The notes beneath the pieces are model-generated. The model was given only the letters and a program-made list of their open reading frames with translations. It did no database searches and was not told where the DNA came from. From Chytridium lagenaria (taxonomy: Eukaryota > Chytridiomycota > Chytridiomycetes > Chytridiales > Chytridiaceae), in the NCBI GenBank assembly GCA_025449115.1, contig JAHLKC010000008.1, positions 62,001 through 126,000 of the forward strand: a DNA stretch of 64,000 nucleotides, given 5' to 3'. Shown here in pieces: positions 1 through 64,000 of the stretch. The stretch's first letter is position 1; each line of letters starts with the position of its first letter. The position numbers and the translations under genes were made by a program.

Positions 1-789
1 GATTGAGTTGTTGTGAGCCTGATGAATGGAAGAAGGAGGGTGTGGGAGAATGATGGGATTGAATCATGGTGAGAACGGTAAGGATGGACCCGAGAGAGTC
101 CGTGACCATGTTGACGCCTTTGCTGTATATGTATCAGTGATTATCTCTTTATCAAAGTTTTTAGTCTACCTCGACCAGTAGCTTCGTTCCCGTGCGTCCT
201 TTACAGCTCGAAAACTCCAGAGCACAATAAAAGTCCTCTTCCCTGATGATGCGCCTCCATTTCTCATCCGTTTTAAAACTTCCTTCACCATTTCCCTTGC
301 CTCATCATCACCGCCTATTCAGAGATTTAAACAACTGCCTCCAAAACTTAAATTATATACCCTCGTGCTCAATTATGAGCATAGCCGGCACAACCGTTAC
401 TAGCAACGACAAAACGTCGTCAGGCTCCGTCAACAAATGCACCGCAAATGTCCTTTGCGGCAGTTTCCCCACAAGTGACTGAGAAGGTCTTTCCAGTCCC
501 TTTGACTTTGCATCCTTTGCGTCAGTATCGTCCTCAGAGTCACTATGATCCGTTTCCGATTCCTCTTCTGCTGTAAAGATGACGAGATGTGGTAGAGTGT
601 TTGCCATGATCCCGCCTCCACCTCCCGGCCTGTTGCGTTGATAGACGACGCCTGTGTATTTGCGGTTAGGTTACCGGAAGGACAGAAAGAACAATGACCA
701 TCGTTTTGTGGCATCGAACGGCGACCCTGATTGGCGTTTCTTAAACCCCACTTTTATTGACACAACCAAAAAGTGCTTGACCGGCAAGC
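1..789. other. gap downstream of the NWD-type gene
   Basis: No gene recognised. A minus-strand open frame at 353-607 begins with ATG and has an acidic Asp/Ser-rich stretch. It could be a last exon of the neighbouring NACHT/WD40 gene or chance; no homology signal supports either. Positions 1-352 hold nothing I can name. Confidence 0.4.
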
Positions 790-3700
790 TTAAAACAAAA
801 CATGGTGCAAACATGCAGAGAAGGCTTCATGTTGGATTAAGGAAAGTATCTTTAGAAGTGCGACAGTTCCATCCGCTTTGCTTAGGACGATTCTTAGGCG
901 ATCTGATATTCCGAGTGATTGACGGCCAACCATGGGGCATACTGACATTGCCTTCAGAGGGCTTCCGGCGTTAAACACCGCACATACCTCCTTGGAGAAG
1001 CAGTCCTACAAATACAGAATAATTAAAAACGCGTCGAAAGTAAGAGTATCAAACATACCTGTATCAGTACAGTTCCATTACGCGTAGCACTGAACGACAA
1101 GTCCAGTAGGATCACTGTGTTTAGGCTGAGACGTGTAATTTCCTTTCCCAGTTATGTTGGGAATGTATTCACACCCAATGACCCCGCCGTTCGTCGCTGT
1201 GGATCCACAATGTCCCAAGAACCATCTGACTTCTTCCCCTCCCCTCTGCACGTCAACTTTTCTCCACCCAATGATCCCATTCCCGTATGCAAAAACTAAA
1301 TTATCAATGCCTTTGTGAAGCACCGAACTGCATGCTGTTGCGGCGGAGACAAAAGCGTCCTCGACATATCCAATTGATCAACTGTTTGAGAGATGGAGCT
1401 GATTGAAGCTGCGTTGATTGACGGACTCAAACAATCCGACACAGTCATCTTTGCCGGTGGAGGGGACACGTTTGACTTCCACCACCTACCGCACTGAACT
1501 TGACCGTAAACATTGGAGCCTCGAATCTCAACCGTGCATTCCTTCAATATCTCCACATCATCGCTCACGAAAAGTGATCTTCCATCATGCGACCACTTGA
1601 TGACGAAATTGCTAAGGCGGTTGAGTGATGGACGGGTATTTGCCGGACCAAACGCGCAAGAGTAATTCCGCAGCATTGTAAAACACAGGAAGGTGGAATG
1701 ACGAGTCAAGACGTAACGGATTTCCTTCGAGGTCCCAAAACATCACACGGATGCAGTCCCGAAGGACAACATCACTTGATTTATCTAAATCCGTCCCATC
1801 CGTGACGCTTCTTCTTGCCATCTTAGCCACATCGTTGAGACCAGCAGCATCCAGACTATGTTGAACGGCGGTCTCCAAGGAATATGTGATCTTTGGATCT
1901 TGCACAACCGCAGCTTGTGTCGGGAGCCTCTCCTGCCCAGCAACTGCAACCGCAATATATTTTCCTTCAGGGTGTAACGAGTACCCCACAACATGTGTAC
2001 CAGTGGCAGCAAACGGCCATTCGTACGTGTACCCTAACACAACCTCGCTAAGGGCGGTTTCGGGATCTGCCCAAAATTCCCTCACGAGTTCTCCCGTTCT
2101 GCTTCTATATACTTTCACAAGTCCATTCTTGCACCCGAGAACGATTCTAGTGTCGTCTTTTGGAAAAAAAGATGCCCAAATCAATTCACTTCTTTGGGTT
2201 TCGGGGAGCTCGATACGACATCTCACAGTCGCCGTCGAAGTCTCCCAAAGTCGTATGAGCGTGTTTGCCCTATGATTTGATGACAAAGACGCTCCACCGA
2301 CGGTAAGAAGCCACTCCCCAGTATGATTAAATACAGCAGTGATGAGTGGGCTCAATCCAGGTTCAGCAAAAATGCCGTCTAACGACCACGCTAGGAGTGA
2401 GTCATCAGAACCGATCGAGATGAATTGGTACGCTGGGGCTGAGAACTGCATATTGATAAGGCTCTTTGATTTTGATGCGGAACGGGAAAGTACGTTTAGG
2501 TTCTGCGAGGTAGTAAAAGTCCAGATCTCATCACACACATTGGATTCTGCTTGTAATGTTGTGGACTTTCGTTTGGTTTTAACGGCTTTTTGGGGAGGAG
2601 GGAACCAGGCTACGGTGGAAATGGCAGCTGTGTGTCCTTCCCGTGTCAATATGTGTTCACCCGTTATAGAGTCCCAGACGGTGACTGTGCCTTTAGAACC
2701 ACCACATAAAAGATGATTTCCATTAGATGAAAGCGCAACCGAAGTAATGTAGTCATCGAGCAAAAACATTAGAAGTTGCTGTCCAGTCTCAATGTTCCAT
2801 GACCTTATGCAGCTTAGTTTAAGTCTTCTTGTTTCTGCTTCAGATTCCCTGGGTGACGTTCGTAAATTCCGACATATGAATAGACGACCCGCGTATGTTC
2901 TGCCGAGACCTTCCAGAACTCAATTTACTGTCATCTTCAAAGTTAAACTGCTTTTCGGCCCTAGCTTGTATTTCTACCGAAAGCATTTGAACATCGTCCG
3001 GAGGAGTTGCTGAAGCAGCAAAGATGATTGTTCCGTCTCCCCGAAAATGCAGCCCCTGTAAGTCGTTGACGGCGAAGCTTGTCACGTTCCGATGAAAGTT
3101 CTTTTGACAAAAGCTCCTTCCAACGACTTTCCATCACTGTGATACTCGATGAACCAAAAGCAAACAGCCCATTGGGCCCAACACATCCGTACACTCTCGG
3201 CCAACCGGATGGATGTGTTCGTCTTCGCTTGAACGTAATGGGAACAGTTGGTGGCTTTTTGAAGCTTCCGCTGAACTGACCATTGCACTCCATCAGCTCG
3301 TCAATTTGCGGAATTGGTACAAGCCGGATAATTCTCCCTCTTGCAACTTCCCATAGCACTACTGTGAAATCTGAGCTGACCGACATCAAGCGTCTGTTCT
3401 CGGGAACCAAGAAGTCACAATTCATGATGATTGATCCAGAAGCGTGGGCACCCAACATTGTCTTTGGCACGAATGATGGCGTCCTCCATGACCACAACTT
3501 GATCGACGGTTCTAGCTTTGGGTCATGGGCGGCAGAAACAACAGAGTGTGGCGGCTTTTCAGTCGAAAAACATACTGCGGTAATACCGCATCTTGTTGGA
3601 GCCAATCCATTTCCTGACTGCCGTTCTCCTCCTAAATTTCCAGTCGTATCCGTAGATGCTCCAGAAGACTGTAAATGCATGAAGGATCGAAGTTCCTCTC

Positions 3701-6700
3701 CAGATACCACATCCCACACTTTCAGTATACCGTCTGAAGAGCCAGTTGCAATATATTTTCCGTCGATAGAGATAGCACAACATTGAATATTGATGTGGCG
3801 GAAGGGCATGGGAGAGTATGTGTCATTGTCAGGCTTCCATCCGTTCTCGTATCTTCATTTTTTGATAAGTCATAAACTATAATTGGTTGCACGACGACTT
3901 ACTCAATGCGACCACCTCGGCCTCCCATGATATCTGTCCAATTTTCCTCGATCGAAGAGATTACGGCCTCTGAGAATGCTCCAGTGAAATTTGAGGGAAG
4001 GTTTCTAAACTCTTGAAGCCAAAGACCTGTAGGATGCATGCTTGGTGTTGCTTCAAAAGCTGAGATCCACGATATCCGGTACCGTAAAAAGATAGCCAAA
4101 TGCCGTAAGTAACTTGAACGTCTAGTGGCATAAGTGGAGATATTCTTCGTCCTTCCGACAACAGAGAATTCACCTCATCAACTGCAAGTTCAAGTCCCTA
4201 ATCGACACTTTAATAAATAGATCGCCTAAATAATGTTCTCACCATCGAAGTTACAAGACCTTCAATAAAATAGTAGTCTTCGAACAGCCTCTGCAGTTCG
4301 CCCCATTTTTGAGACTGAACTAAAAGCCTTGGGAGCTCTCTTATTTTACGATGATTAAATAGAGTGACGCCATCAGTCGAAGATAAGCAGACGGGCTGCT
4401 TTGATAGGTATCGGTATGGATTTAGCATGCCCTTCCAGTCTCCTCCATGTGGATTTCCTCCCTTCAGAAATACTGATATCCGCGGACCCTTGCCGGTTTG
4501 AGAAGCCGTGCTCTCTCGGATATCATCCTCTTCAAGTGTCCAAATACCCGAAAAGTAGCTATAGATATCCTTCCGGACATTCTCGGTGGTCTCTACGTCA
4601 GAAAGATACCTTTTGCTTGCTACCTCTTTCACCGAGGAGTGAGAGAATTTGATTAGTGGCGGTCCACGACCCCTCCCAGATACTCGTATCATCAACGGGT
4701 AGGTCTTCATAACGTCATAATGACATTTGCAAGAACGATTGATGAAACCCTTGGTATTGGAGGCTCTGTTGAGCGCAGTTGAGAAAGCTGAGCAGCAACG
4801 GAATCTGCGAGTATTAAAGGATCAACGCTGAGAAGATCTTCCATCTCGCTTTCAGATATTCCATCGCGCATGAGACAAGCGATACGAAAAAAACGTTCAA
4901 TTATCGTCTTTCCATGAGCTCTTTCCAGCATTCCAAGAATGTAATCGATAATTTTTGAAGTCCCTCCAGCAGGGAACGCCTCTTGGTCCCAAGATCTGAA
5001 CGACGACCCAAGACTAAAGTGTAGCTTAAGATTCCAGGGAAGCGCGCTCATGGTTGGTCCAGTTTGATTGGCAGCAGACTGTGCCGACGACGGGTTAGTG
5101 GTTACAATAGCGGCGGTAAGAAGTCCGCGCCGCTGCTGGGTTGTGAGGGTTCTTCCGTTTGCTTCCAGCCATCGATTCAACGCAACTTGACAGGTGGGTA
5201 TATCAAAAGAGTCCGCCAGGAGTCGAATCTCGGTAAATAGCGAAAGATTCGCCTCAGACATGGCTGAACACGCCAAGTCTATCCTTGAATTTAAGCTCTC
5301 CCAAACCTCAGGGTTGCTGCTAGACACCGTCACCGAGAGATAAACATGAGGGGGAAGATCTTCCACAGGTAACCAGCCCATACCCAAGACGTCGGTGGAC
5401 GACTGAATCTTATCAATGCCCATAAGAGCAATAATGATGGGCTTTTTACTTGTGGCCGTTTTAAGACAGGCTCTAAAGTATGATTGGAGCCCAGCCATAT
5501 CCGTAGGAACGTAGTCAGGGTCAAACAAAGGGCTTGAATGATTTGAAAAAACAGATTCTGTCATATTCGACATACTGGCCCGAAGACCAGATGACGCGAT
5601 GAATGTGTTGGCTCTCCTAATTTGTCGGCATACGGATGACAGGATACCGACGTGAGTCGATGACTCTGGTGTGAGGTTGACAAAACGAACAATCACGGTT
5701 GGCGAGTTGAGAAGAAACAAGGGGTTGAAGGCTTGACTTGGAGAAAACGATTCAATGAGGTATTTCTTAAGACCTTGACATAATAAGCGAGTTTTTCCGG
5801 AACCTTGTGGCCCGTGAATAACCAAAGGGGGAACACCGTATCGATACTTCGTACTGAAAAAGTTGGTGACTTTGTTTACATGTCGACTTTTCCCGATAAA
5901 TCCAAAAGAAAAATCACGAAATTGTTGAGTGTGGAGGAGGACTTCTTCTCGAAAACCGTCGAGATGCCACCGATCACTAATCTTATGAAGGGAAAGATCG
6001 AGGATTGTAGAGAGACCTTCAGATATTTTCTCACAGTATGCCTTCAACCCAGTCTTGAAAGTGTTGAGGTCTGCAATCAACTTGTTTTCCAACTTACAAA
6101 AATTATGAGAGTTAGATGCGATGACAGTCAAGTAGATAAATTGAGTTCATGACTTACAGTTTCAACAATTTGTCTGGATGAAGGCAACCACGATCCGAGC
6201 TTTTCTTTTAATGCCTTAAACTTGCCGCAGTCATCCGCTGTCTCAATAGAGGCATCATCTAAAAGATCCTCTGGTGGCCTTTTCTTTCAGCACTAAGATG
6301 GCATCCTCTGTTGGTCCATGTATAGCCTTATAAACCTCGAGTTCTTGAAGTGTCTCTGTGAGCAATCCAAGAACCTCCATTTCACTATGATCCCCTGATA
6401 ATTTATTTTGCCCGAAGCCAGCGTTGATTTTTTCCGCAGCATTCTTCATTGCTTTTAGAAGTGGTTTCTTATGTTCCATCCTAATTGTTTTTGTAAGCCA
6501 ATACGACGCCACAGTTTAAAAAATATTAACTCACTCCCATACGGCATCAACTTCAGCAATGATCTTAGGATCTGCGGCAAAGGCAAAATCCGGAAGTATA
6601 GACGAAATCTGCTGCAAAATATACTTTGGCGGAACCGCGTTCACGTCGAGCCTGTACCATTGTTTCATAAGCTCTGCGGCCTCAGAATTTTCACCTTCCT

Positions 6701-8964
6701 TCACTGTGCGCAACAAAGTGTCGTAAATACCCTCTCTTATCTCATGAGGGAGAAATCCAGTGGGACCAAGCAAATTGCTGAGGGTGATGATGAAATGAAC
6801 ACTGAGAGAGTTCTAAAACGGCTTAATATTTACCTGAAGATAACCAAAAACTTAAGCTCACCGACAAATACGAATCCAACTCGTTCAAGCAAATATCTGT
6901 AAACCTCTGAGAATCCAAAATCTGCCTTGACGCCCCCATCTCAAATCCCTAATTGAGAACTCCACCCCCGTCATATCAGCCGTCTCTTTTACATTCTTCA
7001 TCACACTCTGAACTATATGCTCATACTCCACAGAACGTCCCTCTCCTTCCGCTGACCAGTATATTCTTATCGAAGAGGGGTAAGATACAGGCAACTTGCA
7101 TCCCTCCCTTAAAGCAATACCCATGAGCACAGAATCCCAGGTCCTTTCATCATGCATAAAGTCAGCCACAGTTTCCCCGTTTATTGGAATCTCAGGCTCG
7201 TAATCCGTGTCATCAACCGCAAAGTTGGCAATGAGGATTTCTCGATCCATTTCACTGCTTCGATTTCCCTTGTATCCTCCAGTTGACCATCCGCCTTGCC
7301 CAAAGTCAATTCTGGCTTCCACATTATCAAGATGGGCAGGATGCCACAATGACTCAGTGGGTGTGATACGTTTTTTTTCTTCAAGCCTGAGCCTTTGGGC
7401 TCGGTTCTCTCTGACTTGAATCTTCCCAGGAGACTGTGACCTCGCCCTTCGCTGCTCTCGATTCAAATTTTTAAATCTATCAGGGCTGGATCTTGCAGAC
7501 GAAGCAACGGATCTCGCGCAACTACTCGCGATATCGAGTGGATCGTTGGTAGAAATCGTATGATCCAAGTACCATTTGCGTCGACTCTCATCACCTTGAC
7601 TCATGATTTGAATAAACTGTTTGCGAAGCTTATCCGTTTTTGTTTGATGAACCTTGACGTTTTTAGGGTAGTTGACTTCTCCAGGCTTATGTTTCGTGTT
7701 GGACTTTTTTCTCTCTCTATAGGGTTTGCGCTCATCGTCATCTGATTCCGTGAGATGAATTTGCTCGTCTTGGGCTTTGGCGAAAGATTTTCTTAATAGC
7801 TCACTTCTGTTCATGCGAATGGGAAGCTTTCCCTTTAATGGAGGTGGGACACCTTCACGATCTAAAATGTGTTGGTACCCTTCTGGAAACCTGGAGATGC
7901 GTTGAAAGTAGCTCAAGTTGGTTCTTCGCTCCTCGTCCCAAAGTTCCTGATGGTAGTGAGGTTCGCGAGCTTCTACTCTTTGCATCAACATCTGCATGTT
8001 ATTGTAAGCCTACAGCGACGAGACAGGGCGACTTACAAGATTCGCTTGCTCAATCTGCTGCTGCTCCTCCTTCTTCTTCCTTTCACTTGCAGGAGGCTTT
8101 TGAACAACCTTCTTTAAACGGTAGTTCGGATCAATACCAGAGAATCCCTGGGGGGCCGACATTTGACGAGCCATACGATCTAGCAATATCAAATTCTCCC
8201 GTTCAATCTTCCCCAAGTTTTCTATAGAATTCAGGATTGGCCATCACTTCAAAAATAAACCCACCATCCTCCAACTGCACCTTCTTCAATCTTAACTGCA
8301 AATGTCCGTGTCTTTTAGGCGGTGTATTATCGATGTAGGCTTTAATTGTTGCTAGTTTCTGACGATGCCGATCCCTCGCAGCATCATCCCACCGTTTCGC
8401 CAACAACCGATTTGCACATGGATACACCGAGCTGTATCTTCGATGCGCAGTCCCTGGTGCAGGTGGTGGAAGCTTTGACAGCGGAGTAGGCCCGTCCGGC
8501 GATTTCGGTCTGATGATAGACGGAATATGTGCGGTAGATGCGGGAGGAGCATCATGTCTATTCGCAGGAGCAGACTTGGCTCTTTCAGAAGCTCTTGGTC
8601 GAGAAGTTGAAGTGCGTGCTGTCTTTGGGCGGGTTGCGATGGGATGTTCGGCAGCAGGAGCGGTTGGAGCAGAGGTTGGTGGTGGTTGAGGATAACTCAT
8701 TCGGACACTTTTATCGGAAACAAGACTTCCAGTGGATCCTTTTAGCATGGGTAGTGAGACTCCTCCTGCATTTGATGAGGATGTGGGAGGTTCGATGAGG
8801 CTTGAAAGGGATCCCTTGCGAGAAGGTTTAGACGAGACGTAAGCGACAGGAGAGTCCAGAAAATAGGAAGAAGGTGGAGCGGCAGCATCCTGAATCTCTT
8901 GATCTATCTCATCGTCCATGATCCCAAGACTTCCCGTGCCGATGGCATCTGGCGTCTTCGCCAT
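790..8964 (-). CDS. CFAP97-domain / DUF4062-NACHT-WD40 (NWD-type) fusion protein
   Basis: The N-terminal part (about 8964-7850) carries a CFAP97/hemingway-like block (HLQLRLKKVQLED, then IERENLILLDRM, then a YFQRISRFPEG segment), a family linked to motile cilia. After a basic linker, one uninterrupted exon (7991 to about 6940) enters a DUF4062-like region ending in DLRWG, typical of NWD1/NWD2. Next come the WY..D.NAVP block (about 6640), a NACHT P-loop GPQGSGKTRLL (about 5780-5810) with a hydrophobic Walker B-like stretch (about 5410-5440), and WD40 repeats from 3809 to about 840. Introns seen: 8222-8264 (43 nt), 7992-8036 (45 nt), about 6779-6834. Between 6940 and 6835 the homology passes through three frames, so at least two single-base indels are likely near the C run at 6933-6937. 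Further frame changes near 2840 and 1700 may be introns or indels. The 3' end is uncertain. The protein is probably a STAND-type scaffold; a flagellar role is inferred from CFAP97. Confidence 0.75.
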
Positions 8965-9282
8965 GCGTAAGGGAGGCCTAACCTGGTAGATTTGGAAGTT
9001 GTTATGTTTGTGATGTCCACAATGACAATTTTTGTTTTGTTGTTGGATGCTCTTGGAATATCAGACTCAAAATGCGTCTAGGAAGGAGCATAAAAGAACG
9101 TTCAAAACGCCTCTTTTTTCACTATTTTTTACAATCAATATCTAGTAGTTTTATGTAGTCTACATATGCATACCACAAGTGCATGCCCACAAAAGCCACC
9201 ACCTCCGCAATCCAAAGACTCACGCATCCTACACCTCATTACAATACACCCCTCTCATCTCATTCATCTCTCAGATCAAATT
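8965..9282. other. intergenic region
   Basis: This is a 318-bp spacer between two minus-strand genes. It should hold the promoter of the CFAP97-NWD gene and the 3' end of the TTLL9-like gene. No defined motif was seen. Confidence 0.4.
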
Positions 9283-11362
9283 CTACTCACGTGTCTGTGA
9301 TGATCCTCCCCCACCTCCAAGCCTCTTTTTAATTCTCGGCGCTTTAGCGATAGGATGGAAGCATCCCAGGAATGATGAGTAATTTGTGGTCCGCTCGTGC
9401 TTAACCGGTCCGTCGTTATAGACGAGGTCAAATCCACCGACGCGGGTTCGCTTTTTGTCACCAACGTGTCTAAAAAAAAGGGTCTCAGTGGTAATCGGAG
9501 GTAAGAAGCTACCTTTTTTCAAGGTCGATTACATCAAACGCATCATTCAACATCGCATGCTTGAGTTCATAATCAAATTGAGTCTCCGCGGATAAAGATG
9601 GAGATGCGTTGACCTCAAGCAACCAACTTTTAATGCACAGGTTAGTTCCAGTTTAATATGTGCTTTTTTCCTTTAAATAAACAAGTGATACTTACGGCTT
9701 CAAGTTATCATCAATAAGAATATCGTATCCATACAGTTCAAAGCAATGTTTATCATTTATCATCACTTTTTGCACGCTCATAAGACTCCTGACAATCAAA
9801 GCCTCCATTTCTGTGAACAGCTCGTTGACCGAAGCATTACCATGTTTTGATACCAAGAAAGTCTTGAGGTTCCTTAGTAGCCATTTGCAACCCTTTTCTC
9901 CATCGTAATTTGGGGAATGCTTTTGAATGGCAACGTTTGTCGCGTGTATATCTAGGGGTGATAGTTCAGTAAAATATTGGGACAAAATGCGTAAGTACAT
10001 AGGTTGGAAATGTCCTTGACGTTCATGGTAAACTGGTGATTGGAAAATCGGCAAAATCCGTTTCGGTGGATATATACCACCAGGGGATAATAAGATGTCA
10101 CGAGTACGTAAGTTCTGATATCAAACTTTTTCCCTAAGAAGAAAGTTAATAATAAAAAACGAGGAAAATATAAGAGATACCTCCGATAAGGTACGGATTG
10201 TCAATATATCTCTGTACGATATATGCCTCAGGCGGTTCCACCACATCCGAACCCCCCTTATCTTTATCCCCCGTCGATTTGATTTTCGGATCTTTCCTCC
10301 ATTGACTGATCTGGCTCATCTTGTTTATAAGAAAGATTCCCTTTCCTTGCGCTTTTCCAACGGGCTTCATGATCCATACAGCACCAGGGTTACGTTTGAA
10401 TTCCTCCTGAAATAAAGCATGTTCTTGAGGTAACGCGTAGGACGTTGCGACGAAATCAAACTTTTGGGCTTCTGCTTTCCCAAACTCCTTTTCGATAGTT
10501 TTAACCATCCGCTTAACGTTTTTGACGAGGAGGTCTTTCCTTGTGAGCTTTTTTTTTTTGTCACAGTGTCAGAAGGCTTTAAGGGAGAATGACAATCATA
10601 AAGTAATTCCGAACCTCATAATGGTTCCGAAAGTGATTAATTCGTTGATGTTCCTGAAGGTAAATGTGATCAAATGTCTCATGTACCCAGTGCACATCCG
10701 CCCAGAAAAAGTCCCAATCGAGCTCGCTGAAACAGAGAATTAGTTATCTCAGATTTCGATCAGGAGAACGGGAAGAGGTTAACCTACCCATCTGTTTCTT
10801 TCCACGATCGATCCTTCATGACATCTAAAACAGTGTTCCTCAAACCTGTTTTGAACCTTACAACGCCTGTAACAGGTTGCGGTTGCGTTTGAACCACGGT
10901 GGTTGATGTTGATATGGATATGGGTGGAAGGAATGAATGTGATGACGTAGCAGAAGTATCAGATATATTCTTGTCGTTTTTGTCTTTATCGTTTGAAGGT
11001 GTTGAAGTTTCAAGCGTTACGCTAGATGTGAATGTTCGGCCCTGCCGCGCACTCCCCACAGAAACGCTCAAATCAGATATGGGCTTCCTGCCTATATTCT
11101 CATTGACACCGCTTGCAGGGCGAAAATTGGGATTTGAAGATAAAGACTCTGTTTGCCGTCTTCTTGAACGGGTTTTTGAGACGGAAGCGGAGGCAGCGTG
11201 GAGAGCTATAGATGATGCAGATGGGGATGAAGATGATGCTCGACCAAGGTTGGAGTTGCTGTTCCCCAGCAGTCCCAAGCCACCCCCACTGCCATTTGTG
11301 CTGATATTGCTATTTGATCCTTCTTGCTGTATGCCGACGGTTGTCTCCTCCAGCACGACCAT
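9283..11362 (-). CDS. TTLL9: tubulin tyrosine ligase-like protein, TTLL9 type
   Basis: ATP-grasp tubulin glutamylase-type enzyme expected to modify axonemal tubulin in the zoospore flagellum. The N-terminal 170 or so residues are Ser/Asn-rich and not conserved. The catalytic part starts at [15 protein letters not shown] and follows TTLL9 closely: [31 protein letters not shown], the ATP-grasp segment [16 protein letters not shown] (about 10350), [15 protein letters not shown] (about 10200), [12 protein letters not shown] (about 9720), [11 protein letters not shown] (about 9620) and a terminal VGGFDLVYN block (about 9440). Introns supported by homology include 10727-10787 (61 nt) and one starting GTACTTACG near 9995 (47 nt). 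One intron ends in a long A run followed by AG (about 10552). The ATG at 11362 opens the frame; an upstream exon is not excluded. TTLL1 or other glutamylases are less likely. Confidence 0.88.
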
Positions 11363-11637
11363 TCCACTAAAGGGGGTTTGAGGGTGGATGACTGATTGAG
11401 AGTTGAAGAAGGTCGTTTGTTGCTGGTCAATTCAATAATACTTGACAATCTCCGTGACAAACCTTTTTTGAAGTTTGTTTTTCTTGAAGTCAAAACTACA
11501 CTCTTTACAACACGCTATAATACCTGAGCTAACGTGTGTGTAAATTAACATACATAAATTAGATGAAATAGAACGTTTTCTATAAAAATAGGCGCCAATA
11601 ACACGCAAAATTGAAAATGCACACGAAAAAAATGGCT

Positions 11638-13169
11638 TCATTTTCTGAACTCCATTTTCTTCCATTCCTTTTCTAAGCCCTCAATGGCCTTTAGTAGTCC
11701 CTCTTCAACTTTTACACTCCCCGAACGTGGCCATTTCCGATTTAGTAGATCCAAGGCCTCCCAGATCTCTTCTTCCGGTTTCATCGTATGATAACATAGC
11801 CTTGTAACCCCCGCCCTAGCTGCAGCAATCTGTAAATAAGCCATGACCGTCCTATTTCCCCCAAACTCTTCACAACCCCAATCACCCGTATGAATAGTCA
11901 CATTTTTCGGTTTTTCAGGCTTTGAAGTAAGGAATTTGTCATCGCCCCGTGTTTTTCTCACTGCACCAGAGAAGGCGGTGAAAGCTGTGCGGAAGATGTG
12001 TCGGAGCTCGTATACTTTGTATTTTCCTTGACGTGGTCGAAGCGGGTTTGCAAGCTGGTCAATTCCGGCCATCGCGATTAGGTTACTGTAAACTAGATCT
12101 TCAGATTTGACAATAGCACTTTTAAGTTCGGGAAGGAAGGCTTTGCCGAACTTTTCGCCGAACTTTTCGAAAATCTCTAGTGCATTTTTGTGCGTGTTTA
12201 GCTTTACAACAAAAAATTAATAGCCCTTACGTTATTAAGCACAGTCGAGGGACATTATAAAAGATGATAGGAGTTGGACGACCAGCTAGGTCGACTACTT
12301 TTGGACTAACTTCCTTATATCTTAATGTGTCTTTAGACTTGTCTTTAGGAATGTAGAGTTTGGGATCATCAAAGTAGACACAGTCTTTCCGTTCCAATCC
12401 TTTTCCAAAAGTTACATTTGAAGGAATAGATAATGATTACCTTGCGCACCGGTAAACCATTGCCAAGTAGTTTGGACAAACAGGCCGTTTTGGGAAATAT
12501 CTTTTAATGCGTCTTTGACGGAACCTAGGATTGGGTGTTGCAAGGCAATGATTTCATCAGAGGCAAACTATTAGGGATTTTAATATTCTTCAGAATGACC
12601 TCAACACTTACCAAATCCGTCTCAGAGCACCCAAATGCACCTTGATCCGCAAACTTGACATACCAATCCTCCCCATTATCCGTCAATTCATACCCATAGG
12701 GCGACTTTAGCAACTCAAACTCGAATATGTTGCTAGAATGCAACTCAACAGGCAAATGCATTGGTCTTAATCTCACAACATCCAACGGTTTGGCCTTAAT
12801 GTACTCTGATGCATTCTTCTTTGCAATTTCGTCGTTCACTAAGTTAGACTTCATCTCAGACTTCCAATCTACGGCGTAATCGTGAGCGAGCTCGAAGCAG
12901 TTAAAGGAGAGCTCAAAGAGGCGAAAAGGATCGTCTGTTGGTACGAGTTGCGTCTTGTCCTGTCCATGGAGGTACTGTAGACGGAACATGAGGAGCAGGA
13001 AGTTGTTCATGGCGATCTTTGCGCTGGGGACAGCTGTAACGGCACCAAAGGAAGAGGACTTCTTATCCATGAGCTTAGTCTTGCTCCCATATGAGGCATC
13101 TCCCCCGTCATGGTCACCCTTCTTCGGCGGTTGCTGCTTCTTCTCTGGGTGGACTTGAGGTTTTGTCAT
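11638..13169 (-). CDS. poly(ADP-ribose) glycohydrolase-like (PARG macrodomain-related) protein
   Basis: The best clue is the C-terminal block VTIHTGDWGCEEFGGNRTVM followed by AYLQIAAARAGV. It matches the PARG motif G(N/D)WGCGAFGGD...IQ..AA..AG. Upstream, WYVKFADQGAFGC then SETDLFASDEIIALQHP sits where PARG enzymes have their Gly-rich loop and catalytic QEE. Here only a divergent S-D-E is seen, so activity is uncertain. Exons run from about 13169 (ATG after a TTG-opened frame reaching 13211) through 12525, 12480-12350 (KDCVYFDDPKLY region) and 12072-11638. The first 50 or so residues are Lys/Gln-rich and disordered. PARG removes ADP-ribose polymers in nucleus or cytosol; that role is inferred from the motif. 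No signal peptide or membrane segment was seen. Confidence 0.55.
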
Positions 13170-13461
13170 TGCGACAAGTTTTGTATTGATGCTCGGCTGA
13201 ATTGTCACCAAAAGATTGTCAGATCATTGATATGTGAGTTTGAAATTAATATTATGGATGTAAAAGCAGGAGCTAATAATAATGCTTTGTACAAAAGCGA
13301 CATCAAAGAAACATTTTAGATAAACATTTTTATCCAAAATATAAACAAAATAATGACAAACAGGATGCTCGAAAAAAAAAGAGTAAAATGCGACGTAAGG
13401 CGGAAAAAAACATAAACCAGAATAAGAAGAGCAATAAAAAAGAGGTTAAACACGAATCTCA

Positions 13462-16400
13462 TTAATCCCACCCCCACTCATCAGATTTTCTCACTCCCTC
13501 CCCAGATTTCTTCCCCACATCCACTTCCCCCGCATCAACCGGCTTCAAGGCAAAGCCAGATACTGCAGGCGTTGCAACAGGTACAGCCACACTCTCCACA
13601 GCACCCTCATCATCTCTATGTAATTCAGGTAAATCATCATCTTCCCAACCCCACTCTGCAGAGACCGTCCCACCTCCACCAGATCCACCGACTTCCCCAA
13701 ACCCTCCTTCGACAGGTCTCGGAGACAAAGATCCAGAAAGGTGTGACGTTGATAAATAAGAGAAGGATGTGGGTGACGTTGCGCTTGATGACGTTTCGTC
13801 TACAGCTCGGTCGTTACTTGATTTACGTACTGGCGGGAATATGTTGGGCTTCCTCCCTGTCGCCGATCCCGCGTTCCTTACAACACTAGGCTTAGCTGGA
13901 GACATACCATACCAGTCTTTATCAAAATCCCGCTCCCACTCCGCAGGTCCAGCCCCACTCTCTTCTCCGCGATGATATGTCGTATCAGCATCAGAAGTCG
14001 GTGACACGACGCGCGGCGGTGCAGTATGTGAAGCAACACCGTGCAGATCAACGGTATCACTCATCGGCGCGTACCTGCCCCGCGTGTCGGATGACGGAAT
14101 AAGGGAAAGGATGTTTGACATAATAGACTTTGTGTTAAAGGAGTTAGAGGAGGAGGCGCCGCTACCGAGCTCTGTGTCGTCTGGTAATTCAAGATCGGAG
14201 CGGTTGGCGTGGAAGGGGCGAAGAGGTATACCTCCGAATCCTGCTGGGCCTCCAGCCCCACCCTTCGGCTGCGTGTTTTGAGTGTAGATGATGTATGCGG
14301 CAGCGACAACAACAATGATGAAAACAAACTATAAACAATGAGGTAGCTATTAGTTCATATCAAGGATATAATTTATGAAAAAAGGGCGCATTGAGAGTAA
14401 AGAGACGTACCGTAAAAAAGCCACCACCTCCTTTTTCGCCAGTCGGGATGATTTCGTCCATATCAGAACTATCATCATCCCACAGACATGGAACCATCGG
14501 GAGACTCGTAATCATTATCAAAGACCTCTTTGATAGGGCTCTGCGTTTTCACAAGCTCCACCTCCTCCACAGGCTTTTCTAATTTAACAGGTTCTGCAGG
14601 CTTCTCCGGAACAACCTCCTTTTCCTTCTCTATAGGTTTTTCAGTCACCTTTTCGTTTCCTTTCTCGACGGGCTTCTCCGTCACCTTTTCTTTCTCCGCC
14701 AGCTTCTCAGTGACCCTTTCCTTCTCAGTCGGAGCTTCCGTCACTTTAGCTACGGGTGGTTTCTCTGCCCCATCCTCTTCAGGCTTTTTTGTCACTTTCC
14801 TCCGCAGGCTTCTCCGTAACCTTCTCCGCGGGCTTCTCAATTTCCTTATCAGCATTCGGCTTCTCCACCACTTTCTCCTCCTTCTCAGCATTCGGCTTCT
14901 CCGTTTTCACAGACGTTCCGCCATCACAACTCCGCCGACAGCAGATGTCACCACAGCAGGTGCAGCAGCAGCAGTTTCACCCACATTTTTCTCTTCCCTC
15001 CACATTCGTTTTCAGCTTGATTTTTACCTCCCTATCAAGCTGTGTACTGTCAAGGACAGTGTAAAACGGCATAAAGAAGTCAACAGCACCGTCTTTTAAC
15101 CGGCGTTCGGTTGTGCCGGAGATGGCGACAGCATTGTGGCGGGAAAGGATGGGTTGGACGAGCATGCGAAGACCGAGGTCGAGGCCTTTGGATGGGTGCA
15201 GGGACAGCCATTTCCAAATAATGTTCTTTACCATATGAAGAGATGAAAACGGTTAGATGCACGTCGCACTCCGCATAAAGGCAACTTTAAGGAAAATTAT
15301 AGAAAAGATCAGTAACATACCGATCCCGTAGCAGGATCTAAAAACGCGACATAATGACCAACGTCCGCGTTAGGCGGGTCCTGCCCCTTCAACGCCGGGA
15401 ATTCTTCAAGCGACACACTCGACGGGATAGATCCAGAAAGATAGAGCACTCTGCTGCGTTCTTTGGTACCTAAGGCAACATCACCGTAACTGAGATCAAT
15501 AGAGCTACGCGTTTTAAAAGCCTTCGTCGTATGCGGCAGCTGGATTGACCAAAGCTTTTCTAAAAACAAACGTAAGTTAGATCAAGCGCAGCCATGAAAC
15601 ATTAAAAATAAATAAATAACAGGCATAACCATAAAAATACACAAAAATTTTAATGCTTACTTAAATCAAACGATAACCTCGCCACAAACCCGATCCCTTG
15701 ATTCGGCTCTGACACTTCGACTTCCAAAAACTCTGACACCCGTCCAAAATGATACCCCGATACAAAAATCCCGCACTGATCTGTCTCGTCCCGTGTCGTC
15801 ATACCCCCATTCGCTTTTGATGACGCAAACGGAACAACAAGAACCGTAATTTCATCCAAGTCGATGCGGGGGAACGGTTCAACAATGGTACCGGTAGGTC
15901 TTTTAGGGAATGGGTTTAATGGGGAGCGGCCGAGTGAAAACGTAAGAGCCTTGCCGGAGCGCGTAAAGCCAGAGGTGAAAGCACGGCGGTGAGAAGTTTT
16001 TAAGGATCTCCTATCAAGGATGGAGGGGTCCCATCCCTCTGACGTATTGTCCTCGAGAGGTGGCGTGACTTCCTTTTCAGTGGAAGCCTTTTCACGCTCC
16101 AGTTCTTTTTCCTTCTCCTTAATTTCCTTAACAGCATCCTTTGGCTTTTCCGTCTCCTTCGTCTTAGGAATAAGGTCTTCTAGTTTTTCCTTTGGCTTTT
16201 CCGTCTCCTTCGTCTCAGGAATAGGGTTTTCTGGGTTTTCCTTTTCCTTTTCCTTAACTATACGTGCAGCCTCTTTCAACTTTTCCTCCTCCTTAATTTC
16301 CTCTTTCAACTTATCCTTCTCCTTAATTTGAGGTAGAGCATCTTTCGACCTTTCCTTTTCGTTAACTTCAGGTACAGGCTCCCCATTCAAATCAGCCAAA

Positions 16401-18182
16401 ACGGGATTATTCGTTTTCTTATGATCTCCTTTTCCCTCATTCACACCATGGAAAGGTCTCCCCTGCTGTATTGTTCCCTTAACCTTCCCTCCAGCTTTGC
16501 CTTTATCCGACTCCACATCCTTGACTTTCTCTAACTCCTCATTAAGCGTCTTCGTAGGCTCATTCTCCCGTCTTGACTTTTCTAGCCGTACAATACTGCC
16601 AGTCTTGATAGGTGGCACCGAGTCCTCACTAGCCTCCCCCGCCTTCTCGGCAGCAAGCGCCTCCTCCTCGTTAAGACTGTACGAGACAACGGCAGTCGTC
16701 AGTCGGATATCACCTGTCCCGCTACACTCCGCGAAATTAGAGTCTGCGGCGAGGGAAGAGATGAGGCTAACGTGAATAGAGGAAGAGCCATCTGGGTTTT
16801 GTGGAGGAGGTGCAGCGAGGCTCTGGTGGGCGTCGATAATTTCGCCGGTGGTTGTAGAAAGTTCGAGAAGAAAAGTGTCAACGGATTTCTCGCTGAGTAC
16901 CAGCATTAAATTGTAAAAAGGAATATATCAATATTGGCTCCATTAATCCAAGTGTCAACTAACCTTGCTTCCAACTCGATACCCTCCTTTACTTTCATCT
17001 TTCCAACAAACGATGAAGCAATAATAACACTTCCCGCACCATCTCCAGTCGTCTTTTTATCTGCTCCTTTGAGTGGAGGCACGACAATAACTTTAGCTTT
17101 AAGCTGCACCTGTGCCCTCCTTAGCGCGGACAATGGACCCAAGGACACTGACGTAGCCCACTCAAATCCCGCTACGATACGTTCGCCCTTTACAGCGGGT
17201 GTGAACCTGGCAATAAGGAGGTTTTCATGATCCTTTTCACCTAACATAGTAATGACGTCAGTGCATAGATACGACAATCAACAAGGAGAAGCTCACCCTT
17301 AACCGTAATAAGATCCACATCATCCACCATTTTCCGTGGCGGCTCCCTTCTCCTAATCCTCTCAAATTCATCATCATCATCAACCATAGAAAAGTTCGTT
17401 ATAACATACGGCATCGGCAAGAAGACCTCAGTCCCAGTAAACATCCCCACAACAATCATGGAACTACCCCTTTTCTTCCTCGTCGAATTCGTAGGTATAG
17501 GTCCATCGAATTCCGCAGGGACTGCAACGGCATCCACGAACCTGAATGATGCTTTAGGAGAGACAACTGCCATAGCATCTTCGAAGGTTCCGTCAGCCGT
17601 TTGGTGTAGAAGAAAGCCACCAGTGCCATCTTTTGGTTCGAGAAATTCGGGGTCGGAGGTCGGGAGCGGGACACGGACGACACCACCGCCATAGGTTCCG
17701 ACGAGGAACACACCACTTAAATTTTAGAACGAAGGCATGGTTAGTGGAAAGTGGGAATGAAATTGGAACAGAAAGGTGACTCACGCCTCGGATTCATGTG
17801 ATGAAACAATGGTGTTGATGTAGCTTTGGCGGTAGAAGAGGTTGCCCAGAACGACAGTACGTCTGCGTAGTAAAGGATAATCAAAAATAAAAGGAGCAGT
17901 CATTAGTAAGAAATCCTTCTCGTCTAAACAAACAAGAGGAGGAGGAACAAGATGATGCCCTCGTCTAGATATCATCAGGAGCAGTTTGGCAGAAACACAA
18001 GGGCTTGACGTTTTGAATCTATAACGTCATTCCTCACCAGGCTGGGATTCCTCGATGCGGACAGGTGCAGGAATGGCAATTGACATTCTTGCCGTCATAA
18101 CGAGAATGATGACCCAAAGACTCCATGCATTCCGTGATCGCCGCGCAGGAAACGACGTCTGATGGAAGCAACCAGAGTCCAT
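13462..18182 (-). CDS. large secreted/single-pass membrane protein with Glu-Lys-Pro repeats, unrecognised family
   Basis: The ATG at 18182 opens a frame with a hydrophobic signal segment (WSLWVIILVMTARMSIAIPAP, about 18120-18060). A beta-rich ectodomain follows (exons near 17975-17781, 17711-17241, 17277-16906 and 16906-15650). Blocks such as FLVGTYGGGVVRVPLP and SMIVVGMFTGTEVFLPMPY suggest a propeller-like or lectin-like fold, but I cannot assign a family. Two Lys/Glu/Pro-rich stretches (about 16560-16080 and 14890-14560, with repeated EKVTEKP-type units) are probably extended stalks. A single transmembrane helix (FVFIIVVVAAAYIIYT, about 14330-14285) precedes a Ser/Gly-rich cytoplasmic tail ending EWGWD. 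The first exon junction is unresolved. Near 14795-14802 the frame needs either a one-base correction or a 37-nt intron. Cell-surface or wall role inferred from topology only. Confidence 0.6.
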
Positions 18183-18898
18183 TTTTTTGGAGTGAATTTT
18201 GAATTTTTGTTGTTTTTCTTTTGTGGTTGAGTTCCACTTGGCACGACCTCTTCCAACGACACCTGGAGTTTCACCACTAATAATTAGCAGGTGAAGTTTG
18301 CTGACAGATAAAAAAAACCTACACGTCGTTGGACACTTTTAAAAACACAAAATATAGAGACGTTTGGACTGCGTATGTTTATTTCTGACTATGGAGAAGT
18401 AGGATATTCATTTCCCACTTGTTAGTCTCCATTCATGAACAGCTGTATCTGCAGCAAAACAGCAATATATATTACATCACGCAGAAAAAACATCAGATGT
18501 AAGGAACTTTGAAAAAGAAAAAAGAAACCCTCATTCGGAAAAAAAAATTGAAGAGATAAAAGGCGGAGAGAGGATTTTTAAAAATGAGACAAAACCGAAA
18601 ATCACATAATTATCACAAGGGCACTAAAACACTGATAATCAACAAGGAAAAGAAAAAAAAAAAAAGAAAAAGAAAACCCAATTTAAAGGGGATGCGATGT
18701 AGTTGTTAAGTAAAAAGAAAAGAGACATTTGGGATGGAGACGAACCTGCTATTGCAATCATAAATAGCCTCCAGCATCGGGAAACGGATCCTTTTACACA
18801 GGAAACGTGAACAGTGGGAGGGAGCAAACTTAAACTTCATTACTTAGAAAGGGAAGGATAAGAGCAGGAATAATAGAAACACCAGAAACACACTACGC

Positions 18899-20772
18899 TT
18901 AGAATCCGAACCCATCAAAAGTCTTTGAATTTGTCCTTGTAAGGGTCCTGCCCTGGGACCCATAAGGCTCATGATTCTCATCATACCGATCAAAATTACT
19001 GGTATCTCCCTCATGCCCAATTCTGGGTTGATAAGGAGACGGGATTTCAAGGTTAACAAGCTTGTTCCAGTCAACATCAGAGAACCAACGATGGCGTTTG
19101 ATGTCGTCGGCACCAGCCTTAAGGTTACCGTACCGCTTGGACAAGTCGGGGTGAGTAGACGCTTGACAAGATCTTTCGCGAGAGGGTCAAAGTGAGGTGG
19201 GAACCGAAGCTTGCATGCAAGAATCTTCTCGTAAAGTTTAAAGTGGTCATCGTCAAAGAAGGGTGGGTGGCCAGCAATCATCTTCAAGGTTACAGTCTAT
19301 CGTTAGATTCCAAGGTATAAATTGGGAATTTAAATAAAGCGCTAACCTCATAAATGAGAATACCAAGAGCCCACCAGTCAACAGCTTTTCCGTAACCCTT
19401 AGATTGGATAATTTCGGGTGCAAGGTAATCGGGGTACCGCAAAGCGTCCAAGTCACATCTGGAACCACCTTTGCAAAACCAAAATCGGTAATTTTGATGT
19501 GGCCCTTTGCGTCGATAAGAAGATTCTAATGAAGAGAGAAAAATTGGTTTAATAATCTCATCCGTGTTCAAGAATACACGGACCAGAGGAAAGGACCTAC
19601 CTCAGGCTTCAAATCACGATAAATAATATCTTTGCTATGCAAGTATTCAAACGCCATCACAACCTCAGCCGCATAGAATTTTGCGATGTGATTAGGAAAT
19701 CTCCCGCTCTTTCTCAAGTAGCTGAAAAGTTCACCACCCTGCACGTACTCCAACACAAGATACAAGTTGGCTGAATCTTGGAACGCCCCTAAAAGCCCAA
19801 CAAGGAAGGGGAAATCCAGCCGCTCCAAGATATGCTTCTCATTGATTGTGTGCTCGACCTGTCGAAGCCTCACCACATCCACCTTTCTCAGCACCTTCAT
19901 AGCAAAATGCTTTCCAGTGGCTTTGAGCTGAACAAGATGCACACGACCAAAAGAACCGGTGCCAAGGGTGTTCAGGATAAGGAAATCGTTGAGGTTGAAG
20001 GACTGTCGCGAGTTTCCGATATTTGTCGAGACTGCCGCCAGCGACGATTCGACTAGAGCCGCGATGGAGCGACGCGATGTCATGGGCATGGATGGAGGTT
20101 GCATCAAGCCTAAGTTGTTATTTTGAACGTTATAATAGTTGGCGTAGGCGTCTTGATGAGCCTGTTGTGGTTGTTGCTGTGGAGGTCTTTGTTGTGTGTA
20201 GTCATCCATCTTTATTTGCGGTCCGCCCTTTGGAAGTGCAGAGGAGGAGTCAGAGTGGTGATACTGTCCTTGGCTGTCTGAGGATGTGGTGCCAGTCACA
20301 GAAGTGTTGAACGCAATTGATCTTGATGCCGAATCCGCAAGATTATTTGCAGCTGCCTTGACACTGACCTTTCGGGAGTTTGGAGATGTAGCTCGGGGAG
20401 TTGCGCTTTTGTTGGGCGTCAAAGTTCCTTTTGAGGACGTCAGAACCTTTCCGGTACCAGACAGAGCGATTCCGTCCTTCTCGATCCTTTTAATATCAGG
20501 TAACCGTTGTGTGGATCCTGCAGTTCCAGTGGCTGCGGAGCAGGTGTTGTTGGGGGCCGAGAGATGCTCTTTAAAGATCCTTTGGCAGAAGACGAACGAC
20601 TTAATCCAACTCCAGAGTTTCCGTTTGCAGCAAGACTTAAACTTGCCATAGACGATGAGAGCTGAGCTTCACGACCTTGAATATCCGGAAGAGGTACTAC
20701 ACCACTGCTGTTCACGCTTGTTGCCTTGGGGGGCATTCTTGGGGAACCAGTTGCAGTAGGTGTCCCGGCCAT
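18899..20772 (-). CDS. cAMP-dependent protein kinase catalytic subunit (PKA/TPK)
   Basis: AGC kinase with every PKA landmark: glycine loop GTGSFGRV (about 19960), AMKVL lysine, catalytic loop YRDLKPE (about 19610), DFGFAK, activation loop [11 protein letters not shown], and a C-terminal tail ending FDGF plus two residues. The catalytic core is preceded by about 230 Ser/Gln-rich residues, longer than animal PKA but usual for fungal Tpk proteins. It acts in cytosol and nucleus once released from its regulatory subunit. Frame breaks occur exactly inside conserved motifs: between GTP and DYLAPE (C run, plus-strand G4 at 19431-19434) and between LLTP and DLSKRYGNL (G4 at 19148-19151). Both are fixed by one extra C on the coding strand, so assembly indels are the likely cause. 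A further frame ambiguity lies in the disordered N-terminus near 20510-20560. Introns are visible near 19270-19345 and 19525-19600. Confidence 0.9.
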
Positions 20773-21268
20773 ACGCTAATGATAGCGCGTGATTGCGATC
20801 ACAGCAAGCCCAACGTTTGCTGCAGCCGAAATGGTCCGTTTAATGTCGTTCTACCGCCGCCTGCTTTCTTCTCCTTGCTTCCAGCTTGCAGGTGGTTTGC
20901 ACAAACCGCACAAATGGCTTTTTCACGGATCAGACAACAGTTAAGTGACAACAGTCGAGTAACAGATTTTTGTAAACGTGGTGTGTGCGATGACCCCACT
21001 GATGAGCACCGATTTGAAGTGGCCCTTCTCGACGGATGGTCGGGTGGAAGGGGTGTATTATGGATGTATGTGGGTCTTTTAGATGCTTTATTGTTCCAAA
21101 CACAAGGAGTTTAGGGGTTGTACGACTTCCTGCGGCGGTTCGGCCATTGTCTGAAAAAACCTGCGTTTTATGAAGGCACCCTAGTCCCAGGCTTGAAGAG
21201 AAGGCATTAAAGACGTGACGTCCTAACGAAAAGTATTAAAAATGAATATCAAAGTTTTTTACATGAAG
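20773..21268. other. intergenic region
   Basis: This is about 500 bp between the PKA start and the end of the chitin synthase gene. The plus-strand open frame across it (20677-21114) overlaps the PKA N-terminus and has no recognisable features. Nothing else was seen. Confidence 0.4.
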
Positions 21269-24200
21269 TTAAAGGCGAAGAAAATTGACAACAGGAAGGA
21301 AAGGTAAAAAAAACCCTACTTCTTCGTCGCCCTCGTGCGTTCGCGGCTCTCCTCCTTCAGTCATAACTATACGTGTGTTTCCCCACGTAAAGTCGTCAAA
21401 GTGCCAAAACGCATACAACGGAAGGTAGAACGAAAATAGAGGGGTTGCCAAAATATACTGTGTAAACCGTGTAAACATTCCACATTCACAAAGACAGAAA
21501 GTAAGACTTACAATAATCATCCACCCAAAATGTTGAAACTTGCCCTTAAGGACAAAAATGATCATTTGGCCTCCGTATACAACAGCAAGCATCAACATGG
21601 ACACTAAAGGAAGCTTCAAAGAAGGGTCACTCAGGTAGGCATACACAAGGTAGCCGATGTAAATCAAAGCGCAAGGCTGTACGAAAGTCCCGATAAGGTC
21701 TAGCATCACCAATGATTTCATCTAATAAGGTGTCAACGACTTCAAGGCTAAATCATACACACCGAAAAAATACAGCAACCGCAAGTGTTTTTTAAAGTCA
21801 ACATTTCGAGTAAAGTATGAACCGTACTGTTAATCCAACGACGACGCTGAGATACAAGCACAGAAAGTTTCTCTGGGGCATACGTCTTGCATTTTGCGTC
21901 AGATGTAAAAATCAACTTTCGATCAGGAAAGTGTTTCATGACAAGTAATGTCAAGTAACGGTCCTCGCCAAGGTAGAGTAAATTCTTCAAGTGCAAAGTA
22001 TCCACCGTATTAACAGAAAAGTCTTTGATAACAGGTGAAGCAATTAAAACTGGATACCCTCATCCAAAGAGAATATTCGGTACATGCAGAAACAGCCGGG
22101 CAAACACGTAACTGCACCGAAAAGTGACTCAAACGCCTTGGATAGATGATGGGAAACAAAATACTCGTAGACTTGTATCATTGTAACCCAGCTCTTCTTC
22201 TCATTTGCAAGAAGTGTTTCTCCGCAAAGCCCAGAAACCTTGGAGTCGCGAACCATGGAGGATACCATACGGTTAACGGAATCCCGATGCACCTCCGTAT
22301 CGGCATCAACCCATAAAAGGAACTCGAACATGGCAGGATCCAAACCAAAGGATGCGTGGAATTGCCGCATTAGTTCCAATTCCAATGGATTCATGGGATG
22401 CTTCAGGTAAGCGCGGTGCAGGAATCGCATCAAGAGTAACTGAGAATCGCGCTTTCCTCTAACATATTTTTAAGACTTATGAAAGACTCGTAACTTGTTA
22501 CCTATTTCCTGGCTTAGCCGTCTCCTTTTCAGACCCAACTTTAACCACAATAACCACCGGTATCAATTGTCCTTCAACTCGATAATAGCAAGAAAAAATC
22601 TTTCCGTAGTTCAACTTCTTCGATCCATTTCCCAAAGACTCGAATGCGAAAGATGAAGCGCCTTTCAAATCCTTCAATCCAAAAAAATCAAGAATAATCT
22701 CTGGCGTCGGTTTGTCGTTCCCAGAACCAGTAACGATTCCGTCGGCTGTTACAAAAAGAAGCTGCATAAATTTAAGTACAAGAATATAGTCGGTGAAGCA
22801 CAAAGAAGAAACCACGAACCATTTGAGATCTATCGAAGGTCGATTGGGCAACCGACTCGAAAGTGCGTTTAAGGGATATCATACCTTCCGTGTAGCAAGG
22901 GACCTTTTTTTATATTGGAAAGTAATGAGTTACTAACGTGAAAAGGTGAACATTGGAATAAAATAGAAAGGTAAAAAAGTAACAAACCTGACATATTACA
23001 AACTTATTATGCAGTTCCGGCATCGACCTTGCCGAAAACTGAAGTGCGCCGCAAAACTAGACAACCCAGTTAATACTGCAACTATGTAAATTACTACCTT
23101 TATCGCCATAATAACGCATACTAAAAGCGTAACCCCAAACAACACATAATTTGGTACCAAACACCTCAATTCAAATCGATGATCGATTGCCCCCACCATC
23201 ATCAGCCCATCCAGGCATTCCATGTATTTCAAAAACTTATCCTTTCCTTCACTAGCCGCGACCTTTTGCAGTCGTCCCGTTATATCCTTTCCACTTCGTC
23301 CCAGCTCTAATATGATGTGTCCAATCCCGTCACCCAAGAAGTTAATGGTTTCTGGAGCGTAAGTGGAAACGTCGTAGATGCGGTCAAAGGCAACGAGAAG
23401 ACGTTTTGTAGGCGATTCACTGAGATACTGGGTAATCCAGGCTTGATCGCGAACGACGATGCCTCGTCGCATGGGCTGGATAACTTGAAGGAAATCGTAC
23501 GTGGAGTTCACGATGGAAACTTTGAGGTGGGGATACCTGATGACTTTTTCAGGACTGTGCTTCTACGAATTGAAAGAGACATACCACACAGTAAAGGCAT
23601 CCTTCGGAATTGTGCGCTCAATGTAATCCCAACCAGGCGGCTGCGGTAATTGGCAATAGTTCGGCCATGAAGACGTCTTATAAAACATGGCCGACACATC
23701 TCGACCGAGCGTTGTCTTTTCATAATAATTTTATCATTAGATGAGAAGAAACAAAGTGGGAAGCCCTACCTCTTCAAACGCAGTTACACTGATTATTTGA
23801 TTCTCCGTAATATGCGACTTCACGATTTCCGGAATACGATAGTAGCTAAACATTAAGTACACAAGAGAAAATCAATCTTACTGTCCGCCAATAATAACAA
23901 GAGGATCAGATATCCTCTTCTTCCCCGAAATCTCGCCCTCCGAAAGATCCGTTGTGCGCGGGCATAGAATTAAACCAAGACCAATGATGAACTAAACTGT
24001 AATTAAACGAGGGCAAAAAAATATTATGGAGAAAGTAATACAAGGGGAAAATGGATAAAAAAAAGGCTTACAAACAACAAGATTAGACACAGAAGCAATA
24101 TAATCAAGCATAGCTGGACAATGTTAGAAGGTTCCCAAGCTCTCGCGTTACCGCCACTTTCTCTCTCCAAGCCATAAGAACCTCTTTCCTCCTCATATCA

Positions 24201-26508
24201 CAGCATATCTTTAAGAACAACACAGGAATCCACCTATCACAAATTAAACGTATCAAATTATGTAATATACCAAGTCAAGAACCAAGTAACGCATATCCAA
24301 CATCGACGCGTCCCTGAAGTCTTCGGGGGTGCTGGAGGTTGTACGACGCGGTCAGGAACAACCGCCACGATAGCTTCTTCTAAGACGACCTCATCCACTG
24401 AATTTGTCTTCACGTCCCTCGATCGATGATTCTCGAGAGCGCGGATAGTTGTATCCGACACGTATATCGAGGTCGACGTCATGGTGTAGTCTCGGTGATG
24501 GATCAGCCCCAAAGACAACAGTTTGCCTTGAGTTAAGATAATGTTCTCTGATGCAATACTGCTGTAACGGGCGGCAAAATCGTCCAAAGTAAGGACTCGA
24601 TTGTATTTTCCGGATGCGGCGGCTGCGTAGTCCGAGATATGAAGGTGATCTGCCTGGGTTCTAAATGCTTCATAGCACGGCGCATCAAAGTCATCCAGAA
24701 CCTCCGTGCAGAGAAGAACCCAGAGGTCGCAATGTTTCAGGGAGTCGGCGATGTGGGAGCACAAGTCCAACGCTTGGTAAGCAAGCGACAGTTGGCCGTC
24801 TTGCGAGAAACGTGGAGGACCCAACATATGACCGTAAGACAGAATATGACTAATCGATGAGCCTATTGGGTTTAACATGTCAATAGCTGACCGTATATTC
24901 TCGACGTTCGAAACCATTGACTCAAGCGACGCAGAGATCGCGTAGGACGTCAATATATATTCTCTGCCGGAGTGAGTCAAAAGCACCTTGTTTCCCTCCA
25001 CGTTCCATCCAACATTAAGACTTGATGCAGTTTCTTTAAGGGCAACGTCCGAACCAACATCACCACCTTCGAATACAATATTTTCAAGATCCCTTAAAAA
25101 GTAGAGGTGTCCACAGTACGATCTCGCCAGATCGTCAATATCAAGAAAATCTTCAGGAGGCCCTTCCACAGTGCCGACTTTGATACCTTGGCAATACACT
25201 GAAACGGTTCTAGAAAGTTTTGAAATTGTAACTGCAGCGAAATCTCGTGTCAAAGAAGTATAGTCATTAGCTACACCCTCTACATCGAGATACTGGATAA
25301 TCGATATGGATCCAAACGACGACTCGATGTTTCCCGAAAACTTCATGTTAAAGACATAAAATAGCCAATTCACAACCCTCCTATATAGTAATTCTGCGAG
25401 GCCACCAAGAGGCTGCAAGGATCCATTGTCAAACAACACGGCAAGATAGTCAGGATCGATGTACAGCTCTCCAGCGACAAAATGCAGAACGTCATCAACC
25501 GAGTATTCCTCCACTTGCGTAATATACGTGATGATGGATCGAATCGCCGAAAGGATTCTTGACAATGCCTTGAAATCCGAAGGGCATAATTCCAATAAGT
25601 TTGCGAGATTTTGAAGTTCGAGAGAGGAAGAATCAAAGCCGTCAAGTACGTGTGGTGCGGCATAGATCGTTATATGGGATCCAATCGGCCCCAACATGAA
25701 CATGCTAAACCCTGTTATTCCGTAGTCACCATAGTGAACTTTAACGTCAAAACCAGCATGAAAGACGCCGCTATTAAACTTATTTGTGTTCGAAAGCAGC
25801 TTTGTCAAAGATTCGATGGCGAAAACTGCAGGGCTGAAGTCTGAAGTAATCTTCTGCAAATGTTTCAATATGGAAATAAATTCCAAAGGAGTGTCCGACT
25901 TCCCCCTATCTGCATTAAACAGCTGAATTTGCAAATGACTTACAAAATTATAAGCGTTTGGCTCGATCGTCGATTTATAAGTTGGCTCAGCGCGGACTCC
26001 ACGAGGTTAAAAGCAGACTCCTGGCCGCCTAAATTTCGGTCAGAGCGTACTTGCGTATCCACTTCATTCCAGGGTCCTAACGACACCATAACGCGGCTTC
26101 CGAGGGAGGTTTGCTTTATTCCGTGTAAGTATCGATGCCAAATGTCTTCGACTGCATTCAGCTTATCCTGGTAGAACTCCATGTCTTTCTCGTCTTCGAT
26201 GAAAGTAAAAGGCGATAGCAACTAATTCTCCTAATGTTTCGTGGCATATATAATAATATGCAAGAAAAAAAAAAAAAAAAAAGCGTGGGATACGAGTGAT
26301 CAGACATCACGTATGCAAAAGAGTTACGTCGGAGGGAGACAACAGCTTTATTCTCACGATAACTGAAGAGAAAGCTTTCTGTATAAGGATGTATGGAACT
26401 CTTGCTCTTGGAGAAGCGGCTCCGTATATGCATTCCGATCTGATTTAGCATGGAAGTGTTGATGACTTGGCCCTTATCAAAGCTCAAAAAAGGATGCCTC
26501 CAAGCCAT
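21269..26508 (-). CDS. chitin synthase with myosin motor-like domain (class V/VII type)
   Basis: Membrane enzyme polymerising UDP-GlcNAc into chitin. Order: a divergent myosin motor-like domain (26508 to about 24330, with [25 protein letters not shown] and [16 protein letters not shown] blocks); [13 protein letters not shown] opening the first membrane region; the [14 protein letters not shown] transmembrane stretch (about 24190-23940); a cytochrome-b5-like segment ([16 protein letters not shown], about 23370); two TM helices (about 23130); then the catalytic core with [13 protein letters not shown] (about 22310), [19 protein letters not shown] (about 21970) and QRRRWINST (about 21835), and terminal TM helices. 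Two exons that first look like separate genes join through short introns (about 24214-24257 and 24121-24158) into one reading frame. The P-loop position of the motor reads only a weak RGKSD, so ATPase activity is doubtful. The C-terminal DEK-type domain of some relatives is absent. One base is missing near 22057-22059, before the conserved VDTLHLKN block. Confidence 0.88.
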
Positions 26509-26575
26509 GCATGCTATCCCAGCTGCCTCCCTTCTGCATTGAAAGTTTCGATGTCCTGCAGCAATGCAACGGCCC

Positions 26576-26812
26576 TCATGTACTCCGATTCCTCTCTCTC
26601 TCATGTTTCGCAAAACAATCCCGAAACTTCTTCATTTCATCTTTGCACCTTTCGCCAGTCCTTTGTCTCAAAGTGGCAATCCTGCATCGCCTCATGCTGG
26701 GCGAAACAGCCAGTCCGCTTTATTCTTGCAATGTATTCATCGTCTTCGTCAGCTTGGACACCTTCTCCTTGTGTGGTTGAACTTTGACAAAATCGGAAGA
26801 CTCGGAAGACAT
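26576..26812 (-). CDS. COA4: COA4-like twin CX9C mitochondrial protein
   Basis: Small protein of about 78 codons with DEYIARIKRTGC at the start of its core and two CX9C motifs (C-FAQHEAMQD-C and C-KDEMKKFRD-C), spaced as in COA4/Cmc3 (DWRKC before the second pair). Such proteins are imported by the Mia40 pathway into the intermembrane space and help assemble cytochrome c oxidase. ATG at 26812, TGA at 26576. The reading frame changes twice: one base appears missing at 26761-26762, and one extra G lies in the second CX9C motif (about 26652). Both sit next to G runs, so I read them as consensus errors. The chitin synthase ATG lies only about 67 bp downstream on the same strand, so the two genes must share very compact regulatory DNA. 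It is too short to be a domain of the neighbour. Confidence 0.78.
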
Positions 26813-26900
26813 TTTTTTTGAAGTACTGGGAATTGTTTAGAGGCATGCAGAAAAGAAGATGGCGCAGACAATATAACATAATGGCATATGTCGTTGTGTA

Positions 26901-29309
26901 TTATAATGTATTTCTTCCTGACTGTCGTAACAGATTCTCCCCACTCTTTTCCTCATCCTCGTTGAATAGAACATCGTCTTCAACAGAAGAAAGCTGATGC
27001 CTATAAAGAATAGTTAGGGCTTATTAAACGTGACATAGAGAAGAGATTACAAACCATTGATTCGAGGACGCGTCTTCTTCTCGAGATCGACTTTGTCTTC
27101 TCCCTAATAGACCTCTGAGGTATATTTGGCAATTTAACACTCCAACCCCCGTATCTAACAAAAAGTGCTGCCAGAGCTACTCCCGATATAATGAAGAAAG
27201 TAATGACAATACCCCCGCTAAATATTAGTTAAAGGCACCTTGGAAGTAAGGCTCACGTTATAAATCCGTTACCGTTCGACTTGGCTGGCGGTGTTGGATT
27301 AGAAATCCCAGTTGGTGCTTCTATATTCTTCGTAGGAGACGGAGAGAAGCAGGCTCCAGTTTTACTGAAGGCTAAAATTAAAATTAAACTATGGACTCAA
27401 TCAAATTATCCCTACATCAAGCAGTTCGCTCTTGTAAGGTGTAACGCCGTCGATGTACCGAATCATTCGATTTAAGACATCCAACGACTCTCGAGGATGA
27501 TCAACAGGCGCCATATGGGAACCATTGTACATTATAAAATTGGTGAGGTTACGAGCGCTCTGATACGTTCCAGCTGGTGCCCCATTAATCACCCATTGAA
27601 GAATAGGGCTGTCCTATTCAAATCATTAGGGCTATTGTTACTCTTATCTATATTTTTCGTGTACCTGCATTCCTGTTGCTCCATTCCACGTCAAATTACC
27701 AACCATCCAATTCATCCCAATAACGTTGCAAATCAGATCTTGTCACCGCTAAGACAAAGGATTAGCAGAGTTATGCTATCTTTGGCGGTACGTGAAAAGA
27801 GCAACACGTGTTTTTTCGAGAAGATAAGGGAGAAGCTGTGAATGTTAGTTAGCATCAGCATCCTGAATTTTTGTATACTTTGTATGAAGGAGGACTAGGA
27901 TCCCATGCAAGGGCACGAGTGACCGGAGAGGAGCATTCCCGCCACCTTTCGTCGCTCTGTGGGACATGCAGCGCCTGCCGCACATCACTTCGTGATAGAT
28001 AGCTGTGCATTTCTTTCAAGTACGGTGGCCACGAGTAGAGACCACAACCTCCATCAGGAGTGTCATCGCCGAAACCGAATATCATACATATTAATGCAGT
28101 TCTTGTTTCTAACATACAATTAGTCCATCACTTTATAAAGCTCTCTGCTAACCCCTCCCTCGACAAATCTAAAATGTATTCTAGTATCTTCTCACATCGA
28201 GCCACTTTAATTTTTTCTCCTTGCTCTTTGATTGCAGCCACAATTCACTTTGTCATCTGCTTCAAGGCCACCTAAACTTATTAAAACTCACTTAACAAAA
28301 ATATAGCTCACTGTGTAGTGATCTCCTTCCACAAGATTCGGGAGTCTCAATGAGCTTATTGGCCATGGCATAGTCAAAGTAGGAAGAATACTAACAACAT
28401 CAGGTTTGTAAAAGCGTTATCCAAACCTGGCGTATTGGGTCCATCCATCCACTTGAGATTATGAGGCCACTCAGTTTGTATCGTTGATACTTGAATAAGA
28501 GTAACTTAATATGTCATCTTAAAACAACGGTACCCTCTTTGTGGTTTGAATTTCATTTCTTTGAAACACTGCTTGCGCAAAATATGGGATAACAACACCT
28601 GCAAAGCTCTCTCCTGCAATATAAAGCTAATCAAACGCCCGAAATAAGTATGTGGAAGGATGAAGCTATATACCTCGGCGCGACGTAAATGCGGGAAAAT
28701 CAAATAGAATTTATCCATAAACTCCAAAAGATGGGCGACTACGGTGTCCATACTGGAAGTATATGTCCCAGTACCAATTGAAGAATAGCCTGTGCCGACA
28801 GGCTGGTCCAGAAAAATCACACTTGACCCATGATGCCAAGAATACTCGTTCTTCATTAGGTATTCTCCGTTTGGGCCAGCTCGGAACAGTCCATTTTCCA
28901 AAAACATGCCATCCATTGAAGAGCAACCGGGTCCACCATTAAGCCATAGTGTCTAACAAGATGTTTTACTTTTAGCAATCAAAGCTACCCTACCAATTTT
29001 CGATCAGGGCCAGGGTCCGCAGCCTCTACAAGCCAAAAGAAAAGCTTTGCTTCGGTGGTCTCGTTCACCGTAACCAGACTTAAATCATTGTTAGAGCCGA
29101 TTGAGAAGCTGCAAAATACCCCGCATGCATGATGTGGTTTTCGGTTCCATTTAGTCCAGGCAATGAATCAACATAGAAATCAGCGGCTGTAAACAATAAT
29201 CAGTCTTGGTGTGATTTTCAATTTATTAAATACCATTGGGAATAGGCGATGATGCCTGGGTTTCGGCGACTGCCAGGATCAGGAAGATCCCAAGCAGCGA
29301 CAGCGCCAT
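26901..29309 (-). CDS. KEX1-type serine carboxypeptidase, membrane anchored
   Basis: Peptidase family S10. ATG at 29309 starts a signal peptide (MALSLLGIFLILAVAETQA), followed by DFYVDSLPGL. Then come SSMDGMFLENGLFRAGPNGE (about 28920), the VIFLDQPVGTGYS block (about 28820-28780), the nucleophile motif GESFAG (about 28605), the C-terminal Asp motif (DLICNVIG, about 27735) and the His motif NGSHMAPVDHP (about 27490). A C-terminal transmembrane helix (about 27235-27170) and a short acidic tail ending at 26901 are typical of Golgi KEX1, which trims Lys/Arg from the C-termini of processed secretory peptides. Introns are numerous and short. At the Asp motif one base seems missing (27739-27742); otherwise the triad is complete. 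A vacuolar carboxypeptidase Y is less likely because of the membrane anchor. Confidence 0.87.
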
Positions 29310-30061
29310 GAAGTTTCAAGGCAAGGTCAAAAATTGTCACTAAGTACTGGAATTGATGATAATGGTGTGCTGGAGAGTGTCTGGAGTCTCCTAAGATAAT
29401 ATTTCGATTACGCTTTGGGTAGCGTCAATATTCCACTCTCCCTCTGTTATATTAATTACGCGAATGCGCTTGCGACACCTTTATATCATTCAAACGGTTA
29501 CCAGTCAAGTACCCGTTTATTTAAGCGAACCCACGCGGCCGTTGGACATAAATTCTTGCGAATCATCGTGGTTATGGAAATTGCCTCAGTTGCCTTCCTG
29601 TATACAGACGACTGGATGAGAAAAGTCCATGTTAATGTCCCTGCAACATGATCTAAAAAGATTTTTAGCCAAAAACACAATTTGTCCTCCCTATATCGTT
29701 CGTTAAGACACTCGTTTGCAACGAAATCTTACGTCCATCACGCGTTCTCGGATAATACGTTTTCGACATCTCACACGCGATACTTTCTTTATGAAGTCTA
29801 TCTGTCCAATTTTACATCTTCTCTATTTTCTATGGAAGAATTTCATATTTCCCTTTATTAATTTTCGTACATATGAGCAGGTGCAGAAAAATAACGAAAT
29901 AGCACAATATTCCGAACTATACGGGAACAGATTTGTAAAAGGTAACAGTAGATGCTTCTATAAGGTATAAACAATAAAACAGGAACGTTAGCGCAAAACA
30001 GAAAATAAAGGCAAAGAGGAAATGAAGGGGAACATATGACAGAAAAATGAGCAAAAGAAAC
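29310..30061. other. intergenic region
   Basis: This is about 750 bp between the carboxypeptidase promoter and the end of the thioredoxin-like gene. A plus-strand frame at 29415-29651 has no recognisable feature. Nothing else supported. Confidence 0.4.
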
Positions 30062-30796
30062 TTAACTGTCAACAACCCTTCTCGCGAGCTCCGACTTTTC
30101 AAAGCAATCCCTAAAATCAATCTTCCTTTCCCCCAAAATCTCTTTCAAATACGACACGGGCTTCCCCATCAATTCCTCATATGTTTCAGTGATCAAAGGC
30201 AACGGCACCAAAGTTTCCCCTCCACTCCTAGGTGTAGCTAATTCAGCTTCAGCCACAAGCGCTTCCTCAAATTTCGGGTCAGCAGGGTGTCCCATCCATT
30301 TGACTTTTCCATCGACTCCAACGAGGAGAACAAACGGAATACCCTTTGCGCCGGCCGGTCTGAAGAGTTTGGATTTTGCTTCTAGTTTCGTGTCGATCGC
30401 GACGGGGTAGGCCATGTTGGGACCCATTTGGTCGACAAAGTTACTGATCTTGGCTTCGTCTTGCTCATCAGTGATACCGACAAAGTAGACGTCCTTTTTG
30501 TTGAATCTGCGATCAACGATGCATGTGAGATATGCATGTGAAGTAATGCAAACACTTTACCGCCTCGCCAAGTTTGAAATGTGAGGGATGGTGGATCTGC
30601 ATGGCCCACACCAACTACATACTAAAGTTAGACATATTGCAAAAAGTAAAATTCGGCAGGTCATCTCCACTCACGTAGCCCAGAATTCCACGCATGTAAC
30701 CACCATCCGTCCAGGTTCCACTGCATGGCCTACCTTGACCTCATCCCCCTTCACAAACTTCAAACCCGAAACCAGAGGAACAACAGTTCCGAGCAT
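30062..30796 (-). CDS. thioredoxin/TlpA-like protein with ARMET(MANF)-like C-terminal helix domain
   Basis: Four exons joined by short introns. Splicing the exon ending ...EFWA to the next gives the active-site stretch FWATWCGPCRSTIPHI, a canonical CGPC redox centre. It continues with FNKKDVYFVGITDEQDE, GIPFVLLVGVDGKVKWMGHP (cis-Pro region, about 30300) and a linker. The last 30 residues (SYLKEILGERKIDF-RDCFEKSEL, about 30140-30075) resemble the SAP-like C-terminal domain of MANF/CDNF (ARMET), including the Cys in D-C-x-E-K-S. ATG at 30796; no signal peptide is evident, so location is unknown. Probably a thiol oxidoreductase or peroxiredoxin-like chaperone. It is divergently arranged with the SDR gene, with only 79 bp between start codons. 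Confidence 0.75.
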
Positions 30797-30875
30797 GCTT
30801 CCTGCTTGTTTATTGAAATTTATAAATTATTAATAATTACTTCATATTTTCCCAGAAAAAAAGAACAGGCTCAAT
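30797..30875. promoter_or_regulatory. short bidirectional promoter
   Basis: These 79 bp separate the start codons of the divergent thioredoxin-like (-) and SDR (+) genes. The sequence is AT-rich (AAATTTATAAATTATTAATAA region, 30818-30838) and must hold both promoters. Shared regulation is inferred from spacing alone. Confidence 0.5.
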
Positions 30876-32182
30876 ATGTCCATCGTCACCTCCAACCGTA
30901 TCGCATCCGCCGTCGCCCCCCTCGGCTTCGCATTGGCGTTCCCCGTGCTCGCGCTTGCCTCCATCTACCTCAATTTCATGAAAGCTCGCGGTCCCGTTTT
31001 CAATGCCAAAGGCAAAGTCATTGTGATCACAGGTACCCCTCGACGGCTGAATTATCGTTTTTTACTGATCACTTACAAAGGTGCTTCCTCTGGGATCGGC
31101 GAAAGCCTCGCAAAGCTGTACGCAAAGCAAGGTGGGATCCTTATTCTTGTGGCAAGACGTAAGGAGCAGCTCGCGGCTGTTGCGGCTGAATGTAGTAAGT
31201 TGGGAGCTGAACAGGTTGTGATGGAGATTGCGGATGTGTCTGTGGAGGCTCAGGTGAAGGAGTTTGTTGAGAGGACTGGTAAGATTGTCGTTATTGCGTT
31301 TGAGTTGCTGAAACTTTTGTAAAGGAAAGCGATTTGGACTTATTGATATGATTGTGTTGAACGCTGGGATCAGCATGGGTGCAACCCTTAGTTCGATGGA
31401 AAATATCTCCATCATCAAGAGGATCATGGATGTCAACTTTGATGGTTCGGTGGCTGGTGCGCTCTATGCGCTGCCGTTTTTGAGAAAGTCGACTTCGCGT
31501 GGAAAGATTGTGGTTGTTTCTTCGATTTTGGGATTCTTAGGTGGACCCACGAGGACTGGGTATGGCTTTGTTTTAAATGGTCATGAACTGGCGAGCCATG
31601 CAGTTGATAATTGAATGGCGTCAGCGCTTTTTTACTTACCTTTTTTTATGATTGCCAACAGATACTGTGCCAGCAAGTTTGCCCTTAAAGGGTTCTTTGA
31701 CTCTCTCCGCACTGAAGAACCTGGTCTCGATATTACCATCGTGTACCCCGGTGTTGTCAAGGTGAAAAAAATAATCACACATCGAGTTTTCCTCAAAGCG
31801 TTTGAAACTAACAAATGACTTAGACTGAAATCAACCGCACTCGTCTCGGTAACGATGTTGAAGAATTAGACATGAAGGATGGTATGACTTCCGACGATGC
31901 CGCCAAGATTATCATATCAGCAGTCGAGAGAGGTATCCAGGATGAAGTTTACACGCTTGCAGCAAAGTTTGGTTGGTTTGTTAAGGTACGTTGTCTAGAT
32001 TTTACTTGGTGCCGCAGAGTATCCTCCATCTTCCTCCATTCTTTTTTCATTTTCCATGGACACAAACTGACCCGTTTTACTTTTCTACGTATAAATGTTT
32101 GTCTACACAGGACATGTTCCCGTCTGTTCGGGATTACCTCATGAACAAGTCCTTGAAGTCCATGTCAAAGAAAAGAGTGTGA
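30876..32182 (+). CDS. membrane-anchored short-chain dehydrogenase/reductase (DHRS7/11-beta-HSD-like)
   Basis: Classical SDR. An N-terminal hydrophobic anchor (about residues 10-32) is followed by VIVITGASSGIGE (NAD(P)-binding TGxxxGIG), the IADVS stretch, LNAGIS (NAG motif), VVVSSILGF with the catalytic Ser, and YCASK (Tyr-x-x-x-Lys). Six exons are clear: introns at 31033-31080, 31279-31324, 31560-31661, 31762-31823 and 31986-32110, all GT-AG and frame-consistent. The ORF ends SMSKKRV; the terminal basic cluster could aid ER retention. It probably reduces or oxidises a lipid or steroid-like substrate at the ER; the substrate cannot be read from sequence. No frame errors were found here. Confidence 0.92.
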
Positions 32183-32703
32183 AAGAAAACGTTTTTACAT
32201 ATTTTTTTTTTCTTACAAAAAAGAACGTCATTTATTAATGATAAAAAAAACAACAAAAATGTCCCAAAGTGACTTGACGACCTTCTTATCCCCCATAAAC
32301 TTTATACATTTTTCATCATTAACACTACACAGCTCTCGTCATTAAAGTATAAAGCATAAATGTTGTTGAACATTGAAAAACTCTGTAAGGGACGACGAAA
32401 AAACAAAGGAATATCCTTATGAACAAAGAAGCTATGTCCAAAAAAAACACAATACGAAGGCTTAACATAAAGGACACACGTAATTTTATGTATTAATTAG
32501 ACAAAGAAAAAGGAACATCATAGAAAACGTATAAGAACGAACAAGTTACAATTACAAGTTAAAAAATCGTAAAATTAAGTCATATAACCGAGACACCATC
32601 ATAAAAAAAATGGAGAACCGCCGTTTCAAAAGATAAAAGAGCGCCATCAGAAAAAACGTAAAATGCTGACAATCGTCAAGGCATAGGCGCGGAACTCCAA
32701 CCC
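32183..32703. other. convergent intergenic region
   Basis: A/T-rich spacer between the 3' ends of the SDR gene (+) and the disordered membrane protein gene (-). It contains poly-A/poly-T tracts compatible with polyadenylation on both strands, but nothing distinct. Confidence 0.4.
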
Positions 32704-35624
32704 CTAACCCCACCTACAACCCTCCTCCCCCCACCTCGCCTCCTCCTCCAACTCCTCAACATCCTCCCTCCTCATCCAAACCCCCCGTCTCTCACCTTCC
32801 CACCTCCTTTCCTCCCTCCTCACCTTCCTCTTCCCCTTCCTCTTTTCCTTCCTCTCCCGTCTCACAGGTTCAACAGGCCCATCTCTAGACACCTCCTCCT
32901 GAAAACTCGCAAACTCCGAAGGCGACGCCGACGAAAGCGTCGGTGAAGGCTCTACAACATGAGATACAAGCGGTACTTCATCAACGCCCGCATCAACAAC
33001 GTCCACCCTCGTCTCCTCCGTAACTTTTCCTTCCCGTTCCGCCACCAAAACCTCCACAGCCTCCCTCAACATTCGAATCTCACTCTCAAGCAATGTAACT
33101 CGATGTCTCGCCTTCCGAGCCCCCTCCTCCTCCTTCCACGTCTCCTCCTCTTCCTCCTCCGAAGTCTCTTCATACGGCTCCTCACGTCGTCTCCATCCCT
33201 CCGTGGCAAATCCCAACATCCGGGAAAACCGGCGTCCGAAATAATCAAACTCGATATCGAAATCGAAATCAGCGGGGTCGGCCAGGAGGGCAGAGGTGGA
33301 TGATGACGCACCAACGTCGGGGTTGCGGAAGACGGGGGAGGTTATGGGTTCGCGTTGGATAGGGGTTTCGTCGAGATCGAGGCCTGGGTCACGTTGGAGA
33401 CGTGTTTCGCCGAGATCGAGGTCAGGGTCGAGTTGAGAGGATGGTTCGTCGAGTTCAAGGTCAGGTGTAATAGAAGCGGATGAGGTGATGGATAACATGG
33501 AGAAGCGATTTAAAGCCAATGTTTCTTTTGCATCCCGATACACCGAAGACCCGTCATCATCATCTTCACACACCGATATTCTTGAATCCGCACGTTCAAC
33601 ATCATTGCTAACGTCATCTTCCTCCTCCTCCTCCACATCTCTCGCCAAAGACCTCAACAAATCCCCAGCAATAGCAGCATGTGCATCCCAAAGCCTTTGC
33701 AACTCCTCCACATCCATCTCCCCAGATGCCTTTCGTCTCCGTTCATCGCCGTCACGTCGTTCTTCCATGTCTTTTCGTGGGGGTGACATTCTCATACTCC
33801 CACCATCCCGTCTTCGTCCAACCACATCCATTACCTCGTCATCTTTCCGACGTGGTAACGATCCGATGAATTGTGAAGACTCACTCACATTCTCAGGTGT
33901 CTGAACCCCTTCTCACAACCTCCTCCCGAACCCTCCATCGAGAAGATGTACCCACTTCCACTAAAACGCCCTCTCTCCCCTCTCTCCCACCCCCCTCCCT
34001 CCCTTTCCCAACACTTGCAAGCGGCGAGTAAGGCGGTGGCGGTGTATCCAACGACGAAGCCGATGATGCCGCAGACGACGATAGCATGGTCGGTGCCACG
34101 TCGTCTGCGCGTGATGAAGAAGATGATACTGACGACTCGTCCGTGTCTGAAAAAAACGATGACGATACGCGGGTGGGGTGTGGGTATCGTTCGAATGGAG
34201 TTTGTGGTGTGGGAGGGAGAGGACGTGGACGGCGGAATGTTGAAACGATTTTGACGGTGATGTGGGTGTTGACGAGGTATGTAATGGACGAGAGATGTGG
34301 TGAGAGGATGGGGATGGTTGAGGGGATAAAGGTGTTGATGATGATAATGATAAGAACTGTGACGGCCTATGTGAAGAGGTGGATGGTAACGATGACGACG
34401 GAGAATATGTACGAGAATGGATGCGGTGCGAGGCGAAAGATGTGGTTGGTGATGTTGGTGTTGATGATGAAGATAATGGTGTCCTGTAAAGACGTTGCGG
34501 AGGAGATGACGTGCTAGGTGATGCCGATGTTGATGATAAAGAAGGTGGAGGAATGCGATGTGTTGTCGGGTATAGGAAGATGATGTGGAGTTGGTGGGTG
34601 ATGTAGGTGTAGACTTCATCAAATGGGCATTTCTTTGTTCATGTGTAAAACAAAATGATTCCGCTGACGAAGACGCTGTTCCGGAATCACTCTCAGAATC
34701 CCTCCATTTTCTTAGAGGTGTTGAAGGAGGAGACGCTGGTGGTAACGTCTTCATAGATATCCGAGAAGCCGATGATGCACGTGAAGACGGAGGTAATCGA
34801 TGTGATGAAAGAATTGGGGTTGTCGATGACCGAATATCCCTGTCATCCCTGTCAAAAGCGTCCACAGGTGCCCTCTTAGGTAACGTCGTCATAGAAATCC
34901 GAGAAGCCGATGATGCACGTGAAGACGGAGGTGATCGATGTGATGAAAGAATGGCGGTTGTCGATGACCGTCTATCCCTGTCACAAGCGTCCACAGGTGC
35001 CCTCCTAGGAAGCGTCCTTCTTCACGATGTCGTCTTCGAGGACTTTGACTGGTTCTTCTCCGTTCTCCGCTCATCCGTCTCCCCAATGAACTTATTCTCT
35101 CACGTTGCTGTCCTTCATCAGACGTCCTTTGACCCCATCATACTCATTACTCTCACCAACCATCACCCCCTGTATCCGATCATCCTGCCTCCCCGTCCCT
35201 CCATCCCCCTCCACAACACCACCCACCGGCATAGTTTCCGCTCTCCTCACCCCAAACTCTCTCCCCTCCACAACACTCACACCAAGCGTCTCCGCCCGTC
35301 TCGGTGCATACCTCCACCCCTCCTCTTCAACAGTCACCGTCGTTGCCGCAATCTGAGCCTTTCTCGCTAAAACTCTCTTCTCGCCTTCTCCATCATCTCT
35401 TCAATAAGTAGAGAAGTATTCTCTTCTTCACTCCCGGTACCACCCCCACCACTCACACTCATCTCTGCAAGAGGTGCAAGAGGTTCAGCAACGCGGCTAC
35501 CCACACTCTCCCTCACAGATTTCTCAAACCACATCCACTCATCTCCACCCCCAACTCCAGCATGCGTTGTCAATGTTGTTTTTGTCGTTGGATGACTTGA
35601 AGAATTCAAGTCTTCTGGCATCAC
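32704..35624 (-). CDS. disordered single-pass membrane protein with coiled-coil tail, unrecognised
   Basis: From ATG 35624 the frame codes a Gly/Glu-rich N-terminus, a Val/Glu-rich section (35340-35090), then a Ser/Arg-rich section containing a tandem duplication (34741-35010). A probable transmembrane helix (HAIVVCGIIGFVVGYTATAL, about 34090-34025) follows, then a juxtamembrane Gly-rich stretch. The long acidic C-terminal part (33888-32704) has Asp/Leu repeats and a coiled coil (VTLLESEIRMLREAVEVL, about 33110-33050), ending in Arg/Glu-rich charge clusters. The pieces lie in different frames: one base is likely missing in the run near 33906-33909 (after CEK, before VQTPENVSESS), and another change lies near 35375. 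Between about 34550 and 34120 a His-rich and a Ser/Pro-rich frame are both open, and the Ser-rich frame looks more natural. It might be two genes. Confidence 0.45.
34741..35010. repeat. tandem duplication (about 130-138 bp, two copies)
   Basis: Copy 1 starts GGTAACGTCTTCATAG (34741) and copy 2 GGTAACGTCGTCATAG (34879). Both continue with a nearly identical GAAGCCGATGATGCACGTGA stretch and end GTCCACAGGTGCCCTC. The shift is 138 bp, with a short length difference inside copy 2. On the coding (minus) strand this duplicates the SSHR.PPSSRASSASRIS segment. Confidence 0.85.
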
Positions 35625-36712
35625 CTATCTCTACTTTTTAGCTATCTCGTCCACTGTGTAAAGGAATGTGATGTATGCGTAATAAAATGTTGAATCGATA
35701 GTGATGGCGAGTGACGAGTGATGGATGATGGATGATGGATGAACAGCGATGGTGTGTGTCGTGTAAAAACAATGACGGTCTTCTCGCCTATAACAGCTTG
35801 AAGGGTGATTATATTTTTTTGAGGGATCAAGTGATGTCTTCCTAGTGCGACCATCTCTCACCTCCCTTTCGGAATTTCCTCTTAATAAATTATTCTGACA
35901 TTCCTTCTTTTGAAAAAAAAAACTACGTCAACGTTCAAAAATAAAAAGTAAAATGCACACCGAGTTTTTGTTTTTACAAAGAAACTCTACTCTAAAAAGA
36001 GTAAAGTCCTCCACTCCCTCCCCCTTAAAAACCTCCACTTTATTCCAAATAAATCGGACATAAAACAAACAAAACAAAAAAACATCACAAGAAAAGAGAG
36101 AGCTATGCTCACACACAAAAAAAAACAACCAGAAAATAAGCAAAAAAATGAGGGGAGAGTACCCTGTCCCTCCATCATCATCATCAGCAATAGGTTGGCA
36201 AAGGTAAAGATGGGAAATACACAGAGAAAGAAAAAACAGCTAAATCACCGTATGTAAGGGGAAAGTGTGGCTAAACGTGCGTATTGTTGCGGCAACGTTT
36301 AATGAAAGGGAAAAAAAAAACAAAAGAAAGAAAACACTAAACTGCACGAGAGGCAGTTTTCCAAATAAAGAATACAGATAGAACAGGAAAGAAGAAAAAA
36401 AATACCAATACAAGGGTACCACATTTCGTTCCACAACACGTCCACTCCACCCACAAGAAAAAATATAACATCATCAAGCAACCGTCACCCCATTCTCTCC
36501 ATTCAACTTCCCCTCCCCATTCGTCTCTCCACCCCCTGTCCTTCCGGAATAACCTTCTCGGTCTCCCATCAGGCACCGCAAAACTCCTTTCACTCACATG
36601 TCCTCCAATAGCCTTCTTCCCAGGCCCATTAAAAACCACACTCCGATTCCCTCCCATCCTAAACGCCGCTGCCCTCCTCCTCCAACACGTCCCGACGTCG
36701 TCTTGCCATTCG
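35625..36712. other. intergenic region
   Basis: About 1.1 kb between two minus-strand genes. Open frames at 36337-36786 (-) continue past the fifth zinc finger of the neighbouring gene in another frame and are probably not coding. Short TGGATGATGGATGATGGATG direct repeats occur near 35720. No gene recognised. Confidence 0.4.
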
Positions 36713-38924
36713 CTAAAGCCTCCGTCGAGGAAGATTATGGAAGTACGGGCATCCAGGTCGGTTGCAAAACGGGTTCGAAACGGCAAGGAATCTTGGTCAC
36801 GTCATGGGGCGAGGCACCGGCGGTCGGAATGGCAGGTGTGGCAGGAGTGGTTGTAGTGGTGGTGGTGGTGGTCGTCCGCAGCAGCATCGGCGGAAGGTGC
36901 AGTACATCAGCATTGGCAGCAGCAGCTTCACCATTCTCAGACTTGGGGGCAGCAGCAGCAGCGGCAGTAGAAGCCGCAAGCGAAGCCGGTGAAGGATGGA
37001 AATACGGGCAAACCAAATTTGTGCAATTTGGCCAAAACCTACACCTCGGTGCACTCTGGGCCGCAGCCAGCAGCAGCCGCAAGTGAAGCAGGTGAGGGAT
37101 GCGAGAATTTGCAATCAGGTCTCGAACAAGCCGCTCCAAACCGGCACTGCATTGCACCGCTGCCTCCCATCACACCATACCCACCAGGTCCACCCGCTGC
37201 AGCTCCACCAGGTCCACCAAGAACACCATCTTCAGGGTGAATGTATCTGCACCGCATACGTCCATGCGGGCATCGGTTGGGATCCCTGCAAGGTTCCCCT
37301 CGGATGCCAAAACTTGCACGCGTCGCCCTTTCCACAGCTCGGCCAAAACGTGCACCTCGTAACGGGTTCACCAAACTCTGATATCAATGCAGCAGCATTA
37401 ACATCGGCACCGCCTCACCGCCAGCCACAACGAAGCAGCCGACGAATCCTCTCCACCAACTCCACTCTCAACATTTCCATTGCCTTCCGCTCCCACCATT
37501 CCGGCATGCTGTTGTTGCCGGCGGAATCCTCCACCTTGCTGGGTTTGCCTAAAGGCTCCCCCACTTTGGTGGTCCACCTGCACCCACTCTCCCCCATACC
37601 GCCCCATCTTTGCCCCATAAGGCGCACCTCCCTGAGGTCCCCCACCACGTCTGTTCATCCCCCCACGCTGATACGGCGACCCAACCATCGGAAAACCTTG
37701 CTGCCCAAACTGCCCACCCATCTGTCCACCATGCCCATTCCACCTTTGCTGCTGGCCACCGGGTCCCATCCCCATCCCCATAGCCCCCATCCCCATAGCT
37801 TGATCCATGAACGGTGGCCCTTGCTGTCCAAATGCCCTGGTATTGCCCTCCATTTCCTCTCCTTCCTCTAATGGGCCCACCCCTTGCTGTCCCCCAAACC
37901 CTCCATCATACCCAAACCCTCCATCCATCGGCATCCCACCACCTCCAAACCCACCGTCCGACGAAAAGACTGGGATCGGCTGTGGCTGCCCAACCACACC
38001 ACCCGCCATTGGTGCTCCCTGCTGATAGGCCTGCTGTTGCCCATCCCATCCCCATCCCATCCATAGACCCTGCTCCAGCAATACCAGTAATGATCCTTTG
38101 CTGTTGCGATTGTCCCGGCCCAGGTCCCAGTCTTTGCCTAACACCTCCCTGGTTAACACCACCCTGGTTCATTCCACCGCGCTCTACCCTTGCACTCCCA
38201 CGAATACTCTTGCTCTGCTGCTGCGATGGTTGTGGGACCTCATTCCCATCAAGATCCCATTCAATACGCTTAATCTTAAACTTTCGACCAGACCCATCTT
38301 CTGCTCCTGAATCGGACAGTCCCTGCGAATGCTGCCTCTGCTGATCGAATGACTCTGCATCCGAATGTCCCCGTTTTCTTCCTCCATCACGCTGCGCGTT
38401 ATCTAATAAAAACGTCATTCATTAAAATAACCTTTACCAAAAAAAAATTCGCAATGTTTTGTCCAATGCGACTTACCATTAACATCCACCTGCTCCTCCA
38501 CATTCAAATCAATCATCAAATCATCCCCCTTCTTCCGTTCCGCATCCACGTATTGAAAGAACCATGCTGTGAGTGCTTGCGGATCCTTGACAACTACGGA
38601 CAGCATTAGAAAAAGAAAAAAATTGAAAAATTGATAGGCCATGACGGGCTTGGGTGCGAAGTCAAGTATACCTTCATTGAGCTCAGTGATGAAATCTTGG
38701 CGGCTTTTATTGTTATCGTAAAGGGAAAAGAGGAAATCTCGGAGGTAAGCGGCTTCTTCGTCGCCAAAGGAGTCGCCGAGGACTTGGACTTGGTGCTTAA
38801 GGACTCCCTTTTTTAACTTGGGGTTAGAGATTGAATGCAATGGCGCTGTGATGGAGGTGGGCTATGAGAAGAATGTACTCACAAGAAAGGCATTGGGTTC
38901 CAGGATGTTTGAAACAGAAGTCAT
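36713..38924 (-). CDS. NAB2/ZC3H14-like nuclear poly(A) RNA-binding protein
   Basis: The N-terminal exon (MTSVSNILEPNAFL, ATG 38924) splices to an alpha-helical PWI-like segment (VLGDSFGDEEAAYLRDFLFS, then DPQALTAWFFQYVD), as in Nab2. A long Gln/Gly/Met-rich disordered middle follows, including a WDLDGNEVP block. The C-terminal array has five CCCH fingers: 37304-37354 (C-x5-C-x5-C-x3-H), 37237-37290 (C-x5-C-x6-C-x3-H), 37099-37146, 36996-37043 and 36737-36785 (each C-x5-C-x4-C-x3-H). This spacing is the Nab2/ZC3H14 class that binds polyadenosine and controls tail length and mRNA export. Frame changes lie between fingers 1 and 2 (G run about 37295) and inside finger 5 (A4 at 36766-36769 on plus). 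Both resolve with a one-base change that restores an intact finger. The stop at 36713 follows finger 5 closely. Confidence 0.8.
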
Positions 38925-39223
38925 GGCTGTGGATATTCAAGTAGATGTGTTGGTCCTTGATGTTGAGTTTGTGTGGTTGGGTATGAGTATATGGCGGGTT
39001 GAACGTCAAGTAGCTTGAGAAGATGAAGGTGGTGTAGATTGGTGAAGGCGCGTTTGCTGTGAGGATTGTTCCTCCACTAAAGTTGCAAGTTGATTCCCGT
39101 CTTCTTCCCTTCTGTTCCTTTCCTTTGCGTTTCCTCTTCTGCTCTCTATCCACTGCGGCAGAGATGACAACCTACTGCGATTTGTGTGTGTGAGTGTGTG
39201 TGGTTATGTTTGTTTGTGTGAGT

Positions 39224-39256
<33 letters not shown>

Positions 39257-40248
39257 CGGGTATGTGTGTGGTAGAATGGAGTGACGGGTGGTGGGGTTGA
39301 AGTAGCAAAGAATGGAATGCTAATCACTCTTTCCTTTTTTTTCCTCTTTGGAATTATAAAAATTTCCAGTCTTTGAAAAGTTCATTTGTTAAAGTAGTGG
39401 TTGGACAGGCCGACAGGAAGGCATTTAAAAAACGTGTTTGGAATGATGTACGCTTTTGCATCGTCTCGTTAGGCACAATAACAAGGACATTCAAGATTGC
39501 GATGTCCGTGAAAGGGAATAGCTAAGTCGGAGATGGAGGGTGAGAAGGGGGGTGGAGGTGAAGCGGGTTTGTGCGAGTGTTGGGCGTACGGTTCTGGTGA
39601 TGCCGCCGAAAGTTTTTTGGGGTGCAGTTGATGGGGAGGTTAGGGTTGGTCTAGACTAAGTCGATGTTGTTAGACGAGATTTGGAAGAGAAGGCGGAGGA
39701 AGGGCTCGACCTGGTGCCGAATGTTAACATCATAACAATAAATAAATGTCACATAAGTACCTAATACATATAAAACGCCGATCGGAAAAGGTTGTAGAAA
39801 AAATTACCCTTTGACTTGATGCTTAAAATCAGACCGAGGCTGCAAACATCAATTGTGTGAAGGAGTTAAGAAGCAATACAGAGTGCATGTGAGAAAGCCT
39901 TGCGTTGAATACAATCGTCTTTCCTTTCCAATTCATAATCATCATAACATCTGCTCTTTCTAGTAGTCGAAAACATATCTCCAGACTGTGTTGTGGCAAC
40001 TCTTTACTTACGGCCGATATCACCTCTTCACGGCAATACTCCTCTGTCGAACCTGAACATCACCCAGCAGAGACGATCATACGTTCTTAATCGGCAGCCG
40101 TTTCTGCTCCAGTAATTAACGGCAGCACAGCAAAATCCGGGGCTGACCGACCAACCCATAGCCAACTTCAATTGCCATCACGTCGGCGTGACGAACTCGT
40201 CGTCTGCTATTGTTGTGAAGCCTTTCTAAACCACTGTATATCTCTCCC
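38925..40248. other. intergenic region between divergent genes
   Basis: This 1.3-kb region lies upstream of both the NAB2-like gene (-) and the 40.2-kb gene (+). It contains a TG-rich microsatellite (separate entry). I see no credible ORF, RNA gene or repeat beyond that. Confidence 0.4.
39183..39270. repeat. TG/GTGTGTGAG microsatellite
   Basis: A (TG)n tract interrupted by GTGAG and GTTTG steps, with an uninterrupted TG core near 39231-39256. Simple-sequence repeat in a promoter-type intergenic region. Confidence 0.9.
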
Positions 40249-41999
40249 ATGGCCTCACACACCCACAGCATGGACGACTCGGTCGATATCTCCCCATACG
40301 AGTACGCCTTCTTTTTCCCCAATGCAGTCGAAGAAGGAGAAATGATGGCCAAAATGCAAATTCAACCCCGGAAACCATTTCCACCATGCCTCTGACGTTA
40401 AGCGAGGCAACCCTCAACATCACCCAGAGAGACCAATTTAGCCGTCTTCTCGAACGTCAAAAACTCGAGGTTCAGAAACTTCACACAGCCTTCTCCACAG
40501 CGTGGTGTCCCGAAAATGGTGCATCCGATGCGTCACGAATACCTGGATATGTCTTAGGCCGTATGCTGCATGATGATGACATCTACAGATTCGTCTTTGA
40601 AAGGGTTGGGGAGAAATTGCTCAAGGATAGGCTTGGGATGGAGCGTTCAAGATTCTCAAAACTCCTTGCAAGGTACCAAAAGGATCGTCATTACACTTGG
40701 GAGATGTTCTGTCAAGAGAATGTAAAGGCTCAGAATCAACCATTTCCTGCTCTTTCCAGAGCTAAAGAGATTGCTTATTCTCGAACACGGAAAAGCAATG
40801 AAACAGCTTACACTTTGCCTGGGTTACGTGGTGAACCATCAAGTTTTACATCTTTGGACGCACAACTCATCCGGAAAGCTGAGTTACAACACCGACGCGT
40901 GGATTTTGTACCTGGACGGGGACTTGTGATTAGTGATGAACGGGAAAGTTTGGTTTCTTTGGAGGAAGTTGAAGCTCTTTTCGAGAAATCCTACGATCGT
41001 CTCCGATTGCGGCACTCAACAGAGTTATGCAAGATGAATATCCGCCACCTCCATGAGAGTATGAGACTGATCGATGTGTTGAATAAGGATAGAACGTGGC
41101 TTCATGTTGCTTGGCAGGGGGACCTTGAAAATCATTCTTCACTGGATGTGGGAGGGACGTTGATGGTAACAGTTAAGCTTTATTGTAAGGTGCCCATGGA
41201 TTTAACAAAAACGTATGTGGCTCCGTTGGAATGCTTTACATTTTTTTTAACTTTATCTTGCATAGGCTTTCTTATCCGTTGAAGAGAAAAATATCGGCGG
41301 ATGTTTTTAACGAAAAGGAACTTCCTAAACCTTCACTTTCGTGTGTGGTAATGTCCGCTAATCCTTTTGATACGGAAAGAGCATTGCAGACCGTTAAGTA
41401 AGTTTTATATTTTTATAATTTTCTCCCTTTACTCAATAATTAACATTTTGAAAGGTTTTTGGAGGAATACAATAAGGTGACCCATTTTTTTTAACCTTTT
41501 CTCCTTCTTTCTTGGACTCAAGCTAATAACACTCTACTCTTTCTAGATCATGGAATTCGAACCAAGGCAGGGTTCCGGCTTCGTTATTCAGCTCTTCCCA
41601 ATGTCACGCCTCCAATATATTGGAGAAATGACATCGAACATTGAAGCATTGCTTAAAATCCCCGAGGATTCCATGGTAATGATCATATCTGGACCTCGGA
41701 ATCCTGCTGGGTTCATCAGCGCGATCGAAGCTGCGACATGTAAAACCTCGAACGACTACATGGATCGATACCTTGGGCTCGATCTTTGGGCTCTTAAGAA
41801 GAAACCAGTGGTAGTAGTAAGATTATAGTGGTTTCCTTTGCTAATGTTAATATATAAGTTGAAACCGGCTCTAAATGTGGGAACCTCGGAGGCGGCGATG
41901 GATGTGGATGTGCCATCACCTACAACCACGGCCACGTCATCAACTACTGCAGTTAATGTCCGTGAACACGGAGTTCGGAGGGATCCGCGGCAACGATGA
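40249..41999 (+). CDS. unrecognised protein, mostly alpha-helical
   Basis: ATG at 40249 starts an acidic segment (SPYEYAFFFPNAVEEGEMMA) that joins the long open frame starting MPLTLSEATLNITQRD (40386) if one base is added near 40359. The main exon (to about 41208) codes a soluble protein with charged helices (ERQKLEVQKLHTAF; LAKDRLGM-type heptads) and a VISDERESLVSLEEVEALF block. Later exons: about 41265-41396, 41455-41473, 41547-41817 (with FEPRQGSGFVIQLFPMS and MVMIISGPRNPAGFISA), and about 41860-41999, ending in a Thr/Ser-rich tail. GT-AG junctions are short and consistent. No signal peptide, TM or known catalytic motif was seen. I cannot name a family; the mixed alpha/beta C-terminal part could be a small globular domain. 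Confidence 0.65.
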
Positions 42000-42330
42000 A
42001 ATTAGCGTTTTTCACAATAGCTCCTTAGCCTTTTTGCAGTTTTTATCAACTCCCTGCTGGACACCACCGAACACATATGCCTTTGCTATCCCATCTGTGG
42101 CTACATGTAGTTGCCGTTATGCGGCGGTAGTGCATTGCATAGGAAATGAAGCTGAATTCCTTCTTTCCACTCGAATAAAGCAAGAGGAGTTGGCTTAAAT
42201 ACCAAAAAAATGTTCAGTTCCAGCGATTACATAACCAACCACAAAAAAGGGTGTTACAGGGAGATATGACAGCAAAATTACGCGACAAATTGTATTGGAA
42301 ACACATAATATTTGTATATTAGATTTGTAG

Positions 42331-43354
42331 ATTAACAAATTTGTTGGAGCAAAAATGCTAAGTCCAATGCCGACGTTTTTCAAAACATTATAAGTCGCGA
42401 ACGGTACATCGCCAAATAGCGAGACCTATATAAAAATGATGCCCTCATCAAGGGCTACGTGCATGGAAATTTGCAAGTAAAAATCGCGATAAAAATTAAC
42501 GAAGTAGTAAAACGGCGGTTTTGTCATCAATAATGAATTGATCCAAAAAAACCCAAGACTTTCCAAAGTATTTCTACATTTTCGAATTATTTGTCAAAGT
42601 TGGTATAAATGACTTCAGAATTGAAGTCGAAATCCTATTTCGAAGATTTGACAAAATTCTTTACTTCATAAAAAGTCGAAACGCTGTTTTAAAACTAATT
42701 TCAAAAGACTTTCCGACTCTTCTGGACGATAGCTATCGGAATCACTAAGGTTTTACTGCTGGGGAGCAGCGGTCGTCAAGATCACAGCCATAAACATCAT
42801 AACCTCTGGACCTTGGGGATTGCTGTTAACATTACCAATTTTGTGTAACCTGTTTTGGTAAAAGTGAAAGTCCAGGACTCATACAACAGTAAATAAAGAC
42901 TGCCTCCTTGACGACCGCTGCTCCCCAGCAGTAGAACCTTAGTGATTCCGATAGCTATCGTCCAGAAGAGCCGGAAAGTCTTTTGAAATAAGTTTTAAAA
43001 CAGCGTTTCGACTTTATATGAAGCAAAGAATTTTGTCAAATCTTCGAAATAGGATTTCGACTTCAATTTTGAAGTCATTTATACCAACTTTGACAAATAA
43101 TTCGAAAATGTAGAAATACTTTGGAAAGTCTTGGGTTTTTTTGGATCAATTCATTATTGATGACGAAACCGCCGTTTTACTACTTCGTTAATTTTTATCG
43201 CGATTTTTACTTGAAAATTTCCATCCACGTAGCCCTCAATGAGGGCATCATTTTTATATAGGTCTCGCTAAATGGCGACGCACCGTTCCAGACTTATAAC
43301 GTTTTGAAAAACGTCGGCATTGGACTTGCATTTTTGCTTGACAAATTTGTTAAT
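42331..43354. mobile_element. 1.02-kb foldback (long inverted repeat) element
   Basis: The left arm 42331-42780 and right arm 42907-43354 are reverse complements over about 450 bp with scattered mismatches, around a 126-bp unique centre. The outer ends read ATTAACAAATTTGT and ACAAATTTGTTAAT; the inner ends read CGTCAAG and CTTGACG, next to a CTGCTGGGGAGCAG mini-hairpin. Neither arm has an ORF of note. No clear target-site duplication was seen at the ends. The structure fits a non-autonomous foldback/MITE-like transposon; if transcribed it would form a long double-stranded RNA. Confidence 0.85.
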
Positions 43355-44371
43355 TTCTTAACAACACAAATGTTTCGGGTCACCACATCCAATTAGTTGT
43401 TGCTAATATAATAACACAATTATACCTGCCGATAATTATGTATGCAATCTGTCTTACTTATGCACAGCGCAACCCTTTGCTCACTGTTTAAAACCTGGTC
43501 ACTTTTGTGACTTTGAATATAACAAAGCAAATCATGGCCTCATGGTATATGGCTTAAAAGGTGCCACCGTTGCCTTCTTTCATAATTTGCACTAGCTAAT
43601 GGTAGAATATAAAGCACTTATTGAAACTTTGACGATCACATCAACTTGATATTATTTTTCGTCGCAGAAATGATAGCGCATCTGCATTTTTTATTATAAA
43701 AATGCTTTGATTATGGAGCTCAACTTGAACCGGGGCCATTTAACAGAAGAATGCTTCCGTTGGTTAAGGACACTGATTCCTCTAATGACTTTATTGTACT
43801 TACACTGCTGGTCAGTGTTGGTCAATGTTGCAATTATGGTTGTTGTATTAACCTATCTTAACAAAACTTTATGTCTCATGTATCTTGCACTGCGTGAACA
43901 TCAACATATTATGGCTGCCATTTTCATTTTGTTGGAGACGCTTTGCGCGTACTTCCTCACCCTCCCACCCTTATGTGGATATGTGTGTTCTGCTTTAAAG
44001 AGTGGGTGAACTGTTGGAGAGTCATATTCTCGTTTGAGAATCTGAGTCAACTTATCGTTATCTGCGGATAATGTGTATAGACATAGTGATTGTGTTTCTT
44101 GTTAATGACGCCTTGATATTGGTTGTTAATAACATTAGAATCTTACAAGATAGCAGAAGTGACCATAAACAAACTTGACTACTAACGTCGATGCTTAACG
44201 CGCAATGAGCAGAGATGTGGAGTAGAATAAGTTTGAATATGTATACACGTCAGTTAAACTTCTTGAAGTAGTTTAAAGATGATTTATTACAACAAATTCG
44301 TTCAAGTTTGAGAGTTTTCTTTCAAGCGTAAAGTGCGTTACTGAAGATAGGATCTGAGGAGTGAGCCTATT
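43355..44371. other. AT-rich gene-poor region
   Basis: About 1 kb flanking the foldback element. A plus-strand open frame (43707-44009, 100 codons, hydrophobic) has no start context or homology I can defend. Nothing else supported. Confidence 0.4.
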
Positions 44372-44847
44372 TTGTTGTACTAAGTATATTAGTTGTTATA
44401 TTTTGAGCAGAAGTTTTGATACTTTGTTGTTGAAATAATAATTACGTGACTTATCATGATAATTACGTGAATTATCGCGTTATATATATTTGTTTACTTA
44501 CTTGATTAATGTAATAGTTGCTATAAGTAGCTCTGTTAATACAGTAGTCCTGATACAGACTCAAGAAGAAGTTGCGTTGCAACTTTGGCCCATACCACAA
44601 CACTTGGTTGCTAAACGAGATTCCTTGCAATAGTTAGAGATTATTGGAATGGCGTGCCAAGACAAATGTTAAAGAGTTCTTTAAACAATTAGCCCATGTT
44701 GATAAGCACGGCATACCTAAACGCGAGAAAGTAGAAACTCGCTATACAGACGCAAGTGATAATGCTGGCTTCCAAGAGTTGTCCAGCACAGCGTCAGAAG
44801 AAGTCATAGTTCCAGACCCAGAGGTAGAACTTGACGATAGGAGTTAA
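44372..44847 (+). mobile_element. possible LTR-retrotransposon remnant
   Basis: A stretch beginning TGTTG (44372) and ending ACAACA (about 44600) has the TG...CA form of an LTR, with a TATATATAT box inside. It is followed two bases later by TGGTTGCTAAACGAGATT, which could be a tRNA primer-binding site, and by a 67-codon acidic open frame (44644-44847) in the position of gag. No second LTR, reverse transcriptase or protease was found nearby, so this would be a solo or truncated copy. Weak evidence only. Confidence 0.25.
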
Positions 44848-47561
44848 TGTGTGATGACATTAACGGTGATAGGACTCACAAGATTGAATCCAATAGAACT
44901 TGTCTCCACGTGAAGACACGGAAAAGCTAAGCATGATGATGTACCCTTAGCTTTAGAAGACTTTGTATTCACTACACTTTACTAGTCTATATAAGAATAT
45001 ATATATTTATATCGTAAAAACTCACAGGGACCTTGTTCTCAAGTGTGGGTGCATGTGAGATTATTGGATAACCTCACCAAGAGGCATGAATGCGTCGCTT
45101 ATATAGACGTCGTGCCATTATTCTTATTTTGTTGTTCCCGTTCCATTCTTTTCCCTCTCGGGGTTTTTCATAGTTTTTCCCCATAGATACGAGAGAGGTT
45201 TTTATAGAAGGAAGGGCGGTCGACGTGGTATGCCAACTTATGACATGCTACCACGTTGGTCGAGATGCCTGTTGTTGTTATTTGATTCCCCTTTATGTAT
45301 TGTTTTATTATTTGTAGAAAGTTGAATAGATTTACGTGCACCTCTGTAGTCCTGGATTGATCCCACCCATACATCCAGGCATGGCTGCCCTTGGGCCATG
45401 CTTTCTTCATTCTTCTGTTATTCAATATTGTGTTATTTAGTTGTACCTGCGGGCGCTCGGGGATTACGCCGCTGGGGGAGACTACACCTTGAACCAAGAC
45501 ACTTGAGTCTAAGAAGGCCTGAGCCCTGGATAGACGCCTCTGTGGCATGATTCCTTCGAAGGTTTGGGTAGTATAACCACCTCTGTTCTTTTCTTGATTG
45601 CGATGACTGGCTATCTAGTTGCCTGTGAGTGGGAGTGCGGCATGAGCAGGGCCTTAGGTAGAAGAGATCAGATGAGAACATGTTAAAACGGCTTATTGCG
45701 GCGATTACGAGGCCTTGTACACTACTAGGAGCGGGATGGACTCCCTCCTTGATGACCCTTCCACTCTGGCGCGTTGGATCTCCGCCTGAGTACCTTTTTC
45801 CTTCCTTTTTCCTTCCTTTCTTTCATTTGATTAGTTTTAGAGCAGAACCACAGCAACTTAAATCCCCGCTGTCACTAAAGGCAGAATAGGGCTTGACTCT
45901 TGATCTAGGAGTACCTCCTAGACGCTAGTCTTGTCACCTATTATGTGGTTCTCTACCTCTGTATGCCGGGGCTTAGCAGAGGGGGCCATAGAGAGAACTT
46001 CACAGAATGAGTACGCTCATTCCCTGAAACATTGGCTAGACGTGACTGGACTGCATGTAGAAACGATACGGGGTTTTTTTAAAATTAAAACATAACTGTT
46101 AGGGGGGTGAATGGAATCACAGAATTGGGTGAGGGGATCGATCATATTGTCATCTTAACAAAAAGACTAGATGTAGTGGTGACTGCAGGAATTCACGTAG
46201 AAACGATACAAGTTTCGGGGTGAATAATCATAGAAGGGTGAAGAGATCACAATCATCGAGCCATTCGTTCTTGGACACTCAATGACCACATAAACAAGCT
46301 AAAAGTCAGTGTTGACACGCCAAATATACCCAACAAGAGGTGACGAGAATCCACCGCTCAATGCCTTTTATGAGGATTCTCAGCCTTGCGTTACGACCTA
46401 GCTCTTTTCACCTCATACATAAAGATTCAACGTTCCACCTTCTCTCCGCTCTCTTCCTGAAGTTGGGGGGCGGGGAGGGGGGTTGCTTTAATGAAACAGT
46501 TTTCTTGAGATTTTATCATAGTAGAGACGGGGTATTACTTTATTGATTTAATCAGAGAACAAAGGGTGTTGCTTTAATGGGAGCGTGTCCTTACAATTTC
46601 ATTAGAGAAATCGGGTGTGTTTTAATTCCCAAAGCTTCATAAAATCACCATAAAACTCTACCAAACTCTACCCAAATGGACCCAACGAAAAACACATTCA
46701 AACGTTATCAACGCCTCTCCTAACCCTTTTTTCCACCGAAAAAACCCAACCCAATCTTCCGTCAACTCAACCCCAAACGCAACCCCATTTCCCCCAAAAA
46801 AAACCCTGAAAAAAAACGCAATCCACTACCCCACATTCTCTCACCGCGTCACGTCCTTCAACGCGCCACGTCTTTCAACTCCCACAGCACGTCACGCACG
46901 TCCAACGTGACGCGCATACCCGCCAAAAAAAAAAAAACACAAAAAAACCACAAAAACACACAAAAACACAAAAAAAAAGGGTCACCCTCAGCCAACCTCC
47001 CCTCGTCCCACTCCCAAAAAGACATTTTTGCGTAAAATACATTCAAGCCACATCAAGAGACACATTCAAGTCTCTGGTCTCAAACTTCACAAGCAAACAA
47101 GGCCACCTTTCAATTACTGAAAAATAATAACATAGGAATCCACGTTCAAAGACAACGCCTTCCATTCCCTCATTTCAAAAATACCAACGCGTCAAATCCC
47201 CCCAAAAAAACACAACAACCATGTCCAAAAGATCAATGAAACCATCTTTAATATCAAAACAAGACAAAACAGGTAACTACAAATACATTCCACCCAAAAC
47301 CTCCCACTCCAAACCCAAAAGCAAAAGAAAAACGGTGCAATCAACATCCACACCAACACAAAAAACAAGAAATTTAGGGGGGTTTATGTTTTCCACAAAA
47401 AACAGAGAGAGATGGAGAGAGGGGTGATTTTATAAACCATAACAAAACACAGGGCATAACAACGGGGTACAACAAACAACAAAACAACAACAAAAGGACG
47501 ATTCAAATCACGCTAAAAAAAACAGATCACTGCTGTCTCCTCCTTTCTCCTTCTCCTCCTC
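44848..47561. other. gene-poor region
   Basis: No gene recognised over 2.7 kb. Minus-strand frames at 45168-45548 and 45433-45681 overlap one another and lack recognisable domains. Two diverged copies of a roughly 100-bp unit (GTAGAAACGATAC ... GGGGTGAAT, near 46050 and 46197) are visible. From about 46680 the plus strand is strongly A/C-rich with poly-A blocks, continuing the composition of the introns of the next gene. Confidence 0.4.
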
Positions 47562-50500
47562 CTACCTCCATCCACCTTGTTGAGGTTGTGGTTGCGCTGC
47601 CGCAGTCTCATCACCACCCTGTTGCATCTCCGCACCACCCTGTTGCATCTCGGCACCACCTTGTTGCATCTCGGCACCTCCCTGTTGCGTCTCACCACCA
47701 CCTTGCTGCACCTCACCACCTCCCTGCACCTCACCACCACCCTGTTGCATCTCCGCGCCGCCACCACCACCACCACGCGCCGCCGCCGCCACGACCACCG
47801 CCACCGCTAAAAAAAAAAACAAAAGCGTCAACGCCAAATCCAGCACCAAAAAAAACAACAAAAAAACCAAAAATCCACTCACAATCGACGTCCACGTCCA
47901 CGTCTACGACCACCGCCACACCACCACGACGCCACCAAACTGTCTACTAATAGCGTTTCTGGCCCTACCAAACGAAAAAAAAAACGTTACAAAGCGTCAC
48001 GACAGAGAGCGAGAGAGGGGATACACGAAACGAAAAAAAAAGAGATGTAGGAGCCAAGAAAGAATCTACAAACCTATTCCTAGCCCACCCCTTAAACCGG
48101 TTCATCCTACACAAAAAAAGAAAAAAGAATCAGTCAACACCACCTCTTACCCACTAAAAAAAAAAAAAATTCCCATACCCCTGTTGAGCCCTACAAAAAA
48201 CAAAAACGCATCAGCATCCTTATCCCTCAACAAAAAAAAGACGAAAAGTACTCACATCCCCCTCATCCGCTTCCTCGCATACCCTTTAGCCTGTCCAAGT
48301 GCATTCTTGGCCCTACGCAACAAAAAAAGAGAAGGAGGGGGCCGTCAACCACTGCAACCAAAAAAAAAAGAAAAGAAAAGCCAAACATGGTAAAAAAACT
48401 CACATCCCCCTCAAAGCGCCCTTGAATCCACCACTCGCCATGTTCCGCGAAAACCCACGCATTCTAAAAAAAACCGCGTTAAAGAGACGACGACCGGGGG
48501 AAAAAAAAATTACAAAACTCACAATCCACCCAACCCCACGTCCACGTCCACCACCACCACCACCACCAGCAAGGTTACGAAGCCTACAAAAAAAAAGGCG
48601 GGGAAACCCCAACATCATCAACCACATATACACAACAAAGAAAACCCAACGAGAAAGAAAAACAAAGAAAAAAACATCTACTCACATCCCACCAGCCTTC
48701 CTCAACATCCCTCCAAACCCTCCACGTCCACCACCACGTCCACCAGCAAGGTTACGAAGCCTATGAAAAAAAAAAGGGGAAACCCCAAAATCGTCAGCCA
48801 ACATATACACCTGTCCAAAACAACAAACAGAAACAAGCACAACAAAAAAAAAAAACAGAAAACATCTACTCACATTCCACCACCAGCCTTCCTCAACATC
48901 CCTCCAAACCCTCCACCACCACCACGTCCACCAGCAAGGTTACGAAGCCTACAAAAAAAAAAAAATCGTCAACCATCATACACACCTCTCCCCAAACCAA
49001 CAAAACCAACAAAACCAAAAACACAACCACACAAAAAAAAACCACAAAAAACAAAAACAGTCTACTCACATTCCACCACCAGCCTTCCTCAACATCCCTC
49101 CAAACCCTCCCCGTCCACCACCACCTCTCAACATATTCTTCGCAAACCCACCAAGCCTATTTCCCAAAAAAAAAAAAAACATCAACAACAATCCCAACAA
49201 AAAACCGCAAAAAAAAACAAACACTCACATCCCCTTGACACCACTCCCCGTCCCCCTCATCAAAGCTTTAGCAGCCCTACAAAAAAAAATACCCGTCAAC
49301 ATCACCCCAAAGAACACAAAAACACGACTTCAATATACTCACATCCTCCAAACCCTCCTCCCATACCCCCACTCAACCCCTTCTTCAACATATTCTTCGC
49401 AAATCCACGTGCCCTAAAAAAAAAAAAACACAAGGGTCAACAACATCTCAAGAAAACAAAAAAAGCACGCATGACTTACATCCCTCCAAAACCCACGTCC
49501 TTTACTCTTAATCATGTTCTTTGCAAACCCACCAAGCCTGTACATAAACAAAAAAGCGTCAAAAAAAAACATCAAAAGTCGTCATCGTTATGACAAAAAA
49601 AAAAAAGCGTCCAAAAAAAACCATATCGTCAAAAAAAAAAGGAGGTAATGGTTTTTACCACAAAAAAAAACACAGAAAAACAAGGGAGTCCAACAACCAC
49701 TTCCCCAGAGAAACAAGAAAAACAAAACAGCACGCATGACTCACATCCCTCCAAGCCCACGTCCTTTACTCTTAATCATGTTCTTCGCAAACCGCCAAGC
49801 CTGTACAAAAAAAAGAGCGTCAAAAAAAAAGTCGTCATGGTTTCAAGACAAAAAAAAAAGCGTCCAAAAAAAACCCATAACGTCAAAAAACCAAACCAAT
49901 AAAAAAATCATCGTCATAGTCTAAAACAAACTTACATTCCACCCAACCCACGCCAGCAGCACCTCCACGCAACATGCCTCCAATCTTCCCAAACCTAAAA
50001 AAAAAATAATAAGTTTCCCGAAAACCACAATAAAAAAAAAAAAATCACATACAATCCCCCACGACCGCCACCACCGCCTTGTTGGTTTCTAAAAACAAAG
50101 CTCGTCAGAAAAAAAAGGCGCAGAGTTTAAAAAGCGTTTTTAAAAATTACCGGTTGCTAAAAAAAAAAACAAACGTTAGATCGATGACATTGGGGGGGAG
50201 AAATGATGGGTACTTACCGGTTGGTTCTATATCGAGAAAGGTGGTGTGATGGAAAAAGGGAAAAGGTTAGTCGCCAAGAAAAATAAGGGGGCGGAGGGGG
50301 GGAAGACTTACAATTTGTTGAACCTAGAGGAAAGCGAAAGGAAAAAAAGATAAAGGTAAGACATCGACGATGAAAAGAAGCCGTAAACTCGTGAGACTTA
50401 CTGGTCCTTGGCACTACAACAACAAAAGTCAGAACTATGTCAACACAAAAAAAAAAAGTGACATGGAACTTACAAGCTCTTGATTCTAATGTATCAAGTG

Positions 50501-52605
50501 AAAAAAAAGGGGTATAAGTCACAGGCTATCCGAAAAAACTGCAGCTTCAACGATCTTACCGATCCTTTGCGCTAAAAAAAGGGGGGAAAGTCAGTCCACG
50601 CGTGTACAGCCAAAAAAGAACAAGGGATACTCACAAACTCTTAATCCTGTTGGTGATTGCCTTTTTGGTGCTAAAAGAAGGAAGAAGAAAGCGTTAGCAA
50701 AGAAAACAGGGATGACGAGGGGGGACATGACTCACAATTTCTGTCCACTAAAGACGCAAAGAAAAAGGAACGCGGGTTAGTTTTCTCCCCCAATGGTAAA
50801 GATGTGAGCGACGCTTACAGTTTCTTGAGACTAAAAGGAGGGGAAATTGTTAAATACGAAAAAAAAAAAACAAAGGAAGAAGATGGACATACCCATTCTT
50901 GGCGCTATAAAGATCGAGGAGATGCGATGAAGAGGGTGAGTTTTATGAAAAAGATTGGTTGGAAGAGCGTTGTTTCGGTGACTTACAGTTGTTTCAAACT
51001 AATGAAAAAGGGGAGATGATTAGAAAAATGGCTTTTTGAAGAGAAAGAAAAACAATAGGCACGTACCCGCCACTCATCCTAGATAAAGACGGAAACAAGA
51101 AGGAATGATTCGGTTAAGACTTTGATGGACGCGATGGTGATGTTGGGAAAGGCATGACTTACATTTTCTTGAGACTATAAAAAAAGAGGTGGTTAGAGAT
51201 GTCATGCAGAAAGAAAATATTTGTTTTTGTTGTACGTACCCGCCACCAGCGCTGATGCGAAAGAGATTTGGAAATGGGGGAAAAGAGGGGTTACACTTTA
51301 GGAACACGTTTGACGGTAAAAAGCGGGTGTGGACTTACAGTTTCTTCATACTATAGAAAGAGGGAATAGGATTAGTGGGAATGTTTTGTAGAAGGAGGGG
51401 GGATGGGAAAAGGAGGTGACTCACCCTGCACCGATACTGCGAAAGGATAGGGAGAGGGAGTTTGATAAGTATACGAGATGAAAAGTAGATGGAGAAACCG
51501 CGTGAACGAGGACTTACAGCTTCTTGGCACTGTTTGTAGAAAAAAACGGGAAAGGTTAGGAAATTGTACAAACAAAGAGATCCACACAGTGTAAACTTAC
51601 CCCATACCGATACTACGTTATCGAAAAAAATTGGGAAGAATGATTAGGAGCGGTTGTGATGGTGTGAGGACCAAAGTATACGAAAAGTGATGACTTACGC
51701 CTTCTTGACACTGTTTAAAAAAAAGGAAGGTGGGGTTAGATAAATTCATACAAGAAAAAAGAAAGAGTAAAAGATGAACAGGGTTAAGTAGACTTACCCG
51801 AAAGCGACACTATAGGACGAGGAAAAGATGTACAAAGATAATTTGTGATTAGTGAATACTCTTGATGGCAGTGTGTATGTTTTCCAGCAGGGGATCGATG
51901 AAATGAAATACTTACGCCTTCTTGATACTGTTATATGGGAAGAAAAGGGAAAGAAGAAAAGAGTTAGAATAGATACACAATAGGATAGATAGGTCTGTAG
52001 AAATCAGGATAGGTTCAACTTACCCAATAACGGCACTGAGAGTAGGATGAGGAAAGAAGAAGAAGAGTTACTACATGAGGATTCAAAGCAAAGGGTATAA
52101 TGTCTTGATTGTTTGATAAAGGTTTTGGACTTACAGCTTCTTGATACTGTTTTAGAAAAGAGTAAAAAAGGAGATTAGCATTTCAACTCTTTGTAGATAC
52201 AAAAGAAAAATATTATGCGAGATTGGACTTACCCAAGGCGATACTGAATGACATGAACGAGATAAAAAAAAAAACCGTGAATAAAAAGGAATTGGTCAGT
52301 GACAGGTTTCAACACCACCGACCAAAAAAAGGAAATGAAAGAAAAGGAACATACAGTGGAAGAAAGGGAAAGATATTTTCTTCCTGCTCATCATCACCCT
52401 TTCCGTCACCACGTCCACGAGGACCACCTCTCCTCAGACCCCGACCAGGTGGCATACCCATGGGAGGTCTAAATCCACCACCTCCATAAGGTGACATTCC
52501 GGACCCAGAGAATCCACTTTGGGCAGGTCTATCCATGACAAACTGAGCAGAGACCATCTGCAGCAAGAGCATGAGCACCAGGCTCAACGCTCTTAATTGC
52601 TTCAT
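47562..52605 (-). CDS. secreted micro-exon gene: tandem 12-nt exons encoding a KK/G octad repeat, Gly-rich C-terminus
   Basis: ATG at 52605 (exon 1: 52355-52605) encodes a signal peptide (KQLRALSLVLMLLLQMVSA) and a Gly/Pro/Arg-rich segment, ending in phase 2. About 40 further exons follow, bounded by GT-AG introns of mostly 58-111 nt. Exons 3-18 and 20-23 are each exactly 12 nt; exon 2 is 11 nt in this sequence, probably 12 with one missing C. Others are 36, 9, 6 and 36 nt. All keep phase 2-2, so each microexon adds one tetrapeptide: I-K-K-L, A-V-I-G, I-K-K-A, V-A-F-G and so on. From 50088 down, exons lengthen to 48-87 nt and become Gly/Arg/Met-rich (LGGFAKNM, LRNLAGG, FGGMLRKAGG). The last exon (47562-47806) ends with AEMQQGG repeats. 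Total about 555 residues. A few long exons (49936, 49745, 49480, 48523, 47883) are one base off phase. No family recognised; extracellular structural or membrane-active roles are guesses. Confidence 0.82.
47590..47760 (-). repeat. 21-nt coding repeat (AEMQQGG / GEVQQGG)
   Basis: Within the last exon, a 21-nt unit (ATGCAACAGGGTGGTG plus C/GAG) recurs about seven times with small changes. It encodes Glu-Met/Val/Thr-Gln-Gln-Gly-Gly heptads just before the PQPQQGGWR terminus. Confidence 0.85.
47883..50088 (-). repeat. Gly-rich exon series of the micro-exon gene
   Basis: Exons at 50053-50088, 49936-49994, 49745-49800, 49480-49537, 49343-49413, 49229-49276, 49070-49156, 48874-48948, 48686-48760, 48523-48583, 48404-48463, 48256-48312, 48179-48190 (12 nt), 48074-48106 and 47883-47964. 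Adjacent pairs are near copies: 49745-49800 with 49480-49537, and 48874-48948 with 48686-48760. This again shows exon-plus-intron tandem duplication. The introns are very A-rich on the plus strand. Products repeat GGFAKNM and FGGMLRKAGG units. Confidence 0.75.
50151..52243 (-). repeat. array of 24 consecutive exons (21 of them about 12 nt) with their introns
   Basis: Exons (plus coordinates) in transcription order: 52233-52243, 52135-52146, 52024-52035, 51916-51927, 51798-51809, 51699-51710, 51601-51612, 51518-51529, 51425-51436, 51339-51350, 51240-51251, 51163-51174, 51067-51078, 50987-50998, 50893-50904, 50819-50830, 50736-50747, 50635-50670 (36 nt), 50560-50571, 50474-50485, 50402-50413, 50312-50323, 50218-50226 (9 nt), 50151-50156 (6 nt). 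Each is flanked on the coding strand by AG on its 5' side and GTAAGT, GTGAGT, GTACGT or a similar donor on its 3' side. The odd/even alternation (xAAGAAxx versus GG-ending exons) indicates growth by duplication of a two-exon unit of about 150-200 bp. Confidence 0.85.
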
Positions 52606-53209
52606 CGTTTGAGTGTTGTTGTTGTGTTGATGGTTTTTGACGGGTCAATTGTTGTTATTCGCTCTCTCTTTTTGATGACGTTTTCTGTTGATTGTTGGTT
52701 GGTGGTGTTTGTTTTTTTTTGGGGGGGAGTTCCTCGCGAGTGGTGGGTTCGTGTAAAAAGGACCGCTCGCTCCCGGGAAGTGTGTTGGATGGAGGAAATA
52801 TCAAACTGCTTTTGTGCAGTTGTAGTCTGTTATAGAAAGGGGGGTTATGGTTTTCGTTGCCTCCTATCGTTGACAGTTTTGATGAGGGGTTGGTTTTTGT
52901 TGTAGCTTGCTCTCTCTACTGGGTTCCTCTTGTCCTCGATTCGCTTTTAGAATGGATGGGGTATGGGAGGATGGTAGGATGGGAGGGAATGGATGGGATG
53001 TAAGGACAAAGGAGTTGTTGCTGACGCAACGCTTAGCAAAGGAGTGAAAGCAGATTAGGTAGGGTAGTGTGTGAGGGAGAGAAGGAGAGTGAGCGTGGAG
53101 AGCAACGATAAAAAGGGGGGTATTTGAAGTGTATTGGGATGAAGAAGTTGTGGTGGTGGTTTGTGGTGGTTGAATGTGGAATTAAGAAGTGAATGAATGA
53201 ATGGGGATT
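52606..53209. promoter_or_regulatory. upstream region of the micro-exon gene
   Basis: G/T-rich plus strand (pyrimidine-rich on the coding strand) directly upstream of the micro-exon gene. It presumably holds its promoter; there is no defined box I can point to with confidence. Short GGATGGGA-type direct repeats lie near 52950-53000. Confidence 0.35.
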
Positions 53210-54620
53210 ATCTGTCAGTATAATTAATTATTATTATTTGGATATTATAGTATTTTACTATTAATTGGATGATAGAGGGACAAGTATTATTTACCAGTGT
53301 AAGGAATGAATAGGGGTATTATTACGATTATTGTTATTTTATTATTTATTTTATTTTACATATAAGCTGGAAAGAAAATGGAATTTTATTATTATTTGGT
53401 AATAGACACTATTAGGTAGACTGCTATGGAATTGTCATTTCTAATTGTTTTATTTCCAATTACTATATAATAATAATGAGTTTGAAATGAGACACATTTT
53501 CATATTAATATTATTATTAAATAATAAATAATTTGTGTCTCTTATTCCTATAAATATATTATTAAAATTTAAATAATAATAATAATATTCCATTTGGCTG
53601 ACTTGTCTGACTTGACTTGAACTGTTACTAACAACTGACTCATGACTGGGTTGTTTCTTGTTTAATTCTTCTTTTGACACACAACAAGGTGTGGTGGTGC
53701 CGTGGTGGTGGTGGACGTGGTTACATTGATAAAAGATGGCTTTCTTTTTAAATTTAATTAATTATTATATTTTTATTATTTATTATTTTATTATTTAAAT
53801 AGTTTATCCAATTATCCAATCATATACAAGCTCAGCCTTTATAATACTAATTAACAATGAAATACAATCAGAGAGCGGCTTCAATGTTATTATTAAATCA
53901 TAAATATTTGATATGTGTAACAACATCTCCACATTCTACTTGGTCACAACCCTTATTTGTCTATTTGTTTATTTATTTTATTTATTATTTATCTATTTAT
54001 TTATTTATTTCCATCTCTGCCCCATCCACGCAATAATAATAATGTTTGTCAGTTTTAGATTATATTATTAATAGTAATATTAATCTGCATTTCATCAATA
54101 ATAAATATTTACTTTTCTGGAATTGTCAATCTCACCATTCCTGTCACACACACAAGAACAGATTGAAAATCCCATCATCGGTTCTACATCTATTACAATG
54201 GCTGTCAAGGAATAATTCATTGCTCAGTTACCTATGGGTGATGCGGATAGTTGCGCGTTTGAAGCTTATAGGTAAAATGCGGTAAAGCAAGTTTAATAAC
54301 CTTTTAAATTATGACTTTGAAACTTCATAAATATCCATTGTGGAGGTAAACAAACCACGTACTTGGGTTTGCTGAATATCTTTTCACTGTAGCCGGGGAA
54401 AAAAAACGTTAAAAAGAAGTGGGTTGTTTATAAATTAGTCATTTATATTATTTTTTAATTATTCTTTGATTAGATTGTTTTTCTCTTTATTAATACCATA
54501 AACGAGAATGAATAAGTAACAGTCAACACAAAGAGTTTTAGTATGCTTAGGAGAAGGCGGTTACGGCGCGATTTTGTGGAGAGATCCCTTTGACGGATGG
54601 TTTGACGAGTAAAGAAGAGT
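53210..54620. other. strongly AT-rich intergenic region
   Basis: Sequence dominated by TTATTATTA, TTTATTTATTTA and AATAATAAT runs. No ORF with coding character. Could be a matrix/origin-like or degenerate repeat region; nothing specific is supported. Confidence 0.5.
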
Positions 54621-55299
54621 AAAAGGTATCTTATTCACATAAGTGTTGTTTTCATCTTCTTTTTGAGTTTTATCTAACCATGTAAAGACTTATTCCAGAT
54701 ATATGCGACTCCTCATTCATACCGATCCTCACCGTTCATATTTCCGAATTCCCCCTCATTCATACTAACACCACCAGTCTTTTATAACTGACTCGCCTTC
54801 CTCCGTGCGTCTCCCACCGTCATTCGTACCCCTCTCAAACCCCATCCTTGTTTTTTTATTGTGTAAAGAAAAAGGAATCTGAGCAAATGCTCGTAAAACT
54901 CTTTTTTAAAAAACTTTAATCAACGCGTTATTGATTTTGCTTTAATAAAGAACATTACTGCTTTTGTGGTGTCTCTAGGAAATCCCTCCTATATTTATCC
55001 AACAATGCAGAAGCACATTAGAGTATTACGGTCCAGCCTTTGATTAAAGTGTTAGCATTACGTTATCTCATCCACATCCTCAACATACTTTTCGTTACAA
55101 CTATACAAAAAAAAAAAAAAAAACTTTCTCGTCCTATTTGAGTACCATCGCTCCTTTAAAACCAAAAGAAATATGAATACCACTTTAACAATTTATCCAA
55201 TACCCCATATATTAATCATCCATGCCAGATAAAATAAAGGCAATCACTCGTTCCAAAGAATGGCCATGCGGAAAAAATAATAAAATAATAAAAATTCCA
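54621..55299. other. intergenic region 3' of the GPCR gene
   Basis: About 680 bp with poly-A runs (for example 55107-55123) and no recognisable gene. Confidence 0.4.
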
Positions 55300-58200
55300 T
55301 CACTCCCCTTCCACCTCTTCAGGAATACCCTTTTTCACAGCCTTCGCCGCTTTCTGTCCCCCCTCAAAAAACTCTTTAAACTTGCCCACAAACTGCTCAC
55401 AAATCTCTGGCGTCTCATACTCCAACCTCAACTGAAACGGTTTAATCTTCAACCCCTTCACCTCGGCTCTAGGATTCATCACATTCACATACGTGTTCTC
55501 CGTCACAACCATCACTTCAGGTGCCAAATGAAACGCTCTCGCCCTCTCCGGTTCCTCCACCGCCACCCAAACCCGATCCCCCAACCGATTCATCGACAAA
55601 TACCCTTCATACCATCTACTCCAAAACGGCGTCGTTTTGATTTGAAATATAATCGCCCCCATATCCTGAAACTTGAACGCGAGAAGCTCCTCCTTCTCAT
55701 CTTTCGTGTCATCTTCATCCACATCCGTGACTGCGCTTTTGGCGTATCCGTTCCGCTTCGATCCGGATGCGCTGCCTAACGAGGAATCACCTTTAGGCGT
55801 GTTGCGGGCGGCAAAGTAGATGGTGAGGACTTTGGATCCAAACATGGAGATGAGGGTGAATGTTGTCAATGTCCACACAGCGACCGTTCGGATCATGATG
55901 TTCCAAGCGGATGGTTCCATGGTCAGAAGGATAGGTAGGATGGTGGATCCTACAAACACAAAGGCGACCACGACGGCGGACATGAAGACGGATTCACTGT
56001 ATGATGCGTGAACGTTCCGAGTGAGGTAGGAGAGGTATCCGGCGAGGATGATCATGGAGACGTTGTAAAACGTATAAAGCAATCACAATCATTTGTTCAC
56101 GAGGGTCATTGGAACTACAGACGTAGATGAACATTTCCTCTGAATTGACGAAAAGCGTAGGTTGAACATTCGTGAGCCCCGTTCGAAGGGCCAACAACAA
56201 GGCTTCGATACCGACAAACAACACCGTCGCGCAAAGAAGCGGAGGATCTTTCATGTACTTTAACAACGTCCCGTTATTGTTATTAAAGAGGTAGTAGACA
56301 CGAGCGTTCTTGACAACGATGGACCCAAAAACCATGGAGAAACCTATGAGAGGAACCAGAGTTGAAGTTCACAGCTGGCTTGGTTCACGCGACCGATAAA
56401 GAAGACGTTGGAGGCGTAGGAGAAGAGTGTGCCAATCACAAAGACCACGCAGAACGGAGGAGATGCCGTTTTAAACACTTTTTGGTCCCGGTAGACGAGG
56501 ACAATGATGAAACAGGACATGGAGAAGAAGATGCCGGTGACTTCTAATACTATAAGGGTGATCCCACCCCCTGAGGCGAGGTTGTTGACGGATTCGTAGG
56601 AACTATGGGGATTGGGCGGTCTAAAGGAGGAATGCTGGAGCCTGTATTTCTATTAGCAAATGATAATGATGGGGGGCGTTTACCATTGTAGAAAGTAGGC
56701 GATCCTTGTATTGTAATATTTTTACCGCTAATATCAGTGACAGCAAAAGCGTTAGGCCGACTAAAAGAATTGACCGTCCGAAAATTATCTCCAGTAAGAC
56801 TCGTGAACATATAAGACCTATTGATCATGCATTCATTAGAATTATTTCTGGGGATCCTTTTTTTTGCACTTACACACTCAAATCTCCTTGTTCGTTCAAT
56901 AAAATCGGATCGTAGGTGACTCCTGAGTAGCTTGTATTTCGAAAAGCGGCGAAACCAAGGTGAGGCTTTAAAGCCCCGTTGACCAACATTTGAGGGGTAA
57001 CGTTTCGGGCCCATGGCCTTTTTTTTGTGTGAAAGGGAAAAAAACCTCTTGTTAACAGGCAGGTATACTAGGGGAATCGGGGGCATGACAACACAATGAA
57101 AAGAAACCACCAAAAGCAAGTGAAAGAACGACAAATAAATAAATAACTGTGAAAGGAAAAAAACCTCTTGTTAACAGGCAGATATACTAGGGGAATCGGG
57201 GCCATGACAACAACAACACAATGAAAAGAAACCACCAAAAGCAAGTGAAAGAACGACAAATAAAAATAAATAACGATACAATAAAGATTCGTCAACAAGC
57301 AGGTGAACGAAAACAAATCGAAAAATGACATAAAAGATAAAGATTTTTTTACAAATAAACAAAGATTTTAAAAATGATCTCAAACCTGTGTCATCCCAAT
57401 TAGCATCGTCTTCACGCAATCATACCCCTCCGCAGCATACCGAGGTAGTTCTCCATTAGGCATCATATACCTACATCACAATAAACATGGCGGTAAAACA
57501 CCCCTTCAAACTTACTTTTGCGGGTTACTCTGACTCAACTGGTTTCCACTTTTGTCGGAATCCTTTCACACTTGGAACTTCAGGACCAGGTCGATCACTT
57601 CTCACCAATGTGAAACCTTGAATATCCTTGGAATTCACTATACAAAAACCATCAATGGACTAAAATCACGGTGTACAAAACCTTGCTCTGCATTATCATA
57701 AGGCGGATTTGTCCCAATCCACGCAAACTGAGGGCCAACAAGAGAAGGGTTGCTAAAAAAAAACAAACCACCACATCAGCCTCCAAAAAAAAAAACAAAC
57801 CAAACACATACTTTCTCATCGCGGATCGATAAACCTGCATCGTGACCGTCGAATTGGCAATGACAATGATATACCTCGCCTTCAAATTATTGATCACCTG
57901 AAACGGATAACTAAAATCATTCTGACTCAACGATTCCATCGATATCTCCATTTTCGTGAGCAACGTCACGTTGAACGTCGTGGCAGTGTTTAACGTTGTC
58001 TCAATGTCATTCGCGTCTATTCATGATGTTCAGGGTTGCGTCGTTAGAAGGGGGTGGGATTCGGTACCTGCAGTGTTGCGATCTTCGGGGCTAGAACCAT
58101 GGCTACACGGGTCACGTTCCATCGTTGGAGGAGAAGGAGAACGTGTGTGCCTATGCCGGTTCCCGGTTGCATACGGAAAAAATAGGGATAGTTGAATTTA

Positions 58201-58822
58201 TCAGATAGAGTTAATGACGTTTGGGAGGCTCCGCAAAACGGTATCTGGATAGAGTTATGGTGATAGACTCAAATAAAGCGTACCTTATAATGCGAGAAGA
58301 TCTCTGCGTTGAATCTATAACACATGACTTGAGCATTTTTGAAAATGGAGGTGATTTCAACTCACATGGTAGTTTTATCCCAAAGTCCTCCAATAGCTCC
58401 AGTAACTAAATAAAAAAAGTCAGGCTTGAGCGAGTCTACCAACTCTACCATTAAACTGCTTTGTAACATTGATAGCCGCAACAAGCGAATAACCACCCGA
58501 ATCAAACGTCACAAAATCATTACTATATCGAGGATCCCATTCATTCACTCTCTGAATCCTAACTTCCGTCTGCGGCAGCACCGTAGCATCATCATTGATC
58601 TCATTCACTGCAAGCTATCTGAATCAACAAGTCTGTCAAGCAACCCCCCCGGCTCACCTCTGCAGCAGCTTCAATCGTTGTGACATCACTGATGGCAGAT
58701 GTCTCGTTTAAAGCGTAAGGGAAGATGAAGGCGAGGGAGATGAATGTGGCGGATTTTTGTGGAAGGAGAGCTAGAGTTGGGGAGAGGAGAAGGAAGATGA
58801 CCCAGATCCAGTGAGTGATCAT
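55300..58822 (-). CDS. class C (GABA-B-like) G-protein-coupled receptor with periplasmic-binding-type ectodomain
   Basis: ATG 58822 begins a signal peptide (WIWVIFLLLSPTLALLPQ), then a bilobed binding-protein-like ectodomain (SATFISLAFIFPYAL; YSLVAAINVTKQFNG; NLKARYIIVIANSTVTMQVY at about 57870; AAEGYDCVKTMLIGM at about 57430; HLGFAAFRNTSYSGVTYD at about 56960). Seven helices follow: about 56590-56490, 56450-56390, 56390-56290, 56260-56190, 56090-56020, 55990-55920 and 55900-55810. The NVSMIILAGYLSYLTRNV segment at TM5-ICL3 is typical of GABA-B-like receptors. The cytoplasmic tail (to 55300) is Lys/Glu-rich. One extra base seems present in TM5 near 56075; correcting it joins two frames. Zoosporic fungi are known to carry class C receptors; the ligand cannot be told from sequence. 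Introns are short except one of about 370 nt (57015-57390) holding a tandem repeat. Confidence 0.82.
57031..57273. repeat. 120-bp tandem duplication inside a GPCR intron
   Basis: GAAAGGGAAAAAAACCTC at 57031 recurs as GAAAGGAAAAAAACCTC at 57151. The following sequence (CTTGTTAACAGGCAG ... CAAGTGAAAGAACGACAAAT) is almost identical in both copies. The pair falls between two ectodomain exons, which explains the unusual intron length. Confidence 0.9.
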
Positions 58823-59695
58823 TTTTGGAATGGGTTGACGTTTTTTTGTTGTCTATTTTATTTGAAAACGGATGTCAATCTTTACATGTTCTGATCAAGT
58901 TTATACAGGATATCATGAGCGTGTATCGTAATGATGAATTGGTTCATGAAGCGCTAATAAGCTTGGTCGTTCAGAGATGATAGTGAGCAACTGTGAACGA
59001 AAGACATGTCAGTTAAGTTTGACGACAAACCTGTAAGTTCAGCAGAGAATGATAATGCCCCATGCAAGTTTCCAACCCTTACTCAATATCGTTCAACAAC
59101 CGAATCGTCGCCAAATCTTCAAATCATGGGAACAAGGCTATAGATTCGTCCCCAAACTTTGAAGGAATGTAAAAATCACTGACATAAGAAGAGTAAGAAT
59201 ACTTCAAAGTGGGATAGCTTTTTCAAAAGTACGTCGGGATATTGCGTATTGGACCATGTTCAACGATTTCTATTACTGATCTGTAGATGTAAAGTGGACC
59301 GGTTTAAATACTCTTGAGATGTTAAGGGACGATGAAGTTCTTATCTTAGGGTGGAGACTTGCAGGGCAGGCAACATATCTTGAGTAGCCTCATTTGGCAT
59401 TTTTCAACTTACTTTCTTGTTTATGCTTTCTATATTTGATTTTTTTGTTGGTTGGAGTTATGGCGGGCTAAACTTATCAAAAAAAGAAGACTCAATATCA
59501 AAGATCGTTATCATTATTATATTACATTGTTATATCAATAACTGGATATCATTAATGGATTTAAAGGCTCCTGATGCCATCAAAAGCCAAATACTATTTA
59601 CATCAATCATCCAAAGAGTCACTTATAAGCTTCACCGACCCTCCTCATATAAACCCGTCCTCCACCGCTACAATAACTATACACCTTCGCCAACA
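58823..59695. other. divergent intergenic region
   Basis: About 870 bp between the GPCR start (-) and the secreted-protein start (+), presumably holding both promoters. A plus-strand frame (59417-59761) overlaps the neighbouring start codon in another frame and is not credible. Confidence 0.4.
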
Positions 59696-60843
59696 ATGTT
59701 CATCCTCTACATCCTACTCCCTTGTCTCATAATATTGCGAGCCAAGGCAGATCAGGTATAACCCGCGCCCTCCTTCCTCACGTCTAACAAAACCCCCACA
59801 GTCCAGCGTCGGCGATCTCCTTGAACCCACCGACCTTCAAGGCACATGGTCCGTTGAAGAAAACATCCCCTCGTTATCCGGTTTCAAAGTCCACACACCT
59901 GTTCCCATGGAAGATCCCACCACCGACACAATCGTAGCCACCACCACGACTCTTTCAGGAAACGCGTCGCTTCACGGATTAGAACGGTATAAAGATGGAA
60001 TGATGTTGGAATAACCCGGATTTTTCGTTAGACGCGCCTCCATCACACCTTGTAAAACAATCACGGATGTGTCGTGGGATGTTCAAGGAAACGTGTGGAG
60101 ACGTAACGCGGCGGTTCCGGATCGGTACATCCCTCTCGCGTATGTTATTATCACTCACCGTCTTGTCCAAGGTTTAATTCCAACGGTCGTTATTACATTC
60201 GTCAAGTTGTTAAAGGTATAGCACGCGTTTCAAATGTTTTTCTGATTTTATTTTTTTAAAGGCTCGGATATGGATTTCGTGAAGGTGAAGATGGGATTGC
60301 AAAGGTGTATATTTAAAGTGGGTTAGTTTAGGGTATTTGTGGATCTTGTGGATGAGATGGAGACTTGTGTCGGGTATACAAAGGAGGGAGGGTGAGTGAA
60401 TCGCTGTTTCTTTACGGGATACTGATAGTTCTAAAAGGAAACTGAGAGCCATCATGAATGCAACTGTGAGAACGCTCAATGCTTTAATCTCTGAAAGCTG
60501 ACGCCTTTTTTTTTTTTAGCATCCCGAAACGTGTCCTGATAAGTTTGATGAATACGCGGGTGTGTGTCATCGATGGATCTTTTGGACAGGTGAGATGAGA
60601 TTTTTTAATGAATTAAGGCGTGTTTATAACATTGATTGTAGCGACTTGTACAGAAGGAGATTGTATGGGTGGAGGGACAGGGAATAAAGGAACGGGGAAT
60701 GGCGGGGTGGTGGGAGTAGTGGGAGTAGTGGAGGTGCTGGGAAGAGCTCTAGTAGCGGAGGGTTGCAGAGTCATAAAAATGGTGGAGGACAGGGGATGAT
60801 GCTGATGATGACGATACTTGCATTGCTGGTAGTACCTTTATGA
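59696..60843 (+). CDS. secreted, probably GPI-anchored Cys-containing protein, unrecognised
   Basis: ATG 59696 opens a signal peptide (MFILYILLPCLIILRAKADQ). Splicing at the GT just after it (59756) leads to SSVGDLLEPTDLQGTWSVEE, followed by a beta-rich domain (VSWDVQGNVWRRNAAVPDR; FNSNGRYYIRQVVKG). The final part is Cys-containing (EMETCVGYTKEGG; ETCPDKF; YAGVCHRWIFWTATCTEGDC) and leads into a Gly/Ser-rich linker. The hydrophobic end MMLMMTILALLVVPL is typical of a GPI-attachment signal. At least five short GT-AG introns are visible (for example about 59982-60026, 60121-60172 and 60219-60261). One frame change lies in the GGCGGGG run near 60699-60705. The LxGTWS start recalls ROT1-type secreted proteins, but the remainder does not match well enough to name it. 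Confidence 0.6.
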
Positions 60844-61572
60844 GGTGTCATTACAAGCAGCTGCTGTGTAGGTAGTGATAAAAATCAATAAAATAAAAAA
60901 GGCTTTAAAATATTATAGCATTATTTATGCATAACGTGTACATAGACCATGTAAGTATTTATTAAAAATAACAATAAATAAGGGGGTCGTGGGTTCTTTT
61001 GGAGAAAAAGAAAACAAATAAAATTAAAATAGAAAGTCGTCCCGAAAAACACTTGTCTTGAAACGATCGGTGGATTATTTATAAAAGTGACTCTATTTGG
61101 TGCGAACTCTTTCGGTGCGCAAGATCGGGAAAAAAAGAGTTTATGTAGGACAGAAGGGACAGACTATTGTACTACCTGACTGACTAATAACCGAACTACT
61201 GCATGCATTAACCTATCTCCAAATTATTGTATTAACCTTTGTGTTCTCTTTTGGTATCATTGTAATTTCCAAGGGTTCTCTTTTATGTTACACTGAATTG
61301 GTTTTTTGGTTACTGGTAATTGTTTTTCAGATTTATGATATTTATTATATTTATTATTTTTATTTCTTCGATCTTCTCTCAAACGAAGAACTTGGGACCG
61401 AGAAATATTTATAATATAGTCAGTATATAGGTTGTGATTTATTCAATAGAAACGGGATCTTCCATCTGTCCTGCCTCCCATCGTCTTCCCTTCTATCTCT
61501 CATCACATCACATCTTAACCCTCTATATTTATATCGCGGAATACTATCGCTCACAGCTTATACATATCCATA
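60844..61572. other. intergenic region
   Basis: About 730 bp, AT-rich, containing the 3' end of the secreted-protein gene and the promoter of the last gene. Several T-rich tracts; nothing else seen. Confidence 0.4.
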
Positions 61573-64000
61573 ATGCCACATTCACACCCGTCACCAGCTT
61601 TCACTTCGTCTCAAAACACTCTCGGGCTACATCTCCATATCCCTCCCATCCCTCTAGCTTCTCCTTCCTCTTCTCCCTCGTCCTCATCGCAGGCATATCC
61701 CATCAACATGGGGGACAACGACATCCATGTCCATCATCGCATCATTGACACCATGCCCGATCTCTTTTTCTCTCCGTCCATGCATATTGATGCATCCGCA
61801 CCACGCACCGTTAAGCCACAACAACAACTATCCTCATCACACGACGCAATGCCAGAATCACATACTTCAACGGTAAAACTTCAATTGACCAATACTCTTT
61901 GTTCTTTTAAATCTTCGCGCACACTTTTTTTTTTTTACATTCAGTATTTATCACTTTATTTTTCGGAATTGGCACTCGAGTCACTCACTCCTACTCTCTT
62001 CCTTACATAAATTGCGCCATTGTTAATCTGGATGGACAGCCGCCTGTCCTGATGCCAGGTCCAGACGATCGAAAGGATGGGATTCATCCAACCCCACCGC
62101 AGTCACCATTATCTTCTCGGCGCAGTCGTAGTGATGTGTCATTAATCTGGGGTGGAGGAGGACTCGGAGGACTCGGATTTGGATACGGTGGTGGGATGAT
62201 GCCGATGATGGTTGATCACAGCGATGCTAGTGACATGGTGGACTTTGGAGTGGACGGAACGAGTCATGACCAACAGCGCCACCACCATTACAACCCTCGC
62301 CACCTCCACCAGCAGCATGAGCATGAGCATCCCTCCCACCCTTCCAAGGTCAGTTGCTCCTGATAGCGAGTTCCTGAGTACATGGATTGGAAGGGATCTT
62401 GAACCCGGGCATTGAATTGCTTATGTTCAGCATTGACCCTCTGGACCGATGGTGGCGGCCTCTTTGGTGCTAATGCCGCCTTTTCTCTCCTCTTTACTTT
62501 ATCCATTCTCCTCCCACTTTGTCACTTGTGTGCTGGAAAACGTCATGCTCGTGTGACCATGTGGGAAGGGGTTTTTCCTTTTATTTTATTTTTTAATCTT
62601 TTTTTTTCTTGGATCAGCTGCTTTGCATTTACAAAAGACTCGTACTTTTTTATTTTCTTTCTCTAAGAGAGGCTTTCTTTTCCTGCTACCTACATACATA
62701 TATAATTTTTATTATATATTTTTTCTTTGATTCCATGCCATTCGATTTCATTCTCTTTACTCCAAAGTTTATTTTTATCAATTACCTTTTATAGCCTATT
62801 AGTTTATTTTTCTTATTCCATTTCTTTTTCTTTTTTTTTTAGAAGAAACTTGATATTGTATCATATACTAACAACCACCATCAATATTACATTATATTGG
62901 TTTATTATTTTACAGACACGAGTCGACACCGCAACAATCGCTACATTCCCTATGGCAGCTCCTATGAATACTCCCAGGATTAGAACTGCTACTTCATCTT
63001 CAGCTGCGCCATCTTCTTGCTCATCGTCTTCACCACCACCTTCAGCCGCGTCGTCCATGGATATGGATAAAGACCCTTCCATTACTGCTTCTACCACTAC
63101 TACAATTACTGCGAACACCATCACTTCTACTTCTCCTATCACGTCAAATGGTCAACCCCCTCCTTCTCCATTGCCTTTATCTTTCGGTGAAGGCGACCTC
63201 GTATCCTACGCCCGAAAAAGAACTCTCCGCACTCTCGCCTCTCACGGCACCATCACGGGCCGTCAAAACACTTCCCGCTCCGTCGTCCTCCATCGTGTGC
63301 AACGTGCTCTCAGCCATCGTAAACAAGTCGCTGGAATCGCGTCTGGCATCGCTACACTCGAAATGGCTGATCCTGGATATGGAATAGACTGGAACGGGCC
63401 TGTTATTGAGCCTACTCAGGATGACATAGAGATGTCAATGACAAAAAATTCTTCTGAGCAGGAGTGCTATAATTTGGGTAGACAGGGAGTCAAGACGGGG
63501 ATTGGTGGGAGCAATGAACAGGAATCTTGCGATTTTACTGAATATTCTGTGAAACACACTTTGGAAGTCGTGCCATCTAATATTGATGATTTATCGGACT
63601 CAAATGCTAGACCGTCACCCAATTCTCCTCAAACTCATGTACCTACCAACAACTCCTTCACGACGTACCACGCGCCACCTGCTGACATTCCCACTCACAC
63701 ATCCGAACCGTCATCAACCTTATATTCATCTTCACCAGACTCCCCACCGTCACCTACCGCCTCACCCTCACCCTCTGAAGAACCACCCCAGCCCCCCAGC
63801 ATCACATTTCACCGCGTCTCCTTCCTTCCCTCAGACCTCATCGCTGCGGTCGGTAAAGTCGTCCACCCTATGGCCGTCGCAGCTGGCGTTGCCCTCCGTT
63901 TCGACCGCCCTCTTCGTGAAGGCCGTGTATCTGCACACCCAGAAACCATCGCAGCACTTCGTCTCGCACTCTCCCAAGCCGTTGGTGTTGTCATAGCCAT
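61573..64000 (+). CDS. low-complexity protein with histidine-kinase/Ssk1-like segment (runs off the window)
   Basis: Three exons: about 61573-61872 (His/Ser/Pro-rich start; an alternative ATG lies at 61708), 62041-62348 (Gly/Met-rich, then His-rich, ending HPSHPSK), and 62917 to the window edge, joined in frame. The second intron (568 nt, 62349-62916) is much longer than is typical here. Most of the protein is Ser/Pro/Thr-rich and disordered, with a conserved-looking patch SFGEGDLVSYARKRTLRTLA (about 63180-63240). Just before the edge, FHRVSFLPSDLIAAVGKVVH then VAAGVALRFDRP and a HPETIAALRLALSQAVG helix resemble the region preceding the ATP-binding domain of hybrid histidine kinases. They also resemble the N-terminal part of the fungal Ssk1 response regulator. 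The diagnostic boxes would lie beyond the window, so the assignment is tentative. Truncated by the window, not by mutation. Confidence 0.5.

Follow-up and report, generated by a model that had tools for sequence, protein, structure and literature searches.

The minus strand of the window (the whole 64,000-nucleotide stretch of DNA analysed) probably carries a spliced, protein-coding fungal gene in which a chain of micro-exons encodes a secreted, cationic repeat protein. The presence of a chain of symmetrical micro-exons in a fungal gene, whose product is probably secreted, is supported by the splice signals, branch points, coding-type constraint, a signal-peptide-like exon, and fungal and flagellar markers. 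The 41 predicted exons are as follows.

Exon 1, 52355..52605 (-): 251 nt; opens with ATG and, by eye, a signal-peptide-like segment, followed by a Gly/Arg-rich part and an acidic spacer; phase 2 at its end
Exon 2, 52233..52243 (-): 11 nt; inclusion breaks the frame
Exon 3, 52135..52146 (-): 12 nt, IKK
Exon 4, 52024..52035 (-): 12 nt, AVI
Exon 5, 51916..51927 (-): 12 nt, IKK
Exon 6, 51798..51809 (-): 12 nt, VAF
Exon 7, 51699..51710 (-): 12 nt, VKK
Exon 8, 51601..51612 (-): 12 nt, IGM
Exon 9, 51518..51529 (-): 12 nt, AKK
Exon 10, 51425..51436 (-): 12 nt, IGA
Exon 11, 51339..51350 (-): 12 nt, MKK
Exon 12, 51240..51251 (-): 12 nt, AGG
Exon 13, 51163..51174 (-): 12 nt, LKK
Exon 14, 51067..51078 (-): 12 nt, MSG
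Exon 15, 50987..50998 (-): 12 nt, LKQ
Exon 16, 50893..50904 (-): 12 nt, AKN
Exon 17, 50819..50830 (-): 12 nt, LKK
Exon 18, 50736..50747 (-): 12 nt, GQK
Exon 19, 50635..50670 (-): 36 nt (3 x 12), TKKAITNRIKS; internal CAG 12 nt upstream of its own donor
Exon 20, 50560..50571 (-): 12 nt, AKD
Exon 21, 50474..50485 (-): 12 nt, IKS
Exon 22, 50402..50413 (-): 12 nt, AKD
Exon 23, 50312..50323 (-): 12 nt, FNK
Exon 24, 50218..50226 (-): 9 nt
Exon 25, 50151..50156 (-): 6 nt; donor GTAATT (weak)
Exon 26, 50053..50088 (-): 36 nt, NQQGGGGGRGG
Exon 27, 49936..49994 (-): 59 nt, Gly/Arg-rich; length not divisible by 3
Exon 28, 49745..49800 (-): 56 nt; length not divisible by 3; contains the stop of the uncorrected reading
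Exon 29, 49480..49537 (-): 58 nt; nearly identical to exon 28; length not divisible by 3
Exon 30, 49343..49413 (-): 71 nt; not a multiple of 3
Exon 31, 49229..49276 (-): 48 nt
Exon 32, 49070..49156 (-): 87 nt
Exon 33, 48874..48948 (-): 75 nt; tandem copy together with its intron
Exon 34, 48686..48760 (-): 75 nt; tandem copy together with its intron
Exon 35, 48523..48583 (-): 61 nt; tandem copy; length not divisible by 3
Exon 36, 48404..48463 (-): 60 nt
Exon 37, 48256..48312 (-): 57 nt
Exon 38, 48179..48190 (-): 12 nt, AQQ; donor GTATGG
Exon 39, 48074..48106 (-): 33 nt; donor GTTTGT (uncertain)
Exon 40, 47883..47964 (-): 82 nt; not a multiple of 3
Exon 41, 47562..47806 (-): last exon, end as in the initial annotation; GGAEMQQ-like repeats, no single open frame as assembled

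The 251-nt exon 1 (52605-52355) ends with a codon split after its second base, as the initial annotation had proposed, and has the donor GTATGT. The same annotation had claimed at least 20 exons of exactly 12 nt on the minus strand, and 20 are present in 52146-50312, all preceded by YAG and followed by GTRNG, with one outlying 12-nt exon at 48190-48179. Also in agreement are the GTAAGT-like borders, GTAAGT being the donor in 15 of the 25 introns that separate exons 1 to 26, and the spacing, given as 60–110 nt and measured at 60–111 nt. Not as described there, the array also includes exons of 36, 9, 6 and 36 nt (every one divisible by 3), and in the 3' half (49994-47562) larger exons prevail. 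From exon 3 on, the array exons start at codon position 3 (phase 2-2), and the small internal exons (≤36 nt) among exons 3–26 have one common joining phase. Such small exons account for 27 of the 39 internal exons of the whole model (exon 2 counted), 26 of them divisible by 3, and for 383 of its 1668 exon nt, or 338 of 589 nt were exon 26 the end of the gene.

Exons 3–26 total 327 nt and are stop-free in the frame set by exon 1. Of the two alternative frames, one stays open for 32 codons before the first of its 5 stops and the other for 73 codons before its single stop, so the earlier statement that both are quickly interrupted by stops goes too far. The proposed read-through in a single frame from exon 1 is likewise correct in part: it holds if exon 2 is left out and exon 1 joins exon 3, but joining in the 11-nt exon 2 shifts the frame, with a stop after residue 120.

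Twenty-one YAG-N12-GTRNG sites are present in the 2,030-nt array (the 20 twelve-nt exons and the final 12 nt of one 36-nt exon), compared to a mean of 0.055 in 200 dinucleotide shuffles, and the longest unbroken chain of these sites is 21 in the array, no more than 1 in 1000 shuffles, and 1 in the rest of the window. A CTRAY branch point is found in 17 of the 25 introns and is missing from eight, with 5.07 expected and 10 the highest count in 500 shuffles; the GTAAGT donor is absent from all 13 placed introns of the CCT genes. A profile of nine exons searched against the 64-kb window recovers its own nine plus four more array exons (E 0.015 to 0.54), and up to E=10 has no other match. In twelve sampled 10-kb stretches of the same genome (120 kb of 41.9 Mb, a sample too small to exclude further arrays), chains of 12-nt sites never exceed 1 and mixed-length (3–30) chains never exceed 3, the corresponding values for the window being 21 and 25. 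A stricter scan of 39 sources with a pyrimidine filter gives a chain of 16 in the window and one of 10 in another record of this gene; in the remaining sources, a small sample, chains reach at most 2 (multiple-of-3 lengths) or 3 (other lengths). An 8-base donor-like word has 1,525 copies genome-wide and is rarer than its reversed control (2,868).

Exons 3–18 alternate between two types, with identities of 0.70 within the odd exons, 0.41 within the even exons, and 0.32 between them, an alternation matched by 7 of 20,000 permutations. Intron stretches are random relative to one another (0.23–0.40), and because the even exons scarcely exceed the most alike intron stretch (0.41 and 0.40), it is chiefly the KK exons that show constraint. 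Across the eight odd exons, positions one and two of both Lys codons show a single change among 32 letters, and at the third base of the second Lys codon four exons have G and four have A. Each pair of exons yields one octapeptide Lys-Lys repeat of the type G-x-K-K-x-x-x-x, with KK every 8 residues through exons 3–13 and again in exon 17. The array has a net charge of +26 over 101 residues, and the 192 residues of exons 1 and 3–26 contain eight KK, no KR and no cysteine. A classic amphipathic helix across the whole array was rejected, since the moment over the core peaks at 90 degrees and not 100; the repeat period of 4 and 8 residues fits no such helix.

Exon 1 would encode a signal peptide, judged by eye, and a short acidic spacer, and the 12-nt exons that follow in phase 2-2 would specify the octapeptides of a strongly cationic repeat protein, predicted to be secreted and continuing into Gly/Arg/Lys-rich repeats; outside the cell, the protein may bind polyanions or act on membranes. 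Tandem duplication of units made of an exon plus its intron is the most likely way in which the chain grew, and would be harmless to the frame because the exons are symmetrical; tandem copies of exon plus intron are present in the 3' part. The 12-nt exons are most likely joined intron by intron, through intron definition over short introns with near-perfect donors. The sites, phases, repeat code and constraint are properties of the sequence itself, and we infer from it both splicing in vivo and the splicing order.

Two other views of the region were rejected: a minisatellite, as no tandem repeat was detected within 50100-52300 and the introns are random to one another, and a structured noncoding RNA, as 51300-52250 (951 nt) folds no better than shuffles (z +1.17; 18 of 20 shuffles at least as good). 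It is highly improbable that the transcript is noncoding and its splice-like sites are arrays of chance or selfish origin. It would agree with the lack of any Pfam family in exons 1 and 3–26 or in the 3' exon peptides, and of any meaningful match to solved structures (a single match, E=1.8), but the codon-position pattern, the open frame continuous with the signal-peptide-like exon, and the conservation of KK exons beside random introns all argue for coding. Somewhat less improbable, though still unlikely, is a precursor that would be cleaved at dibasic sites into short peptides, with one hexapeptide per exon pair as in the fungal KEX2-processed repeat type. The 8-residue spacing of KK in exons 3–13, and its return in exon 17, would suit such processing; Kex2, however, prefers KR, and KEX2-processed proteins have repeats separated by KR-type sites, whereas the residues of exons 1 and 3–26 include the eight KK without a KR, one site is KQ, and the stretches between sites vary from copy to copy. 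The gene may instead serve variation: as has been suggested for the micro-exon genes of schistosomes, exon choice would then give many different secreted products. The 26 of 27 small internal exons divisible by 3, and the one phase shared by those in exons 3–26, are what this predicts, but duplication alone also yields symmetry and strong uniform donors favour constitutive joining, and we consider the idea tentative. A slightly more doubtful extension is that fungi, independently of flatworms and aphids, evolved a gene class with the 12-nt symmetrical exon as its unit of growth and choice, in which duplication adds tetrapeptides, exon choice lets one single-copy gene give rise to a family of secreted cationic repeat peptides, and exon 2 acts as an on/off cassette.

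Seven of the 39 internal exons are not divisible by 3 (the 11-nt exon 2 and exons 27–30, 35 and 40), and even without exon 2 the uncorrected reading terminates after residue 221, within exon 28, so the gene may be decaying. A former micro-exon gene, frameshifted in exon 2 and several 3' exons and lacking a functional product, is nevertheless rather unlikely, as all 20 twelve-nt array exons have kept their length and the KK exons their codon pattern. Moreover, the differences between exons 28 and 29, as judged by eye, are single bases within runs of G or T, and in the same assembly a CCT chaperonin gene carries a 1-nt frameshift without an intron, so indels of this type occur outside the micro-exon gene. 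The off-length internal exons are either assembly indels or decay; for exon 2 the choice is between an assembly indel, a dead skipped exon, and a stop-inducing cassette.

Protein and DNA searches of the genome with exon 1, the array and the 3' part found no second copy. Exon 1 protein and array DNA each match only themselves, and the three matches to the 3' exon protein all lie within the same gene. The 3' DNA has four matches: itself and three of only 107, 49 and 49 bases, which fall on the beginning of exon 41, rich in Gly codons, and were rejected as further copies on account of low complexity. A 19-letter KK-exon pattern with one mismatch allowed has eight genome sites, seven of them in the micro-exon gene; the reversed control also has eight, so only their clustering is informative. 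No Rfam matches at gathering scores and no tRNAs are present in the window. The genome carries Chitin_synth_1N (6 matches), which we take to be a marker of fungi, and Radial_spoke (1 match), in agreement with a flagellated fungus, the most likely host; tektin, another flagellar family, has no matches in the genome.

Collagen and elastin genes also build repeat proteins from chains of small symmetrical exons, with exon length following the peptide repeat, but their exons are several times longer and the likeness is in exon layout. Schistosome micro-exon genes (MEGs) are described as having a long 5' exon with a signal peptide, a long 3' exon, central and mostly symmetrical micro-exons, and secreted or membrane-anchored products (PMC4350168, PMC4671649); in MEGs 26–32, 26 of 33 micro-exons are symmetrical (PMC4671649), and MEGs reportedly seem to be confined to platyhelminths (PMC4350168). 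Defined by two long flanking exons, central micro-exons of <36 bp and a 5' exon signal peptide, this layout is seen here too, with flanking exons of 251 and 245 nt, a length of ≤36 nt for 27 of the 39 internal exons, a signal peptide by eye, and symmetry in 26 of those 27. Very small symmetrical exons make up most of the coding region in MEGs; in this gene exons of ≤36 nt supply 383 of 1668 exon nt, a minority, over the whole model, but 338 of 589 nt if it ended with exon 26. The differences are the host, which is fungal and not a platyhelminth as judged by Chitin_synth_1N and Radial_spoke, the prevailing 12-nt length, the alternating two-exon octapeptide code, the larger Gly-rich exons, and a genome in which no second copy was found. 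The gene is built like schistosome MEGs yet cannot be filed with them; the likeness is one of architecture.

The initial annotation had named only schistosomes as a known case of such chains, which is incomplete, as PMC9168663 describes aphid bicycle genes with many micro-exons in one shared phase and effector-like proteins, and a megacycle gene with >100 micro-exons. Numerous micro-exons of one phase are common to both, but bicycle internal exons begin at codon position 2 and the array exons (from exon 3 on) at position 3, and there is no CYC motif in exons 1 and 3–26, which lack cysteine. The published bicycle structure classifier, with the coefficients printed in PMC9168663 and all 39 internal exons treated as phase 1 although seven are off length, gives a logit of -73.1, below the cut-off. 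A 2024 Trichoderma paper calls functional micro-exons previously undescribed in filamentous fungi (PMC11121469); its Xlr2 micro-exon is also fungal, but is a single switch-like exon in a transcription factor with no chain. No fungal gene with such a micro-exon chain was found among the literature records examined.

If spliced as read, this gene would add a third lineage to flatworms and aphids, in which secreted-protein genes contain micro-exon chains, and its exons are strikingly uniform. It points to a gene class that ordinary gene finders and short-read aligners would probably overlook in fungi. It raises the questions of how the spliceosome handles twenty 12-nt exons, with only 12 nt from acceptor to next donor, and of whether evolution has repeatedly arrived at fast-evolving secreted proteins by way of symmetrical micro-exons.

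The micro-exon gene lies on the minus strand at 47562-52605, and its model is based on the splice sites listed along that strand from 52605 to 47562. It contains 41 exons, of which the first is 251 nt and the last 245 nt long, with 39 internal ones between them; the end of the last exon is that given by the initial annotation. Exactly 12 nt is the length of 21 of the 39 internal exons; 27 are 36 nt or shorter, and 32 are multiples of three. The proposal of a chain of at least 20 exons of 12 nt stands, with 21 in the model, except that the first small exon (exon 2, 52243-52233) is 11 nt. The introns of exons 1-26 are 60-111 nt long. The main features are:

52146-50312, minus strand: the array, with twenty 12-nt exons
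50670-50635, minus strand: exon 19, 36 nt (3 x 12)
48190-48179, minus strand: the 21st 12-nt exon, outside the array

Exon 19 could be the product of an intron loss, or could have been unsplit from the start. It has an internal CAG exactly 12 nt upstream of its donor, so a 12-nt form arising through an alternative acceptor is possible.

The exon-chain architecture is real, and a chance origin is very unlikely. The 2,030-nt array contains 21 YAG-N12-GTRNG sites, where 200 dinucleotide shuffles average 0.055, and exon lengths between 3 and 60 other than 12 give two sites there at most. Chains of 12-nt sites reach 21 in the array, and do not go beyond one in 1000 shuffles, in the rest of the window (both strands) or in twelve samples of 10 kb from this genome. 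When every exon length of 3 to 30 is admitted, the longest chain is three in those twelve samples and 25 in the window.

Exons 3-18 alternate in order between a Lys-Lys type (odd exons) and a Gly type (even exons), an alternation reached by seven of 20,000 order permutations. Identity is 0.70 within the odd exons, 0.41 within the even exons and 0.32 across the two; the even exons are barely distinct, since intron stretches of equal length score 0.23-0.40, and the last two even exons (16 and 18) deviate from the Gly type. In the odd exons, positions 1 and 2 of the Lys codons show one change in 32 letters, and the second Lys codon ends in G in four exons and in A in the other four. The array had been described as reading through in a single frame, with stops appearing quickly in the other two. 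Exons 3-26 are indeed stop-free in the phase left by exon 1, and the array peptide begins LIKK LAVI GIKK AVAF GVKK AIGM GAKK LIGA GMKK LAGG GLKK, but including the 11-nt exon 2 brings a stop after residue 120; one of the other frames of exons 3-26 has five stops, but the third only one. A profile built from nine exons recovers those nine plus four further array exons (E 0.015 to 0.54), with no match outside the array exons in the whole window up to E=10.

A CTRAY motif is present 12-60 nt from the intron end in 17 of the 25 introns of exons 1-26 and absent from eight, where shuffling within introns gives a mean of 5.07 and a maximum of 10 in 500. GTAAGT serves as the donor in 15 of these 25. 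For comparison, family matches were used to locate introns in the CCT chaperonin genes of this genome; 13 of 20 junctions examined have a join exactly fitting the model and were kept, and seven were dropped (no join in three, only inexact ones in four). GTAAGT occurs in none of the 13 (Fisher p = 0.00028), nor among the candidates shown for the seven dropped junctions. In the 3' part of the gene (exons 27-41) most donors are GTGAGT (10/15, with GTAAGT in 2/15), so the uniformity of the array donors may also be a relic of duplication. The 12-nt exons would be joined by intron definition, with which the short introns and strong donors agree. Intron definition is supported in C. elegans and mouse cells where exons are too small for exon definition, and shortening a flanking intron relaxes the requirement for PRP-40 (PMC8378409).

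The reading frame is broken in several places. Skipping exon 2 keeps exons 1 and 3 in frame, and that reading runs for 221 residues, out of a possible 552, before it meets a stop; exons 27-30, 35 and 40 are likewise not multiples of three, and the last exon, as assembled, is not open in any one frame. These breaks are what a decaying gene would show, and decay stands as a rival reading: seven odd lengths occur in this gene against one frameshift met in an unsystematic look at the CCT genes. However, that frameshift belongs to the same assembly. In L022, the stretch carrying a CCT gene, two family matches near 315815 overlap by seven bases with no fitting intron, a 1-nt frameshift that is either an assembly indel error or a damaged allele, and indels of this kind are therefore present outside the micro-exon gene. 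Exons 28 and 29 also appear by eye to be near copies apart from single-base differences in G- or T-runs. Assembly indels may have caused frame breaks in the micro-exon gene, not necessarily all of them.

Tandem exon-plus-intron units at 48547-49121 in the 3' part, which repeat every 188-196 nt and show 78-82% matches, suggest recent growth of this part, and the array would be an older outcome of the same duplication, its exons retained and its introns saturated. Exon length increases along the gene (Spearman 0.69, the exons not being independent), which would fit intron loss from the 3' end. Opposite the 3' exons there is a plus-strand open frame of 276 aa (48763-49593), rich in K, P and T, which probably arises as a side effect of T-rich introns on the opposite strand.

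Two other genes in the window were recognized in part:

55300-56082, minus strand: class C receptor gene (7tm_3; 26.9 bits and E 4.5e-6, short of the curated cut-off, 33.5)
19568-20422, minus strand: protein kinase gene (Pkinase, E 8.4e-33) with a Gln-rich N-terminus

The receptor gene is the upstream neighbour of the micro-exon gene, with further exons perhaps towards 58200; a ~120-base stretch recurs almost head to tail at about 57030-57280 (by eye), perhaps inside a receptor-gene intron. Searches of the genome turned up no further copy of exon 1, of the array or of the 3' exons. The genome has six matches to Chitin_synth_1N and one to Radial_spoke (E 1.5e-6), which we take as markers of fungi and flagella, respectively, so a flagellated fungus fits as host; the Tektin family has no match in the genome.

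The literature surveyed in part, with few subscription journals covered, yielded no chain of micro-exons in a fungus. A 2024 Trichoderma paper describes functional micro-exons as previously undescribed in filamentous fungi, calls its case the first switch-like micro-exon in fungi, and cites earlier micro-exon work tested in fission yeast only (PMC11121469). In schistosome micro-exon genes (MEGs), very small symmetrical exons hold most of the coding sequence and every product has a signal peptide, and these genes are apparently confined to platyhelminths (PMC4350168); flanking exons are long, micro-exons are under 36 bp, and 26 of 33 are symmetrical in MEGs 26-32 (PMC4671649). Aphid bicycle genes have numerous small internal exons, nearly all beginning at codon position 2, and a mean of about 17 exons, and a megacycle gene has over 100 micro-exons (PMC9168663). 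In contrast, the chytrid array exons begin at position 3, and the bicycle classifier rejects the gene (logit -73.1, against 17.7 if all its internal exons had the aphid phase). The chytrid gene is built like MEGs and bicycle genes, a resemblance in architecture and not demonstrated membership, and judged by its sequence it is most likely a fungal gene that is spliced and encodes a secreted protein.
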